From Terramyces sp. JEL0728 (taxonomy: Eukaryota > Chytridiomycota > Chytridiomycetes > Rhizophydiales > Terramycetaceae): a DNA stretch of 64,000 bases. The notes under the pieces were generated by a model. That model made no database searches, was not told the origin of the DNA, and saw nothing but the letters and a program-made list of their open reading frames with translations. Below, piece by piece: positions 1-64,000 of this stretch; the stretch's first letter is position 1, and every line of letters begins with the position of its first letter. The DNA lies in NCBI GenBank assembly GCA_027603945.1, contig JADIIU010000061.1, positions 1-64,000 of the forward strand, read 5' to 3'. The position numbers were made by a program, and so were the translations under genes.

Positions 1-52
1 CAAAGGGAAACGCCTTAGCAGGGCGTCGCGTTAACCACTCCGCCAAACGGTC
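1..52 (-). tRNA. tRNA-Ser (anticodon GCU), 3' part cut off by the window edge
   Basis: Read on the minus strand from base 52 downward, the sequence folds as the 5' part of a class II tRNA. It has a 7-nt acceptor strand, TG at positions 8-9, a D arm GCG/CGC around a GAGTGGTTAA loop, and an anticodon stem ACGCC/GGCGT around the loop CTGCTAA. The anticodon GCT reads AGC/AGT serine codons. The bases that follow start a long variable arm, as expected for tRNA-Ser. The T arm and 3' acceptor strand lie beyond base 1. No intron is visible after the anticodon. Confidence 0.9.
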
Positions 53-103
53 ACGCAGATTTTGCTGGAATGTTTTACATATTGACGACTTTTTATTCTA
101 TTC

Positions 104-964
104 TCACCCTTGAGAAGCACTTGTAATTACGCTTTTCTGTTGGGTTACAGCATTTGATTTTTTTGCAGAAGCGCCCTTCATAGTCTCAATCTTTGTCATT
201 AGCAAATCGACAAACATAAACAACCCGCGAGAGTTATCAAGATTTCCAGCAATCATATCCCACCATAGCGTGTAGATTGAGCCTCTCATCCACATTGCAC
301 CTGGTGTTAATTTAAATTACCAATAAATTCAAATATATCGATAAATTGGATAAAGGCCAGTCTTATGGCACTCTTGAACAACAATTGGTGGACCTGGCCC
401 TTTCCGATAGCGCTTTGATCGCCCATTCTATTCATGGCAGAATGTATAACCCATAAGCAGAAACCACTTTGGAAAACTCCGAACGCTGCAACAATAGCCA
501 TACCTACTCTGATACTGGAAGAAATCAAGAAGGAGCCATAGACATCATAGATTCTGCCTCCCCAAACCCCAACTATAGCAATGATTGTTACTATTTGCAA
601 GATTTTCACTTGACGAGGTTGGGCAACTGCGGAAACAATCAACAAGTTACAATAGAGCTCCAAAGATCGAATCGCAGCTGCACAAGCGGCCTGAACAGTC
701 CAGAGGTTTTGTGTGTTATAGGCACCAGCATACATGTCGCCCAGGTACATGGCCAAGTAGGAAAATAGATTGTGGCATACATTCATAATGGCAATCCATA
801 GTAATACAGTCGCCACTCTGTTTGGTCGCAGGAAAAAGTACCCATATGGAATCATGATGATTTCCAGCAATTTGACGGCCTGAGTTAACCATAATTACTT
901 CCCATCCTTGGTTGATATCGTTATAAATTTGGCCAATAAGAGCAGAGTTAGTTGGATCCACCAT
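104..964 (-). CDS. Polytopic membrane protein of unknown family (273 aa)
   Basis: Two ultrashort introns (880-898, 19 nt; 301-320, 20 nt) join three exons into 273 codons. The protein begins MVDPTNSALIGQ and has at least five hydrophobic segments, roughly residues 44-66, 85-105, 110-128, 142-165 and 185-203. The tail is polar and rich in lysine, serine and glutamine. I do not recognise the family; several hydrophobic helices with a short charged tail would suit a small transporter or receptor-like protein, but that is a guess. The ATG at 964 was chosen because the frame further upstream offers only a TTG. A TATA box lies 39 bp upstream, which suggests substantial expression. Confidence 0.8.
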
Positions 965-1432
965 TAGCAAGTTTAGACTCTCCCAAAATTAAAAATATTG
1001 CTCTTTTTATAGGATAGTCGCGCTGACACCTACGTCACATCATCGGAGAATTCGCAGCACTAGGAAAAGGGGTATTTTATTGATATAGTTGTTATTATTC
1101 CAGCGGAAAACTATCAACGAAGCGATTAATGGGCAACAAGTGTTGCATTGAGGTGTAGAGTAGTAGGAACACTCAAATAAAAACCGCTCTAGATGACGTA
1201 GAAACTTGCCATTGTATTGTTCGAGTTAGAGTTGGCGATTGGCCTTATCACCATTGCAAGCACTTTTGAGGTTCTCATAATTATGGCAAAGAAGTTATCA
1301 GCCGGACCTACGCCATTCTATCATGTGGGTTATCTTTTGGAGTGCTTAGAACGGCATGGTCCAAACTGACAATTTTTATCATGTTTAGTCTAACAAGTAC
1401 TCATTTTTCGACAAAAAGTAAATCTGGAAGGA
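965..1432. other. Divergent intergenic region with promoter signals
   Basis: This 468-bp gap separates two divergent genes. It holds a TATA box for the minus-strand gene (1003-1011) and two TGACGT-type CRE/ATF half-sites, near 1031-1037 and 1193-1199. An open frame from 1203 to 1369 on the plus strand encodes about 55 residues with one hydrophobic stretch, but its only ATG is at 1283, giving 28 codons. I see no splice pattern that extends it, so I do not call it a gene. Confidence 0.5.
1003..1011 (-). promoter_or_regulatory. TATA box of the membrane-protein gene at 104-964
   Basis: The minus strand reads TATAAAAAG here, ending 39 bp before the ATG at 964. This matches a canonical TATA element and leaves room for only a very short 5' leader. 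Confidence 0.6.
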
Positions 1433-2746
1433 ATGCCACGAACTCAGATCCATATTGTGGGAGGAGGAGCCTTTGGATTATCCACTGCACTTTCTCTCTC
1501 TAAACGGGGGTTTACCAACATTACAGTATATGACAGAGAAACTATTCCAGCGGAAGACGCAGCTTCAACCGATATCTCAAAAGCCGTCCGAATAGAGTAC
1601 GGAAAAGATAATGTCTACCAACAAATGGCGGTTGCATCTATAAAGCAATGGAAATTATGGAATAATCATGCAAAAGAATCTGGATTTCCACAGTTATATC
1701 ACGAAACCGGGGTGTTTATGGTTTCTGAAGAAGGATTACCAGATTCTTACGAAGTAGTCAGCAAAGCTAATGTAGTCAAGGAAGGTTACGGTGCCTTTGT
1801 AGAAGACAACAAGGATGTCGGGCCGGATGAATTCCCTGGTTTGAAGACAATGAGATCCAAAATGCCAAAAGGACATTATAATAGGCTTGGAGGATGGGTA
1901 ATTGGTGCTTGATTACAGGTTGACAGCAGCAAATCTATTGAATATCTTCGATATTTACTGATTCAACAAAGGGTTGGGTTTGTTACAGGACAAAAGGGAA
2001 CTTTAAAGAAATTAAGGAGAACAGATGGACAAATAAGCGGAATTGTAATGGAAGATGGGAGTTGTCATGAAGGATTCGTGATTCTCTGTTTAGGCGCTTG
2101 GTCAGAGTCGCAAATCCCTGAATTGAAAGGAATTGTGCGAGCAGTTGGACAGCCTGTGGTACACTTTAAATTGACTCGTGAATTGGAACCCCTGTATTTA
2201 AACAAATTCTGTGTTTGGACTGCGGATTTGGCAAAAACAGGTTTCTACGGGTTTCCATCCAACGACGGCAGATTAAAGATTGCAAATCATGGTGCTGGAT
2301 TTACCTTCAATCAAAACGGCGTATCGGCACCAAAGACTGTAAGAAGCCATCCTGACGATGGATATAAAGTCCCAGTATCCGCAATTGAGGCTATTAAGAA
2401 CTTTACAAAAGAATATCTACCTCAAGTCGCAAAGTGTGATGTTTGTTTTACAAGAATGTGCTGGTATACAGATTCATTTGATGGCGATTTTGTAATTGGC
2501 AGGATTCCAGGCCAAAGAGGAGCTATGGTTGCAACTGGCGGGTCTGGCCACGCATTTAAATTCTTGCCCTTACTAGGAGATATAGTGGCAGATGCGATGC
2601 AAGGTGTGGAAAATGATAAAACAATGAAATTCAAATGGAGATTCCCCCAGAACAAAATTCTCACTGAAGCAGCAAGAGCACAATTACTGCCAACTGAATT
2701 GGAAAAAGAAACTGTCGCCGGCACAGTGTACAAAAGCAAATTGTGA
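1433..2746 (+). CDS. FAD-dependent amine oxidase, fructosyl-amino-acid oxidase-like
   Basis: 430 aa after removal of one 21-nt intron (1898-1918). The N-terminus has a Rossmann FAD motif, IHIVGGGAFGLS (residues 6-17), followed by AASTDISKAVRIEYG. The C-terminal part has CWYTDSFDGDFVIG and ATGGSGHAFKFLPLLGD. Both blocks are typical of fungal fructosyl-amine oxidases and related sarcosine/pipecolate oxidases; in this family the cysteine before WYTD carries covalent 8-alpha-S-cysteinyl FAD. The usual reaction is oxidative deglycation of Amadori products or oxidation of a secondary amine, with release of H2O2. There is no clear C-terminal peroxisome signal (it ends YKSKL; SKL-like tails are PTS1, and this SKL ending could serve as one). 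The substrate cannot be fixed from sequence. Confidence 0.88.
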
Positions 2747-2753
2747 TTAAACT

Positions 2754-3944
2754 TTATTTGTTTCCTCTTTTGGTTTGAATCTTTTCAACCATGACTTCCA
2801 GAGATTCGCACCTCTTTCTTTTCATCAGTGGTATATGTTGTTTTAGTTTTTCAACTCCTCCTTCAACGGCGCCAAGAAGCTTGTACTCTTCTTTTAAAGT
2901 ATTTAACTGCAAGACCTTTAGTTCTGCCTCGTATAATTGCTCGTTAATTTCTTGGAAAACTTTTTGTTGATTTACGCAGTCTCGAGAGTCCGAGATAAGC
3001 CAGTTAATACTTCCATAGCCACAGTCCAAAAGTACAAGCGGTACATCTGGGGCCATATCGTAATTAGGCTTTCCGCTTTTTTCTGGATGCTGTTTCAAAT
3101 CTAACAGCGTTTGAATAATCTCTGGTTTCTCTGATCCTTTCCCAACCATAAATAGCAGGGCCATCATGTTCCTCACTTGATGCCACAAGAAAGCTCGCCC
3201 CTAAATCAAACTGACAACTACCTTGACTATGAACACGCTGAAATTATCGGAGGCTTGCTCAATATCTGCTTCATAAATTGTGCGAGTGAAAAATTCTGGC
3301 CTTTCAACTTTGCTAGAGTCCAGTTTGCAAATATGACGGCAATCACGAGTGCCGACAAAGTATTGCGCAGCTTTTTTCATCGAATCAATGTCGTATCCCT
3401 TCGTTGGGAAAAAGTACTTGTATTTCCTGTACTGACAAGAGAACCGGGCATCAAAAGACAGCGGAACAGGAGCCCAGGCCAGCACTTTGATCTCTCTAGG
3501 TAATAGTTTGTTTATCATTGACAAATATGGCAATTCATCTCCAGTTTCTTCTCCGTCAATATCAATTGGATCTCTTAAATTCTTTACGGATTCCCAGTCT
3601 AATGTAAACGGAGCGGAAGATAATGTCCTGACCCATAGCGACACCACTTGCCCAAATCCAGATACTCCTTTATCAGTCCTTCCTGCTCTTGACCACCCAC
3701 AACTATCTGGAGCAGGTATTAGTTTGCATGTGGTCAAAGCTTTAAATAATTCCTTTTCGATTGTTGGTAAAGGCTCATTCATCGTGCCTGTAAATCCAAA
3801 GTAATTCTGTCCAAGATACGCAACTTTAAATGCAACGTGTCTGGCTCTAGTTTTTTCAAATTGAAACGGTTTTTGTTGTTTGATTTTCTTTGGCTGCTCA
3901 AGCGCAGCTAGTTTAGCAATCAACTGCTCTTTAGTCAAATTCAT
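2754..3944 (-). CDS. DEG1: tRNA pseudouridine(38/39) synthase, Pus3/Deg1 type
   Basis: 389 aa with one 21-nt intron (3201-3221). It belongs to the TruA family, which isomerises uridine in the tRNA anticodon arm; Pus3/Deg1 acts at positions 38 and 39. Visible landmarks are FKVAYLGQNYFGFTG, the catalytic-aspartate motif SRAGRTDKGVSGFGQ, FDARFSCQYRKYKYFF, and GRAFLWHQVRNMMALLF across the splice junction. Splicing is required because the unspliced frame stops in the TAG that ends the intron. The N-terminal lysine-rich stretch resembles other Deg1 proteins. The ATG lies only 3 nt after the stop of the upstream gene, and AATAAA overlaps its own stop codon. Confidence 0.93.
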
Positions 3945-3947
3945 TTT

Positions 3948-4283
3948 TTAAAAAAACAAAAAAATGCAAATGATGAATACTGTAAAAGGTTTGATTATCC
4001 ACAAAAATGTTTGAAATTTTGGTTCCTGGCTCGAGTTGCCTTGGATTGTAAGGCCAGACAGATAGCAATTGGGACAATTAGGAATGCTTTCAGTAGTTGG
4101 AGAGCGTTCAAAGGAATCCCAGATAGTTCGTGAAGCTTCAAACTGAATCATTTGATCTCGAGTCGACAAGTGACAGAACAACGAAGCGAAATCATAGCTT
4201 GTACCTGGGGCATTACATTGTTGGAATGCTGATGGAAGTAAGCTGACAGTGGATATACGATTACAATTTAAATTCTGATGCAT
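3948..4283 (-). CDS. Small protein with C-terminal membrane anchor, unknown function
   Basis: 111 aa, no intron. The body is polar and cysteine-containing, with CPNC near the middle (residues about 75-78). The last 20 residues are very hydrophobic (WIIKPFTVFIICIFLFF), as in a tail-anchored protein. The ATG is 10 nt downstream of the metacaspase stop and the TAA is 3 nt upstream of the Pus3 ATG, so it has almost no sequence of its own for a promoter. It could share a transcript with a neighbour. I do not recognise the family. An open frame of 112 codons bracketed so tightly by two genes is unlikely to be chance, but this is not certain. Confidence 0.6.
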   Translation of the reverse strand: MHQNLNCNRISTVSLLPSAFQQCNAPGTSYDFASLFCHLSTRDQMIQFEASRTIWDSFERSPTTESIPNCPNCYLSGLTIQGNSSQEPKFQTFLWIIKPFTVFIICIFLFF

Positions 4284-4293
4284 TATTTTATTA

Positions 4294-5441
4294 CTATATT
4301 AAGCTAAACTTGACAGTAGCTACATCCATTTCAAATCCAGTGGACAACTGCGGTCTTTGATTGTATTTGGCTTTGAGATTTTCTCTCAAACGTCCCAGCA
4401 ACTCTATACAGGTAATGGAGCCATTGTGCTCCTCTAATATTTTGATCATGTTGTATGTCATTGCTCCATGGGTTTCTCCAGCATCTACTGTATCCGCACT
4501 TTTTTGATAATCTTTACAGCCGGCAACAGATATTACTTGTGCTAAAGTAGTTCTATCTTCCTTTGTTTTACAATCTGCAGAATCATGTTTATGCAGGGCG
4601 TGCTTTAATTCCAGCAACGCGGACGATTTATCCCATCTTGACAATGCAGCAATGATTCCTTTACTTGTCTGTGCTAGGTGTCTACGGTTGCTTCGCACGA
4701 GCGGCTTCAGTGTTCCATCTAAAAAATATGTATATGGCAGATCAAGCAGTGATCCAGAATGGCAACAGTCAAATGTGGACATGAACTTTGTTCCTGGTGG
4801 AAGCGGTTCGATAAGCGTAGAATACAGTTCCCTGTCAGTAATTAAACCTCGTTGCAGATGATCTACCGGGAAAATGGCCTCATGAATTTCATTATTTTTA
4901 TCTAACTAAGAGATCAGCTACCTGGATTCAATTGTTGGCCGCCATGCCCACTGAAATGAAAAAAGAAGGAATCTTCAGGTTGTGCGTCAGCTACCAGCCA
5001 TGCCATCGCATTCCGGATGTGTCTTTTTGTTGGGTATGAATCCGTTCCGAGCTTCTCGTCAGTCATGATCATTATGTCCTGGTATCCCAGTTTAGTAAGG
5101 TACTTTTCCAACAGTCTTGTGTCGTTGATGCATCCTTTCAGCTCATTCTTTTGCCTGGTGTAGTTAATTCCGATTAACAGGGCCCGTTTCTTTGGTTTCC
5201 TTTGGGCATACTGCTGAGTCTTGGTGCGCACCAGTCTGCTGATCGTATACATTCTATAGGAATCCTCCAGTGTCGACTCTTTCAGTATCTCTTGCTCAAT
5301 GTCCAATTCCTTTTCACTGGAAATTTCTGCCAATTCCTCCTCCGTAAGTGCATTTCCAACCGCTCTATCTTTTCTATAATTTGAATCATGCTTTTGAACC
5401 ACCAGTTCATCTATTTTGGAGAGGAACCTTTTCCACTTCAT
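4294..5441 (-). CDS. MCA1: Metacaspase (caspase-like cysteine protease)
   Basis: 375 aa with one 20-nt intron (4902-4921). The p20 domain begins at KKRALLIGINYTRQKNELKGC. The catalytic dyad is visible as His166 in HFSGHGGQ and Cys220 in FDCCHSG. Metacaspases cut after arginine or lysine and act in protein quality control and stress responses. The C-terminal part has QLSTGFEMD, typical of the p10 region. The N-terminal 85 residues are charged and lack the usual proline/glutamine-rich prodomain or zinc finger, so this resembles a short-prodomain form. Splicing restores the acidic loop GDKNNEIHEA after the histidine. The ATG at 5441 is used because an upstream in-frame codon is only GTG. Confidence 0.93.
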
Positions 5442-5522
5442 TTCTAAATTCACAAAAAATTAACACTTTCACTTGGTGGGACCTTGTGCTACCACGATAA
5501 AGCCACCTGTGGACAACAGATT

Positions 5523-6487
5523 TTATTTGAAATATGTCTTGAGTTGATCACCACCAAAGACCATACAGACAGTAAGATAAACAGACAGCCCAATTCTCGG
5601 TGTAACTCCTCTGTAGAAACCGCCAAAGCCATTCTTTTGATATATCCATTTGGCGCACGTAGCGATAGTCATCTTGGCTGGTCTGGTTGGATCTTTGACT
5701 TGGGATTGCATATTAACACGAATCACTTCAATGGGTTGGTTCCAACATGCCAATGCACCACCGATTACGGATGCGCTCAATTTTTCTGGTATAGTCAACG
5801 GTCTCTTTCTATCCTTTTCACCCCGCAAGCTCGTAATTGTACTTTCAACAATTCTAGAAATTCCAAGTCTTGATCCCCAATTTGTCATTTGGCGCAACGC
5901 TATAATTAGCAATAATTACCGACTGCATTGACGCCCTTGTTGATTCCTACGATCCCTTCTTTACGGAATATATCTGCCGCAATCTTCCAGGTAGATTCTG
6001 GCGGTCCGACTGTCCTATGTCTGGTAACCTCCACGGTTTTCATAAATGTACAGAAACCCATTGTAGAATATGCCTGAATCAATATCTAATTACTTGAGCA
6101 ATACCTCCTCCCATTCCACCAACGATGCCAGCAACCGATTTGCCGGCGCCTGCCTTGGTTTGCACGAGATATTCAATCTCTGATGAAGTGAATAATAACA
6201 CCGCACCTTTTGTGCTAGCTTCAATCCTACATTAATTAATAGTACCATGCCCATGGAATCAACCCTCTCCAAAATCCAGGCAATCCAGCGCCGGTGTTGA
6301 TGGTCTTGATGGCTTTAATTAAGCCTTGATCTGGATTTGCTGCCATTTGAGTTTTTACCACTTCAAACGGTTGTCCAAGTGTAGATACTTCAAAAACCTG
6401 GATAGCTGCCCCCAATACCAAGTTTTTCCATGATACAGGTTTCTCTAATTAAAATTATTCTACTTTTTCAACTGCGGTCATCTCCAT
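5523..6487 (-). CDS. YHM2: Mitochondrial citrate/oxoglutarate carrier, Yhm2 type
   Basis: 294 aa from five exons; introns at 6443-6463 (21 nt), 6227-6245 (19), 6074-6093 (20) and 5900-5919 (20). It is a six-helix SLC25 carrier with repeats such as QPFEVVKTQ and QPIEVIRVN. The block [15 protein letters not shown] and [19 protein letters not shown] are hallmarks of Yhm2, which exports citrate from mitochondria in exchange for oxoglutarate and supports cytosolic NADPH supply. Each junction is fixed by family conservation. The first intron must end at the AG two bases beyond an earlier TAG to keep frame. The stop codon overlaps an AATAAA. Confidence 0.93.
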
Positions 6488-6652
6488 TTTGTGGTGAAAA
6501 TTTTCTGGAATCAAAGTTTTATAGCTATCAAATTGGCGGCACAGCTCCGTTAATTTAACTGCAATGGGAAAATTAAATTACAGCGAGGTTGATTGCCGCC
6601 TGATAAAGCGCAAACAAACGAGCATTTCGTTATTGAAAGTAGCTTGAGTTTA

Positions 6653-7684
6653 TTAGTCTTCCTTCAATGGGACAGCAAGATTTTCCAATTCCCTCTTTGC
6701 AAGGTAAAGACTCAAAGTGACTGATGGTGTCAAAACTGGTGTCCACAACATCAACCAGATATCTGCTCGTTCGACAGCGATATAGAATACGGTAATCAAG
6801 TTTACCAGTATTATATCCGACCCGATACTTGACTGTGCTGGGTGGTGAAAGAAAGTTTCGGCTATATTAGATCCAAAAGTTAACAGCGAATCAGAAAAGT
6901 CGCCAGCAGGCAGTGTCCACCAGACATCCAAGATTTGATGACCCAGAATGAACAGACCAGCACCTGCTGAAAACATGTACAATCCTGCAGTTAGAGCTCC
7001 AGTTTGAATTGTGGGTTTTGAAGCGCCGAACGGGAACAGAGGTAGCAAGCACACTACGTGGATTGCAACCAAAGCAGTGACGAATAAATCTGTATCTGCC
7101 ACTTTGGGAATGTAAATTACACCGCAAAGACCAAGAATTACACACACAAGCAAAAGATTGGTCTTTGTAAATGCACTTTTAGTTGGAGCTTTACTTGCCA
7201 CTGCCGCATAGAACAAGCACGATGCTGTGGAAATCGCTACAAATTGTCCGATAATCATATATGCCCAAATATACGGAATATTTCTTTTCTTTCCTTCAAA
7301 CAATAGATATGGTGTCCACACAGCTACCACAAAAACACATAGCTGATGGCTCCAGAACCATTGATAATATCCAATTGAAACCAACTTCCATGCATCATCA
7401 AACAAATGGGTTCCTTCTAGCCAATGCGACAAGATATTCAAACTGAAATCCGCGGTTGTTCCAGATTCCACTTTCCAACGGGTATAGCTATCTTTGAAAT
7501 ATTCAAACATGTAATACCAAGTAACTAGGAATGATCCCAGTGCAAGCAAGAGGAAGAACCGTGATTTTGCGAACTTGAGCGCATTGAAAAGTGTTTTGGA
7601 AATGAACAGCAGTGAAATGAATATTGATGAAAAGTAAGCGCAAAAGACTGCAAACGACATTGGATAATCTATCTGAATGTCCAT
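6653..7684 (-). CDS. Polytopic membrane protein, unknown function
   Basis: 343 aa, intronless, with eight or nine hydrophobic segments along the whole length. A conserved-looking central block reads HWLEGTHLFDDAWKLVSIGYYQWFWSHQL, then EGKKRNIPYIWAYMIIGQFVAIS. From memory this layout resembles uncharacterised fungal membrane proteins, but I cannot name the family. There is no signal peptide distinct from the first membrane segment, and the tail is short and charged (LKED). TAATAAA at the stop codon combines termination with a poly(A)-like signal. The 165-bp gap downstream serves as promoter of the carrier gene. Confidence 0.8.
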   Translation of the reverse strand: MDIQIDYPMSFAVFCAYFSSIFISLLFISKTLFNALKFAKSRFFLLLALGSFLVTWYYMFEYFKDSYTRWKVESGTTADFSLNILSHWLEGTHLFDDAWKLVSIGYYQWFWSHQLCVFVVAVWTPYLLFEGKKRNIPYIWAYMIIGQFVAISTASCLFYAAVASKAPTKSAFTKTNLLLVCVILGLCGVIYIPKVADTDLFVTALVAIHVVCLLPLFPFGASKPTIQTGALTAGLYMFSAGAGLFILGHQILDVWWTLPAGDFSDSLLTFGSNIAETFFHHPAQSSIGSDIILVNLITVFYIAVERADIWLMLWTPVLTPSVTLSLYLAKRELENLAVPLKED

Positions 7685-7764
7685 TTCGGGTTTTCTTTGT
7701 AATGAGATTTAAGGAAAAAACTTTGAATTGGCAAGATGCAAATTGATTCGATAAATTTATTAAA

Positions 7765-9841
7765 CTAGCGACCAAATGCAGCGAGGTCCTTGAATAAATC
7801 ATTGTTTGAGCTTTGCTTCTTGGCTACAGCGTTATTGCTGTTGAAGTTTATATTTGCCGCACTTGATTGTTTAAAGATATCACCAGCCATATCTTGTTGA
7901 GCTGGTTTTGGAACGGTTTGTGGATTAAATCCCTAAAGTAAGCAATAAGTTACCGCGTTTTGGGTTTGGTAGTTTGCACTGTATGACGACCCGAATCCTT
8001 GCATTGGTGGAGCATGATTTTGTTGCATGCCCAATCCAGGTTGTGCAAATCCGTGTTGCATACCAAAACCTTGTTGCATTCCCATTGGTTGTCCAAAAGC
8101 AGGCTGAGCTGGAGCAGCTCTGTACATTGAAAGAATACTTTCTTTTTGTTGTTTTTCTTGAAAATCTTGTTGCTGTTGCATCATCAATTGCTGGTGAGGA
8201 TTTTGATTTTGTAGTGATTGCTGTGGTTTTATTGGCTGAGCAAAAGATTGGTCGAATGGATTTGCAGTTCCAAGCTGGTTGTTTTGCTGGAATACTTGAG
8301 GCTGTTGCGAAGTTTGGAATTGATTTGGCTGTTGGGTCTGTAACAATTGTTGGTTTTGGAATGGGTTAACTTGCTGAGATTGCTGTTGGAATGGGTTGGA
8401 TTGTGGTTGTTGTTGCAAGGTGCTTGCCTGTTGTTGGAAAGGGTTTGCTTGAGGTTGTTGGAATTGATTTGACTGGAATTGGTTTGACTGAGGTTGTTGG
8501 AAGTGGGCAGGCTTTTGTCCTTGGAATGATGGTTGTTGAGCTTGGAAAGGGTTTTGTTGGAAAGAGTTTTGAGGAGCAGCTTGCTGTTGTTGAGGCTGAC
8601 TTTGGAGGAACGACGATGCTTGGAACTGATTTTGACTTGGTTGGTTGATACCCGCAAATTGATCACCGAATGGATTTTGTTGTGCAAATCCTTGGTTATA
8701 ATTCTGGAACTGTGGCTGTTGAAATTGATTGACTGGTTGTTGTGCTGGGGTATCAAAGAGACCAAACAAGTCTTCGGCAGCACTTTTTTGAGGGGCAGGT
8801 TTTGGTTTGGCTTGCTGAGGTGGATTATAATCTTGAGTCAACTGCTGAGGAGGATTGAATGTTTGCTGAGGAGGATTGAATGTTTGCTGAGGAGGATTGA
8901 ATGTTTGCTGAGGAGGATTGAATGTTTGCTGCTGAATGTTGGACAGATTTCCATTACTCCAAGATACTAACAAAGCAACAGCCTGTTCCAAGTTGCCATT
9001 TGTCTTTTGTAACGCCAATTGATTCTTTTCAGCGTTGGTGAATCCCATTTGCGCCAGATGAGCGAGACCACCAGAAAATTGGTCAAATTGAAGCGATTTT
9101 TGAGGTCTATTAGTAGTCTGTCTTGCTGCTTCTCTTTCATGAGAGGTGTTAGGACGGCTTCCAGTATTAGTTGCATGTCTTTGTGCGGACTGTTCTTTTT
9201 CGGCGTGTTTTTGTTTCTTGACCAAGTAGTCGACGGAATGTTCTAAATTTCCCTTGTATTTTTCCAATGCATGTCTGCACAAAGCTTCATCGTTGAAGCC
9301 CATGTTCTTTAATGTTTGAAGTTGCTGTCTGTTAATATCAACCATTGCCGCCATAGTTTTCTGTTGCGCTTTGACATTTTCCATTGCCATTGCTTGAGAA
9401 TATTCAGCCAGATCGTTAGTGGAATGATACCTTTATATTTTCATTTGAATACAAACCGCGTTCATATTTATTGCGAATATAGACGTCCATATCACTGATG
9501 TTACTTGGAAATTACTTGTCATTTGCATCATTAACTGGTGGAGCATTTCCTTTTGAAAGGTATTTTGCATTTACCTTGTCATTTCCCATAGATGCCATAA
9601 ATTCAAACCATTCTGGCTGCCATGAATCCAAATTTGTAGATTTTACTTTTGAAATATGCGTTCCCATTTTTCTATGGATGCCTGCACATCTAATACATAA
9701 AAAGCAGCCAATGTTTACTGAAGCCCACCGCGGTCCTCGCAAATTGCAATCAACACACTTCTGGTTTTCCGGTCTTGCTAGCAATTCTGCAACTAGCTTT
9801 GCTTGCTTTTCTTCCCTCTTCTTTGCTTCTCTTGAATCCAT
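7765..9841 (-). CDS. ArfGAP with two UBA domains and an NPF-rich glutamine tail (Gts1-like)
   Basis: 670 aa; introns at 9495-9515 (21 nt), 9431-9452 (22) and 7933-7953 (21). The N-terminus is an ArfGAP zinc finger, CVDC-x16-CIRC, with arginine finger context CAGIHRKMG, then YIRNKYERGLY. Two UBA-like repeats follow (LKNMGFNDEALCRHALEKYKGN and LAQMGFTNAEKNQLAL). The rest is glutamine- and asparagine-rich with six NPF tripeptides, the ligand of EH domains in endocytosis. The order ArfGAP-UBA-polyQ matches yeast Gts1. The inferred role is GTP hydrolysis on Arf coupled to endocytic adaptors and ubiquitin. The second intron is the only placement that keeps frame and gives a natural sequence. Confidence 0.88.
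8843..8926 (+). repeat. 21-bp minisatellite, four perfect copies, inside the ArfGAP gene
   Basis: Four identical tandem copies of a 21-bp unit (TGCTGAGGAGGATTGAATGTT on this strand is 21 bases; it begins TGCTGAGGAGG and ends GAATGTT). On the coding strand each copy encodes the seven residues TFNPPQQ. The perfect identity suggests recent expansion. Confidence 0.9.
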
Positions 9842-9960
9842 GAAATGGGTAAAGATTACATTCTGTGGAGACGTGGATAATGTTGACAGGTGGCTTGCAG
9901 ACCCATCAACGTCAAAGATAAAAACTAAGTAATCAAGATTTATTGAACGAAATCAGTGGT

Positions 9961-10590
9961 TTAATGGTTTCCGTTATTATTGTCATCGTCATCATCATCA
10001 TGATGTTTACCTTTTCTTGATTTGCACTTTCCAAGCTTGTCTTTCTTTTTTCCATCTTTATCTTTTCCTGCAGCACCGTTGCTGGTCAAAATGACGTTGT
10101 CAATGACTGGACCGCAGGATCCGGCAGTAGTGGATCCAATTTCAATTAGGGTATTTTTGTCAGTAGCAACGAATTGGTAGGTTACAGGAACCCAGTTGCC
10201 ACCTTGTTGAGCAGAGTTGTGGAAGAACACTTGTTGCGGACTACCAGTGGCAGCAACGTACCCAGTCTTGTTGTAAGTTCCACAGTAGTTTTCGTTCAAC
10301 ATAAACGTAAGGGTATAAGTGTGGCCAGATTTCAAGTCGACTGATTGGCCAATTGTGTATGGGACATTTCCACACAGGTCCATCGACCATTCTCCCGAAT
10401 AAGCTTTCCAAGGATAGTGATCAACTTCAGCAGCAGGCCCGGCGGTTACGTGCCATGGAGCGATAGCCCTGTCATCGACGATACACCATGAATCAGTGCA
10501 ATATTGCGCGGCATGGTCTTCAAAGTCGCCGTTTTGGAGCAAGTTATCAGCAGCTACGGTAGCGATTGCCAATACGAGGGAGGTCAACAT
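9961..10590 (-). CDS. Secreted DUF642-like protein, short form
   Basis: 209 aa, intronless. The ATG at 10590 starts a signal peptide (MLTSLVLAIATVAA), then the mature protein NLLQNGDFEDH, the start of a DUF642 / galactose-binding-like beta-sandwich. Later landmarks are IAPWHV, GEWSMDLCG, and TTAGSCGPVIDNVIL, with paired cysteines. DUF642 proteins are best known from plant cell walls, with relatives in bacteria. The tail is basic and then runs into about seven aspartates and several asparagines. It is 35-40% similar by eye to the first domain of the next gene, so the two are a tandem duplicate pair. Role: probably extracellular or cell-surface carbohydrate binding (inference). Confidence 0.88.
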   Translation of the reverse strand: MLTSLVLAIATVAADNLLQNGDFEDHAAQYCTDSWCIVDDRAIAPWHVTAGPAAEVDHYPWKAYSGEWSMDLCGNVPYTIGQSVDLKSGHTYTLTFMLNENYCGTYNKTGYVAATGSPQQVFFHNSAQQGGNWVPVTYQFVATDKNTLIEIGSTTAGSCGPVIDNVILTSNGAAGKDKDGKKKDKLGKCKSRKGKHHDDDDDDNNNGNH

Positions 10591-10625
10591 TCTATATTTG
10601 GAAACTTGTTTACAGCTTTTCTTCG

Positions 10626-10634
10626 TTATAAATA
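10626..10634 (-). promoter_or_regulatory. TATA box of the short DUF642 gene
   Basis: The minus strand reads TATTTATAA, 36 bp before the ATG at 10590. Its position and sequence match a TATA element. Confidence 0.5.
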
Positions 10635-10766
10635 CCAATTAGTTTCACATCCACAATAGCCGGTTTTATTTTTGGACCCAATTGTCCTTGAAAAAGGAGT
10701 CACTGATTGTTCCATCTCATTGTTCTTGGAAACCTGAAACATTTCAATTCACAAGCGTTTATTTAG

Positions 10767-13199
10767 TCAAGGTCCTTTTGGAGCTGGAGGACGGACGTAT
10801 TTTGGCACGCATTTCGCATGGTAATCTGTGTACAGCTTGATTTTTCTTTCAAATCTTTCATTTAATTCTGACAGTTCAGATGCATGTTCACTTCTGCAAT
10901 AGTCGAATTTGACTTTGGTTTCTCCATTTTCTTTGCCATGTTTGCGTTCCAGTTCTTTGATTTTCTTTGAGAATTTTAGTTCAATGAGCTTGATGGTCTT
11001 TTCCTGCGCTTCCTTCAATTCCTTGATTTTGTGAGCATACTTTTCAACAAGAGTGTGCTTCTTTTTGTACAGCTTTTCCTTGGCTTCCAGATAGTACTTT
11101 TCTTTCAGCTCCTTCAAGGATTTCTTGTAAGAGACTCTAAGCTCTTCCAGCTTTTCTTGCACCTTTTTTTGGATTAATTTTACATCATCTTCGTAGGATT
11201 TTTCAAGTGCGTCCAACTTGGCTTTGAGTGCCTTTTCTTGAGCTTCAACTGACTCTTCCAGTTCCTTTTCAGCGCATTCGATAGCATAATCCGATTCGAT
11301 CTTCAATGCAATGATTTTCTCCTCCAATTCTTCTTTCAAAATGCTAATCTTGTGGTGATCGTCCTTGCATCCCTTGATCAATTCTCCATAGTGCTTTTTC
11401 AATTCTGCAATCTCTAATTTAAGCTCCTTCTTGGCATCAGCTATTAATTTTTCTTTGGATTCGCGATAATCGTGCCTTGCCTTTTTCATTTGCTTTTCAA
11501 CTTCCAAGACTGCTTTGCGGTAGTCAGTATGGCTTTTGGTAAGGAGTTCTTTCAAGGAAGCTTCCAATTTGTGTTTATCTTCAAGGAATTTCTTTTCCAA
11601 GGCTTGCTTGAGCTTTCTTCTTTCTTTTCTTTCTTCATGCTCTTTCTTCAAGCGTTCCTTCTCTTCCTCCAATTTCTCCTTGTGTTTACGAATCTTCTTT
11701 TCCTTCAAATCGGCAATCTTTTTTAGTTTAGCTTCATCATGTTCAACATCCTTTTCTTCTTTAGCAAATTCCTTCTTCAACTTTGAAATTTCCTCCTTAA
11801 GTAGTTTTTCGTGCTTTTCCAATTCTTCTTCCTTCTTTTTGGCTTCTTCGATGATTTCCTTCTTGTGCTTTTCTTCCAACAATTCAGCTTCCTTGTGTTT
11901 CTTCTCAAGTTCCTCCAAATGCTGCTTGTACTGTTTCTCATGAGCTTCTACCTCTTCCTTGTGTTTCTGGGCACGGATCTTTGCAGCTTCTTTGAATTCT
12001 TCACGCATGTGCTTGATTGCCCGTTCATGTTCTTCTGTCCACTCCTTGATTTGCTTTTCAATTTTCTCCATGAGTTCGTTGAGTTCTTTTTCAGAGTATT
12101 TCTGATCACCATATCCATATTTCTTGTCATTAGAAGCCTTTTCAAAGCATTCAATTTGGCGCTTGAGCTTTTCTTCCTTGGTTTTCACTTCATGTTCAAG
12201 CTTCTCTTCTTCCAACTTTTCCTCGTGTAGGAACTTTTCTTTAAGATCATGGATTTTCTTTTCCCATTCAAGCTTCTCTCTTTCCACCTCTTCTTTGTGA
12301 TGTTTTTGCAGTTTAGCAATTGTTTCAACATACTTGGCTTCTTCTTCTTCCCTGTGCTTTCTGTTTTTCTCAAGGGCTTCATGTTCCCGTTGCAAAGTTT
12401 CTTTTTCGTTCGAGTGAACATTTTCCAACTCTTTCAGTTTTTTGGCAAGCTTCTTCTTTAGCTCATTCAGCTTTTCCTTGTCGTGTTCAATATCTTTGAC
12501 TTCTTCTTCATGCTCTTTGTTCAATTTTTCGATTTGATCCTTGAACTTTTCTTCTTGAGCTTTCATTTTGTATGAATGCTTAGCCTGGTTCTTTTCATAC
12601 TCGGCATCATACTTTGGGGTTTTGTAACTATTTTCATTTTTTACAGGAGGTTCTTTTTTTCCATAGCTTGGTTTATACTCATGGCGAGGAAGCAGAATCA
12701 CATTGTCAATGACAGGCCCGCAGCTAGTGGCAGTGGTTGACGTGATTTCAATTACAGTTTTGGCGTCTTTTGCCGTAAATTCATATATAATTTCTTTCCA
12801 GACTCCGTTTGCTTCGTCGTGGTTGTACTTGAAGTTGAGCGGTGCTACCCCTGTTGCAGAGACATACCCAGTTTTTTCCTTTGGATCGCACAGGTAGTTT
12901 GCATTCAAAAAGAAAGACAAAATATACTTTTCGCCCGGAACCAAGGCCACCTGTTGTTCAATACCGTATGGGTTGTTGGCGCTGAGATCCATTGACCATT
13001 CTCCGTGCTGATTAATCCAAGGGGAGTGATCCAATTCGAATTCAGAGCCATGACAAACTTTCCAAGGTGCGATGGCCTTTTCATCCGTCAAGATACACCA
13101 AGATGATTTACAATATGCACTGCTATGGTCTTCAAAGTCACCATTTTGCAAGAGGTTGGCAGATACAGCCATAGCAAACAAAGCGGCGTTAAATAGCAT
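10767..13199 (-). CDS. Secreted DUF642-like protein with 600-residue coiled coil
   Basis: 810 aa, intronless. A signal peptide (MLFNAALFAMAVSA) precedes a DUF642-like domain, residues about 15-180 (NLLQNGDFEDH, GEWSMDL, TSCGPVIDNVIL). From about residue 200 to 800 it is almost unbroken lysine/glutamate-rich heptad sequence, ending in VRPPAPKGP. This predicts an extended coiled-coil rod carrying a globular carbohydrate-binding-like head, released to or beyond the cell surface. The coiled coil has few cysteines or glycines. I know of no named protein with this architecture; the combination is my reading of the sequence. It sits next to the short form and is transcribed in the same direction. 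Confidence 0.85.
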   Translation of the reverse strand: MLFNAALFAMAVSANLLQNGDFEDHSSAYCKSSWCILTDEKAIAPWKVCHGSEFELDHSPWINQHGEWSMDLSANNPYGIEQQVALVPGEKYILSFFLNANYLCDPKEKTGYVSATGVAPLNFKYNHDEANGVWKEIIYEFTAKDAKTVIEITSTTATSCGPVIDNVILLPRHEYKPSYGKKEPPVKNENSYKTPKYDAEYEKNQAKHSYKMKAQEEKFKDQIEKLNKEHEEEVKDIEHDKEKLNELKKKLAKKLKELENVHSNEKETLQREHEALEKNRKHREEEEAKYVETIAKLQKHHKEEVEREKLEWEKKIHDLKEKFLHEEKLEEEKLEHEVKTKEEKLKRQIECFEKASNDKKYGYGDQKYSEKELNELMEKIEKQIKEWTEEHERAIKHMREEFKEAAKIRAQKHKEEVEAHEKQYKQHLEELEKKHKEAELLEEKHKKEIIEEAKKKEEELEKHEKLLKEEISKLKKEFAKEEKDVEHDEAKLKKIADLKEKKIRKHKEKLEEEKERLKKEHEERKERRKLKQALEKKFLEDKHKLEASLKELLTKSHTDYRKAVLEVEKQMKKARHDYRESKEKLIADAKKELKLEIAELKKHYGELIKGCKDDHHKISILKEELEEKIIALKIESDYAIECAEKELEESVEAQEKALKAKLDALEKSYEDDVKLIQKKVQEKLEELRVSYKKSLKELKEKYYLEAKEKLYKKKHTLVEKYAHKIKELKEAQEKTIKLIELKFSKKIKELERKHGKENGETKVKFDYCRSEHASELSELNERFERKIKLYTDYHAKCVPKYVRPPAPKGP

Positions 13200-13225
13200 T
13201 TTTTCTGGTATTGCGTTGCAATTCT

Positions 13226-13236
13226 CTTTTTTTATA
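13226..13236 (-). promoter_or_regulatory. TATA box of the long DUF642 gene
   Basis: The minus strand reads TATAAAAAAAG, starting about 37 bp upstream of the ATG at 13199. It lies in the 232-bp divergent gap shared with the coiled-coil gene on the other strand. Confidence 0.55.
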
Positions 13237-13431
13237 TTCCCTGTTTATTTGTTGATCTGGATGTAATTATTTGTATTTGTGTGCATGGATAGATAAATAA
13301 CTAGCACGATCCTAACATGGAAATAAATAAACCACAGGCTCGCTTAATGAGTAATATTTGATCATTAGCGTTATGAGATTTTCTTTCCTGGCGAGCTTTG
13401 TCTTTGTCAAATATTTGACTTTTTTAATCGC

Positions 13432-14955
13432 ATGCCATTTCCAACGCTCCTCCCATACCAAAAGCAGCCTCGAATATCGAGCAGCAAATCTTTTGAAAGT
13501 ATTAATTTGGGGGTCACATCCACAGAAAATCACAAAACGAGTCTGGATTTTAATGTTCCCGATAATATAGTGTCAGATCAATACAGAAAATTTACTGAAG
13601 TCAGGGAAGACCAGCAAGACCTTATTGACCATTTCAAACTAAAGATAAATGAAATGGAAATTAAAAACAAACAACTTTCTCTAATATTGCACGACTATGA
13701 CCAGACTATTCAATCTCAAACAAAGGAAATCAAAGTGCTAAAAGCTGCACTTGCAAATCAGGAATACGGCTCACCGGCACATGTAAAAGTACTAGTGTCT
13801 ACAATAGATGGATTGCAGCGTGAATTGCATCGACTACGCGATCAAAATTCAGTTTTGTTGGAGGAAGATGGAAAATTAAGGCACTCTGTTATTCGTCAAA
13901 GAGAACCGTCGGTCGAGCGTAAAAGTCCTGACCAATTTCATTTTCATTACAAATCTCCCAGGGCTTCGCCTACCAAATTACACATACCTAACAGTAATTT
14001 CAATGAAGGAGCAAAGTCTCCTTCCCGTAGCCAAACAAGCAAACGCTCAGTGTATTCGCCCACACATTCTCCAGTGTTTAATAGCTCAAGTAATTTCAGC
14101 AGTTCTTTCAATTCCCCAGTTTTACTTCAAGGAAAAAGGGAATTGAAAGATAAAGTTGTTAGGCAAGAAGACTTTTATCCTGTATCTCACTTGTTTAACC
14201 AGAAACTTCCCAGCCCAGCTGAAAAGGGGAGCAAGTATCCTTCCCCAAAAAGTGATAGATTGGGAGTATTTGCAAATTTGGGCAAAAACATTAATAGCGT
14301 AGAATCTCCCACCAGACAAACCTCTGCAAGGAATTATGGGTTCCAAACGAGCGGGAAAGAAGCACAGGTTGATAGGGCCACGCCAGATAGACCTGGCTAT
14401 TTCGGCACTCAAGAACGAACTACGATGCACTCCTCAACATATCAAAACAATAGATCTGGTTATAGCGATCTGATTCAACGTCGATCCAGCAGACAAGCGT
14501 TTAGTGATAACGGCGATAGGAATTCGCTTAATACGCTGCACGAACAATTGAACTATATTGGGCAGCTTTTAGATCGTGACGAAAAAGACATTGCACAAAC
14601 TCGGCCTCGTTCAGGTAGCCCGACAGTGCAAGAAAATACAAGAGCAACTTCTGCTGCAAAAACAAGAATAATTCAACCGTCGCATTCTGTGCCTGACCTC
14701 ATCCATAGAAAAGGCAATACGTCAACGAACTCGTTTGAACATCGAACTAGCATTCTCAAGCAGCCTAGTTCGGCCAAATCACCAAAACTTACCTCTGTGC
14801 GGATTAATCCTTCGCCAATAACTGAAAAATGGGCAACTTCGACCTCTAGTTCGCCTTCGCCAACTAAATCAATGTTGGTTCAGGAAAGAGACTTACTTGA
14901 GCAAGAGCTATTAGAACAGTATGAAAGAATGAGAAAAATGGGCGGTGTAAATTAA
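13432..14955 (+). CDS. Coiled-coil protein with long disordered Ser/Pro-rich tail, unknown
   Basis: 507 aa, intronless. Residues about 45-150 form a coiled coil (EDQQDLIDHFKLKINEMEIK, then LQRELHRLRDQNSVLLEEDG). The remainder is disordered and full of SP, SPT and RSP sites, which suits phosphorylation by proline-directed kinases. A second short helical segment closes the protein (ERDLLEQELLEQYERMRKM). This looks like a cytoskeletal, centrosomal or polarity scaffold, but no family is recognised. It shares a 232-bp divergent promoter region with the DUF642 coiled-coil gene. The stop codon lies 21 bp from the stop of the convergent DHHC gene. Confidence 0.8.
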   Translation: MPFPTLLPYQKQPRISSSKSFESINLGVTSTENHKTSLDFNVPDNIVSDQYRKFTEVREDQQDLIDHFKLKINEMEIKNKQLSLILHDYDQTIQSQTKEIKVLKAALANQEYGSPAHVKVLVSTIDGLQRELHRLRDQNSVLLEEDGKLRHSVIRQREPSVERKSPDQFHFHYKSPRASPTKLHIPNSNFNEGAKSPSRSQTSKRSVYSPTHSPVFNSSSNFSSSFNSPVLLQGKRELKDKVVRQEDFYPVSHLFNQKLPSPAEKGSKYPSPKSDRLGVFANLGKNINSVESPTRQTSARNYGFQTSGKEAQVDRATPDRPGYFGTQERTTMHSSTYQNNRSGYSDLIQRRSSRQAFSDNGDRNSLNTLHEQLNYIGQLLDRDEKDIAQTRPRSGSPTVQENTRATSAAKTRIIQPSHSVPDLIHRKGNTSTNSFEHRTSILKQPSSAKSPKLTSVRINPSPITEKWATSTSSSPSPTKSMLVQERDLLEQELLEQYERMRKMGGVN

Positions 14956-14976
14956 TCTTTTCTAATATATTTACGT

Positions 14977-16054
14977 TTATGCAAAATCTTTGTATCTATT
15001 AGCCTCCCTCATTCTTTGTCGGTATTCCCTTGTGTTGATTTGCCACAATAGTGGTCCTCTAGCTGCTCTACTTTCGTAATAACCATATGTAGAGATTCCC
15101 ACGTACACGAGTCGGGAATGAAAGACAGTCAGCCAACACATTCCACTACCACAGCCAATGACAGCGATCCCAAAGGCAAAAATCCCAACAAGAGACCATA
15201 TTGAGTTGCTAAACACCACATGCGATCTGCCAAACACTAAATTAGCGACTTAATACTGGACAGGTTGTAATAATCTATATCCACAAAAAATGAAACAAAA
15301 ATGTAGATTGAAAACACGCCAATGTACGCTGAGAGGATTGTTGCCAGCACCACAGTCATAAAGAATGGTTTATAATTCGATTTTCCTATACAGGTTGACA
15401 AGAATTGACAGTGGTGGTCATAACCAGCTACACACTTGTTGCACGGTTTGCAATGTTTAGTTTGGCGAGACACTACCACCTGGCAAATATTGCAAAACAT
15501 GGTGTCGGGGTCAATAACCGGGATTCCGGTTGTTTTTATATAATTTACATTCCTTTCTACATTGGCTCTTGTTACAACTGGATCCTGGGTCTCAACAGTA
15601 ACGGTGTAGAGCGTGAAACTGATTTGACTAATAAATATTACAGCGACGATGACAGTTGAAGCCATGTACAGGGTCTGGTCTTGAATAAAGCGGGCAAAAA
15701 TACCGAAATATACTCCGGCTCCTATTGCGTATAAACTGAGCATCAGCGGAAACAAGACTAATTAGTTTGCGTTTACTGTTGACCGGTCTACACCAGCCGT
15801 TCTTTCTAGACCAAGCATTGAATAGTATGGGGTCGTATCCAGTTGAACCAAAGAAAAAATCCTCGTTATAAACTACATTAGTGTTATGCTACCACAGAGA
15901 GGAAAGTCCAACTTTTCCTTTGATTGGAGAGCATCTTTGGAATGAAAGTTTTTCAGCGTATCATTAGATTGCTGGGGTTAATTGCACTTACTTGAGGCGC
16001 TACTTTAGGTTCTTGCATAACGAGTATGGGCTGTTGGAGCTCCGTATCATTCAT
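14977..16054 (-). CDS. DHHC-type protein S-palmitoyltransferase
   Basis: 332 aa from five exons; introns at 15972-15991 (20 nt), 15873-15892 (20), 15758-15776 (19) and 15237-15256 (20). The cysteine-rich domain reads [18 protein letters not shown], then [17 protein letters not shown]; the DHHC cysteine accepts palmitate before transfer to substrate cysteines. Two hydrophobic segments precede and two follow the domain, the standard four-pass layout. The acidic N-terminal exon begins [16 protein letters not shown]. The first ATG sits 67 bp from the ATG of the divergent glucosidase II beta gene. The specific substrate cannot be told. An ORF search alone would start this protein at a TTG inside exon 4 and miss three exons. 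Confidence 0.92.
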
Positions 16055-16121
16055 GTTTTTGTAGTGAAAAAGTGGCTTTTCGTGCCGTCTCGCTGGGGAT
16101 CTCATTCTCACTTCCAGGAAA
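16055..16121. promoter_or_regulatory. 67-bp bidirectional promoter gap
   Basis: Only 67 bp separate the start codons of the DHHC gene (minus) and the glucosidase II beta gene (plus). Both 5' leaders and both core promoters must fit here or overlap the coding sequences. The gap is mixed in composition and shows no TATA box. Confidence 0.6.
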
Positions 16122-17419
16122 ATGTTTAGATTATACCTAGTTGCATGCAGTGCAGCTCAGACATATCAAATCAGAGGAGTGGAGCCATCCAAAAAGGAAT
16201 TATATACCAAGAATTTCTCTTGTCTGGACAAATCCAATCCAAATGCAGTTGTGAACGACGATTTTTGTGATTGCAGAGACGGCAGCGACGAGCCAGGTAT
16301 TCAGCAATTAATCCAGGGACATCTGCATGCTCGAATGGAAGATTCTATTGTGCTAATTTTGGGCACCTTCCCAAATTTATAAACTCATCTCACATAAATG
16401 ATGGGATTTGCGGTAATTTCTATTAAGATAGATTGCTGTGACGGGAGCGATGAATACCAAACCAATATCCAATGTCCACACACATGCGACGCTCTTCACC
16501 AAGAGTATTTGGAAGAACAGGCGCGGTTAGAAGAAATTAGAAAACTTGGAGCACAAAAGAAATTGGAATTGCTTAACAGTGCCAAAGAACAACTAAAGGA
16601 ATTGAAGAGGGAACTGAAAACTGCAAAAGCGCAATTACCTCGCCTGTTAAAGGAAGCAGAAGCAGCAAAAAATAAACTGGAAGCGCTGAAAAAGAAAGAG
16701 CCTGTATCTGAACCTGGCAACTTTATGAAAACAATTTGGAAGAAAGCTTCCTCCTTGCTTGGATTACCAAATATTGAGTTTACGAAAACCAGTGTTAAAA
16801 AACAGGAAACCTCTGAAATTGAAATTACAGAAACACCTGCCGCATCTGAATCGTTACAAGAAATCCCAACAGCCAATCCAAATCCTGAATCCACTGCAGA
16901 ACCTGTTCCTGAAGTAGATCCAGAGCTTGAAAAGGGTTAGTTTTCTTAATCGTAGAGATTGAACAAGCGGAGCAGGAAGAAGGGGAAGCGAGCAAGAAAG
17001 TTTCAGACGCAGAATCACGAATTGAGCAGATAAACAAAGATCTTGAACAGGATAATGGAGAGGATGATGTTTATCGAACGCTTAGGAACGAATGCATCGA
17101 GCATACAGATAAAGAGTATGTTTGGAGTAATATTAGGTACACCTATAAGCTGTGCTTCTTTTCTGACAGCAAGCAGGGCTGGACTTCTTTGGGCACATTC
17201 AGCTCGTGGGATAAAGAAGCCAAGATAATGTCATTTACCGAAGGGCAAACTTGCTGGAATGGACCAGCGAGATCAACCAAAGTGCAATTACAATGTGCTA
17301 CAGAAAACATACTGGCTAGTGTCTCCGAGCCAAACAAGTGCGAGTACCTGTTTGTCGTTGGAACACCAGCAGAGTGTATAATTACTGATGCCGACAAGTC
17401 TGCAAGAGAAGAACTTTAA
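16122..17419 (+). CDS. GTB1: Glucosidase II beta subunit (PRKCSH/Gtb1)
   Basis: 405 aa; introns at 16297-16316 (20 nt), 16413-16431 (19), 16936-16955 (20, with a GTTAGT donor) and 17116-17136 (21). It is the ER-lumenal non-catalytic partner of glucosidase II, which trims glucose from N-glycans. A short signal peptide is followed by VEPSKKELY, two LDL-receptor-A-like repeats ([19 protein letters not shown] and [15 protein letters not shown]), an EF/coiled-coil acidic region, and a C-terminal MRH domain ([29 protein letters not shown]). The last intron has no stop in frame, so unspliced reading would insert seven residues into the MRH domain. The C-terminus, REEL, is a weak HDEL-like ER signal. 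AATAAA overlaps the stop. Confidence 0.95.
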
Positions 17420-17485
17420 TAAATAATCCAGTCGTATTTTGTCACGGTGTTGCTTCAAGGTTGTGACAAAAGTTACCAAATTAAA

Positions 17486-18699
17486 ATGTACAACAGTTCA
17501 ATTAACAGCATATTCGAGGATAATAATATATCTACATTTGACAGAGCGAGGTTTCGACAGTACCGCCAGGACACATACCAGCAAATACCACCGAGGGATC
17601 AAATTAAACTACCCACGGATATTGATGCAATAAACAAGTCTGGCAAGTACTTTAAATTCACATATTTCAATTCGAGGGACCCTACAAGTCTAGAGCATCC
17701 ACAGCTGCGGAATTTAATGACGTTTCAAGACAACCAAGTTTATTACCTCCGTATATAAAATTAATGTAGAAATGGATTTGGTAAAGCGGTTCAATACAAT
17801 AACGAGGCAGACATATATTGATTTGGATTTGAATGAAGAGAATAAACAGAATTTCCGGATATGCTCTATGGCTTCAAACAAGTCAGTTCTTCTCCTCGGG
17901 GGTAATTATTGGCTAAATGAAGGTTTGACTGGGACTTATTTAATCAAGCAAATAGGCAGTAAAGAGTTGAAGGAATCAGTGATATCCCACTCTGCCAGCG
18001 CTATTACCAATCACCTAAATTTAGATACCAGCAGATCAGGAGGTGCGCTGCCACTAATTTAGCTCACATATGTTCAGTGTCTAGTAACGACAATATGCTG
18101 CGGATATTAGATTTAGAGACGCAAAAGGTGGTGAAAGGATTTCAGTTTGAGTGGGCTCCAAATTGCTCGGTTTTCAGTCCAGACAAGTGTATAGTCTGTG
18201 TAGTTGGCGATTCAAATACTTGCAAGATTGTATCAGCACAGTCTGGCAAAGAGCTGATTAAACTGCGTGGACATACGGGCCACAACTTTGCTTGTGCATG
18301 GTCATCAAGCTCACAGTATATCGCAACTGGCAGCGAAGGTAGTTTACAGCTGATCAAGATTTGACTACCCGATTGTACGATATTCGAAATACTTCTAAAC
18401 CATTAAAAGTGATACCGTGTTCCTTCAGTGCAGTTCGGTCTTTGAAATTCGATCCGAGCGGGGATTTCCTGCTAATTGCTGAGGCTGCAGATTTTGTTCA
18501 TATAATGGATGTCAAGCAAGCAACTAAAGAACAAGAAATAGAAATATATGGAGATATTTCTGGCTGTTGCTGGTCCGAAACAGGCAATCGTGTCTATATT
18601 GGAAATGCTGGTAATTCAACATTTATCTTAGAATTTACTACTGGCGGTTTGATTGAATTCGAAAAGAGAAACATCATCCACGAGTTTGGCTTGGTTTAG
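17486..18699 (+). CDS. WD40-repeat protein, fission-yeast C2A9.03-like
   Basis: 384 aa; introns at 17751-17769 (19 nt), 18043-18062 (20, GTGCGC donor) and 18339-18358 (20). The N-terminal part ends with LEHPQLRNLMTFQDNQVYYL. The WD-like blades include SVSSNDNMLRILDL, GHTGHNFACAWSSSSQYIATGSED, and TRLYDIRNTSKPLK, then AEAADFVHIMDV. This order, including the ADFVHI motif, recalls the uncharacterised fungal WD protein typified by fission yeast C2A9.03 (from memory). A seven-bladed propeller used as a scaffold is expected. The molecular role is unknown. Confidence 0.82.
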
Positions 18700-18734
18700 A
18701 TATTGTTTATTGTTATAATATGTACCTATTTATA

Positions 18735-19943
18735 TTAAATTATTTCTAGTTCACACTCAGACTCGCTCTCCTGCTGGACCAATTTGGGTTTTTTGTTTGC
18801 TATTTGATGCGGATCTCCACCCATTTTCATCAAAGCATTTGGCCCAAATACATTGACACGGTCTACGTTAACAAGCAAATACTCTCGTCTTCTTCAATGC
18901 CAAGCATTTTGCGATATACCTTGCCACCATGCGAATTAGAATTGATAATCATCGCACTACATTAGAAAAATTTACATGTCCGACTGTTCCTTTTCGCTTA
19001 GTACACGTTCAGACGTTGGCTTTGGTGGATTGAATACTTGAACGCTGCTACCTTGGGCTACTACGGTGTGCTTGCCAATTTGATAGCTGGCATTCTTATC
19101 ATGCTGTCTGACAGATTTCTTTTTTTCGTGTTTGTTGACTGGGGTTCCAATGGTAAACAAACGGTCGCCAGTAGCAAACTCTTGCCGTTTGAGTTTTGCC
19201 TGCTGGTATATAGCAACTTGATGCGCTTGGCAATACTTGGCTGCTCTTCTATCTAAAAACTGCGAGCATTTTTCTTTTGCACCTCCATCACAGAAGCCCA
19301 AATCAACCGCCCTACCGATTCCCATGAGCAATAAAGAGCTTGTTAATGTGAGAGCCAATTCTCCGTTGTTCTGGGTCGGTTTTGATATCTCGCCGTTTAA
19401 AATGGCTATGACAGATCCAACCAAATTGTCATTTTGCATGCAATCGCTACCTTTTAAAAATACTCTAATAGATCCGTTGGCTCTGAGGTCGGTAATCGAT
19501 AAGCACTGTATTTGCATTCCTCTATCCAGTTGAAAAGGCGCTGATTGCTCATAGACAGCACCGATTGTTACCCAATCCTCGTTGATATCGCCATCTTGCA
19601 TTGTATTTTCAATGTCGCATATCTGGACGTATTTGCGATCATACATACGTTCATCAAGCTCTTCGGTGCTTATTGGCATATCGCACAAACGCAACTTTGA
19701 ATGCCTATCCTGAACTACTTTGTCAAGGTCTATTTTAGGAGCATGGAGTGGGAAAGACTGTATTTTCTTTTCCTTTGGTTCTAGTTTCTCCACAGTACGC
19801 TTTTTCTTGTATTTCTGCTTTATTGCTTGGTATTCATGCTGCAATTTGGCGATTTGCTCTTGATAATCTAGTATCTGCTTTTTAATTGCAATCATCCTGA
19901 TTTCGTCCTTGTTATATTCGAGTGGTTTTGGTGATTGCTCCAT
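18735..19943 (-). CDS. MCM10: DNA replication initiation factor Mcm10
   Basis: 389 aa; introns at 18957-18975 (19 nt) and 18863-18882 (20). An N-terminal coiled coil (residues about 15-50) precedes an OB-fold (WVTIGAVYEQSAP, IRVFLKGSDC) and the CCCH zinc finger (FCDGGAKEKCSQFLDRRAAKYCQAH). Mcm10 binds the CMG helicase and DNA polymerase alpha at replication origins. It is shorter than budding-yeast Mcm10, with a compact C-terminus that ends in a serine/glutamate-rich acidic tail. The two small 3' exons, beyond an apparent stop after QSD, were found from intron consensus and conserved sequence NVFGPNALMKMGGDP. The ATG at 19943 is the first in frame. Confidence 0.93.
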
Positions 19944-20176
19944 TTCTTTTGTTTCGGACAAGATTGTAAATATCAGTTTCACTTTGAAGCCAATGTGAAA
20001 ATGCTCTCAATTCCCGATTCCAAATTAAGATAGATCACGGCATCCTTATCTCGTGTCGTTTGTATTAAAAAGGAGAGAATGCCTCTTAACTTGGGATTCG
20101 CATCGATTATTCGTAATCTCTGACCTTGAAGGCAAACCAGTGCAAAATTTATTGAAAAAAAGTTAAAATGCTAGTA

Positions 20177-23100
20177 TCAATCAAAAGGTTTAGTCCTGAC
20201 AATGTAGTCGGAAAATGCTCCTTCAATATTCTTACGTATCCAATCGCAAGAATCCTGGTTTGGACATGGAATTACCCATCTTCTCGTTCCATACTTTGGA
20301 GCCAATTGGATTTCACATATTCCTGGTTCAATTTTACGGATATCTTCAAATGGTACAACGAATTCGGTTCTACCTTTGTTTGTATGTACCAGCATTATGT
20401 GGTTGTCGGTCACGATACAAACCAGATCTTCCATCCGCATTTCGAGATGACAGATATAAGATTCATTAAAGTACTTTCCTCCTTCGACTCCTCTCAGCCA
20501 ATTTTGTCCAAGCGCTTCTCTCAAATTGAAAGGCTATCGTTAAAACCCATTTACTCTCAAGATCTTGTCTTTTCCAATAAATCTAGGCAGTCTTTGTCTT
20601 TCAATTTCGTCATCGAATACTGTAGTTGTATTTTTGATTCCTTCGGATACATTGGTAACCATGTCCACCATCCCTGTTAATGGTTTCGCCACCACCCCCA
20701 ACAATCCCTTTCCGACACCCTTAAAGAATCCTTCTATACCAGCTTCTTTAGCTCCTTGCATCGGCTGAGATACTAATCCGGTTACCCCGCTACCAACTCC
20801 TCTGACAAATGATGCAGCCCCTGAAGCCATTCCTTGTCCTACATGTTTTGGCCGATTTCTAAACTAAAATAGGATTTACCTGCTGGCCATTCTTCTTTTT
20901 TCTTGAAATTTTTGATCCATCGTCATGACGGATAATCCTTTTCCGATACTTCCAGTGAATTTAGAGAAAGTATCAGATAAGCCAAATACAGTTTTCTTTA
21001 CCAAACTGGTTGCACCTTTAGCAACCTCAATTCCAAATTCTTCGGGCTTGGTAATTTCGAATCCCAGGAGCGGCTCGTAAAACATATCTTTGACACCACT
21101 GGCAACGTTGCTAGATTAATTAACTATTACTTGAACAAACCGACAGGGTTCCCCAAAAAGTCTGCAGATCCAACAAAACTATGGATTTGACTATAGATTT
21201 CTCTCGAATAAAATAGAGTGATCAATTCCATGAATTTTGCCTTGGAGAAAATCGGATGTTGCAATTCAAGTGCGTGCAATCTGATTGGAGCATCGTGAAT
21301 ATTTCCAAGAGTCATTGTAAATATATCATAAACTAGATTGAACATTCCAGTACTTCTTGATCTACCTTCTTTGTGTTTCTTCTGCTCCGACATGCTGAAT
21401 GACAAATTAACCTGCACTGGCTGCAACAGGAAAGATTCGAAATACAACCGATCTCCACCTTCAGCTGATTTTGGGAAAGTGATAACCGAGGATGTATCAC
21501 ATGGCTCAGTAAAATTGGTGATTTCACTGCTGGCAAACTTGGTAAAGTCCATAATTTCATTTAACAATCCTTCATCCAAGTCAACAGACAATTCTTGCAA
21601 TAACGCTGTTAGCCATTCATAATAATCCACTCCATGGGAGGTATCCTTTGAATGAGAGATCGAAGAAAAGAACACTGGTCTGTCTGCATCTTTTTCTGCG
21701 CCGTTTTTCTGTTTCAATACGGTTGGATATATGAAGATAGGGTTTACAGAACCGCCAATTTGGTTGTCAATTTGGAACCATTTTAATTTGAGCGTGGTGA
21801 TAAATTCGGTAATGGTGTCTACCATTTGTATATCCAACGTTTTTGCAGTCAAGTACAGGATTTCTCGCATATCTTTGGAAATAAACGAGATGCCAATTCC
21901 TTCAATGCGTGCCTTATAGGATGTCAAGATTGGCGATGACTCGTCTTTTCGTTGGAAAGTTTCCAATGTGCTGTTGCTACCGATACTAGCCGTTGACATG
22001 CGATCTTTTTCATCTCTGTAGGCACTGTTCTTTTCATCATATGGAGTAAGTTTGACAACAATGGTCGGACCCTCCGCAACCAAGTCGATCGAGATTATCC
22101 CCTTTTTGTTATGTCGGCCCTCCAATGGATACTTGAATGGCAACAGAGACCCCAGTTGAGTCAGCTCAATCGGTCTCTGCCTTCCATTGACGTCGATTGT
22201 CAAGGATTTATTTTCTGCTGAAGGGTAATCCCAAGCATACCGCTGCTCTTCACCCGGCACGACAGTATAGGTTTGTTCCAACCCGGATTGAAAGTAATTC
22301 ACATCTACGTTGGTGTAGTTGTCGATTCTAAACGGCCATTTTCCTTCTTCTTTCCAGAATGAAATGAACAAAGTCGCTTTCTCCAAGGATGTATCGACTC
22401 TGATCAAGTCGGAAGAGAGCGATCCTATTCTTCCGACTTTGAGATAAATACTGCCAACTTCAGTCAACTTGAACGGGTTAGACCTTAATTAGACTTGCTA
22501 TACCAGGTGCTGAGCATTATTGGAAGCTTGACGCATAAATGCTCCGACAAATTGGCAAGGTGCTTGAAATTCATCAAGGGTATAATTTCTCCAGCTTTCA
22601 TCTAAATTAGAAACCATTTACGGTAGTTGGTTTTGGATCAGGTGGTTGGCCAAACATTAAATCACCCCCAGTGTTGTTTCTTAAGATGTACCGCGGGCTA
22701 AACGCTACAACTTTTGACATGTAAAACTATTTAAGTCCTAAATACCTTTCCCAGACCTTCTTGAACATCAACTCCTAGCACCACATCTGTTGTACGAGCT
22801 TGATTGGAAAGTGTAACTTCATAGCTAGAGCCAACAGCTTCAAAGCTCAGATCCTGCAAATTAACCAGCAATTACTCTGCTCCAATCTGTATCTGCGATT
22901 CGAATCTGCGATCTACTTCGAAGAGGCTCAAAACTAGTGTATGAATACATCATTGGCAAAATCAAAAGTCAGAGCTGTAATACCTTTTGTTCATCATTCG
23001 GCTTGCCTGAACATTCATGTTGTTTTCCGGCGGGGCCAATGAAAGACTTTGTCCTAAAGGTAATATCCAATCCGGTTTTGTTCAGAATAAGATAGGGTGA

Positions 23101-26100
23101 ATAAATAGACACAATTCGACCATGGGTATTTCCGTCAATATATTGAACGCCAAGATTGATTTGGATATCATTAGCTCCTCTATTTGGTTGGGTTTCAATT
23201 CGTTTCAAAATTAGGGTTTCGTCTCGATATTCAAGATCTGTCGATGTAATAATAATTGGCTCTTTTTGGGTCAATCCTGCTTCTGGAATTACAATTTTCA
23301 ATGCAAGCAAGCGCGATGGGTCTAAAGTATGGTGCAGCTCCTTTTCACCTTGTTTTAACAGTCCAGTGAGCTGCTGTTTTTGATCTCTGTCAATGATTGA
23401 ATATTTGAAATCATATGGCAATAGATTTTCAAGAATAAATGGTGGCAGCAGCTTCATGGTAAACATTGGGTATTCCCTACAATTACAACGAATTACGGAT
23501 CTTTTCCATGGAAATTGCAGTTCAACTGGAACTTGAAAGCCGGTGTGCCATCTTCAAATGGGGGGCAGCTGATAATGTACACTAACGACTTGCTTTTGGA
23601 ACTTTTAATGTCTTTCCAGTAAATGCCTTGAGTACACCAATGATAGTTGAATCCGGCTGGCCGAACAAACACAGCGTCGTAATGGGAAGATTCAATTGGA
23701 ATTGGGCAAGAGTCTCCTGATCTCAAAATTACTCCTGAATGTGGTCGGGTAGCCCCACTTTTAACACAGGCTATTTCAATGTCAATGTTCGTGTCATTCT
23801 CTACTGTTTTGGTTGACTGCAGAGTAACGACTTTCACTTTGTCTTGCAAAGTAATCTTGACAACCAGGCGATGTAGCACACCGCTGATGGCAGGCCGCAT
23901 TACATATGAAGTGGTACTTTCAGTGTCCACTGGCAAGGCTTTGATTGTTTCCCACGAAGGCCCTTCGATCTGAACTGCAATTTTGTTTGAATCCGGGACA
24001 GTTTGCTTGATGTTAAAACAACTTTACTTCTCTCATTGTCCTCCAGTCATCGAATCTCCAATCAATTGAATCGCCGAAAGCAATTTTCTTTAATTGAGGA
24101 TCAGCTTTTCCAGTGTCAGTCCAAACAATTATCGGATATCCGGTCAAATTCTTGATTATATACGGACTTCTACTTTCTCTGCGCTGGCCTTGTGGTTTGT
24201 TTGTCTTTTCAAGAATGGCTTTGTACATATTTAATCCGGTCTCAACCAAAATATGGCTGATATTCAATTCCAGCTTCTTTCTGCATAGTAGCAAAATCTG
24301 TGATTGTCCATTATCCTCATCTTTTCGCCCCTGAGGTTAAACTGAAATACATCAATAGAGAATTGAAATGATTCAATCAATGGCTCCCAATGTGAATTCT
24401 TGATGTTAAAGTATTTTGCATACAAGGACAGTCCCAAGTTATATTGAGGCTATGTTAATGACATACTACTTTCTTTGTCCAGTCAGACATTTCGAATATA
24501 GTTTGGCCGAATCCAAATTCAAAGATTGGAAGATGCAAATTATCCAAATCATCAATCAGAACTGCCTGTAATTCTTTGATGGTTACGCGGAACTACATTA
24601 ATTTCATTTACGTTTTGAGAAAGATTTTCAGGAAGAGCAACTGGAGCTGGCTGAGTAACCATTTCAGGGTTTGCCGGACCAGCACTTGATGCCCTGATTC
24701 GATTTATCAGATATGACAATAGCATTACATCTTGGTAAGAAACTCTGATGAGCAACTTTGTTGTTTCTAGAGAAACGCGGTAGTTGTACACTCCATCAGG
24801 TCTAAGCCTGTCATCCATAATGTACGTCAAATTGCAGTCATCCAAAAATCTAATTTGCGTGTCTTTGCGTTGATTCATAACGCAAAAGAACATGCCAATG
24901 TTTTGGAAACTAACGGTATAAATCGTATCCTGCGTCACCACAAAATGATCAGCAATCCAAATTACTGCTTCGGTGTCCGCATCATTTGGATCTTTAATAA
25001 TTACGAATTCTGGTTCAACAAAGCTCACCCTTCCCCTGATAACACTTTCTTGCACTTGGGCATCGGCAACTGCGTTTGGGAGCGGAGTGACTTTTCTATC
25101 TAGTTCGTGATACCATGCTGCAGCTGCAAAGTTTTTAATCGCCAAAATGTGCTCAACCTCAAAGGAGACTTTAGGTTGATCAATCATCAAGCTGTATTCG
25201 ACAAGGTTTGGCTCCATATGATACTTTAAGACAAACTGGTCTTCCATTTCTGCTATAGGAGTCATTATATCTCTGAACAGACTGGTGTTGTAGCTTCTGG
25301 TATCAATCACTGATAATGCGGTAAAGCAGAGCTCGAGATCTGTTGGCCCATTCATTTTCACTTTCGCCGAGACTGTCGTCCCAATGATTCTTGCCAAAGA
25401 GTATTTCTGCGGCTCATCGTATTTTGTTGGGCAATCGAATACCTCCAAACTGATACTAGGAAGGGAAATTACATAGTCTGTATGCGATGGAGCCTGAGAG
25501 TTTGATTCAGAATTGCTGGATTGCGTCTGCTCTTGCGGTGACTGGCTGATAAGCTTCAAAAGCTCAACAAACAATCTATACTGATGGTTTGTAATCTTTA
25601 AAATTACGTCTGACAGGAACACTGAAATTTGCGATTGGGGCTGGTCTGGAAGTTCGCGAAGAGTGTCCAACTGGATAACCATGTTGATGTCTTCAATCAT
25701 ATTTAGAGTTTGTTTTTCTTTTTCTTTAAATACCAATGATTCCAACTTGACTGATTTCAGATTCACCACCGTGCGGTCTTTTACCACGAACGCAGATGCT
25801 GGATCTATATTTGAATTCGACGACGATTCTGCCGCGATTTCTCCAAGGTAGAACACCAAAGAATCGACATTTTGCCCAGAACCGTTCGGTACTTCAATGA
25901 TTGGTGTTTTGATATTGATATCAAAGTAGAATTTCCCAGCTTGCTTTTGGATTTGTGCCGATTGTTCTTCCGCAGCCATTCTCGCCCCATCCATTAGCGA
26001 TTTCATTTCCTGGAATTTGCCAAGATATTTTGTTACATTTGCAAGGAAGAAACGATCGTAAATAAATCTCCAAGACGCAGCTTTTAATTTCAATGCAGAG

Positions 26101-29100
26101 TTATAGCCTGGATATTTAGTATTGTTGACATCCAGGGTTTCAAATGTGAAATCGATAGCTTTGTCTTCCTCAATCTGGAGCATACATCTTTTGGATCCAG
26201 TCTCTTCGTGCAAGTATAATTTACCGACAGTTCCTGCCAACAAAACGAAATCTTTCTTTGATAATAATCTAACTTCAAAGTCTTCAAATATACATGAACC
26301 GATAGATTTGGCACTTTCAGCAAGAATCAACGTAAATGATGTTATCTTTACTGTAATTTTTGTGGAGCTGGCCAGAGAGGCCGATTTGTCTGGACGAAGA
26401 AGCGATTTTGTGTTAACATGTTCTGAATGAATAACAGGATCCGAAAGCGAGATTAAGAATTGGTAAATATGCAATACACACTCGCGCGCCAGAATAAATT
26501 TGATTGGGTTGAGTGTCATTTCAATTTCACTACAATTTCCTTCGGCAGAATTGCTCCATGATCTGAATTCAAATTTCATTAGATCCTGAACAATATCATC
26601 CGCAGCAGTTTGGTTGTTTGGAGAGATCAAATCTTGGAATTCTACAACGCTCCCAGCTGATTGATCTTGGACCAAGAACGATCCAAGTGAAGCCGAAAAC
26701 TTGGTCTCTTTTGCTCGGATTGTAGCGAATACATTGATGTCCTTTACTTCAAAAAGCGCGATTCCTGCAAACTCGGCTTCCTTCTTTTTCTTTTCATGTA
26801 AAAGGATTGAAGCATTCTTAAAGTCACATTTAAGCTCAAATAAAGCCTGGTTCTGAGACAACGATTGTATCGAAGATTGGCGTGACATTTGAGTGTCGTC
26901 GTGCAACTCTACAGGGCTCGGTTCAGCAGCAGCAGGAGTAATTGGTGTATCAGGTGGATTTGGATTGTCGATAAATGTTTTTGCCAGTAATTGGGAGACT
27001 TTCTTCAAGACAGCCATTTTTGATTCGGAAATATTCAATTTCAATTTCGGTAGTGTTGCCAGGAGTTTGAATTTTGTATATTCAGGCGAGTTTTGTAAAA
27101 TACACATTTTGAATATCAAATTGAGATCCAAGTTTTCCAAGAAATAGTCTTCGCTGAAAAAAACCATATCTGTCTTTATCGAATCGTCGATATTCGCCAT
27201 CATTATCTTTACAGCAGACAAATCTACTGTAAATTTATCATAAATGTCGTCAACTAGTTCCAGTAGCGACTTATGAAGCATTTCCACAGCATTATGCTTG
27301 GTTTCTTCGGAAATGATATTGCTCTTCACGGCTAAATGGCCAGCATCAAGGATAATAACAGGAGCTTTTCCTATTTTTGCACTAAATTAGTGGACACTTA
27401 CTCTGAAGGTAGAATGAAAATTGGAGCATCTGCTTCAATACTCAAATCCAGCGTCTTATGCTCTTCAATAGCAAACATTAGACCAGCTCTAGTCTGTGAT
27501 GTTACGCCTTGGAATGCGTCTTGAGCAGCGGCTTGCAACTGATTAAGGGAATCTTGCTCTTCTTTTGACGGTTTAAAGAATTCGAAAATCGTTGACAAAA
27601 TTCGGGGGATTACAACAACTTTCAAAGGGAGCATCTTGATTGAAACTGCATTGTCTGCACGGCCATCGAGAGGAGAGTTTTCCAAATTCATCACAAAGAA
27701 ATCAACATTTTCACCAGAGTTGTCGTGTTTAGCCTCAATAAGGGTCGAAAAAATACTAGGCTCTGACGAATGCTCTGCGACAATGAAATGCTCCATTCTA
27801 ATTCCTAGAACTCTGCTTTTGGGGTAACTAAGATATTCCGACCTTAGATTTTCAAATCTGCTATACAACAGATTTTTGATGCCAGCTGGAGTGAATTTAC
27901 GCAGGTTGAAAGATCCAGATCCCAATTTGGATGTTGTTTTGAACTGGATCGCCTATGGTCAGCAATATTTCTACATTCTTGGGCAAGTCGTCGCTATTCG
28001 TTGGTTCATCGAAATCGAATGTTTCATACAACTTTTGAAGCTGGGTGTTCCATTCTTGGGTTTCATCCTTTTCAGCTGTAGCCCCGGTAATCCAGCCATA
28101 CCATCCAGATTGCTGACCTTTTGTCTTTGCTTCCACTTTTGCAGTTTGCGCTGATTTTTTTAGATGAGAAATTGTGATATGGCGATACAATCTAATATCA
28201 TCAAAAGACAATAGTAATTCCAACTGATTCAATTCTTCAATTTCTTCTTCCTCAATTGTTCCATTTCGGAGTGTGGTATATAATTTAATATACTTGATTC
28301 TTTCATCCCTTCTTTTTGAAAAGAATTCCCAGCTCCACTGGTATTTCTTTTGGTGAATATCATTCACAATACACTTTCCTGCGTATTGCAGCCAAATTTT
28401 GGGGTCCAATTTCGGGGTAATTGCTTTTGGTGGTCTGAATCTTCGGTATGGGTACGATCTTGCTTGTCTATTCATCGTTCCAAAGATAGCCATGAATGTA
28501 GCGTATTGGTGATCGTCCAGATTGAATGCTAAATCATCAAAATCAACATTCAAATCAAAAGTAGGTTTCGCAATATCAAATTTCTTTGTCCAGATCAACT
28601 AAAATTAGCTAAACCTACTTTTCCGATTCCGGAAACGGGATCTAGGATATACTGTTTATTGGCATCCACCTTGGAGTTGTGCTCAATCTAATTGTCAATA
28701 ATAATTACAGTCTCTGCAAACTTTTTTTGGATTTCAATTCCATCGCCTTTCCTGAATGATTCCGAAACTGTAATGCAGTAGATACCGAAATGGCCGAGCT
28801 TCAGCAGCTTGTAAATCACTCCAGTATTCAAGATACTGCTGTCAATATTCCAATCCTTATCAGTAGACACTGCAGACAATTCTTGCAGTGTCATGCCTAC
28901 ACCGAATGGCTTTCCAGGCAAACTTGTCGAATCTTCATACCTAATATGTATATTTTTAATGGATACTTGAATATTATCCACCATTGTGCTTGAAATTTGA
29001 CTGAAATAGCCTGCGCTTTCTTCATTAGTATTTCCGAACCTTCGTGTTTAGTGAGAGCTTCCTCGGCTTGCAGCAGCTTTTGCTGTTTCGCTTCTTGCTT

Positions 29101-29455
29101 TGCTAATTCTTCTTCCTCAGGGTCATACTCTATATCGATCCTTGGATTCGCCAGAATATAAACATTGTTTATCGCTATTTTCAAAGGTTTGTTCTTCAAA
29201 TCGGACCATGGGATCGTAATAGTTAAATCTCCTACAGTCCCATAAACTACTTCAAGAGGGATCTTCCACTGTGAAAATATATTTGCTTTTAATTTCAAAT
29301 TCTTTAGAACGACGTGTCCTGGCGTTATTCGGTAAATTACCTTCCCACACCGCTATCTTCAATTGATTCGTTTCCAGGTTAGCTATATAGTCGCCCAGAA
29401 CCTGTAATCAATAATATATTACTCTGTTTACTATACTGGCTGCAAGTGCCTCCAT
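20177..29455 (-). CDS. VPS13: Bridge-like lipid transfer protein VPS13
   Basis: About 2955 aa from 21 exons. Introns: 29402-29422, 29319-29340, 29020-29039, 28688-28708, 28599-28618, 27953-27974, 27382-27401, 24593-24611, 24450-24469, 24331-24350, 24006-24027, 23477-23496, 22963-22983, 22854-22875, 22727-22745, 22602-22621, 22484-22503, 21111-21130, 20859-20879 and 20534-20554. The chorein domain is at the N-terminus (VLGDYIANLETNQLKIAVWE, then IQVSIKNIHIRYED). The VAB region, APT1/ATG2-C-like part (GVTGLVSQPMQGA) and a PH-like end follow. VPS13 moves glycerolipids at membrane contact sites. The seven-exon middle is dense with introns, but one exon spans 24612-27381. The intron at 22963-22983 appears to end in TG rather than AG. 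Confidence 0.95.
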
Positions 29456-29526
29456 TTTGAGATTTAGCTTTTTTGGAAAGTTCAGATTGCAATTATTTAC
29501 AAATTATTGAAATTGGTAATGTTTAT

Positions 29527-30412
29527 TCAGTCCAGCTTGAATGGTGATGCCTTACTATCTTCGAGCCCAAATCCTTCTATACCCCAGGTATCGGCAAGAG
29601 TGGCAATGATGGAGTAGTGATTGTACCACGCATTATCGGCAGATCCGGGGGTGATAGTTGGTCCAATGAGGAGCGTATATATATGATTCCGCTTGAAATC
29701 AATGAGACCAAACGGCTTGTTTTCGTCAAATGTAATGACAAAGAGCGTGCTGTCAAATATTGCGTTGTCAAGCAATGGATCGAGGAAAAATTCCAACCAT
29801 TTACCGGCAAAATCAATTCCTGTGTCATGGCCATTGTTATCCATGTTTGGTGTGTAAAATATGAAATCAGCGAGATTGTTGTCTGCAATGTCAACACCTA
29901 GCTGGTTGGCATTTACAATACGACTGCATCTCTCCTTGTTATTTTGGATATTGACGAATGAAACGAATGGATTGTGTTTGCGGACATAAGGACGTTCAGT
30001 ACCGGCAAAACAACCTTTGGGGATTGGATAATCTTCCTGGTAAGCGATCCAAGATTTCCCAATATCTTCAAATCTATCTACCAGATTTAAACGGTCAATG
30101 TCTGAATCATAGTCCAACTTTACACCTTTTGTGCTTCCTGATATCATTGCGACGTAATTTGGCTGCGAAGGGTGTGTGAGTGCGTGGTAATTGGAAAGTA
30201 ACTTTCCCTAGATTAATGGCAATTACTCGTTTCGTAAGGCTATTGAAGTAGGGTTGGGAAAGGGCATCTCCGTAATCAACGTTTTCAAATACCACAATAA
30301 ATACACGATCAAATGGAGTGTAGGTTGATGAAAACAACTGATTGTATTTCGCAATCACTTGCCATAGCAGTTGGAGTCCGAAAAGCTTCATGGCAAAAAT
30401 GGACAAGTGCAT
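29527..30412 (-). CDS. Phosphoesterase-family acid phosphatase (secreted)
   Basis: 288 aa with one 19-nt intron (30208-30226). A hydrophobic N-terminus (MHLSIFAMKLFGLQLLW) looks like a signal peptide. The phosphoesterase family (PF04185; fungal acid phosphatases and phospholipase C relatives) shows as FIVVFENVDYGDAL, the motif HPSQPNYVAMISGST rebuilt by splicing, NNLADFIFYTPNMDNNGHDTG and FVITFDE. Conserved Glu/Asn, the Ser-Gln-Pro-Asn block and the Asp-Glu near the end are metal and phosphate ligands in this family. It probably releases phosphate outside the cell. The start could also be the ATG at 30391. AATAAA overlaps the stop. Confidence 0.88.
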
Positions 30413-30645
30413 TGTCAACAGACAATGAGGTGAAGAATGCGATAGACTACTCCTTGACCATTGTGATCCAAGATTATCTGTTTCTCTACATCGATCTGAC
30501 ATGCACATGAATAGTTTACGACCATAACTGCAGCTGTGCTCTCACCAATAGATCACAATTCATCTCTACCGTTATAAATAGAATAATCTATTTCAATCTG
30601 GTGGTTTATCCACATGATTCGCAGTGACTTTTTTCTTCAAATTAA

Positions 30646-31675
30646 ATGAAAGTAATCGACCTGATTAAGCTTTCATTTAGAATCGCTACCTTTATACCCC
30701 GCAAAATTATTGATTCCGTCCTATATTTCACCGGAGTAACGATAATTTTCACTGGAGCAATCATGTATTTTTTCGTAATGTACCAGCAACGAGAACTGTT
30801 GCGAAAGCAGATTATATCCATCAACAATTCTGATTTATCTGAGCCTGAAAAGGCAAAGCGGATACAGCAGTTGTTGAGTGAAAACCACAAACCGAAACAG
30901 CCAGAAATCGTGTTCCAGGACTGTACGCAACAATCATTTCACACCTCAGGAGCACTTGGATGCAAACACTCTAAACGCAAGTGCAAGATATATACAAAAT
31001 GTTGCTTCAAGTGGTTCACCTGTAGATATTGCCATGACGAAGCGTCAGATCACACACTCCAAAATGAAGACGTTGAAAGTATCATTTGTATGATGTGTCT
31101 TACAATGCAAGAAATTGGTCAAGATTGTAAAAGCTGCAAAGAAAGATTCTCTAGATACCATTGCACTACTTGTAGAATATGGGGCGAATACAAAAACTCT
31201 AAAATTTACCACTGCGATGAATGCATAATGTGCCGGCCTGGGAAAGGTATCGGGATTGACATGTTCCACTGTACGGTGTGCAATTGCTGTATACCGCTTT
31301 CATCCTTTCCAGGCCATCGATGCATGGAAAATCTGTTGGACCGCTCTTGTCCGATTTGCTTGGAGCATATGGGCAACTCTTTGGATGTGAAGATTATGGT
31401 AATTATCCTTAATTTAGAAATGCGGACACGTACTGCATTTTAGTTGCTATAGAAGACTTTTAAGCTCAACCCATAAGTGCCCAGTGTGTTTCAAGACCAT
31501 TAAAGACATGACAGAACAGTACAGGATTTTAGATCAAGCTTACGACCACATTGAAACGACCGTAGTTAAGAATATCTACTGCCACGACTGTGAACGAAAA
31601 TCTCGAGCGAAATCCTATCAGGGAATCCAAAAGTGCCCTGCTTGCTACTCTTATAATACGCTAGTTCTTAAATAA
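30646..31675 (+). CDS. RCHY1: CHY-zinc-finger/RING E3 ubiquitin ligase (RCHY1/Pirh2 type) with membrane anchor
   Basis: 336 aa with one 19-nt intron (31399-31417). The zinc module starts at GCKHSKRKCKIYTKCC, followed by the CTCHY region (CTTCRIW, YHCDECIMCR, HCTVCNCC) and a RING-H2 finger, CPICLEHM, KCGHVLHFSC, HKCPVC, joined by splicing. A final zinc ribbon reads YCHDC then CPACYSYN. These enzymes ubiquitinate regulatory proteins; the mammalian member targets p53. Unusually, residues about 28-48 form a hydrophobic segment (VLYFTGVTIIFTGAIMYFF), so this protein may be membrane-tethered. The helix that follows, SEPEKAKRIQQLL, resembles fungal homologues. AATAAA overlaps the stop. Confidence 0.92.
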
Positions 31676-31761
31676 TAAAAAATTTAATACATTCTCGTTA
31701 GCAAACGGTGAAACGCAGGCTCTTTATGCCCCTCAAAATCCCAAAATAACTTTTTAAAATT

Positions 31762-32810
31762 ATGGTGCAAAAGTCGGATGCAGCTACTAATGGATTGGTG
31801 CGATACGGGGTAGAAGTAAAGGATTTTGTTAGATTAAAGACTCTGGGGACGGGATCATTTTCCAGAGTTTACCTGGTGAAAAATCACCAGCAAAATTACT
31901 ATGCCTTAAAGAGACTTTACAAAGCACACATCATAAAGAACAAGCAAATCGATCACACCTTGTCCGAGAGGTCCATTTTATCTCGAATCAACTTTCCATT
32001 TATAGTAAATTTGGTCTGCACCTTTAATGACGAATTGAATGTTTATTTCTTGATGGAATACGCCATTGGAGGGGAATTATTTACTCATTTACGCAGGGCA
32101 GGAAGATTCTCTAATGAAATGGCTAAATTCTACTCTGGACAAATCACATTGGCCATGGAGCATTTGCATGGATTAGACATCATTTATAGAGATTTAAAGC
32201 CAGAAAATATAGTAATTGTAGCTAATACAGCTGCTCGACTACCAAGGAAATGTTAAAATTGCAGACTTTGGGTTTGCTAAAGTTGTCCCAGACAGAACCT
32301 GGACATTTTGTGGGACAGCTGAATATATAGCACCCGAAATTATTAAATCTCAAGGCCATGGAAAAGCTGTCGATTGGTGGGCACTAGGAGTATTGGTTTT
32401 TGAAATGTTGGCAGGGTAAAGTCTATTTAACAAGGTATCCCCCTTTCTACCATGAAGAGCCGTTGGGAATTTACCAGCTTATCATAGCTGGAAAGGTAAA
32501 TTTCCCGCCTCATTTTGCTCCCCAAGCTGTCGATATAATCAGGAGGTTCCTTACTGCAGACTTGTCGAAAAGACTAGGGAACTTGCAATATGGTGCTCTC
32601 CAAGTGAAAGCGCATCCATGGTTTGAAAGCTTCAACTGGGATGATTTGCTGGCAAAGAATATACGTCCTCCTATAGTTCCGTTTATCTCTGGTTTGGGAG
32701 ATACAAGAAATTTCGATGAATATCCAGATGAACTCCCCCAGCAGGAAATTGTACCAAAAGAATATGAAGAGTACTTTAAGGTATTATCCATTCTAATCTA
32801 GTGCTTTTAA
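31762..32810 (+). CDS. cAMP-dependent protein kinase catalytic subunit, copy 1
   Basis: 329 aa; introns at 32212-32230 (19 nt), 32416-32434 (19) and 32781-32801 (21). AGC kinase with ATP lysine at residue 50 (YYALK), [11 protein letters not shown], and the activation loop [11 protein letters not shown]. It phosphorylates Arg-Arg-x-Ser/Thr sites once cAMP frees it from regulatory subunits. The glycine loop reads GTGSFS, with serine (residue 34) in place of the third glycine, and the loop ends AEY instead of PEY. The last exon holds only TGC TTT TAA, which gives the FxxF C-terminal motif. It has a second copy at 38941-40064 with the same three intron positions. Confidence 0.93.
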
Positions 32811-32875
32811 TTATATTTATCCTATCTAAATAAACTAAAAGCTCATCGGTATTTGACTTTTTTCCAATCGCACCT

Positions 32876-35800
32876 TTATATCTCCACCGTAATTGAAACA
32901 TTTATTAATGAATTAAAGTCATTGAATATTCGCCCAATAGTGCAATTCTGGTATCGTTCTGCAAATTCAAAAGAGATATCTAAATTAAAGCTGTATACCT
33001 TTCGGAAGTCTACGGATTGCGAAATTTTGTGGATGCTAGCATCAAATAATGAATGTTTTTCCTGGATTTTGAATTTCTGGAACTCTTTCAAATCTTCTGC
33101 GCTATCTAATGTGTGCTGATCATTGAAATGATCCAATAAAAACCCAGTAGATTGTTTATATCCAAAGGTCGCGGTTGGGATTTGCTGTAACAAAGTGGTT
33201 AAAAATTTAACATTATTAGACAACACTCTCGGTGGCATTAATTGGCCAACGATTAAATCCTGCGCTTTCTTGTATTCCTGCGAATCGATCAGAGAGATGG
33301 ATTCTTGAACTTTATAGCCATGATATCTTGCATTGACTACTCTCGCCTCGTGGATCCATTTCGCCGGCACTTGGCAAGTGTCTACCAAAAATTTGTAATC
33401 TTCACTGATTCCTTGCGAATAAAATGAGCCAGAATGATCACTAATTGGATACCAGCGAACTAGTAAAGTCTGGATCAGGTCACGACGAGATGAAATGCTA
33501 GCGATAAAAGTCGCGACAAATATTGCCCACTTCCAAAGGCCGAGACACTCCAGACCAAAAATAAAGTCCAATGTGATCCTTTCAGCAGTCAGACTATCTT
33601 GAAATCCCTGAATTCCCTTCAATTTCAATAAATTTGCGAGCAAAAATGAAACTCTATAATCGAGAGTCTGACCAGTGTGGGTATTGGTTTCCAAAATGGG
33701 TTCCAATAAAGTTGTCGGTGTCGTAAATAGCTGAATAAGTTGGTATTGAATATCAAGTGATTTGGCATCAAATTTCGAAATCGGCGGCGTGATTTCTGCA
33801 AGATTGTTTTGATAAAGAGTCAAAGACGCTTCGATTGACAAGGCTCCTCCAGCACCATACCAAAAAAATAGCCCAAAAGTTCTCTTCCAATCCAAACTCC
33901 TAAAAACAGAAGAGTTCCAATTGGAAACTGAACCGCTGACAAGGTTATAAACAGCCGAGTAGTTTTCATTGATTACTTGAGCTTTCCATTCCACAAATTG
34001 CTTGCTTAAATCGTTCAAGACATCTGTGTTCATCCCGCCCCTTCCAGGAACACCGTTAGGAATGCTAACCTTGTTGCCCCATTCGACACCAACTTGAGAG
34101 CCAGCACCACCTAGTTGAGATAGAATTATTGCCAGCTTGAAATCTCGATTTTTGATACACGCTTGAACTGCTTCGGCGATTTGGCGGCCAGTAAGATTAT
34201 AATACACCTTTTCAATTGAAGTCTTGGATTCCATTACATCCTTGGTTACGCTATTTTCAGAAACTTCCCGTAGCCAATCGCTAAACATTGATTTTCGGAA
34301 TGCCTGCTTGATAACCTGACTTTGTTCTTCATCATAAATTCCTAAATCTGAATCAATTACAAGTCCATCCCAAAGTGCAGAGCACAATTTCCACAATTCG
34401 ACTTCATTTTTCTCAAATATATTGTTATTGCTAGTTGGCTCTGTACTTGTATATATGTCTTTGAATGTTACATTTTTAGCAAACTCTGACTTTGGTATCA
34501 ATTTTTGATGAATAGAGCTTTGAGTGGAAATAGTCGAAAAGTTGTCTGGTATATCCTGAGGAGCGTCCACTACTACTTCGCGATCACCATGTTTCACAGT
34601 CAGAACCCTTTTTGAATTTTCTAGGATAGTATTGAGCATAAATTCGTGCCTTGCAATGTCGTCGGGTTCCTATTGTAAACAAATACTTACATTGTGGTAT
34701 ATCTGTGGTTTATATATTGCTAACGAAATAAGGGAATCCTTCTTTTTTGATCTGGCGTTTATTTAATATTCTTACCCTGCAATAAATTTTCCACTCGGTG
34801 TCCACCCTACCCTGAAGCTGCGTCCCATAAAGAGTGATGCATCGACATGTTGATCTTGTTTTCCAAATGCAATGCTGTCCTTAAATCCAGGTAGAGTTGA
34901 CATAATGTTGGCACAGTTGACGGTATTAACTAAGGACGGATCAGTTTGGCGCAGGTATTTCTTTGGCGATACAATTTCGACTGGTTTCTCTGCAATATCA
35001 ACTGGTGCCGAAAATACAGTTCTACTTATCAACGTTTCGGAGTTAATTGCTGGATCTTCAAAAGTTCTCTTTTCGACAGGATTAAATGAAAATGAAGGAG
35101 CTTTTTGTGGAACAGCTATGGCAGGTTTTTGCGTTTGTTTTGTGTGACTGAATAATGTAGCTTTCATTGATTGAACACTACGCACCATTTCAAACTTTTC
35201 AATGTTGGCTAAAATATTCTCAGCAACTGGGGTGTTTTCCTTTTCCTCCTCGCTTTGATCTTCATCCATATCTTCATCGCTTTGAGATTCATTTCCAACA
35301 GACTGGCTGGAGGCTTCTTCCTCCATATCTGGTTCGTATGAATCGTCTTCTTCCAAACTAACAGCATCTTCTTCTACGCTTTCTTCTTCCTCTTCACTTT
35401 CTAGTACTTTTTCTTCTAATTCATCTTCACTGTCGTCCTCAAAGTCCTGTTCATATTCTGCATCCAATTCTTCAAGGATATCATCATTGCTAGACAATTC
35501 CTCATCGCCTTTCCCCCTTTTTTTGATTTCATAAAAAGTATCTTCTACACCAGAGACATCCATTTCGAAATGCACCTGCTTCACCGGTTTTGCTTTCGGG
35601 TCTGGAACTGCTTCAGCTTCATCCTCCTCATCGTCATCCAATAATCCGTATTTGCTGAAATGGTCTACTGAAAAAGCCCACGCACCAGAGGACTGTTCAA
35701 ATCCAAAGAATTCAGTGTCTGGCATATTTCTGAGTTTTCCCAAGTGTTTAATATATCTTGGATCGCTTTGGTTATCAATAATGTCTCCCGACGCTTTATC

Positions 35801-38441
35801 TTTTGCCCAGCATCCCAATAAAGTAACGGTGGCCCTAACATTGACCCCTGTACCAACTGGAACTTTCTTTTCTTCGTCTGGATTAACAATTACCACTTGA
35901 GGTTTAATTTGAATAACGTTTCCAAGAATATCCCTAATCCCAGATCTGGTCCCTGTTGGCGATGCTGCTAGTAAATCAACTGGTTCGCGGAAATGGATAC
36001 TACCATAGAGGGGAACCGTGACTTTAAAGTCTTTTACAGCCCGCAATTCATCATCAGACATAACCAACAATTCGTTCAGCGACGGAGTCATAATATATTG
36101 CTTGCTCCTGTCTGCAGGAGAGACTGATTTCACAGGTTGCGCGACTCTGACTAAAGTTGGAGTAGTTGCTATCTTCTGGGATTCAATTTCTTTTTTCGTG
36201 GCAGATTCGACTAATGCTGGATCTAGAGAATTGTTCTTTAATGCCTCGTCGTTGAATTTGGCAGGCGACGGTAAAAATGCAGAAGCGTCATCGATAACCA
36301 ATCTTTTAACACTTCGCTTGGGGGTGAATCTGGAATCCAGCCCAAGAGTTGCAATATCCCGCGGAGATCCATCTAGCAAATGCAAGGATTTTTTGGGAGT
36401 TACTCCGATTTGATTACGTGCACTCTCTGCAATTGCTGGAGCAGGAGACGGTGGTGCAATACCTCTCAGTTTTATTTGTGAGGTGCTTCTCGGTGTAGTT
36501 TTAAAGTTTGAATTAACGATTGGCAGCTTTGTTCCTTTCTGTGGAGTAATAGGGGCAGGCTGTTGTGAGCTAGGGGCTATATTTGTACTCTTTTGTAAGA
36601 GAGGGTTGTTTCCATAAGGATTTTTATCCAAAGAAGCATGCAATACTGGCTGATTGGTAGTACTAGTTGAGAATAAAGCGTTTCCAGCCGTAGAGTTGCC
36701 AAACAAGGTATTATTAGGTTGGGTGTTTGAGAAACCTCCAAAAGTATTCGTGGCTGGAGCACCAAAAGTGGTCGTTTTGTTTGCAGTATTACCAAACAAA
36801 CTGGTAGTGTTAGAGGAAGGCTGAGTCCCACCAAACAGAGGTTGCGCTGCTGCTGGTTGGCCAAAGAGATTTGTTGTAGTAGGCTGGGTAGTTGCGTTGT
36901 TGGCACCAAACAAACCACCAGCAGTTCCAAAAGCAGGAGCGGTGGTAGTAGCTGCCGCAGGTTGTATAGTATTCCCTCCAAACAAACTGGTAGTTCCTGC
37001 AGCAGGTTGAGCTGTGGTTGCTCCAAATAAACCTCCTCCAGCGGCAGGGGCAGTTGCATTTCCAAACCCAAATGCAGGTTTAGCGGCTCCCCCAAAAGCG
37101 TTCGTAGTGTTTGTTGCAGCGCCAAATGCAGGGGCTGCAGCCTGTCCAAACCCTGTAGTTGCTGCGGGAGTTCCAAATGTTGTTGCCGGTTTGTTGCCAA
37201 ACAAAGAGGTGGTATTGGTCTGAGCACCAAAGGCAGGAGCAGGTGTATTATTCGCAGCACCAAATCCAGGGGCTGGAGTAGCCCCAAAAGCAGGAGCGGT
37301 TGTATTTGCTCCAAAAGCAGGAGCAGGGGTGGCTCCAAATCCAGTTGTAGCCGCAGGAGCACCTAAGGTTAAGTAAGATTGTACCAAATGCTGGTTTGTT
37401 TTGATTAGCGCCAAAGCCGCCAAACCCTGTGTTTTGCGCTGGTTGTCCAAAAGTATTCGCTGCAGGCTGTCCAAACGCTGGAGCGGCAGTATTTTGCCCG
37501 AAAGCTGGTGCAGCAGCCGGCTGGCCAAACGTGTTCGCTGCAGGCTGTCCAAATGCTGGGGTAGCTGCAGGCTGTCCAAAGGTTGTAGCCGGCTGTCCGA
37601 AAGCAGGTTTTGCTGCTCCAAATGTATTTGTTCCACCTATCATTAACCAAATTGTACCAAAGCCAGTATTAGCAGGTTGTTGTGTAGCTCCGAATCCAAA
37701 TCCAGCTGCTGCTTGCTGAGTAGGAGCAGCAGTTGGGACACTGCCCGGTCCTTTCTTATTCATTTGATAATCTTGAAATCGAAGCTCCTCCACACTCCAA
37801 TTTTTATATGCTGGCATTGCTGAAATTGATTGAAAGTTAGATGATTGAGACACTGAAATGGCACCATCTCTTTCAACGGTTACTGCCCAAGCAGGGCTCC
37901 CTGTACCATTATTCGCAGTCTGACTAGTGGGAGCGGAAGATCCACCTCCGAAGCCAGTATTAGTGGCTCCAAATGTACCTCCAAATGCAGGTTTCGCTCC
38001 AAATGTATTGGTATTAGTTGCCCCAAATCCGGCATTTTGCTGTTGTCCTAAAACCTTAAACGATCTATTACCTCCAAATCCGAATCCGGTATTTTGAGCA
38101 GGTTGGCCAAAAGCGGGAGTAGCTGCTGGCTGTCCAAATGCATTATTTTGCGCTGGCTGTCCAAAGGTATTTGTTGCTCCGAATCCTGCAGCTGGCTGTC
38201 CAAATGCGGTATTCTGTGCTGGTTGTCCAAATGCATTATTTTGGGCGGGCTGTCCAAATCCTGGAGTTGCTGCGGGTTGCCCATATGCATTATTCTGTGC
38301 CGGCTGTCCAAAACCCCCTCCGCCTCCAAATGTTGTTGCTCCGAAAGCTGGTTGGTTTTGAGCTGGCTGTTGGCCAAATGCCGGTTGTTGAGGTTGTCCA
38401 AATAAATTGGGTTGATTTTGGAATCTGTTTCCTCCAAACAT
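32876..38441 (-). CDS. NUP98: Nucleoporin NUP98-NUP96 precursor (Nup145)
   Basis: About 1817 aa; introns at 38048-38071 (24 nt), 37637-37657 (21), 37363-37384 (22), 34752-34775 (24) and 34670-34690 (21). The N-terminal third is FG/GLFG-rich, with many GFGQPA repeats, and contains a GLEBS-type Rae1-binding block (ISAMPAYKNWSVEELRFQDYQ). The self-cleaving domain ends at HFSKYGL near residue 900, so the chain should split into Nup98 and Nup96. An acidic stretch of about 130 residues follows, then the Nup96 helical domain (GRSFRVGWTPSG, and later WDGLVID). Nup96 joins the Y complex of the pore scaffold; Nup98 makes the permeability barrier. The two 24-nt introns are the longest found here. The ATG at 38441 starts FGGNRFQ. 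Confidence 0.95.
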
Positions 38442-38940
38442 GAAATTAGATTTAACAAAAAAAATAGCGTGAACAAGGGAAAAAGCAGCTTGAACCAATA
38501 CAAAATACTTTACTTTATTGGCTCTGATGGTTTAATTCAAATCCATGTACAGAAAAGGTTTGGATTGTATCTTGATCTATGACTCATGGAGGTGAAATTC
38601 AGAGTCACTGAACCTTGCAGTATTAATATCTTTCTGTTTGAGTGAGCCATCGTACTGACGGTTTTCTTGAGAATGCGTCCAATAACTGGCAGGCATCGAT
38701 ATAGCACCAAACTTTATGATTAATCTTGGCGATTACAAGTTTGCAAGCGCTGAAAAAATCATCCCAGTACTCACAGACATCTGGCTATACCCATACTTGG
38801 CCGCTACCTGCTTAACGATCACCATCCATAGTTCTCTGATTGCAGCCTAAAACATTTTGGTGTTGTTTCTGCTCCCTGTTAGTGGCTTCAGCCACAGTTA
38901 GTTCCATCCCCAACCTTGCTTCTTTTCACATTTCCAATTA
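38442..38940. other. Divergent intergenic region with short unassigned ORFs
   Basis: This 499-bp gap lies between the NUP98-NUP96 and PKA start codons and must hold both promoters. On the plus strand an ATG at 38716 opens a 44-codon ORF with a hydrophobic end. On the minus strand a partly open frame around 38577-38825 has a GTAAT...ATTAAT...AAG stretch at 38712-38736 that resembles an intron. The splice does not keep one clean frame, so I do not call a gene. No TATA or other clear element was recognised. Confidence 0.4.
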
Positions 38941-40064
38941 ATGGCGACGCAACCGCAAGCTCAAATTCCTCAGGAAGTATCAATTCTCACCAATGGCACG
39001 GAAAGATTTGGTCATCGGCTGGAGGATTTTGAAAAAATTAGAACCTTAGGTACACTATTCTAATATAAGGAACAGGGACATTTGGGAGAGTATACCTTTG
39101 CAGATACAACCGCTCTGAAAGGTATTACGCATTGAAGATGCTGAGCAAAATTGAAATTGTAAGATTAAGACAAGTGCAGCATATTATCTCTGAAAAAAAC
39201 ATTTTAGCTCGCATTCAGTTTCCCTTCATTGTCAATTTGTAATTGATGCTAATGTAGATTATGTACTTTTCAAGATGTTAAAAATGTGTATTTACTACTG
39301 GAATTTGTTATTGGCGGGGAGATGTTTTCACATTTGCGAAGAGCAGGACGATTTTCAAATGAAATGACAAAGTTCTACGCTTCGGAAATCACTCTCGCAT
39401 TGGTTTATTTGCATAACATGGATATTATTTACCGGGATTTGAAGCCAGAGAATTTGGTACTTTTTTTAATTGATGTTAGTTGCTGGATCACCAAGGACAC
39501 ATTAAAATTGCTGATTTTGGGTTTGCAAAGATAGTTCCAGATAGAACGTGGACTTTGTGCGGGACTCCAGAATATTTAGCCCCAGAGATTATTCAATCGA
39601 GAGGTCACGGAAAAGCTGTTGACTGGTGGGCACTTGGTATTTTGATATTTGAAATGCTTGCGGGGTATTTGTTGCTAATTTAGCTATCCTCCCTTCTTTG
39701 ATGACAACCCATTCGGAATTTATGAAAAAATCCTAGCAGGAAAGATTGTATTCCCTCCTCATTTCCACGCAGATGCAAGAGACCTGATTAAGCGATTCCT
39801 CACTGCAGATTTAACTAATCGCTTAGGAAACTTGAGCGGCGGGTCTGAAGATGTCAAAAATCATCGTTGGTTTGCAGGTGTAAATTGGCAGGATGTTTTA
39901 GACCGCAAAATCCAGGCTCCAATAGTACCTGTTTGGTCTGGACATGGCGATCCGAGAAACTTTGAAGTATACCCCGAAGCTACTTCATCTGCATTCGAGC
40001 AAGTTTCGTTAGATCCATTCCAACACTATTTCCAGGTAAGTTCTTTTAATCTCAGGGATTTTAA
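38941..40064 (+). CDS. TPK: cAMP-dependent protein kinase catalytic subunit, copy 2
   Basis: 340 aa; introns at 39050-39069 (20 nt), 39239-39257 (19), 39457-39479 (23), 39665-39683 (19) and 40036-40055 (20). The glycine loop GTGTFG (residues 37-42) and ATP lysine 59 are intact, as are [14 protein letters not shown], and [15 protein letters not shown] with the activating threonine. It is the more canonical of the two copies, whereas copy 1 is altered in the glycine loop. Three of its introns fall at the same codons as copy 1; the two near the N-terminus are unique. The last exon contains GGA TTT TAA, giving the FQGF end required for the AGC hydrophobic motif. Upstream regulation by cAMP is inferred from the family; no regulatory subunit is in this window. 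Confidence 0.95.
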
Positions 40065-40218
40065 ACTTTTTAATACTATGAATTCACATTGAACTAATAA
40101 AGAACTTGTTCTCCTACTTTTCAAACTGCTTGCCATTTCGTTTCACTTGCACCAGCCTCAACGCCCCAGCGCCGCACTATCTTTTTGTGTTTTCAAAACT
40201 TGCCTCACTTCAACTATA

Positions 40219-41324
40219 ATGCTTGGTCCTCAAGATTCCGCGGACAATCAAAATTACAACCAAGAGTACAGCCAGATGAATCAGAATCAATATGATGCCG
40301 GCAATTGCCAATTTGAACCACAGCCGGGTGTTGAATTCAAACTGGTGGTTGATGAAAATAATAACAACTGGGATGGACAAGACTACAACTTTAATGCTCA
40401 ATCAAATATAGGTGCCATGGCTATGGGTGTTCAACAAAATGTCCAGAACGACTTTTTGGCTGTCCCTGGCCATTATCCTCGCTCCAGAAGCGGCAGTATT
40501 GGCAGCAACGGAAGTATGAACAGCTACAACACCGATATGTACTTGTCCGATACTGGTTCCGATTACGGTGAAGTTACGCCGTTTCCAGGTTCTTTGGTAG
40601 TTCAAGTTCCTTCCCCCTGGATCCAAACCATCCACTCGCCTCTTCACTCACCTACCCCGTCTATGGTTAGTGATAATGGCTACGACAACAGCGGCTCTCT
40701 GAATGATTTTTTGAGCTCAAATAATTTTGACCAAAATAACTCTGTGCAATATCAGGATTTCGATTTATTCCAGCAAAACGCCTTGGCCAACTCTGAATAT
40801 TCTAATATGCAATATCAAAATAATCAGACTTTGAATTTTCCAATCGCGCAACCACTCGATGATTTGCCCATAGAATCCCTGGAGAATGAGCAAGAACAAA
40901 AATCAACCATTCCTGATGGTCGTTTCTGGAAAGTCATCAAGAACAACGGGCAGACTTTGTACCAATGTCCTTTTCCTGATTGTGAAAAAAGTACTTGATT
41001 ACTAACATAGCCTTTACCAGACCATATAATCTCAAATCCCACTACCGTTCGCACACTGGAGAAAGGCCGTATGTATGTGATGCTTCAGATTGTAAAGCTG
41101 CCTTTTCCCGAAAGCATGATTTAAAGAGACACTCCAAACTACACAGGTAACTTTAAACTAATATCAGCGGTGAAAAATTATTCAAATGTAAGGCGTGCGG
41201 TAAATCATTCTCCAGAAATGATGCATTGGGAAGGCATTTGAAACCATCAGATCAAGGAAAGGAATCTGCATGTGCTCTTAGAATTAAACTGAACGAGCTT
41301 GAACAAATGAACAAACAACTATAA
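40219..41324 (+). CDS. C2H2 zinc-finger transcription factor, Asn/Gln-rich
   Basis: 354 aa; introns at 40991-41010 (20 nt) and 41147-41167 (21). The first 250 residues are rich in asparagine, glutamine and serine, with SRSGSIGSNGSMNS, a likely activation or phosphorylation region. Three C2H2 fingers follow: YQCPFPDCEKTFTRPYNLKSH, YVCDASDCKAAFSRKHDLKRH and FKCKACGKSFSRNDALGRH. The third ends ALGRHL...SAC rather than with a full HxxxH, similar to Crz1-type fungal factors. The ATG at 40219 was chosen because the open frame upstream to 40147 offers no ATG. Target genes are unknown. The stop is followed by AT-rich sequence. Confidence 0.9.
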
Positions 41325-41403
41325 TTTTAAATATATTCATTGGTTTTTTCTAATAATCCCAAATCATGGTGTTGAATCCGGTCTGCAATAAGCACTTTCA
41401 GAG

Positions 41404-44400
41404 ATGCTAAGCGATAAACTGCTTGATTTGAGACAAGTTGAAAATTTGCTGCAATATTTTGAATCTGCCAAAATGCCTTGTATATTAAAAGTAAGAATCA
41501 TTGAAGCTCGGAACCTCCCAATCATGGACAGAACGACTGAACTCACAGGTACATCAAATGTAAACTGAGATGCATACGTTGAAGTGAAATTTGCAAACTT
41601 GGACGCTGTAAAAACTCATGTTGCTCACAATTAATAGTAGATTTGCAGAAAAACTTTGAATCCGGTGTGGAACCAAGATTTCCGATTGGTTATTGCTGGT
41701 TAATTTCAGGAAATACATGAAGATTCAGATTTACAGAATGAGCCTCTGGAGTTGGTTATCATGGACTACGATCAAATTACCTACAACGACGCCATAGGAA
41801 CTGTGTTGGTCGATTTAAATCCGCTTTTGACTTGGGATTCAACTAGTCAGATATCAGGATGGTTTCCGATCTATGATACACTGTTGGGGATTAGAGGAGA
41901 GTTGAAGGCACAAATCAAGTTGCAATTTTTTGGAGACATCAATCCATTCAAAGATTCGTCGGCTGGCGTTCAATTCTTCAGTACGCCTATTTTGCCTCCT
42001 GGATACCAAGTTGTGTCAATTCTGGGCTTTGTTAGTGCGTTAGACAATGAAGATGATCCAGAGTACCACTGGACGGATAATTTCAGGACTCCTAGGAAAT
42101 CGAATAACGCCAGGACAATGGTGATGTATCGTTTAGCTGGTAATTGATTGTAATAGAAGGCCAAATTAGAAGATTGCTGGGAAAGAAAGTGTTGGAGTTA
42201 AATGGGAATGCAATATTAGGCTATAAACACTATTTTGACAGAGAAGCAGACAAAAAATCAATCACAGTACGAGCTATTGGAACTGCAATTAGGATTACAA
42301 AGACTGATGTCCAAAGAAGCAGAGAAGTGTCAATTGCTGGCCAACAGTCTGTTCCCAGAGAACCCTCCATCGTAACTCCAAAGTCTCTTGTTCCAGATGA
42401 AACCCTAGAAAAGCAGTTTGAAACAAAAGAAAGTGAATTATTCGAAGAGCTTGCTCTACCTCAACCCGCTTTGCAATTGCCTGCTTCGTATGCTAGAGAC
42501 CCTGTGTTCCTAACGGTAACTCAGCTTTTAGAAAATGTGGTTATTGGAACTGGCGGGCTAGTGTGTGCAGCTTCCATCAAGATCTTGGATAATGATGAAA
42601 GAGATATCAGAGAAGCGTGGTGGTCGGAACTGCGAGAGGAAATGAAATCCCATGCCAAAACTTTGGGTTGTAATCATATTGCAGGCTATACGGAACAGAC
42701 TAGTATCTATGATGAAATCGTACTTTTATTTTGTAGTGGAACTGCAGTTAATATTGACATTTCATCTGGACAGTTCAACGCCAAATCTGACGATTTGTCT
42801 CCAGCGAATGGTATTGGCCATCTAATGTCTCCAAGTTGGATATCCCAACAATCCGGGCATGTTTCCCTGGAGCAGGTATCATCTGAAGTAGAGCCAAAGC
42901 CAGAGGAAAATCAGGAGGCAAATGATAAAAAAGGCAAAAAAACACCTCCGCGTACTTGAGTGGTTAACGGTAGATTGCAGGTCGTGCCATATATCCTATA
43001 ACAGTCGCGATTCACCTTTTCCAATGGCTCTCATAAAATGCGGAGTGTGCAACAAAAAGTATGTCCCTGAAGTTTTGTTGATGACCACCGAGCCGTATCC
43101 TGAAATGAAAACCATTGGCAATTGGGTGTTGATCGAAGCCCATGGTAATCCTGTTTAATTCTAGTTTGCCGTCCAAAAAAGGTCAAAGTTGGGGAAACTA
43201 GAGCCATTCAAGTCAGTGAATCCATTCCATTTGCGCAATATGATATTCACCGACAACTAATGTACAAGCTCCGCTTATATGGATTCAACGCAATTTTTGG
43301 TCTTAAAATACAACTTTCAGTAGGAGAGAATATGATTACAGCTGTTGCGACTGGAACAGCTACGCATCTGTTGGCTCTGCCCACGCCTCCTCCGCTAAAG
43401 GTATTTAGAAATATAGATTCAATAAACGAAGAAAGTCAGCGGTTTGATGATACCCAGAAAAAACTATTGGCTTTGGGTGAAGTAAATAGGGCACAGATTG
43501 AAGAGTGTATCGCCGCTTTAAAGATTGCTGAAAAGGAAGAGCAAAACGGAAGCGTTACTGCCGCAGGCGAAGACCAATGGGATACTGACTCTAGCACTAG
43601 TGAAAAATCAGATATCGATACCCCAGCAATTACCCAATCTAGACTGCAGCAAAAGGCAATGGTTATTGAAATTGATGACGAACACGACGAAGATTTGGTC
43701 CACTTTTTGAACGACATTTCGAATGAAAATTTCAGGATTTGTAACACGGAAATTCCCCCATTGTCGAAATTTGCCTTCACCGAAGACGAAGTGTGCCAGA
43801 TGGTTACAATGGTCAGACAAACTCAAATTGGAACCTCAAACCATCCAAATAGGGAACTTGCAAATGTTTTTAAAGCACTATACCAAGAGCTGGCCTTCCA
43901 AATGTCTTTTCTGTCCCCATGTACGGTTACTGGATTAAAGTACGACATTCAGCTACCAAAAGAAAACTGCATCCAAGTGAATTTAAATGCAATGGTGATT
44001 GGAAAAAACCTAGTTCCGGAATTCAATGAAGATCCAACATCCGAAAAAAATCTCGAGACGCCAAGGGAGCCAAGGGAATTAGAAAAGAACAATTCATTCA
44101 CCCAATCGCCTCTTTACAGTAGACCTCCAAATCACTCAAGATCCCTAAGTTCGGCGTTAGACAAAGATAGTCAAAGCTCCTTCCCGTCATCAGAAAATTT
44201 TGAAGACGATATTCCAGATCCTTTTGAACCGGAAGAGTCGTTGGCATATAATGGCTCCTTAAGGGACATATCCAGAAGAATGAGCTCTGTCAAAGAAAAC
44301 TTTCAATACTCGCAGATTGATCTTTCACCGCTGTCATACGTCCCAAACACAACGTTTTTGAGGCTCTTGGGCAGAATCTCATTTCACTTTATCAAGGAAA

Positions 44401-44666
44401 CGAATCTGACTTATGATCCTTATATGGGCTCTTCGGGAATGGGAGGATTCACACATGTATTTATGAAGGAAATTACAGCCGTAATCAAGTCGTACGTTCT
44501 ATGTCTTGGAGGCAATGCAGTGATTGGCTTTAATATTGATCAATCGTTATTCACCGAGTCAATTAAAAATCAAGGGTATGCTTTGATATCAGTTAGCGGA
44601 GATGTGGTGGAAGTAAAATACCAGAACCAAGATATGGCGATTGATACCCAGACCTTGGACAAATAA
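41404..44666 (+). CDS. C2CD5: C2-domain protein, C2CD5 (CDP138)-like
   Basis: 1045 aa from seven exons; introns at 41549-41569 (21 nt), 41620-41640 (21), 41689-41709 (21), 42140-42159 (20), 42952-42973 (22) and 43145-43164 (20). The N-terminal C2 domain reads LKVRIIEARNLPIMDRTTELTDAYVEVKF, with aspartates suited to calcium binding, and ends at VDLNPLL. Downstream blocks VRAIGTA, HCRSCHISYN, and LRLYGFNAIFGLKIQLSVGE match animal C2CD5, which helps move GLUT4 vesicles to the plasma membrane. The family start aligns with the ATG at 41473; the in-frame ATG at 41404 adds 23 residues and is less certain. In intron 4 a TAG at 17 nt is passed over for AAG at 20 nt. Confidence 0.9.
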
Positions 44667-44733
44667 AGTAATTTATTGTGTGAATCACTGGTTTATTGGT
44701 GAATCACCTCCATCTCTGTTTGACTTTTTGACA

Positions 44734-46031
44734 ATGAAGAAATTTGCATCGCGTACTTTCCCTGCGACTAAACAAGCGTACATACCAAAGGAGGGCACAT
44801 ATCCTATTGGATTCATTGCCAGTGGAGCATATTCAGGAGTAAAGAAAGAATTCAACGACATTGCAGTTGTTATTTCACCAAAACACGCTTGTACAGCGGC
44901 TGCAGTATTCACCAAAAACAAGTTCTGTGCCGCACCCGTTCAAGTATCTAAAAAGATCCTGCAAGAGTCGGAAGGAAATGGATACTACGGAGTGGTGGTC
45001 AATTCCGGATGTGCAAATGCTTGCACTGGAGATGAAGGATTGGCTGATGCACAAGCAATGGCCAGACATTTGACAGACAGCCCCGTGGTTGTGATGTCAA
45101 CAGGGGTTATTGGGCAGCGTTTACAGTTGGATAAGATTAAACAGGGCTTGGATGCAGCGGTTGCAAGTGCAGGTTCGACCCATTCACACTGGCAAAGTGC
45201 TGCTGAAGGTATAATGACCACTGATACTTTTCCAAAGCTTATAAGCAGAGAATTTAAATCAAAAGCAGGCACTTACAGAATGTCTGGATGGTCAAAAGGA
45301 GCCGGAATGAGTAAATCACACTAATGGTAGTCCACCCAAACATGGCAACCATGTTGTCTGCTACTTTCACCGATGCTAAAATTAGCAGCGAACTGTTGGC
45401 TACCACAGTCAAATACGCCGCGGATAGATCATTCAATGCAATCTCGATAGATGGAGATACCAGTACTAATGATACATATGTGGTTTTGGCTAATGGTGCG
45501 TCTAATACCGAAGTTAAACCACACACCCCAGAATATGAAGAATTTAAAAAGAACCTAACAGACTTTTCCATTGATTTGGCAAAGTTAATTGTTAGGGACG
45601 GCGAAGGTGCTACAAAGTTCATACACGTAAAAGTTGAGGTGTTGTATTGTTAATGATAGGGAGCTAGAAGCTTTGATGAGGCAAAGCAGGTGGCATCAAC
45701 AATAGCAACGTCTCCACTAGTGAAAACCGCTATTTATGGTAAAGATGCTAATTGGGGAAGAATCGTGTGTGCTGTTGGTTATAGCGGAGCAGATGTTGTG
45801 CCAGAGAAGGTTAATTTGCAATTCTCTTCATTGACAAATCCAGATCTTTCTCTACACCTTTTCAAAAATGGTTCTCCGTATGAAATTAATGAAAAAGTAG
45901 CCTCAAAAATCCTAGATACTCCAGATATTCTCATTGAAATTAGTTTAGGGTTGGGAAAAGAAGAAGCATCAATGTTCACTTGCGATTTCAGTCATGAATA
46001 CGTCAGCATCAACGCAGATTACCGTAGCTGA
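44734..46031 (+). CDS. ARG7: Ornithine acetyltransferase / N-acetylglutamate synthase (ArgJ type)
   Basis: 418 aa; introns at 45311-45330 (20 nt) and 45639-45659 (21, GTGTTG donor). It recycles the acetyl group in arginine biosynthesis, from acetylornithine to glutamate; in fungi the enzyme is mitochondrial. Motifs include VVVNSGCANACTG, STGVIGQRL, and GAGMIHPNMATML, rebuilt by splicing, where the threonine is the self-cleavage nucleophile. The C-terminal block SPLVKTAIYGKDANWGRI is also typical. The N-terminus is basic (MKKFASRTFPATKQAY), which suits mitochondrial targeting. Its stop codon lies 29 bp from the stop of the convergent gene. Presence suggests arginine can be made, which is not expected of a strongly reduced parasite. 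Confidence 0.95.
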
Positions 46032-46060
46032 TCTATTTAATTGGACTATAATATATTAGT

Positions 46061-47490
46061 TTATCTGCCCGCCATTACTTTATTATCCCTCCCATATTTC
46101 TCTTCCTTTGGTTTCCAAACAATATCAGGCAACCTAAGTTAGCTGACTGTTACTTGCGGCTCTTATCGTATCCTTTAAACAGCGACCGGAGTCTAGTTTG
46201 TGCTGCGTTGATCTTGTCTGACCGCGAACGTACACCGCCAATAACTGCCAGTAGGGCATTCTCTGTGTGAAGCTTCAATGGAGGTAATTTTACTGGCGTT
46301 ATGTTTACTGGGTCGGCTATAACTACGCTGGATATCATTGGATTATTAGATTTCAACATTTTTGTCTCTGACCTGGCTTTGAGCTTTTGATGGGTGTCAT
46401 CTGGATGACTATCAAGGGTTGAAAACTGACTTACAAAATATGGGTTTACTGCAGACATTACATGAGGATTGGATACTCCAACCACATCTCGTTTGGTCTG
46501 TGGTAAAGCAGCACGGCTGAATGTTCCATTTGTGGGTTCTATTTTTGCTTCCCTCTCCAAGTCGTCTGTGATTGTGAGTATATTGCATCGATTAGGGAAA
46601 GATTTTGCAATCGGCTGAGGATTTTCGGCCTTTGGCTGATAAAGCAAACTTGGATGCTGGTGGTGTCGAGACAATTTCAAGAATTCGTCATGATCAATTT
46701 CATGGAATTTTGGTGGAATTGTCTCGACATTCTCTTCAAGCAAGAAACTATCTTGTATATCTATTCCATCTGATAAAGCTGGCGGCAAATGAACTGGAGG
46801 GGAAGCTGCCTCAAAGGGTTCCAGGTAGTATGGGCCCTTCTTTTTTTCGGGTTTCGGTGTTGCACTTCGAACTGTCATCGCATGTTCATTCCTAGCCCGC
46901 AAGAATGCCGGTTTGACTTTTAATACTTTTTTCAAAAGCCTACTTTCTGTAATAGTCTGATAAACTGGCCGGCGAATTTTGACAGGCGGTGGTGTTTTTG
47001 GCAACTCTGGCGCTTTGGCTTTACTATAGTCATAAGTCCGTTGCTTTCTTTCTCCTAAATAAGATTTCCGGAGTATATTTTTGAACACAACATCTGCACC
47101 GATATCTCCAAACCGAGATGCCAAATTTCTGAATAATATTGCGGCATTTTCATCCACAACACCTCGAAGCCTCCTATCTCCTGCTTTTCTGAATTGATAT
47201 TCTGCATCTTCGTCGTTAATCATGTCTATTATATCATCAGTGTCAGACTCAATCTCGCTGTCTTCAGTGTCTTCGATCCATTCATCTACTTTTGGTATTT
47301 CTTTAGGATTGCTTTCCGAGTATAAAACTGCTGGATATGAAGTCGTCTGTTTAATAGCATTAGGCGGCATCTTCTTTAATACTAGCAATTCCGAATCCGA
47401 CGCAGATTTGATTAACGGTGGATGGTTTTCCAATTTTGAATCATATATTTCTTCGAATGAAGCTGATTTTTTCAGATTGTATTCACTCAT
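46061..47490 (-). CDS. Disordered acidic/basic protein of unknown family
   Basis: 469 aa with one 20-nt intron (46134-46153) that adds a 30-residue C-terminal exon. The sequence begins MSEYNLKKSASFEEIYDSK. An acidic stretch (EDTEDSEIESDTDDIID) lies near residue 75. The region around residues 105-145 (GVVDENAAILFRNLASRFGD, VVFKNILRKSYLG) is the only part that looks folded. The rest is proline- and basic-rich with PPPVKIRRP and LPPLKLH. I do not recognise a family. The 3' exon reads LPDIVWKPKEEKYGRDNKV, which is clearly coding. The stop codon faces the ornithine acetyltransferase stop 29 bp away. Confidence 0.82.
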
Positions 47491-47831
47491 TTTACGGTGA
47501 ACTTTATCAAGCCAGTTTGACGTGGATGTTGAAAGGTGGCAATTGCAGACCTAATTTTAAATTAGAAATATATATTTACAGACATCGAGAATCAAATTGT
47601 AAACTCTATTACCGCCAATTTCATTCAAACCGACAGTCTTGCTATGTAACTGAATATCCAGCACATACATCGTATTGAGCAGCAACGCTCCAAGAGTGCA
47701 TTTTTTGTAGATTCCCACCGATTGATAGAACTAGACCTTTAATCTAAAGTAATTGCGATTGAAAGTATGCCTCTCAGATTATCCGAGATGTCCAGTCACC
47801 ATATAATTTTCAATTTTTTTATCAAAACTTA
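47491..47831. other. Intergenic region, no confident gene
   Basis: This 341-bp stretch separates two divergent genes. A minus-strand reading from an ATG at 47701 can be joined across a 19-nt GT...AG (about 47650-47668) to give 41 codons ending at 47557, or, across a second 29-nt gap, 48 codons ending at 47507. The second gap is longer than any intron in the window, and neither version resembles a known protein. I treat it as promoter sequence. Poly(T)/AT-rich runs lie just before the PPR start. Confidence 0.35.
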
Positions 47832-49871
47832 ATGCTAAAAATTAGAATACCATGCAGGAAGATCCATTCTTGTCTCTCACATCTCAATAAAACACCGCAA
47901 GCTCGATGCGATGCAGAAAATACCAAAACCAGTGGAGATATTTCATTGCCTTCAATGCTGGCCAAATCTAGAAAAACAATTGCACAAACAAATAAACAAT
48001 TAGCGTCAAAACATAGTAATATATCACAGGAGACGATCAAATCCGTGCCAAATACCTCCGAGCCAAAGTTTAAACCGGAAATAGATACCCAGGGAAATTT
48101 ATTGAAATATTTAAAAACCAATCCAAAGAATGGGTATGTTATAGAGATATTCAAATCGCCTATAATGGATATGAATGTGTTCAAGGCTATCATATCGATT
48201 ATTATGGATCCGCAACGACACTCATTACTGCAACGACTACTGAAAATCAAACCAACAAACCCCCAAATCTCTACTTTATGGGGGATAATTGCCTCGCGAT
48301 GGATTCTGTGGGATTCACCTCCCAAGTGTTACTCTCTTACACAAATATTTAAAGGACACTTGAATTTAATTAAACCAGAAGCTTGGATTCAGCAATTAGA
48401 TCACCAAAATAGTAGAGAATGTGCAAGTACTATCCACCAGTTGAAGCAAGCCGATGTATTGACTGTGGAAGTATGCCTTAAAGCGATGGAGATAGTTTGC
48501 TTGACAACAGATAGAAAATCAATGAATTCAGTTTGGGCCCTACTCTCAACATTCCATTTGAATGAGTACTATGCCAATAGAACTATTTTTGCACTGTGCA
48601 ATGCCAATGATGTCGACAAAGCAATGCGACTGGTAGAGAAATACGGAAAGAGACTAAACCAAAGTGCTCTGATACAAGTAGTGTTCATGCTATTGAAGAG
48701 AAAAATGGAATTACTTGCGGAGCAATTGGTGCCGCTATTAGACGGAACTGACAAACGTACGCAAAATGTAATCCTTAATATTTACTCCCGGACCAATTTT
48801 GGCAAGATGATGCAGCATTTCAACAAAATGGAAAAAGATGTTGTAAGTTTAGGAACAGTTTTGAATGCGAATGGAAACGAGATGAATATTGACAGGATGT
48901 TGAAAACATACAGGGAAAACCATCATTTAAAATCTGAAGTAATACTAAATCTGCTGTGTCGTAATCTTTCTAGTAGAGGCTATATTTCGCAAGTCAAAGA
49001 AATAATGAAAGATTTTGTACAAGCAGGAGTTGCTCCAACAGAACATACGATATCGATATTGATGCAAGGGTTTCACCAAAGTAAACACAACCAAGAAGAA
49101 TACATCGAGCAGCTAATCCATACTCACAAGGTTAGGAAAGGTGAATTATACTATGTAACTTTGCTGCAGATGTATTCTGATGGAAACCCACGACTGCTGC
49201 AAGTAATGGAACAAATGTCGGCCGCCAAAGTCAAACCACAATATTTATCACTAGTCAATATACTCAAAGGGGCAACTGCCTTGAAACAATGGGATATTGT
49301 TAATCATACCATTACCCAACTTTACAAGTATAAGATATCCCAGAAGCACCTGATTTTATTTTTTAAAGCTGCAAAGGGATCTAAAGATTTAAATATCGTC
49401 CAGCAAATAATGCGGTACATTAAAAAATCAAGGCATCGGATGGATATTGAAATGTATGAACATGCTTTGGATTGCTATGCAAATCAGCCTCAAATTATTC
49501 CAGATATCTTGACAACCATCCTGGCTGATTTCACTCCTACCGACCATATTTTTAATTATTTATTGGACTATGATTTCAAGTGCGATTACAAGAATGTTCG
49601 ACTGAAACAGCAGACTTTTCAGAAACTCTTGCGCAAACTAGAATCTGGCCATTTAACAGCATTTATAGACTACAAGCGGCAGTATCAGCCTACTGCCGAC
49701 GACTACTCGGCTGTAATGAAGGCGGTGGAAGGAGACGATCTTGTCCAGGTAGTGGAATTCTTTATAGAGTCGGATTTGGAACCAACGCCAGAAATCAAGG
49801 AGCAAATACTACGTTTAAAAGATATCAAGGAACTGGAAAGTATCATTACACTGTATAACGAAATAAATTAA
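47832..49871 (+). CDS. Pentatricopeptide-repeat protein, probably mitochondrial
   Basis: 679 aa, intronless. The N-terminus (MLKIRIPCRKIHSCLSHL) is basic and amphipathic, as in a mitochondrial targeting sequence. From about residue 200 onward, repeated 31-37-residue helical hairpins are visible, including NRTIFALCNANDVDKAMRLV, SEVILNLLCRNLSSRGYISQ, and APTEHTISILMQGFHQ, the pattern of degenerate PPR motifs. Such proteins bind mitochondrial RNA for processing, stability or translation. The closest named relative is not clear. It is one of the long intronless genes here, which may reflect retroposition or simple intron loss. Confidence 0.85.
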   Translation: MLKIRIPCRKIHSCLSHLNKTPQARCDAENTKTSGDISLPSMLAKSRKTIAQTNKQLASKHSNISQETIKSVPNTSEPKFKPEIDTQGNLLKYLKTNPKNGYVIEIFKSPIMDMNVFKAIISIIMDPQRHSLLQRLLKIKPTNPQISTLWGIIASRWILWDSPPKCYSLTQIFKGHLNLIKPEAWIQQLDHQNSRECASTIHQLKQADVLTVEVCLKAMEIVCLTTDRKSMNSVWALLSTFHLNEYYANRTIFALCNANDVDKAMRLVEKYGKRLNQSALIQVVFMLLKRKMELLAEQLVPLLDGTDKRTQNVILNIYSRTNFGKMMQHFNKMEKDVVSLGTVLNANGNEMNIDRMLKTYRENHHLKSEVILNLLCRNLSSRGYISQVKEIMKDFVQAGVAPTEHTISILMQGFHQSKHNQEEYIEQLIHTHKVRKGELYYVTLLQMYSDGNPRLLQVMEQMSAAKVKPQYLSLVNILKGATALKQWDIVNHTITQLYKYKISQKHLILFFKAAKGSKDLNIVQQIMRYIKKSRHRMDIEMYEHALDCYANQPQIIPDILTTILADFTPTDHIFNYLLDYDFKCDYKNVRLKQQTFQKLLRKLESGHLTAFIDYKRQYQPTADDYSAVMKAVEGDDLVQVVEFFIESDLEPTPEIKEQILRLKDIKELESIITLYNEIN

Positions 49872-49933
49872 ACATGCATCTCGATTTGTAAGATCAAGGC
49901 TTGCTTTAAATTCTCTGCCATTATTCCAAATTC

Positions 49934-50215
49934 TTATATTAGTTTTTTCAAGATTTGCTTCCATTCAAATTTCTTTGGCGGATTCTTGCTTTCAACAAAC
50001 TTGATATTGTTCTGATTGTAAATAGAAAGAGGAAGGATTGTGACAACAAATGTAATCACAGTTCCAATTGCGTATGTTGTCATGCAAAATAGCATATCCT
50101 GTACAAAGTGACCTACTAGAGCAGAGACGACAACATTCGCTGTCAAGAGAATATAAGTATTTTGTAATGCTAGTTTCTGACCCTTGAAGTCTATCTCTCC
50201 ACCTTGTAAAAACAT
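49934..50215 (-). CDS. SPC1: Signal peptidase complex subunit 1 (SPC12)
   Basis: 93 aa, intronless. The family core DFKGQKLALQ appears near residue 10, then two transmembrane segments (YILLTANVVVSALVGHFVQ and FCMTTYAIGTVITFVVTILPLS), then a basic tail. This small ER protein sits beside the Sec11 catalytic subunit and shapes substrate choice of signal peptidase. Length and hairpin topology agree with the family (about 95-110 aa). Stop at 49934 faces the PPR stop 62 bp away. Confidence 0.88.
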   Translation of the reverse strand: MFLQGGEIDFKGQKLALQNTYILLTANVVVSALVGHFVQDMLFCMTTYAIGTVITFVVTILPLSIYNQNNIKFVESKNPPKKFEWKQILKKLI

Positions 50216-50498
50216 GGACTGGTGTTAGTGAGATTTACCATTTTGATTGCTTTTTTTGAAAACCTCTTTCACTGCTTGACTGGAATTGGAAAGAGCCAAA
50301 GAACAAGGATTATTCGTACGATTCGATTGTTATGGATATCAACCATTCCTGCGAGCCGATTCCACAATTCCACAATTGAGCTGAAACTATTTTATTTTGG
50401 ATTATCTCTATTCGTGGCAGCGAGATTATTTATCAGCACCGTGTATGGTCAAAAGTATTGATTAACAAGTCCGAACAATTTTTGATCTTCAATCTGCA
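50216..50498. other. Divergent promoter region of SPC1 and RFC3
   Basis: This 283-bp gap contains a plus-strand open frame (50222-50461) of 79 codons with a hydrophobic end, but it has no ATG and no splice site that would provide one. It probably holds the promoters of both flanking genes. No recognised sequence element stands out. Confidence 0.4.
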
Positions 50499-51549
50499 AT
50501 GTCCTCACTTCCATGGGTTGAAAAATATCGTCCAGCTTCACTCGATGATCTAGTATCGCACAAAGATATTATATCTACCATTACCACATTCATGGATCAA
50601 GATAAACTGCCGCATTTGCTGTTGTATGGACCGCCAGGTATTATTATTTTAACAATAGGTACGGGCAAGACATCAACTATCCTTGCGTGGTAAATTATAC
50701 TAATGTCAGCGCTAGAACTTTATATGGGAACAATTTCAAACCCAAAGTGCTGGAATTGAATGCATCTGATGATCGTGGGATAGATGCCGTCAGAGAACAA
50801 ATCAAAACATTTGCGTCTTCAAGGATTACTACTTGGGAAAAGACTTCAAGAGCAGTCCCTTACAAATTGATTATCCTTGATGAAGCAGATGCATTAACTC
50901 AGCAAGCCCAAAATGCACTGCGAAGAGTTATTGAGCAGTACACCAAAACTACAAGATTCTGTTTGATTTGTAATTACGTCAACAAGATTATTCCTGCTCT
51001 ACAATCCAGATGTACCCGTTTCAGATTTGCACCGTTGGAAATTGATCAGATTGACAATAGACTTCAAATCGTATTAGATGCGGAAGGCGTCAACATTACA
51101 AGTGGTGGAAAGGAAGCCTTGTTGGAGCTGTCTAAGGGCGATATGCGAAAAGCTCTCAACATCTTGCAGTCTTGCCATGCAGCGAATGATTTGATTGACC
51201 AAGACGCAATTTATCAAACTACAGGCTCTCCACATCCGTCTGATATTAAACAAATTGTTGATTGGCTACTCAATTCGGATTTTACCGAATCTTATTCCAG
51301 TATACTTGTCCTAACATAGACATTTGCCAGCTACAAGTGGAAAAGGGATTGGCCGTCAGCGATATTTTGACGCATATTTTCCGGTTGGTCAGTGGGTTAG
51401 ATATGCCTCAAAAAAGCCGGATTTATCTGATTCAAGAATTGGCAGATATAGAATACAATTTGTCTGTTGGCTGTTCGGACAAGATTCAACTGAGCGCTCT
51501 AGTAGGTGCTTTCAAGAATAGTATTGATATGACTCTTGTACTTCGCTAA
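50499..51549 (+). CDS. RFC3: Replication factor C small subunit, Rfc3 type (human RFC5)
   Basis: 329 aa; introns at 50638-50658 (21 nt), 50690-50709 (20) and 51300-51319 (20). An AAA+ ATPase of the PCNA clamp loader. Landmarks are LPWVEKYRPASLDDLVSHKD, Walker A GPPGTGKTST, restored only if the 21-nt intron inside it is removed, ELNASDDRGID, Walker B LIILDEADALT, and the SRC motif QSRCTRFRF. The first intron is open in frame, so an ORF-only reading would break Walker A with seven extra residues. It is a partner of CTF18 (58835-61856) in the alternative clamp loader Ctf18-RFC. Confidence 0.96.
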
Positions 51550-51629
51550 ATAAACGAGTTCCCATTTTCGCGTTTCGGTGAAGCCTCAGCTTTGGCTCGT
51601 TTCATGAAATTTCTCACTCCAAAACACAC

Positions 51630-53134
51630 ATGGAGGAACTAAAGTGCGACCAGTGTGATAAGCAAGCGCACTTCATGTGCTCATTGTGCAACAGCAGCAA
51701 ATACTGCTCAACTGATTGCCAAAAACTGGACTGGCCAGAGCACAGGAAAACCTGTCCTGAATACCTTCGACGAATGCAGGAACCAGAACCAGAGGAAACC
51801 GAAGAAGAGAAAATACAGAATATAAAGTTTTATGTAGGACAATTATATACCATCCTTAAACCAGTAACATTAACCATATTAACCTCCATTTTGTGGGTGA
51901 AACTCAATAACCCTTCAACTCCATATTTTGCGACTAATGAAATGTAATTTTAAACTAATGCAGTCCTCGACAAGCTGCCTCTGTTGGAACTTCATTTGGG
52001 ACGTCTGGAAATTCATCTTCGGATAATCAGCAATCTTTGATAATTGCTGGCATTATTATGGGACAAATTGTAGTGGCGACTGTTGTTATGGCATGTTTGT
52101 TTAGATATGGACAAGTCAAAATTATATACGGGATTCTTGGAGTGCTAATTTTGATGTTACTTGGATTATTTGGATACCAATTGGCACTTATGCTGCTGAC
52201 TATTTCCAATATTCCATTTGACTGGATTAGTTTTGTATTTTGTTTGTGGAATTTTGTTGCAGTTGGCCTCGCTTCTATTTTCTGGAAAGGTCCTCAGTTA
52301 CTGCAGCAAGGCTATCTGGTATTGATGTCATCAATGATGGCATTCTCCCTATCGAGCTTACCTGCTCTGGTAACTTGGATTTTACTTGGTTTCTTGGCTG
52401 TTTGGGACTTGATTGCGGTTCTATGTCCCTATGGCCCTCTTAGAATCATGCTGGAGTCTGCACAAAAGAACAATACTGAATTGCCTGCCGCGTTGATCTA
52501 CTCGGCCATGGTTTGGGTCGGTATGGCTTCTCCACCAAGTCCTCGGCATCCACTTTCTACCCCTGCTCAAATATCCCCGCTAGACTTGCCTGAAGCATTG
52601 GATGTGGATGAAATCATTCAAGAAAAACCCAAAGTCGCAGTTGTGGATCCCTCTAAAGAATTGCAAAACGATATTCCAGCGTCCGACCTTTCCAAAGACA
52701 ACGCTAATGATGTGACTGATAATTTGGAAACCAAGCGATTGACTTCTGAAATCGAAATGACAGAGCTAAACAGAGATGGACAAGTAGTAGAACAGGAGGA
52801 GGAAGATGACGAAGAAACCGGACTCAAGCTAGGATTAGGCGATTTTGTGTTTTATTCTGTGCTGGTTGGAAGAGCTTCATTATATGATTGGATTACAACC
52901 ATTATTTCCATTTTGGCAGTACTTTCCGGTCTGGTTCTAACCATCTTTATCCTGGTTCTGAAAAGAAAACCTTTGCCTGCTCTTCCAATATCAATCTTTT
53001 TCGGGATTATCTTTTTCTTGGTTGCTTCATTGACTCTCTCCCCAATGATGACAGATTTAGTCGTAAGCAATGAAGTTGCACCAAGAGGGACTCTGAGTGC
53101 GGGACTGCTTGGAGAAGGGTTTGTGTATTTGTAA
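51630..53134 (+). CDS. PSEN: Presenilin with an N-terminal MYND zinc finger
   Basis: 494 aa with one 20-nt intron (51944-51963). Residues 6-42 are a complete MYND finger: C6-x2-C9-x7-C17-x2-C20-x5-C26-x3-C30-x7-H38-x3-C42. After an acidic linker the presenilin fold starts at about residue 68 (VGQLYTILKPVTLTILTSIL). The catalytic aspartates are D253 in AVWDLIAVLCPYGPLR and D398 in the GxGD motif LGLGDFVFYS; PALP is at 443-446. The loop between them (272-395) is acidic. Presenilin is the aspartyl protease core of gamma-secretase and also acts in ER calcium and trafficking. MYND and first membrane helix share one exon, so the fusion is not a splice artefact. I know of no described MYND-presenilin. 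Confidence 0.93.
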
Positions 53135-53371
53135 TAGATATAGTATCTTGGTAATTTTATTGGTCAAACGACTAATCAGTCTTATGATTCATCTGAGGTT
53201 GAGCGCAGAAAGTTTGCACAGTTTGGTATAATTAGACTATCTTTAGCCCAAGTATCCACTACTCCGCGCTAGCACCCATTGGCAACACCTTTTTCATTAT
53301 CAGGATGCATTTCCTTTGCTCATTCCGCCAAATTTCACATGACTCAGCCTGGTCAGTAAGGAAAGTTTTCC

Positions 53372-53378
53372 TATAAAT
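53372..53378 (+). promoter_or_regulatory. TATA box of the RING-TerD gene
   Basis: TATAAAT lies 13 bp before the ATG at 53391, in the sequence CCTATAAATTTCGG. The very short distance implies a near-leaderless transcript or that an upstream start is used. Confidence 0.4.
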
Positions 53379-53390
53379 TTCGGCAGGAAA

Positions 53391-55922
53391 ATGGAGACAG
53401 ACATGGTTTTGAAACTAACAGAAATCCAAAAGTTTTACTTGAAGAATCGCCAAATTCTGATTCCTTCTGAAACTAAACCGATCAGTGATAAAGTCTTGAA
53501 GAATGCTGTAGATTTGTGCTTGTCTGTTGCTGGCGTTTCTCCAAAAATTCTCGCTCAATACCCAGAATTGGTTGGCGCACTTAAGGAATACCTTACCGTA
53601 AAGCACTCGCACGTCGCTAATATCGAGAATACCTACATGACCTCGTTGGCTCATGCATTGAATTCAGAAACAGATGATCTCGTTGGATATATGGAAAAGC
53701 TGTCTGTGTCCGACAAGGATGAAAGCTACAAGTTGTTTCTCAGGATAATGGAGATGATTTCTTCAATTCAAGAATGTGCAGTCTGCATGTGCAATGATGC
53801 CACCATCATCTTCCAATGCGGCCACTCTACTTGTTTATCGTGTTCACAAAGAGTACAGCAGTGTCCATTCTGCAGAGTAGCCATTGAACATAGACTAAAT
53901 GACAAGTCAACCGAAGAAGTAGTAGAAGCCAAGTTACCAAAGTTCAAGCTGGTAAAAGACCCAGAAACCTTCTTTGCTTCCAGGATTGCCGGTTTGCTCA
54001 AGAAGACTTCTAGTTTAGATGATATATCAAAGGTGGAAATTTCTTTACTTGCTGCGCAGAATCCAATGGCGGTATTAGATTTCTTTGATAACAATGGAAA
54101 CTACATCAAATCCGAAGAAACTTACTGCTATGTCTTGGGAAGCATATTCAAATCTCAAATTTTGGATCCTTCCAACACAAGGGCCACTGATGCTGCACTT
54201 TCATCCGACAAGCGTGGTTCCTGGACTTTTATAGAAAGAGATTTCGCCGATATCTTGCAGCAAAGAATCAATTCGCCAAACCGTTTAATCAGATTCATAT
54301 CTACAATTACTGGAGGAATGCCAACCACTGATGCAAAGCCAGAATTGAAGAAAGTAAGCCGTCCAATGATCAAGTGGATTGCAGGATGTTTGGACAGAAT
54401 GGATAGTGACAAGACGCAAGTGGAACTTCAAACTAGACTAGGGTTCTGGGCGTGGCTATTCAAGAAGATCCATATTGGAAGTAAGTTGTACAAAAAGTAC
54501 GCCAAGACTCAGGCATACGCACAAATGGTGCGTGGAAACATTCCGTTTGAAGTAAAGTTACCAATGGCAGTATTCCACGAATTGTTTAACGCCAAGGACA
54601 TTGGAATTTTTGAATTTCTACATAGCAGACCAGGTTTACTATTCAGATATCTCCGTGCCGTTTTAATCAATTACCACAAAGAAACAAAAACCCAATTTCG
54701 AAAGTTGTTGGAACCAATTTTCAAGCAATTTTCTGGCCCTCAATTGATCGAATCGGTTTACATCTTGGAAAAGACACCAAACCAAACCGGCACCAAGCCT
54801 TTCTACAAAGTCAAGGACGGCTCGTTCTTTGAAAAGAATGAAATCACCTCAAAGTTTCCAGATTTGAAGTTGCTGGAAATGGTTGTTTCAATGTTGAAGG
54901 CTGAATTGGCATCCAGAGATATCGCAAAGGAATTATGGGTAGATACTACTGTGTCGTGGGATTTGCAACATTTGAAGCGCGGAAGGCAAGGAAAGGTGCC
55001 AGAATGGGTTGACACGGTAAATGCTACTGGAGATAAGGTTATTTTGGACCGTGATAGCGATATCTTGTTGTTTATCCACTGGGTGCAAGAAGGTAGCGAC
55101 AGTGTGGATTTGGATTTGTCTGCTCTATTTTTCAATGAGGACAGCAAATACATTGGAACCTGTGATTTTACAACTCTTCAAAATAGTGGATGCACCCACT
55201 CTGGAGATTTGAGAGAGGCACCAGCACCAAATGGATCATCCGAGTACATCACTTTCAAGTTAAAGAATGTTTCTGCCGATGTTTCAAAGATAGTAATCCA
55301 GGTATACTCTTATTCCAAAGTGCATTTTGAAAAATTGCCAAGATGTTTGGTAGGCGTGGGCACTTTGGATTCTGGTGCAAAGGGTTTGGGGCCAAATGGC
55401 TGTCATGTTATTTCTGCTTGTTGTTTATTGGGTGCTTCTACTTCCAACATGTGTGGCTATATTGATACGAGAGAGAGTTCGTTGACCTTTATCAATTCGA
55501 ACCTGAAAGGCGACAGAGATGTGACTGCTGCCAGTGGTGGACACACAGCTTATAGTTTTATTGAAAAATTCCAAACTTGGGCAGATTCTCGTATTCCTCC
55601 AACTCTTGGGTTTGTAATCAACCATCTCTACTATGTGTTCACTACGGTCAGATTGGTCAAGGAGGAAGGAAGCTTCATTTTCAGAATTCGCAAGGGTGAA
55701 ACGAAGGGTGCATTCGTTGAACGACTGATTGCAGGAGCTGAATTTGACAAAGAATTCATAGCACAAGAAACCGATATGGAAGTCGAGGCAGCACCGGTTT
55801 TATACTTTGGAGCTAAACCAGTGGAATTGCCAGCTGGAAGTACTGTCATCTCCAACACTGACCCAAAACTTGAATCGGACGACTGTGTATGGACCAATGA
55901 CCCATATGCCTGCTTTGTATAA
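53391..55922 (+). CDS. RING-finger protein with C-terminal TerD-like domain
   Basis: 843 aa, intronless. A C3HC4 RING lies at about residues 129-163 (CAVCMCNDATIIFQCGHSTC, then CPFC). The large middle region is helical and unassigned. A TerD/TelA-like beta domain spans about 555-720 (VDLDLSALFFNED, and THSGDLREAPAPNGSSEYI), the family of bacterial tellurite/stress proteins that bind calcium. From memory the layout recalls a bacterial RING protein family (MXAN_6230/SCO0854). The fused enzyme is presumably a ubiquitin ligase, unproven. Its lack of introns among intron-rich genes fits recent acquisition or processing. AATAAA overlaps the stop. Confidence 0.85.
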   Translation: METDMVLKLTEIQKFYLKNRQILIPSETKPISDKVLKNAVDLCLSVAGVSPKILAQYPELVGALKEYLTVKHSHVANIENTYMTSLAHALNSETDDLVGYMEKLSVSDKDESYKLFLRIMEMISSIQECAVCMCNDATIIFQCGHSTCLSCSQRVQQCPFCRVAIEHRLNDKSTEEVVEAKLPKFKLVKDPETFFASRIAGLLKKTSSLDDISKVEISLLAAQNPMAVLDFFDNNGNYIKSEETYCYVLGSIFKSQILDPSNTRATDAALSSDKRGSWTFIERDFADILQQRINSPNRLIRFISTITGGMPTTDAKPELKKVSRPMIKWIAGCLDRMDSDKTQVELQTRLGFWAWLFKKIHIGSKLYKKYAKTQAYAQMVRGNIPFEVKLPMAVFHELFNAKDIGIFEFLHSRPGLLFRYLRAVLINYHKETKTQFRKLLEPIFKQFSGPQLIESVYILEKTPNQTGTKPFYKVKDGSFFEKNEITSKFPDLKLLEMVVSMLKAELASRDIAKELWVDTTVSWDLQHLKRGRQGKVPEWVDTVNATGDKVILDRDSDILLFIHWVQEGSDSVDLDLSALFFNEDSKYIGTCDFTTLQNSGCTHSGDLREAPAPNGSSEYITFKLKNVSADVSKIVIQVYSYSKVHFEKLPRCLVGVGTLDSGAKGLGPNGCHVISACCLLGASTSNMCGYIDTRESSLTFINSNLKGDRDVTAASGGHTAYSFIEKFQTWADSRIPPTLGFVINHLYYVFTTVRLVKEEGSFIFRIRKGETKGAFVERLIAGAEFDKEFIAQETDMEVEAAPVLYFGAKPVELPAGSTVISNTDPKLESDDCVWTNDPYACFV

Positions 55923-56008
55923 TAAAATTAGCGTTTTTGATGAATTAAATTGATCACGACACGAGTGGCGAATTGCTCAGCAGATGCTTCTTTTTCTACA
56001 AACAAGGA

Positions 56009-56878
56009 ATGCCTTCAATAAGTTTCTTTTATGGAGGGATTGCATGTATGGTTGCAGCAACATTCACTCACCCAATTGACACAATCAAAACCCGATTGCA
56101 GCTCAATGGGGAACTTGCCCAAGTTTCTAAATCTAATGTCGTTATGAATATGATCAAGGAAGAAGGGGTTTTTGCATTATGGAGGGGATTAACACCGTCT
56201 CTGCTACGAGAAGCAAGCTATTCGACAATTAGAATGGGATTGTATGAGCCATTCAAAAAACTGTTTAGTGCAGGTGAAGTTAAAGAACCATTGTACAAAA
56301 AGATTATGGCTGGTGGTGCTTCAGGTACGCAAATATTTATTATAGGGATAATCGGCGCATGCATTGCAAACCCCACAGATTTGATTAAAGTCAGATTTCA
56401 AGCTAGTTCAAATATAAAAGTTGGAGTAATTCAAACTACAATAGATATTGTGAAAACGGAAGGGTTCTGGGGATTGTACCGCGGGGTTGGACCAACCAGT
56501 CAGCGGGCAATGATTTTGACTGCAACCCAGCTTTCCAGCTACGACCATACTAAAAGATATTTAATTGATACCTTGAATTTCAATGAAGGCATCCTCACTC
56601 ACTTTGTAGCTTCAATGGTCGCTGGATTTGCATGTGCAACAACAACTGCTCCTGTTGATTTGGTAAAATCGCGGTATATGAACCAGAAATATGAAAATGG
56701 AAAGGGCTTGGTGTACTCATCTCCGGCAGATTGTTTTGTCAAGACTTTCAGAGCAGAAGGGATCCCAGGATTCTTTAAGGGTTGGCTACCGTCCTGGTTG
56801 AGACTTGGCCCACATACCATCATCACATTTATCGTCTTGGAGCAGTTAAGAAAATACTCTGGAATAAAACCTGTTTAA
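56009..56878 (+). CDS. Mitochondrial SLC25 carrier, dicarboxylate/UCP-like
   Basis: 282 aa with one 21-nt intron (56325-56345) that has no stop in frame. Three carrier repeats are visible with HPIDTIKTRLQ, NPTDLIKVRFQ and APVDLVKSRYM. The block GASGIIGACIANPTDLIKVR, formed by splicing, resembles the dicarboxylate, oxoglutarate and uncoupling-protein group. The inner-membrane carrier probably exchanges dicarboxylates or anions, but substrate is not fixed. The ATG at 56009 is the first in frame; the open frame further upstream has only a TTG. It is followed closely by the next plus-strand gene. Confidence 0.9.
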   Translation: MPSISFFYGGIACMVAATFTHPIDTIKTRLQLNGELAQVSKSNVVMNMIKEEGVFALWRGLTPSLLREASYSTIRMGLYEPFKKLFSAGEVKEPLYKKIMAGGASGTQIFIIGIIGACIANPTDLIKVRFQASSNIKVGVIQTTIDIVKTEGFWGLYRGVGPTSQRAMILTATQLSSYDHTKRYLIDTLNFNEGILTHFVASMVAGFACATTTAPVDLVKSRYMNQKYENGKGLVYSSPADCFVKTFRAEGIPGFFKGWLPSWLRLGPHTIITFIVLEQLRKYSGIKPV

Positions 56879-56967
56879 CTTATTTTTCATATGCTAGCCC
56901 ACAGATCACATTGTCTGTGCTCGCTGGAAATAAAACGCCAATCAACCCAACACTGAAGATCAAACAA

Positions 56968-57702
56968 ATGTACGAGTTGTTTATCCAAGTCAAGAATCGA
57001 AGAGTCCAGGTGGAAAAGGGACAGTATCAATTCCAGCCAAAACTGATCGAGCTACTCAACAGTGTTGCTCAGGATTATAAGCCAACTGGAGATCCAATCC
57101 AAGAAACCCATATTGTGGAAGTCCTATTCGCATTCAGCTCGCTCAAAGCTTTCCTTGACAACTATACCTTCACAGCTTTTGCAAAGACAATATCCAAGAG
57201 AGTAATTGAAAACTATGAGCAATCCACCGCTGTAAACAAAATCAATAACTTTCAATCCCACAGAATCAAGATATTATCCACCTGCGCGCTCGTTCTCAAA
57301 GATTATGGTATGATGGACATTGCCGAGCAGTGGATGACAGTTCACATCAAGGAAAATCTGAGGATTGACGGATCATGCTTGGATTTTGAACTTCGCGATT
57401 CACTCACATATGTTACCTATAACCTGGATCCTTTGCTGATTGCATGTGCGAATATATCTCTTTTGACAGGAAACAACTTTTATTCTTACGAGATCCAAGG
57501 TAAAAGCATTCTGAAGTCTGCACATTGGTTGATCCCATATATCCGGAACGAAAAACAGAATGTAATGTTCCTGAAGACTGTGTATGAAAGCGATAAGAAA
57601 AAGAAAGAGTATGGCAAGACGTGGGAGCCTAGCATGGCAATGAACACTATCAACTTGGCAGTTCCATTCGACTACTCCTTGCTCGGATTGTATTCGGTGT
57701 AA
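56968..57702 (+). CDS. Alginate-lyase-like alpha/alpha-toroid protein, N-terminus uncertain
   Basis: 244 aa from the first in-frame ATG. It contains SHRIKILSTCALVLKDYGMMD and DGSCLDFELRDSLTYVTYNL, which resemble the catalytic-half motifs of alginate-lyase superfamily members found in fungi. The open frame extends upstream with a coding-like stretch (NPTLKIKQMYELF) but no ATG, and no intron junction was found that supplies one, so an upstream exon may be missing or the true start is downstream. No signal peptide is visible in the called protein. Alginate is not a likely substrate for a fungus; other polyuronates or a non-enzymatic role are possible. AATAAA overlaps the stop. Confidence 0.65.
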   Translation: MYELFIQVKNRRVQVEKGQYQFQPKLIELLNSVAQDYKPTGDPIQETHIVEVLFAFSSLKAFLDNYTFTAFAKTISKRVIENYEQSTAVNKINNFQSHRIKILSTCALVLKDYGMMDIAEQWMTVHIKENLRIDGSCLDFELRDSLTYVTYNLDPLLIACANISLLTGNNFYSYEIQGKSILKSAHWLIPYIRNEKQNVMFLKTVYESDKKKKEYGKTWEPSMAMNTINLAVPFDYSLLGLYSV

Positions 57703-57727
57703 TAAAGATGAATTTTTTCTTGATCAT

Positions 57728-58819
57728 ATGTCGAATCTCAAAGAATATATAAATTCTAAATATCGCTCGTTGCAGAACCCACTGGCTAAACCAAAAAGGA
57801 AGAAAAAGTCAGTCAAGAATCAGAGTGTAAAAATTATTGATGACGAAGCTGCTTGGGGAATGGAATCAGAAGAGGATGCACCATTTGTAGTGGAACAAGT
57901 GGATCACGAATCGAAATTCAAAAAACAAACCGACTCTTGGAATGTAGTGCGGGAAGGAGAAGCACTCGATGCCTTGCCTGACGAGTCGATGGTTGAAACT
58001 GATAACTTTTCTCCAGACAAAAGAAGGTCGCCGTCAGCATCTCCAGCTCGAAGATTACCAAGTGCTTCTCCAATCAAAAGCAGGCGATCGCCTTCCGTTT
58101 CACCTGTGCGAGGTCGAAGGTCTCCTTCAGCATCCCCAGTTAGAGGTCGACGTTCGCCTTCAGAATCACCAAAAGGAAGGTCTCCCTCAGATTCCCCGGA
58201 TAGAAAAGACAAAAGAAGGTCGCCAACGCCAGAAGAACAGCCAGTTTTAAAAATGTCAAATGGTTCGTATGCTGGATTACAAAGCCGGAAGGATATATCC
58301 AAGCAAATTGAAAAGGAAAGACAATCAACTCTAATGCAAATCGAAAAACCTGAACAAGGGAAAACCATATATAGAGATAAAACCGGTAAAAAGATTGATG
58401 TTGCCCAAGAGAAAGCAGATCGATTAGCCGAGCAGAAGAGGAAAGATGCAGAGGAAGAAGCCAAGATGGAGTGGGGCAGGGGTCTGGTGCAGCGAAAGGA
58501 ACGGCAAGATATGCAGGAAAGACTTGAACGTGAAAAATATCGTGGTTTGGCTGTCTATAGCGACGATGAAGAGCTGAACAATGAGTTGAAGGAAGTAGTT
58601 AGGTGGGGAGATACCATGGCAAAAGCAACAAAGAAAAAGAAATCAAAAAAGCATGCATATAAAGGATTTGCACCACCAAACAGATTTGGAATTTTACCAG
58701 GATACCGATGGGATGGCGTTGACAGATCCAATGGCTGGGAAACTAAAGTTTTTCAACACTTTCACGATGAAAAATCACATCAGAACGAGTATCATAGGTG
58801 GGCAACTGAAGATATGTGA
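57728..58819 (+). CDS. BUD13: Pre-mRNA-splicing factor Bud13 (RES complex)
   Basis: 363 aa, intronless. The N-terminus starts LKEYINSKYRS, the middle has about ten SPS/RSP repeats (residues 98-165), and the C-terminus has PNRFGILPGYRWDGVDRSNG, the Bud13/Cwc26 signature that binds the other RES members (Pml1, Snu17). RES stabilises the activated spliceosome and is needed for splicing of weak or short introns in yeast, which is of interest given the 19-24-nt introns here. The start is 25 bp after the upstream stop and is preceded by an out-of-frame ATG (57709). The stop is 15 bp from the convergent CTF18 stop. Confidence 0.94.
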   Translation: MSNLKEYINSKYRSLQNPLAKPKRKKKSVKNQSVKIIDDEAAWGMESEEDAPFVVEQVDHESKFKKQTDSWNVVREGEALDALPDESMVETDNFSPDKRRSPSASPARRLPSASPIKSRRSPSVSPVRGRRSPSASPVRGRRSPSESPKGRSPSDSPDRKDKRRSPTPEEQPVLKMSNGSYAGLQSRKDISKQIEKERQSTLMQIEKPEQGKTIYRDKTGKKIDVAQEKADRLAEQKRKDAEEEAKMEWGRGLVQRKERQDMQERLEREKYRGLAVYSDDEELNNELKEVVRWGDTMAKATKKKKSKKHAYKGFAPPNRFGILPGYRWDGVDRSNGWETKVFQHFHDEKSHQNEYHRWATEDM

Positions 58820-58834
58820 TTTAGTAAACCTATT

Positions 58835-61800
58835 TTATTTTATGTACTTTTGGAGATCCTTGACGTAGAAGGGCTTTCTAACCGCATTTGAGTAGCCTTC
58901 ATTAAACTTGTACAGGATTCCTTTGGATTTCTTTTTGTCGAGACCAGTCTTTCCGACCTTATTGGAACTGCCTAGCTGTGGATTAATGACCCTGCCAAAA
59001 AAGTCTTTAGATGGCTTCTCTGTCTTTAATTTGGACTTTTGAATATTGGTGGATATCAATTCTGAAAGCGCTTTTTGAGATTCGATTACTGACCGCGAAG
59101 AAGATACAAATGAGCGTTCAGGCTCAACAACTTTGGCATTCTTGATGTCGTTATTTCTTCTGATAGCTTCATGTTCAATCTATTTAATAAGCGTTTACTT
59201 GATTTGAGATAAAGTTGCTGATTGCATAAGGGAAACTAGCAATTGATCTTCTGGACTTGCTGAATGGCTCAATATCAATGAGAAGATGTAAAGCACTAAT
59301 ATTAATATAGATTACGGCTCGGTAATATAGACGAGAGTGTTATTCTCCAAGCTCTGTTTGATTAGCCTTATGCCAAAGTCAATACAAATCTGTATCAAAC
59401 GCTCCAACATCTTCTTTTCATGAGCTCTGAGAACTTGGATATTGGCAGGTCTGAAGTTTGGTGCAATAATATTCGCAAGATACGGACCCAGTTCTAGTAT
59501 ATTTAGCGTATGATTAGACCAAAAGCATCTAATGTGCGGTGACATGCCAGTATGGAAAGAATGTTCTACACTGCGCGTCTGCTTTCTACTTACTTCACAA
59601 TGATAGGAATTGTTTGGAAATTCAAGGCTAACAGGTGTCGAAGTTGCAAATAGTCGGTAGAAATTGATTATAGGATATGCTAAATATTCATTCAACTCGT
59701 AACGCTGGTCTTTCCATATTCCTCGTTGCAGTGAATCAAAGAATTGTAGGTATCCGGCTTGCTGTACATATCTTGATTCACGGGACTTTCCAGCTATATC
59801 AAAGTGCTGGATCTTTAAATAGTTTTCAAAACACACTAGGTTAGTAATAAATACCATGCAAAAGTTTGTCAGGATCGCCGTTTGCGTCAATCAGGGATTT
59901 GAGTCTAAGCGTATACTTGTCCAGATCTGTTGCAGCTTTTCTTTTTGGATCCCCCTGCGAAAAAATTGCCTCTGCTACCTTGTACCAACTTTCAGAAATA
60001 TCCTTATTTCCAACTCTGGCCGAGAGTAATTCTTTTTCTGTCACAGTTGGAGAGTTTTGTTTAATAAATTGAAGAGTATTAATCGAAGATCTCATATCGC
60101 CTTTTGTCATTTCGCAAAGAGTCAGCATTGTTTGCAAACTGGCTTTCAGTCCTTCCCAATTACAAATTTCCAGCAATCGCTTTGCAAGAGACAAATGCAC
60201 AGGAGGCTTGAACGTGTACACTTGCGCAATCATTCTAAGCGGTCTCAACACAGAGACAAACCTAAATTAAAGCAACTTACGGATCATTGCATATACAAAT
60301 TATAGGTCTGCGCAAATCTCTGTCCTTTTTCTTGCCCTTGCCTTTGGAAGTGCTTTGAACAATTTTAACAAGTAAATTGATAAATGTCTGCATTAGAGAT
60401 GATTACTTGATCCCCAGAGCCAGATGCACTTGCACCATCAATTTCATCAATAATCACCAGGCTTGGTTTCTTATTTCCAAATACAGATTTACTTTCGATA
60501 GCAGATGTGATTCGGTTTTTGATGACTTCGCTTCCTCTGTCATCACTTGCATTGACTTCAATAATGTTATATCCTGCGTGTTTTGCAACAATATGGGCTA
60601 GCGTGGTTTTGCCCAGTCCTGGAGGGCCAGCCAATAACAATATTCTCTTATCAGGCCGTTGAAGCTTATCCATTGGCTTTTCAAATTTTGGATGGTTTTT
60701 TGCCTTTCCAACATTCAAGAGCGACTTTTTCAAGTCTTTTCCAAATACGCAATAATCCCAGTGCTTTACCCATGCCAAGATCGACCTATTCAAATACTGC
60801 TATTAATTGAAATTACCTCGTCCCCAACCAGATCAATGTACATTTTTGGACGGTATTTATCTACCCAAAGCCGGTTATCGCTGTCGGTTTCCTGCACGTT
60901 TAATCTACCCCTGGACATTTCATTCATTTTGCGAGTAGTTTCATCATACCTGAGCTGCTCTCTTGCTTTTTCCATCAGCGTCGCTATATTTTGGGAGAGA
61001 ATGTTTCCGCAATATTTAGTGCGAGACGTTGGTTGTTTCTTTTTTATCGGGAAATATAAGACTGTTCCGTTGGAAGTAACTGCTTTCATATAAGGTTCAC
61101 GCGGTTCAACTGCATAATTTTGTTGAAGCTTTGCCGATAATCTAGGTTGAACATTATCTCTTTCCGCTCCCAAACTTTTTTGAAATAGCATGGTAGCTGC
61201 TCCTTCAGATCCTCTTGAGGTGCTCTGTTCATTCCTATCTGCAAAACATTCCACATAATCGGTTTGGTTTGCATTCAACTTTTCAGTGTCAAGGTTATAA
61301 TTCAAAGATTCCAGTTTACTTTTAAAATTAGTAGGTTCATCGTCATCAGATTCAAATCCAAAATTGTTTGGGGTGAAATTGTCGATAATCTTTTTGAACG
61401 AATTCTGAATTTCATCGTCATCGTCTGATTCGAAATACAATCCAGTCTTGTTTTCCAAGCTTCCAAATGAGCTTGCAGACATTTGCGAATCTGCATTAAC
61501 CTTTACTTTTTTATTGAAAATATCGAAATCAGATGGAACTGGAGTAGGTTGTAAATTGGAATATAATGGCGACGATCCAGATATCGGAGACGAAGGCACA
61601 ATTGATTCTACATTAAATTTCAAGCACTTCTCTTTTTAGGAGTTTCTGGATCAAATGCTACACTTGATCTGGTAGCTTTTTCGAATACATTAGTGGGAGG
61701 TAAGCTTTCACCTTCTACTTCTCGCAAAATTTCCATTTCTGATTGCAACTCCCGCTCTATCTTTTGCTCCATCTCCCACGGTTGCTCTATTTGATTCCAA

Positions 61801-61856
61801 GGTTCATCCCCCAGATTCATTTTATGAATTTCGGACAAAGGAAAATTGTCCAACAT
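58835..61856 (-). CDS. CTF18: Alternative clamp-loader large subunit Ctf18
   Basis: 961 aa from eight exons; introns at 61608-61627 (20 nt, GTGCTT donor), 60797-60816 (20), 60388-60406 (19), 60262-60280 (19), 59836-59854 (19), 59296-59315 (20) and 59180-59198 (19). The disordered N-terminus leads to VDKYRPKMYIDLVGDE, Walker A (LAGPPGLGKTTLAHIVA), Walker B LVIIDEID, and the Ctf18-specific end DFFGRV, then FNEGYSNAVRKPFYVKDL. The C-terminus recruits DNA polymerase epsilon in yeast. Ctf18-RFC loads PCNA in sister-chromatid cohesion and the S-phase checkpoint; its small subunits include RFC3, also in this window. A TATA-like TATAAAAG lies 46 bp upstream of the ATG. Confidence 0.95.
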
Positions 61857-62192
61857 GGATAACAGTTCAAGATTCGATTTCAGTTATTATATTCGCTTAA
61901 TCTTTTATAAATCCCAAGAAATATTTGGAGAAATCGAGTCAATGACTGCGTTACTACCCGTATGGTAGACTAGTTCTCTGCTTTTCAAATATCTTGGCCA
62001 GCATTCATTTAGTGCGCTTGGAAAGGTCAGATTTATTGGCTCTAACCTCAAAGGAATTAGTTCAGAAGCCATCTCATTTCATCTGTTCCATTGCATTTTT
62101 TTTTGCAAGTCGAGAATTGAAAACTCCGTCTAGGGCTAGGGCTATTTTTTCAATTTCTTTTTTTTCCTCCTTGCAATTCTTTTACGCTACAT
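61857..62192. other. Divergent promoter region of CTF18 and the eS21 gene
   Basis: This 336-bp gap holds a TATA-like TATAAAAG for CTF18 on the minus strand (complement of 61902-61909) and a tandem GGGCTAGGGCT motif upstream of the ribosomal protein gene. A run of T residues (about 62097-62104) and further T-rich sequence sit around that motif. I see no gene in it. Confidence 0.55.
62130..62143 (+). promoter_or_regulatory. Tandem CTAGGG motif in a ribosomal-protein promoter (HomolE/Tbf1-like)
   Basis: The sequence reads CTAGGGCTAGGGCT, 50 bp before the eS21 start codon. It is close to the fission-yeast HomolE box (ACCCTACCCT in reverse) and to TTAGGG-type Tbf1/Rap1 sites that drive ribosomal protein genes in fungi. 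It is flanked by poly(T) tracts typical of nucleosome-poor promoters. Confidence 0.5.
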
Positions 62193-62498
62193 ATGGAAAA
62201 CGACAAAGGACAAGTAAATACAGTTTAATTCAAGGTTGTTGATCTTTACATTCCTCGCAAATGCTCCGCTACCGGACGCCTTATCAATGCAAAGGACCAC
62301 GCTTCAGTACAAATCAACATTGTTGATGTTGATGCTACTGGTACTTTGATTCCAGGACAATACAAAGCATACGCATTATCCGGCGCTGTTCGTGCTGCTG
62401 GTGAATCCGATGACTCTATTAACCGCCTTGCAACCCAAGACGGATACCTCAAAAAGTACTTTTTTATTAACCATAGTGTCTGGTCTTACTCTCAATAA
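62193..62498 (+). CDS. RPS21: Small ribosomal subunit protein eS21
   Basis: 87 aa, the usual length, from three exons; introns at 62214-62234 (21 nt) and 62456-62476 (21). The protein starts [19 protein letters not shown], with [36 protein letters not shown] and ends VWSYSQ. eS21 sits on the 40S subunit near the mRNA exit. The second intron has no stop in frame and would change the C-terminus to [11 protein letters not shown] if retained. It would be missed by ORF-length filters because the longest exon is about 220 bp. The promoter contains a tandem CTAGGG element. Confidence 0.96.
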
Positions 62499-62817
62499 GT
62501 GTAATTTCATGGCTATAATAAAAGAGTATTCATAGTAAACTGGATTTACAATCATTTGGATTCATGGAGTGGGATTGAAGGATCGATTTGGAGCTTGATC
62601 ACAATGCATCCCGCTTGATGTGGTGAGATGATTTCAGTCTTTGTTTGAGTAAGAGCATCTGTTTCTGCAAGTGCTGTCCAAGAACGCATTTCCATCTCCA
62701 CCAATCTAGCCCAGTCTAAACCTCTGTTTTCCAGGCATTTAATTTGAACTGCAAGTGCTGTTTCAAAGTGGTTTCAATAGACGTGGCATTTTTACTTTTC
62801 AACATCAGCAATTTGGA
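62499..62817. other. Intergenic region with a possible small minus-strand ORF
   Basis: This 319-bp stretch includes a minus-strand open frame running from about 62756 to 62552 with coding-like sequence (CLENRGLDWARLVEMEMRSW and IISPHQAGCIVIKLQIDPS). The only in-frame ATG is at 62695, which gives 47 residues. I cannot find an upstream exon, and the TGA just before the frame blocks a longer reading. It could be a small gene, the remnant of one, or chance. The rest is the eS21 3' end and SED5 promoter. Confidence 0.35.
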
Positions 62818-63696
62818 ATGAGAGACAGAACCTCTGAATTCTTCTCGTGTGCAGAATCAGCATCGCAGCGTAGCGAAAGCCGTCAGCATCTACTTCCAAA
62901 GCTCAAATCTAAAACAGAATTTACAAAAGCAGCCTCGCTTATCAGCAAAGAGATAAACGATACAGTCGCAAGACTTACCAAACTCACTACCCTTGCAAAA
63001 AAGAATTCCTTGTTTGAAGACAAGCCGCAAGAAATCAATGAACTCATTTATATAATCAAACAGGACATTGCGAAAATCAACAAGCAAATTGGGCAGCTAT
63101 CAGATTACCTGGTTCAGCAGAAACTTCCAAATAAATATTCCAAAGAGCACTCGCACAACGTTATTTCCAGCTTGCAGTCAAAGTTGGCAAATACCTCAGA
63201 CGCTTTTACATCAGTACTAAAAGTTCGTTCCGACAATCTAAAAGAACAAACACAACGAAAAGAACAGTATTCATTTGCAGGACCGTCGACTACAGGAAAT
63301 ACAGATTCGCCATTGTACAATCCGGAAAGAAAATTTACTCAACAAGTCAGTAACGAAGCGGTAATTGACTTTGGATCAGGCTTCATGCAGCAAGAGCTAG
63401 CTCTGGACAACCAAAACTCTGCATACATACAAGAGCGTAATCAAACCATTGAATCAATTGAATCCACAATTGCAGAGCTTGGCCAGATTTACACTAGATT
63501 CGCATCGGTCATAGCAGAACAACGTGAATTGGTGCAGCGAATAGATGATAATATTGTTGACGTTGAAATGAACGTTGCAGGAGCCCATACCCAATTATTA
63601 AAATACTATCAAGGAATTTCGAACAATAGAACTTTAATGTTGAAGATATTTGGGGTGATGATTACATTCTTTCTAATGTTTGTGATGTTGTCGTAA
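62818..63696 (+). CDS. SED5: Golgi Qa-SNARE, syntaxin 5/Sed5
   Basis: 292 aa, intronless. It begins MRDRTSEFFSCAES, matching the conserved start of syntaxin 5 that binds Sly1. The Habc-type domain (LTKLTTLAKKNSLFEDKPQEI, INKQIGQLSDYL) is followed by the SNARE helix with the zero-layer glutamine in AEQRELVQRIDDN, and a C-terminal membrane anchor (LKIFGVMITFFLMFVMLS). Sed5 drives fusion of ER-derived and intra-Golgi vesicles. Upstream in-frame sequence has no ATG. The stop is followed directly by AATAAA overlap (63695-63700). Confidence 0.95.
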   Translation: MRDRTSEFFSCAESASQRSESRQHLLPKLKSKTEFTKAASLISKEINDTVARLTKLTTLAKKNSLFEDKPQEINELIYIIKQDIAKINKQIGQLSDYLVQQKLPNKYSKEHSHNVISSLQSKLANTSDAFTSVLKVRSDNLKEQTQRKEQYSFAGPSTTGNTDSPLYNPERKFTQQVSNEAVIDFGSGFMQQELALDNQNSAYIQERNQTIESIESTIAELGQIYTRFASVIAEQRELVQRIDDNIVDVEMNVAGAHTQLLKYYQGISNNRTLMLKIFGVMITFFLMFVMLS

Positions 63697-63798
63697 TAAA
63701 TCAGATACACCCACTTGCTTTCTGTGTTTGAGCTGCCTTGTGATGCACTACACGCACAGATACCAATAACTTGTCTTTATTCAAATCTAGTACAATAT

Positions 63799-64000
63799 TT
63801 ATAGGGGCCGGCTGCTGCGCTTCCTCCTAGGCTTCTTTTTAACTTTGTCTTCTCTATAGTCCTCAACTGGAACCACTTCCGATTGGGTTTCCTTGATTTC
63901 TTGGAACCGTTTGCCCAACTTGATTTGTCTCTTTACCCACTTTGCAAACCAATGTACGTGTAACGGCATTGTGATTGTGGATATAATTTGGAACGAGTAC
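63799..64000 (-). CDS. C-terminal part of an unidentified, probably membrane protein (partial)
   Basis: The minus strand is open from the window edge to a TAA at 63799-63801, about 66 codons. The C-terminus reads HWFAKWVKRQIKLGKRFQEI, then a basic tail KKKPRRKRSSRPL. A hydrophobic stretch (FQIISTITMPLHVHWF) just before looks like the end of a membrane helix. The basic cytosolic tail recalls some TLC or TRAM-type ER proteins but this is too little to assign. The start lies beyond 64000. Convergent to SED5, with 102 bp between stops. Confidence 0.55.
   Translation of the reverse strand, partial: YSFQIISTITMPLHVHWFAKWVKRQIKLGKRFQEIKETQSEVVPVEDYREDKVKKKPRRKRSSRPL

What the first reader, a model, noticed from the sequence alone, without database searches (positions are those of the whole stretch)
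51630..53134. MYND zinc finger fused to presenilin
A complete C8-type MYND finger (residues 6-42) is encoded in the same exon as the first presenilin membrane helix. The presenilin part keeps both catalytic aspartates, GxGD and PALP. MYND fingers bind PxLxP peptides in transcriptional and histone-modifying proteins. A direct fusion would give gamma-secretase-type protease a built-in recruitment module on the cytosolic side. I know of no described case.
Basis: partly seen in the sequence, partly recalled or inferred. Interest (0 to 1): 0.85.

Follow-up and report, generated by a model that had tools for sequence, protein, structure and literature searches.

The report
MYND finger fused to fungal presenilin
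[quoted passage not shown] the same fusion occurs in most groups of early-branching fungi sampled here, where it would likely act as a built-in docking site for a still unknown partner protein.

Summary
Window 51630-53134 encodes, in two exons split by a 20-bp intron, a 494-aa protein: MYND finger at residues 6-42 (Pfam 2.9e-9), presenilin at 67-467 (3e-102), both catalytic aspartates, GLGD and PALP. It is identical to HDV01_006378 of Terramyces sp. JEL0728 (Chytridiomycota). It is not a one-off. Of 149 presenilins fetched, 95 carry the MYND (84 complete), in Chytridiomycota, Blastocladiomycota, zoopagomycete fungi, Mucoromycotina, Mortierellomycotina, Glomeromycotina and one aphelid; 7 of 7 Monoblepharidomycete/Neocallimastigomycete-like tree rows (two short models) lack it. 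Across 49 fusions the finger is 51% identical pairwise (38% without zinc ligands) against 15% for the linker. The three residues that bind PxLxP-type peptides in BS69/ETO/DEAF-1 (Tyr25, Gln31, Trp35 here) are kept in 48, 49 and 49 of 49. The genome also encodes nicastrin, APH-1 and PEN-2. Seven literature searches aimed at it found no description of the architecture. Best reading: a conserved peptide-docking module on fungal gamma-secretase, partner unknown. Binding, partner and proteolysis are untested; no ligand motif conserved across the fungi was found inside presenilin.

The parts
51630..51943 (+). Exon 1: N-terminus, MYND finger, acidic linker, first membrane helix
   Evidence: open frame with the first in-frame ATG; splice agrees with the identical 494-aa deposited model
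51645..51755 (+). MYND zinc finger, residues 6-42; putative ligands C6 C9 C17 C20 C26 C30 H38 C42; peptide-contact residues Y25, Q31, W35
51756..51827 (+). Acidic linker (residues 43-66), aligned by phmmer to the acidic pre-TM1 segment of human presenilin-1
   Evidence: alignment; 15% mean pairwise identity for residues 43-63
51801..51908 (+). Long helix (residues 58-93) that includes TM1
   Evidence: AF2 model secondary structure
51944..51963 (+). 20-bp intron, GTAATTTTAAACTAATGCAG
51964..53134 (+). Exon 2: rest of the presenilin and stop codon
52406..52408 (+). Catalytic Asp253 codon (WD motif, TM6)
   Evidence: invariant in A1
52841..52843 (+). Catalytic Asp398 codon (GLGD motif, TM7)
   Evidence: invariant in A1
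52976..52987 (+). PALP motif (residues 443-446)
   Evidence: nearly invariant in A1
51604..51642 (+). Out-of-frame 12-codon upstream ORF overlapping the start codon

Best explanation
The gene encodes one protein in which a MYND finger sequence precedes a complete presenilin, and the finger likely serves as a docking site on the cytosolic side of the gamma-secretase that this presenilin is predicted to form. Shown by sequence: the fusion; its presence in most early-branching fungal groups sampled and in one aphelid; correlated divergence of finger and presenilin; retention of the peptide-contact residues; genes for all four gamma-secretase subunits. Inferred: the fusion arose once, early in the fungal/aphelid line, was lost in the Monoblepharidomycete/Neocallimastigomycete lineage, and disappeared with gamma-secretase in Dikarya. 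Inferred mechanism: the N-terminus is cytosolic as in human presenilin; the finger binds a short proline-leucine (PxLxP/PPxL-type) peptide of a cytosolic protein, either the tail of a substrate or an adaptor, and so decides what the protease meets or where the complex sits. The partner is unknown.
Confidence: 0.57

Rival explanations
1. The MYND is a zinc-held structural module that helps fold, stabilise or assemble the complex (for example by packing on the presenilin N-terminus or PEN-2) and binds no peptide.
For: The eight zinc ligands are kept in 44 to 49 of 49 rows; the finger is joined to TM1 by a long predicted helix.
Against: The residues that contact peptides in other MYNDs are among the most conserved non-ligand positions; the stretch from MYND to the TM1 anchor varies from 30 to 151 aa in 75 anchored sequences, which suits a tethered docking domain better than a packed one.
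Confidence: 0.17
2. The MYND is mainly a trafficking or chaperone adaptor: it binds a co-chaperone or sorting factor such as an FKBP8-like protein, which both presenilins and MYND domains bind in animals, and sets the complex's location or assembly.
For: Direct binding of FKBP8's N-terminus to the MYND domains of PHD2 and ANKMY2 is cited in PMC6044906 (passages); a paper on presenilin-FKBP38 interaction (Wang 2005) was seen as a reference title in PMC5699232 (passages).
Against: In the loci inspected (5 of 7 FKBP match loci, 3 of 6 CS, the 1 NAC; exon level only) no clear FKBP8 and no PxLE motif within the matched ORFs was seen.
Confidence: 0.16
3. The finger is an intramolecular switch: it binds a PxLxP motif in the linker and is released by a competing ligand.
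For: PRLTP or PQLTP just before TM1 in Mortierellomycotina; 21 of 75 linkers have PxLxP against 1.0 in shuffles.
Against: 20 of those 21 belong to one related group, so they are not independent; Terramyces and the other phyla seen, bar one chytrid (P0050), lack the motif in the anchored MYND carriers, and some Mortierellomycotina have M instead of L.
Confidence: 0.05
4. Artefact: the finger is not translated with the presenilin (internal start at M49, or mis-joined reading frame).
For: Upstream out-of-frame ATG at 51604; the Boothiomyces model starts at the equivalent of M49.
Against: MYND and TM1 share one exon and frame here; the join recurs in dozens of species, with the finger far better conserved than the linker behind it.
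Confidence: 0.03

Closest known systems
Human presenilin-1 (gamma-secretase catalytic subunit)
   Different: The human protein has no MYND (recalled); here a MYND finger stands before the acidic segment
MYND fingers of ETO/RUNX1T1, DEAF-1 and BS69/ZMYND11
   Different: Those are in nuclear transcription or chromatin proteins; this one is joined to a membrane protease
Fungal gamma-secretase as reported by Merenyi et al. 2023 (PMC10406608, passages)
   Same: Same presenilin family in non-Dikarya fungi; this gene is an example
   Different: The main text held does not contain the word MYND (0 occurrences); the fused finger is the addition described here

Membership tests
Presenilin (Pfam PF01080) | Significant match over the whole family profile | tested here: met
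   3e-102, profile positions 2-408 of 408
Presenilin (Pfam PF01080) | Two catalytic aspartates (WD in TM6, GxGD in TM7) and PALP | tested here: met
   D253, G397-D398, P443-P446; aspartates invariant in A1
Presenilin (Pfam PF01080) | Presenilin fold | tested here: met
Presenilin (Pfam PF01080) | Intramembrane aspartyl protease activity and endoproteolysis | not testable with these tools
   needs biochemistry
Gamma-secretase complex | Nicastrin, APH-1 and PEN-2 present in the same genome | tested here: met
   E 3.6e-28, 1.4e-28, 3.1e-23; the APH-1 match runs across 4 stop codons, taken to be introns
Gamma-secretase complex | Physical assembly of the four subunits | not testable with these tools
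   needs biochemistry
MYND finger (Pfam PF01753) | C4-C2HC ligand set with MYND spacing | tested here: met
   residues 6-42, 2.9e-9, above cut-off
MYND finger (Pfam PF01753) | MYND fold | tested here: met
MYND finger (Pfam PF01753) | Peptide-contact residues Y/Q/W | tested here: met
   Y25, Q31, W35; 48, 49, 49 of 49; roles from PMC4742278
MYND finger (Pfam PF01753) | Zinc binding and PxLxP peptide binding | not testable with these tools
   needs purified protein

The most novel reading that the evidence does not exclude
The ancestor of fungi and aphelids equipped gamma-secretase with its own cytosolic peptide-reading finger, making a protease that picks substrates or adaptors by a PxL-type code: a fungal solution to substrate choice without counterpart in the animal presenilins seen here, kept from aphelids to mycorrhizal fungi and discarded with gamma-secretase in Dikarya.
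Probability: 0.42. Interest if true: 0.8.

Novelty: new variant of a known kind. Interest (0 to 1): 0.64.

Why it matters
How gamma-secretase chooses among single-pass proteins is an open question (recalled), and fungi were earlier reported to lack the enzyme (PMC2770060, passages). A fused peptide-binding finger would make choice testable: find its ligand and the partner or substrate is named. It also gives a handle on what gamma-secretase does in fungi, which have no Notch receptor (recalled), and shows a conserved architecture sitting behind automatic annotation.

Tried and rejected
Uniqueness: rejected; the fusion recurs in many fungi.

Conserved intramolecular PxLxP ligand: searched N-terminus, linker and loop in 75 of 84 complete-MYND sequences (9 not anchored); not general. 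PxL alone is in 70 of 75 loops, which I put down to the conserved PALLY-type start of the stretch. The loop of Terramyces has PLDLP, which resembles a CtBP motif (recalled), but such motifs occur in 1 of 75 loops against 0.8 expected.

PxLE chaperone ligands (p23, NAC, FKBP8): no support in the loci inspected, which are exon-level only; a true p23 was not identified.

MYND-only protein search with the aphelid sequence: one candidate, itself; uninformative. So MYND-presenilins outside fungi and aphelids are not excluded: the two useful searches list the best 120 of 880 and of 843 hits; the only animal rows among the named ones are three Trichuris proteins, without MYND.

Viral and prokaryotic contig scans with A1: 0 confirmed of 51 and of 28 pattern matches.

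Single-sequence AF2 of the first 53 residues gave mean pLDDT 81 with a layout unlike the alignment-based model; not searched further.

Failed calls: faulty pattern, no result; wrong frames; paper not held. In one search three of the 11 MYND loci were read on the wrong strand; one search corrected them.

Full report
What is there. Window 51630-53134 (+) encodes a 494-aa protein in two exons separated by a 20-bp GT-AG intron at 51944-51963. It is identical to a deposited hypothetical protein, HDV01_006378 of Terramyces sp. JEL0728, from a contig of the same length (80,385 bp) as the one holding the window. Terramyces is a chytrid of the order Rhizophydiales. Pfam finds zf-MYND at residues 6-42 (2.9e-9) and Presenilin at 67-467 (3e-102). 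The WD and GLGD aspartates (D253, D398) and PALP (443-446) are present. MYND and the first membrane helix lie in one exon and one frame.

Distribution. Two protein searches (queries: this protein, and the Sorochytrium one) list 149 distinct presenilins. A MYND profile built from 79 of them finds the finger in 95 of 149 at i-E below 1e-3, 84 of these complete, and cut remnants in P0065 and P0119. Pfam, independently, finds it in 54 of 58 A1 members. Carriers include Chytridiomycota (e.g. Batrachochytrium, Spizellomyces, Rhizoclosmatium), Blastocladiomycota (Allomyces, Catenaria, Blastocladiella, Sorochytrium), Basidiobolus and Syncephalis (the latter's model starts within the finger), Mucoromycotina (Mucor, Rhizopus, Phycomyces), Mortierellomycotina, Glomeromycotina (Rhizophagus, Gigaspora) and the aphelid Amoeboaphelidium protococcarum. 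Non-carriers: the three Trichuris rows; the second aphelid, A. occidentale (P0081); 7 of 7 Monoblepharidomycete/Neocallimastigomycete-like rows in the tree, of which two (P0110, P0145) are short models and four are unnamed jgi rows placed by similarity; and many scattered single models. Of 54 non-carriers, 48 could be anchored on TM1: 20 begin less than 60 aa before TM1 or lack a Met and are probably truncated; 28 have 60 aa or more (8 of these Piromyces or Piromyces-like). Several non-carriers are close sisters of carriers (Geranomyces, Umbelopsis, Cladochytrium, Mortierella, Boothiomyces), which suggests missing first exons in the models. This is an inference; their DNA was not seen.

One origin. 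The core-only tree of 88 of 149 rows (55 MYND, 2 remnant, 31 none) has MYND in both large groups: 39 rows, mostly chytrids (SH-aLRT 85), and 40 rows with Blastocladiomycota, zoopagomycetes, Mucoromycota and aphelids (98). It is a quick tree with 32 of 84 inner branches open, rooted on two distant Trichuris rows; the fewest changes of the raw label is 19, inflated by truncated models. It places aphelids inside the 40-row group and the MYND-less Monoblepharidomycete/Neocallimastigomycete group apart (82), so it cannot by itself tell an early gain with loss there from a later gain; I prefer loss because those groups are counted among the chytrid line (recalled). In 49 of the 58 A1 rows (P0002, P0007, P0010, P0017, P0019, P0020, P0023, P0087 and P0127 left out, without a finger or not complete by profile coverage), MYND distances correlate with presenilin core distances (r 0.704; 0 of 2000 permutations reach it). 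A profile of 58 non-chytrid presenilin MYNDs picks this finger as best of 11 MYND matches in the genome, 50.9 bits against 38.8. Together this favours one old fusion and vertical descent.

Selection on the finger. Mean pairwise identity: MYND 0.51, pre-TM1/TM1 0.56, TM2-6 0.59, C-terminal part 0.69, against 0.15 for the linker and 0.18 for the loop. Without the eight ligands, which the choice of rows favours, the finger is at 0.38; without Tyr25 and Trp35 as well, 0.33. Apart from zinc ligands, the positions kept in 49 of 49 are A13, Q31 and W35; Y25 is kept in 48. The seed pattern demanded Tyr/Phe and Trp there but not Gln or Ala, and 44 of the 49 rows were seeds. In BS69, Y540, Q546 and W550 are described as strictly conserved non-zinc residues important for ligand binding in BS69, ETO and DEAF-1, and mutating Q546 or W550 largely abolished EBNA2 binding (PMC4742278, passages); DEAF-1 Gln529/Trp533 are the equivalents (PMC3555993, passages). 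The mapping onto this finger is by spacing. Across all 95 carriers the Y-C-x3-CQ-x3-W string is intact in 93; the exceptions are P0025 (Phe for Tyr) and P0105 (broken finger). The eighth ligand is His instead of Cys in five proteins, and absent in P0117, P0093 and P0105. As a caution, Y/Q/W is also present in at least 6 of the 10 other MYND matches of this genome (sequences).

The complex. The same genome encodes nicastrin, APH-1 and PEN-2, so a full gamma-secretase is possible. Merenyi et al. [quoted passage not shown] the main text held has 0 occurrences of MYND (PMC10406608, passages). Gazave et al. 2009 had reported presenilin as absent from the fungi they sampled (PMC2770060, passages).

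Mechanism. Most likely the finger is a tethered docking module for a short proline-leucine peptide on a cytosolic protein. What that protein is, substrate tail or adaptor, cannot be said. A general intramolecular ligand is not supported: of 21 linkers with PxLxP, 20 are Mortierellomycotina; 7 of 75 loops have PxLxP against 3.0 expected (4 of 300 shuffles reach it). An FKBP8-type chaperone partner is attractive because FKBP8's N-terminus is cited as binding other MYND domains (PMC6044906, passages) and a presenilin-FKBP38 paper exists (seen as a reference title), but the loci inspected gave no support.

Novelty. Seven literature searches in an open-access library aimed at presenilin in fungi or MYND with presenilin or intramembrane proteases showed no paper describing a MYND-presenilin in their listings; three further searches concerned MYND ligands and FKBP38. 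The 17 papers with both words were seen as listings and abstract starts only, and one was read in passages. Long lists were capped. Subscription papers are mostly not held and preprints hardly at all. The architecture is, however, openly visible in database domain annotation. I therefore call it a new variant of a known kind: a presenilin with an added, conserved docking finger.

Noticed in passing
53391-55922: The next gene downstream encodes an 843-aa protein with a RING finger (7.8e-7) and a TerD-like domain (1.1e-5, just over the cut-off); I do not recall this pairing as common.
   Followed up: partly
50638-50658, 50690-50709, 51944-51963: Three introns of 20-21 bp in this stretch (two in the RFC gene, one in presenilin), very short for a fungus (recalled).
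   Followed up: partly
51604-51642: A 12-codon out-of-frame upstream ORF overlaps the presenilin start codon and might lower use of the MYND-containing start.
   Followed up: partly
10770-13199 (-): Open frame with a DUF642 domain (1.1e-14), a family best known from plant cell walls (recalled).
   Followed up: no
P0036, P0053-P0056, P0058-P0060 and other Mortierellomycotina presenilins, before TM1: PRLTP/PQLTP (PxLxP) motif between MYND and TM1, with PRMTP in some relatives: a possible lineage-specific self-ligand.
   Followed up: partly
P0103, P0050, P0095, P0078, P0087: Eighth zinc ligand of the presenilin MYND is His instead of Cys at the same spacing in five chytrid proteins.
   Followed up: partly
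P0012 and P0143: Models from Polyrhizophydium and Batrachochytrium salamandrivorans join presenilin to ARM/HEAT repeats (Pfam columns); possibly fused neighbouring gene models.
   Followed up: no
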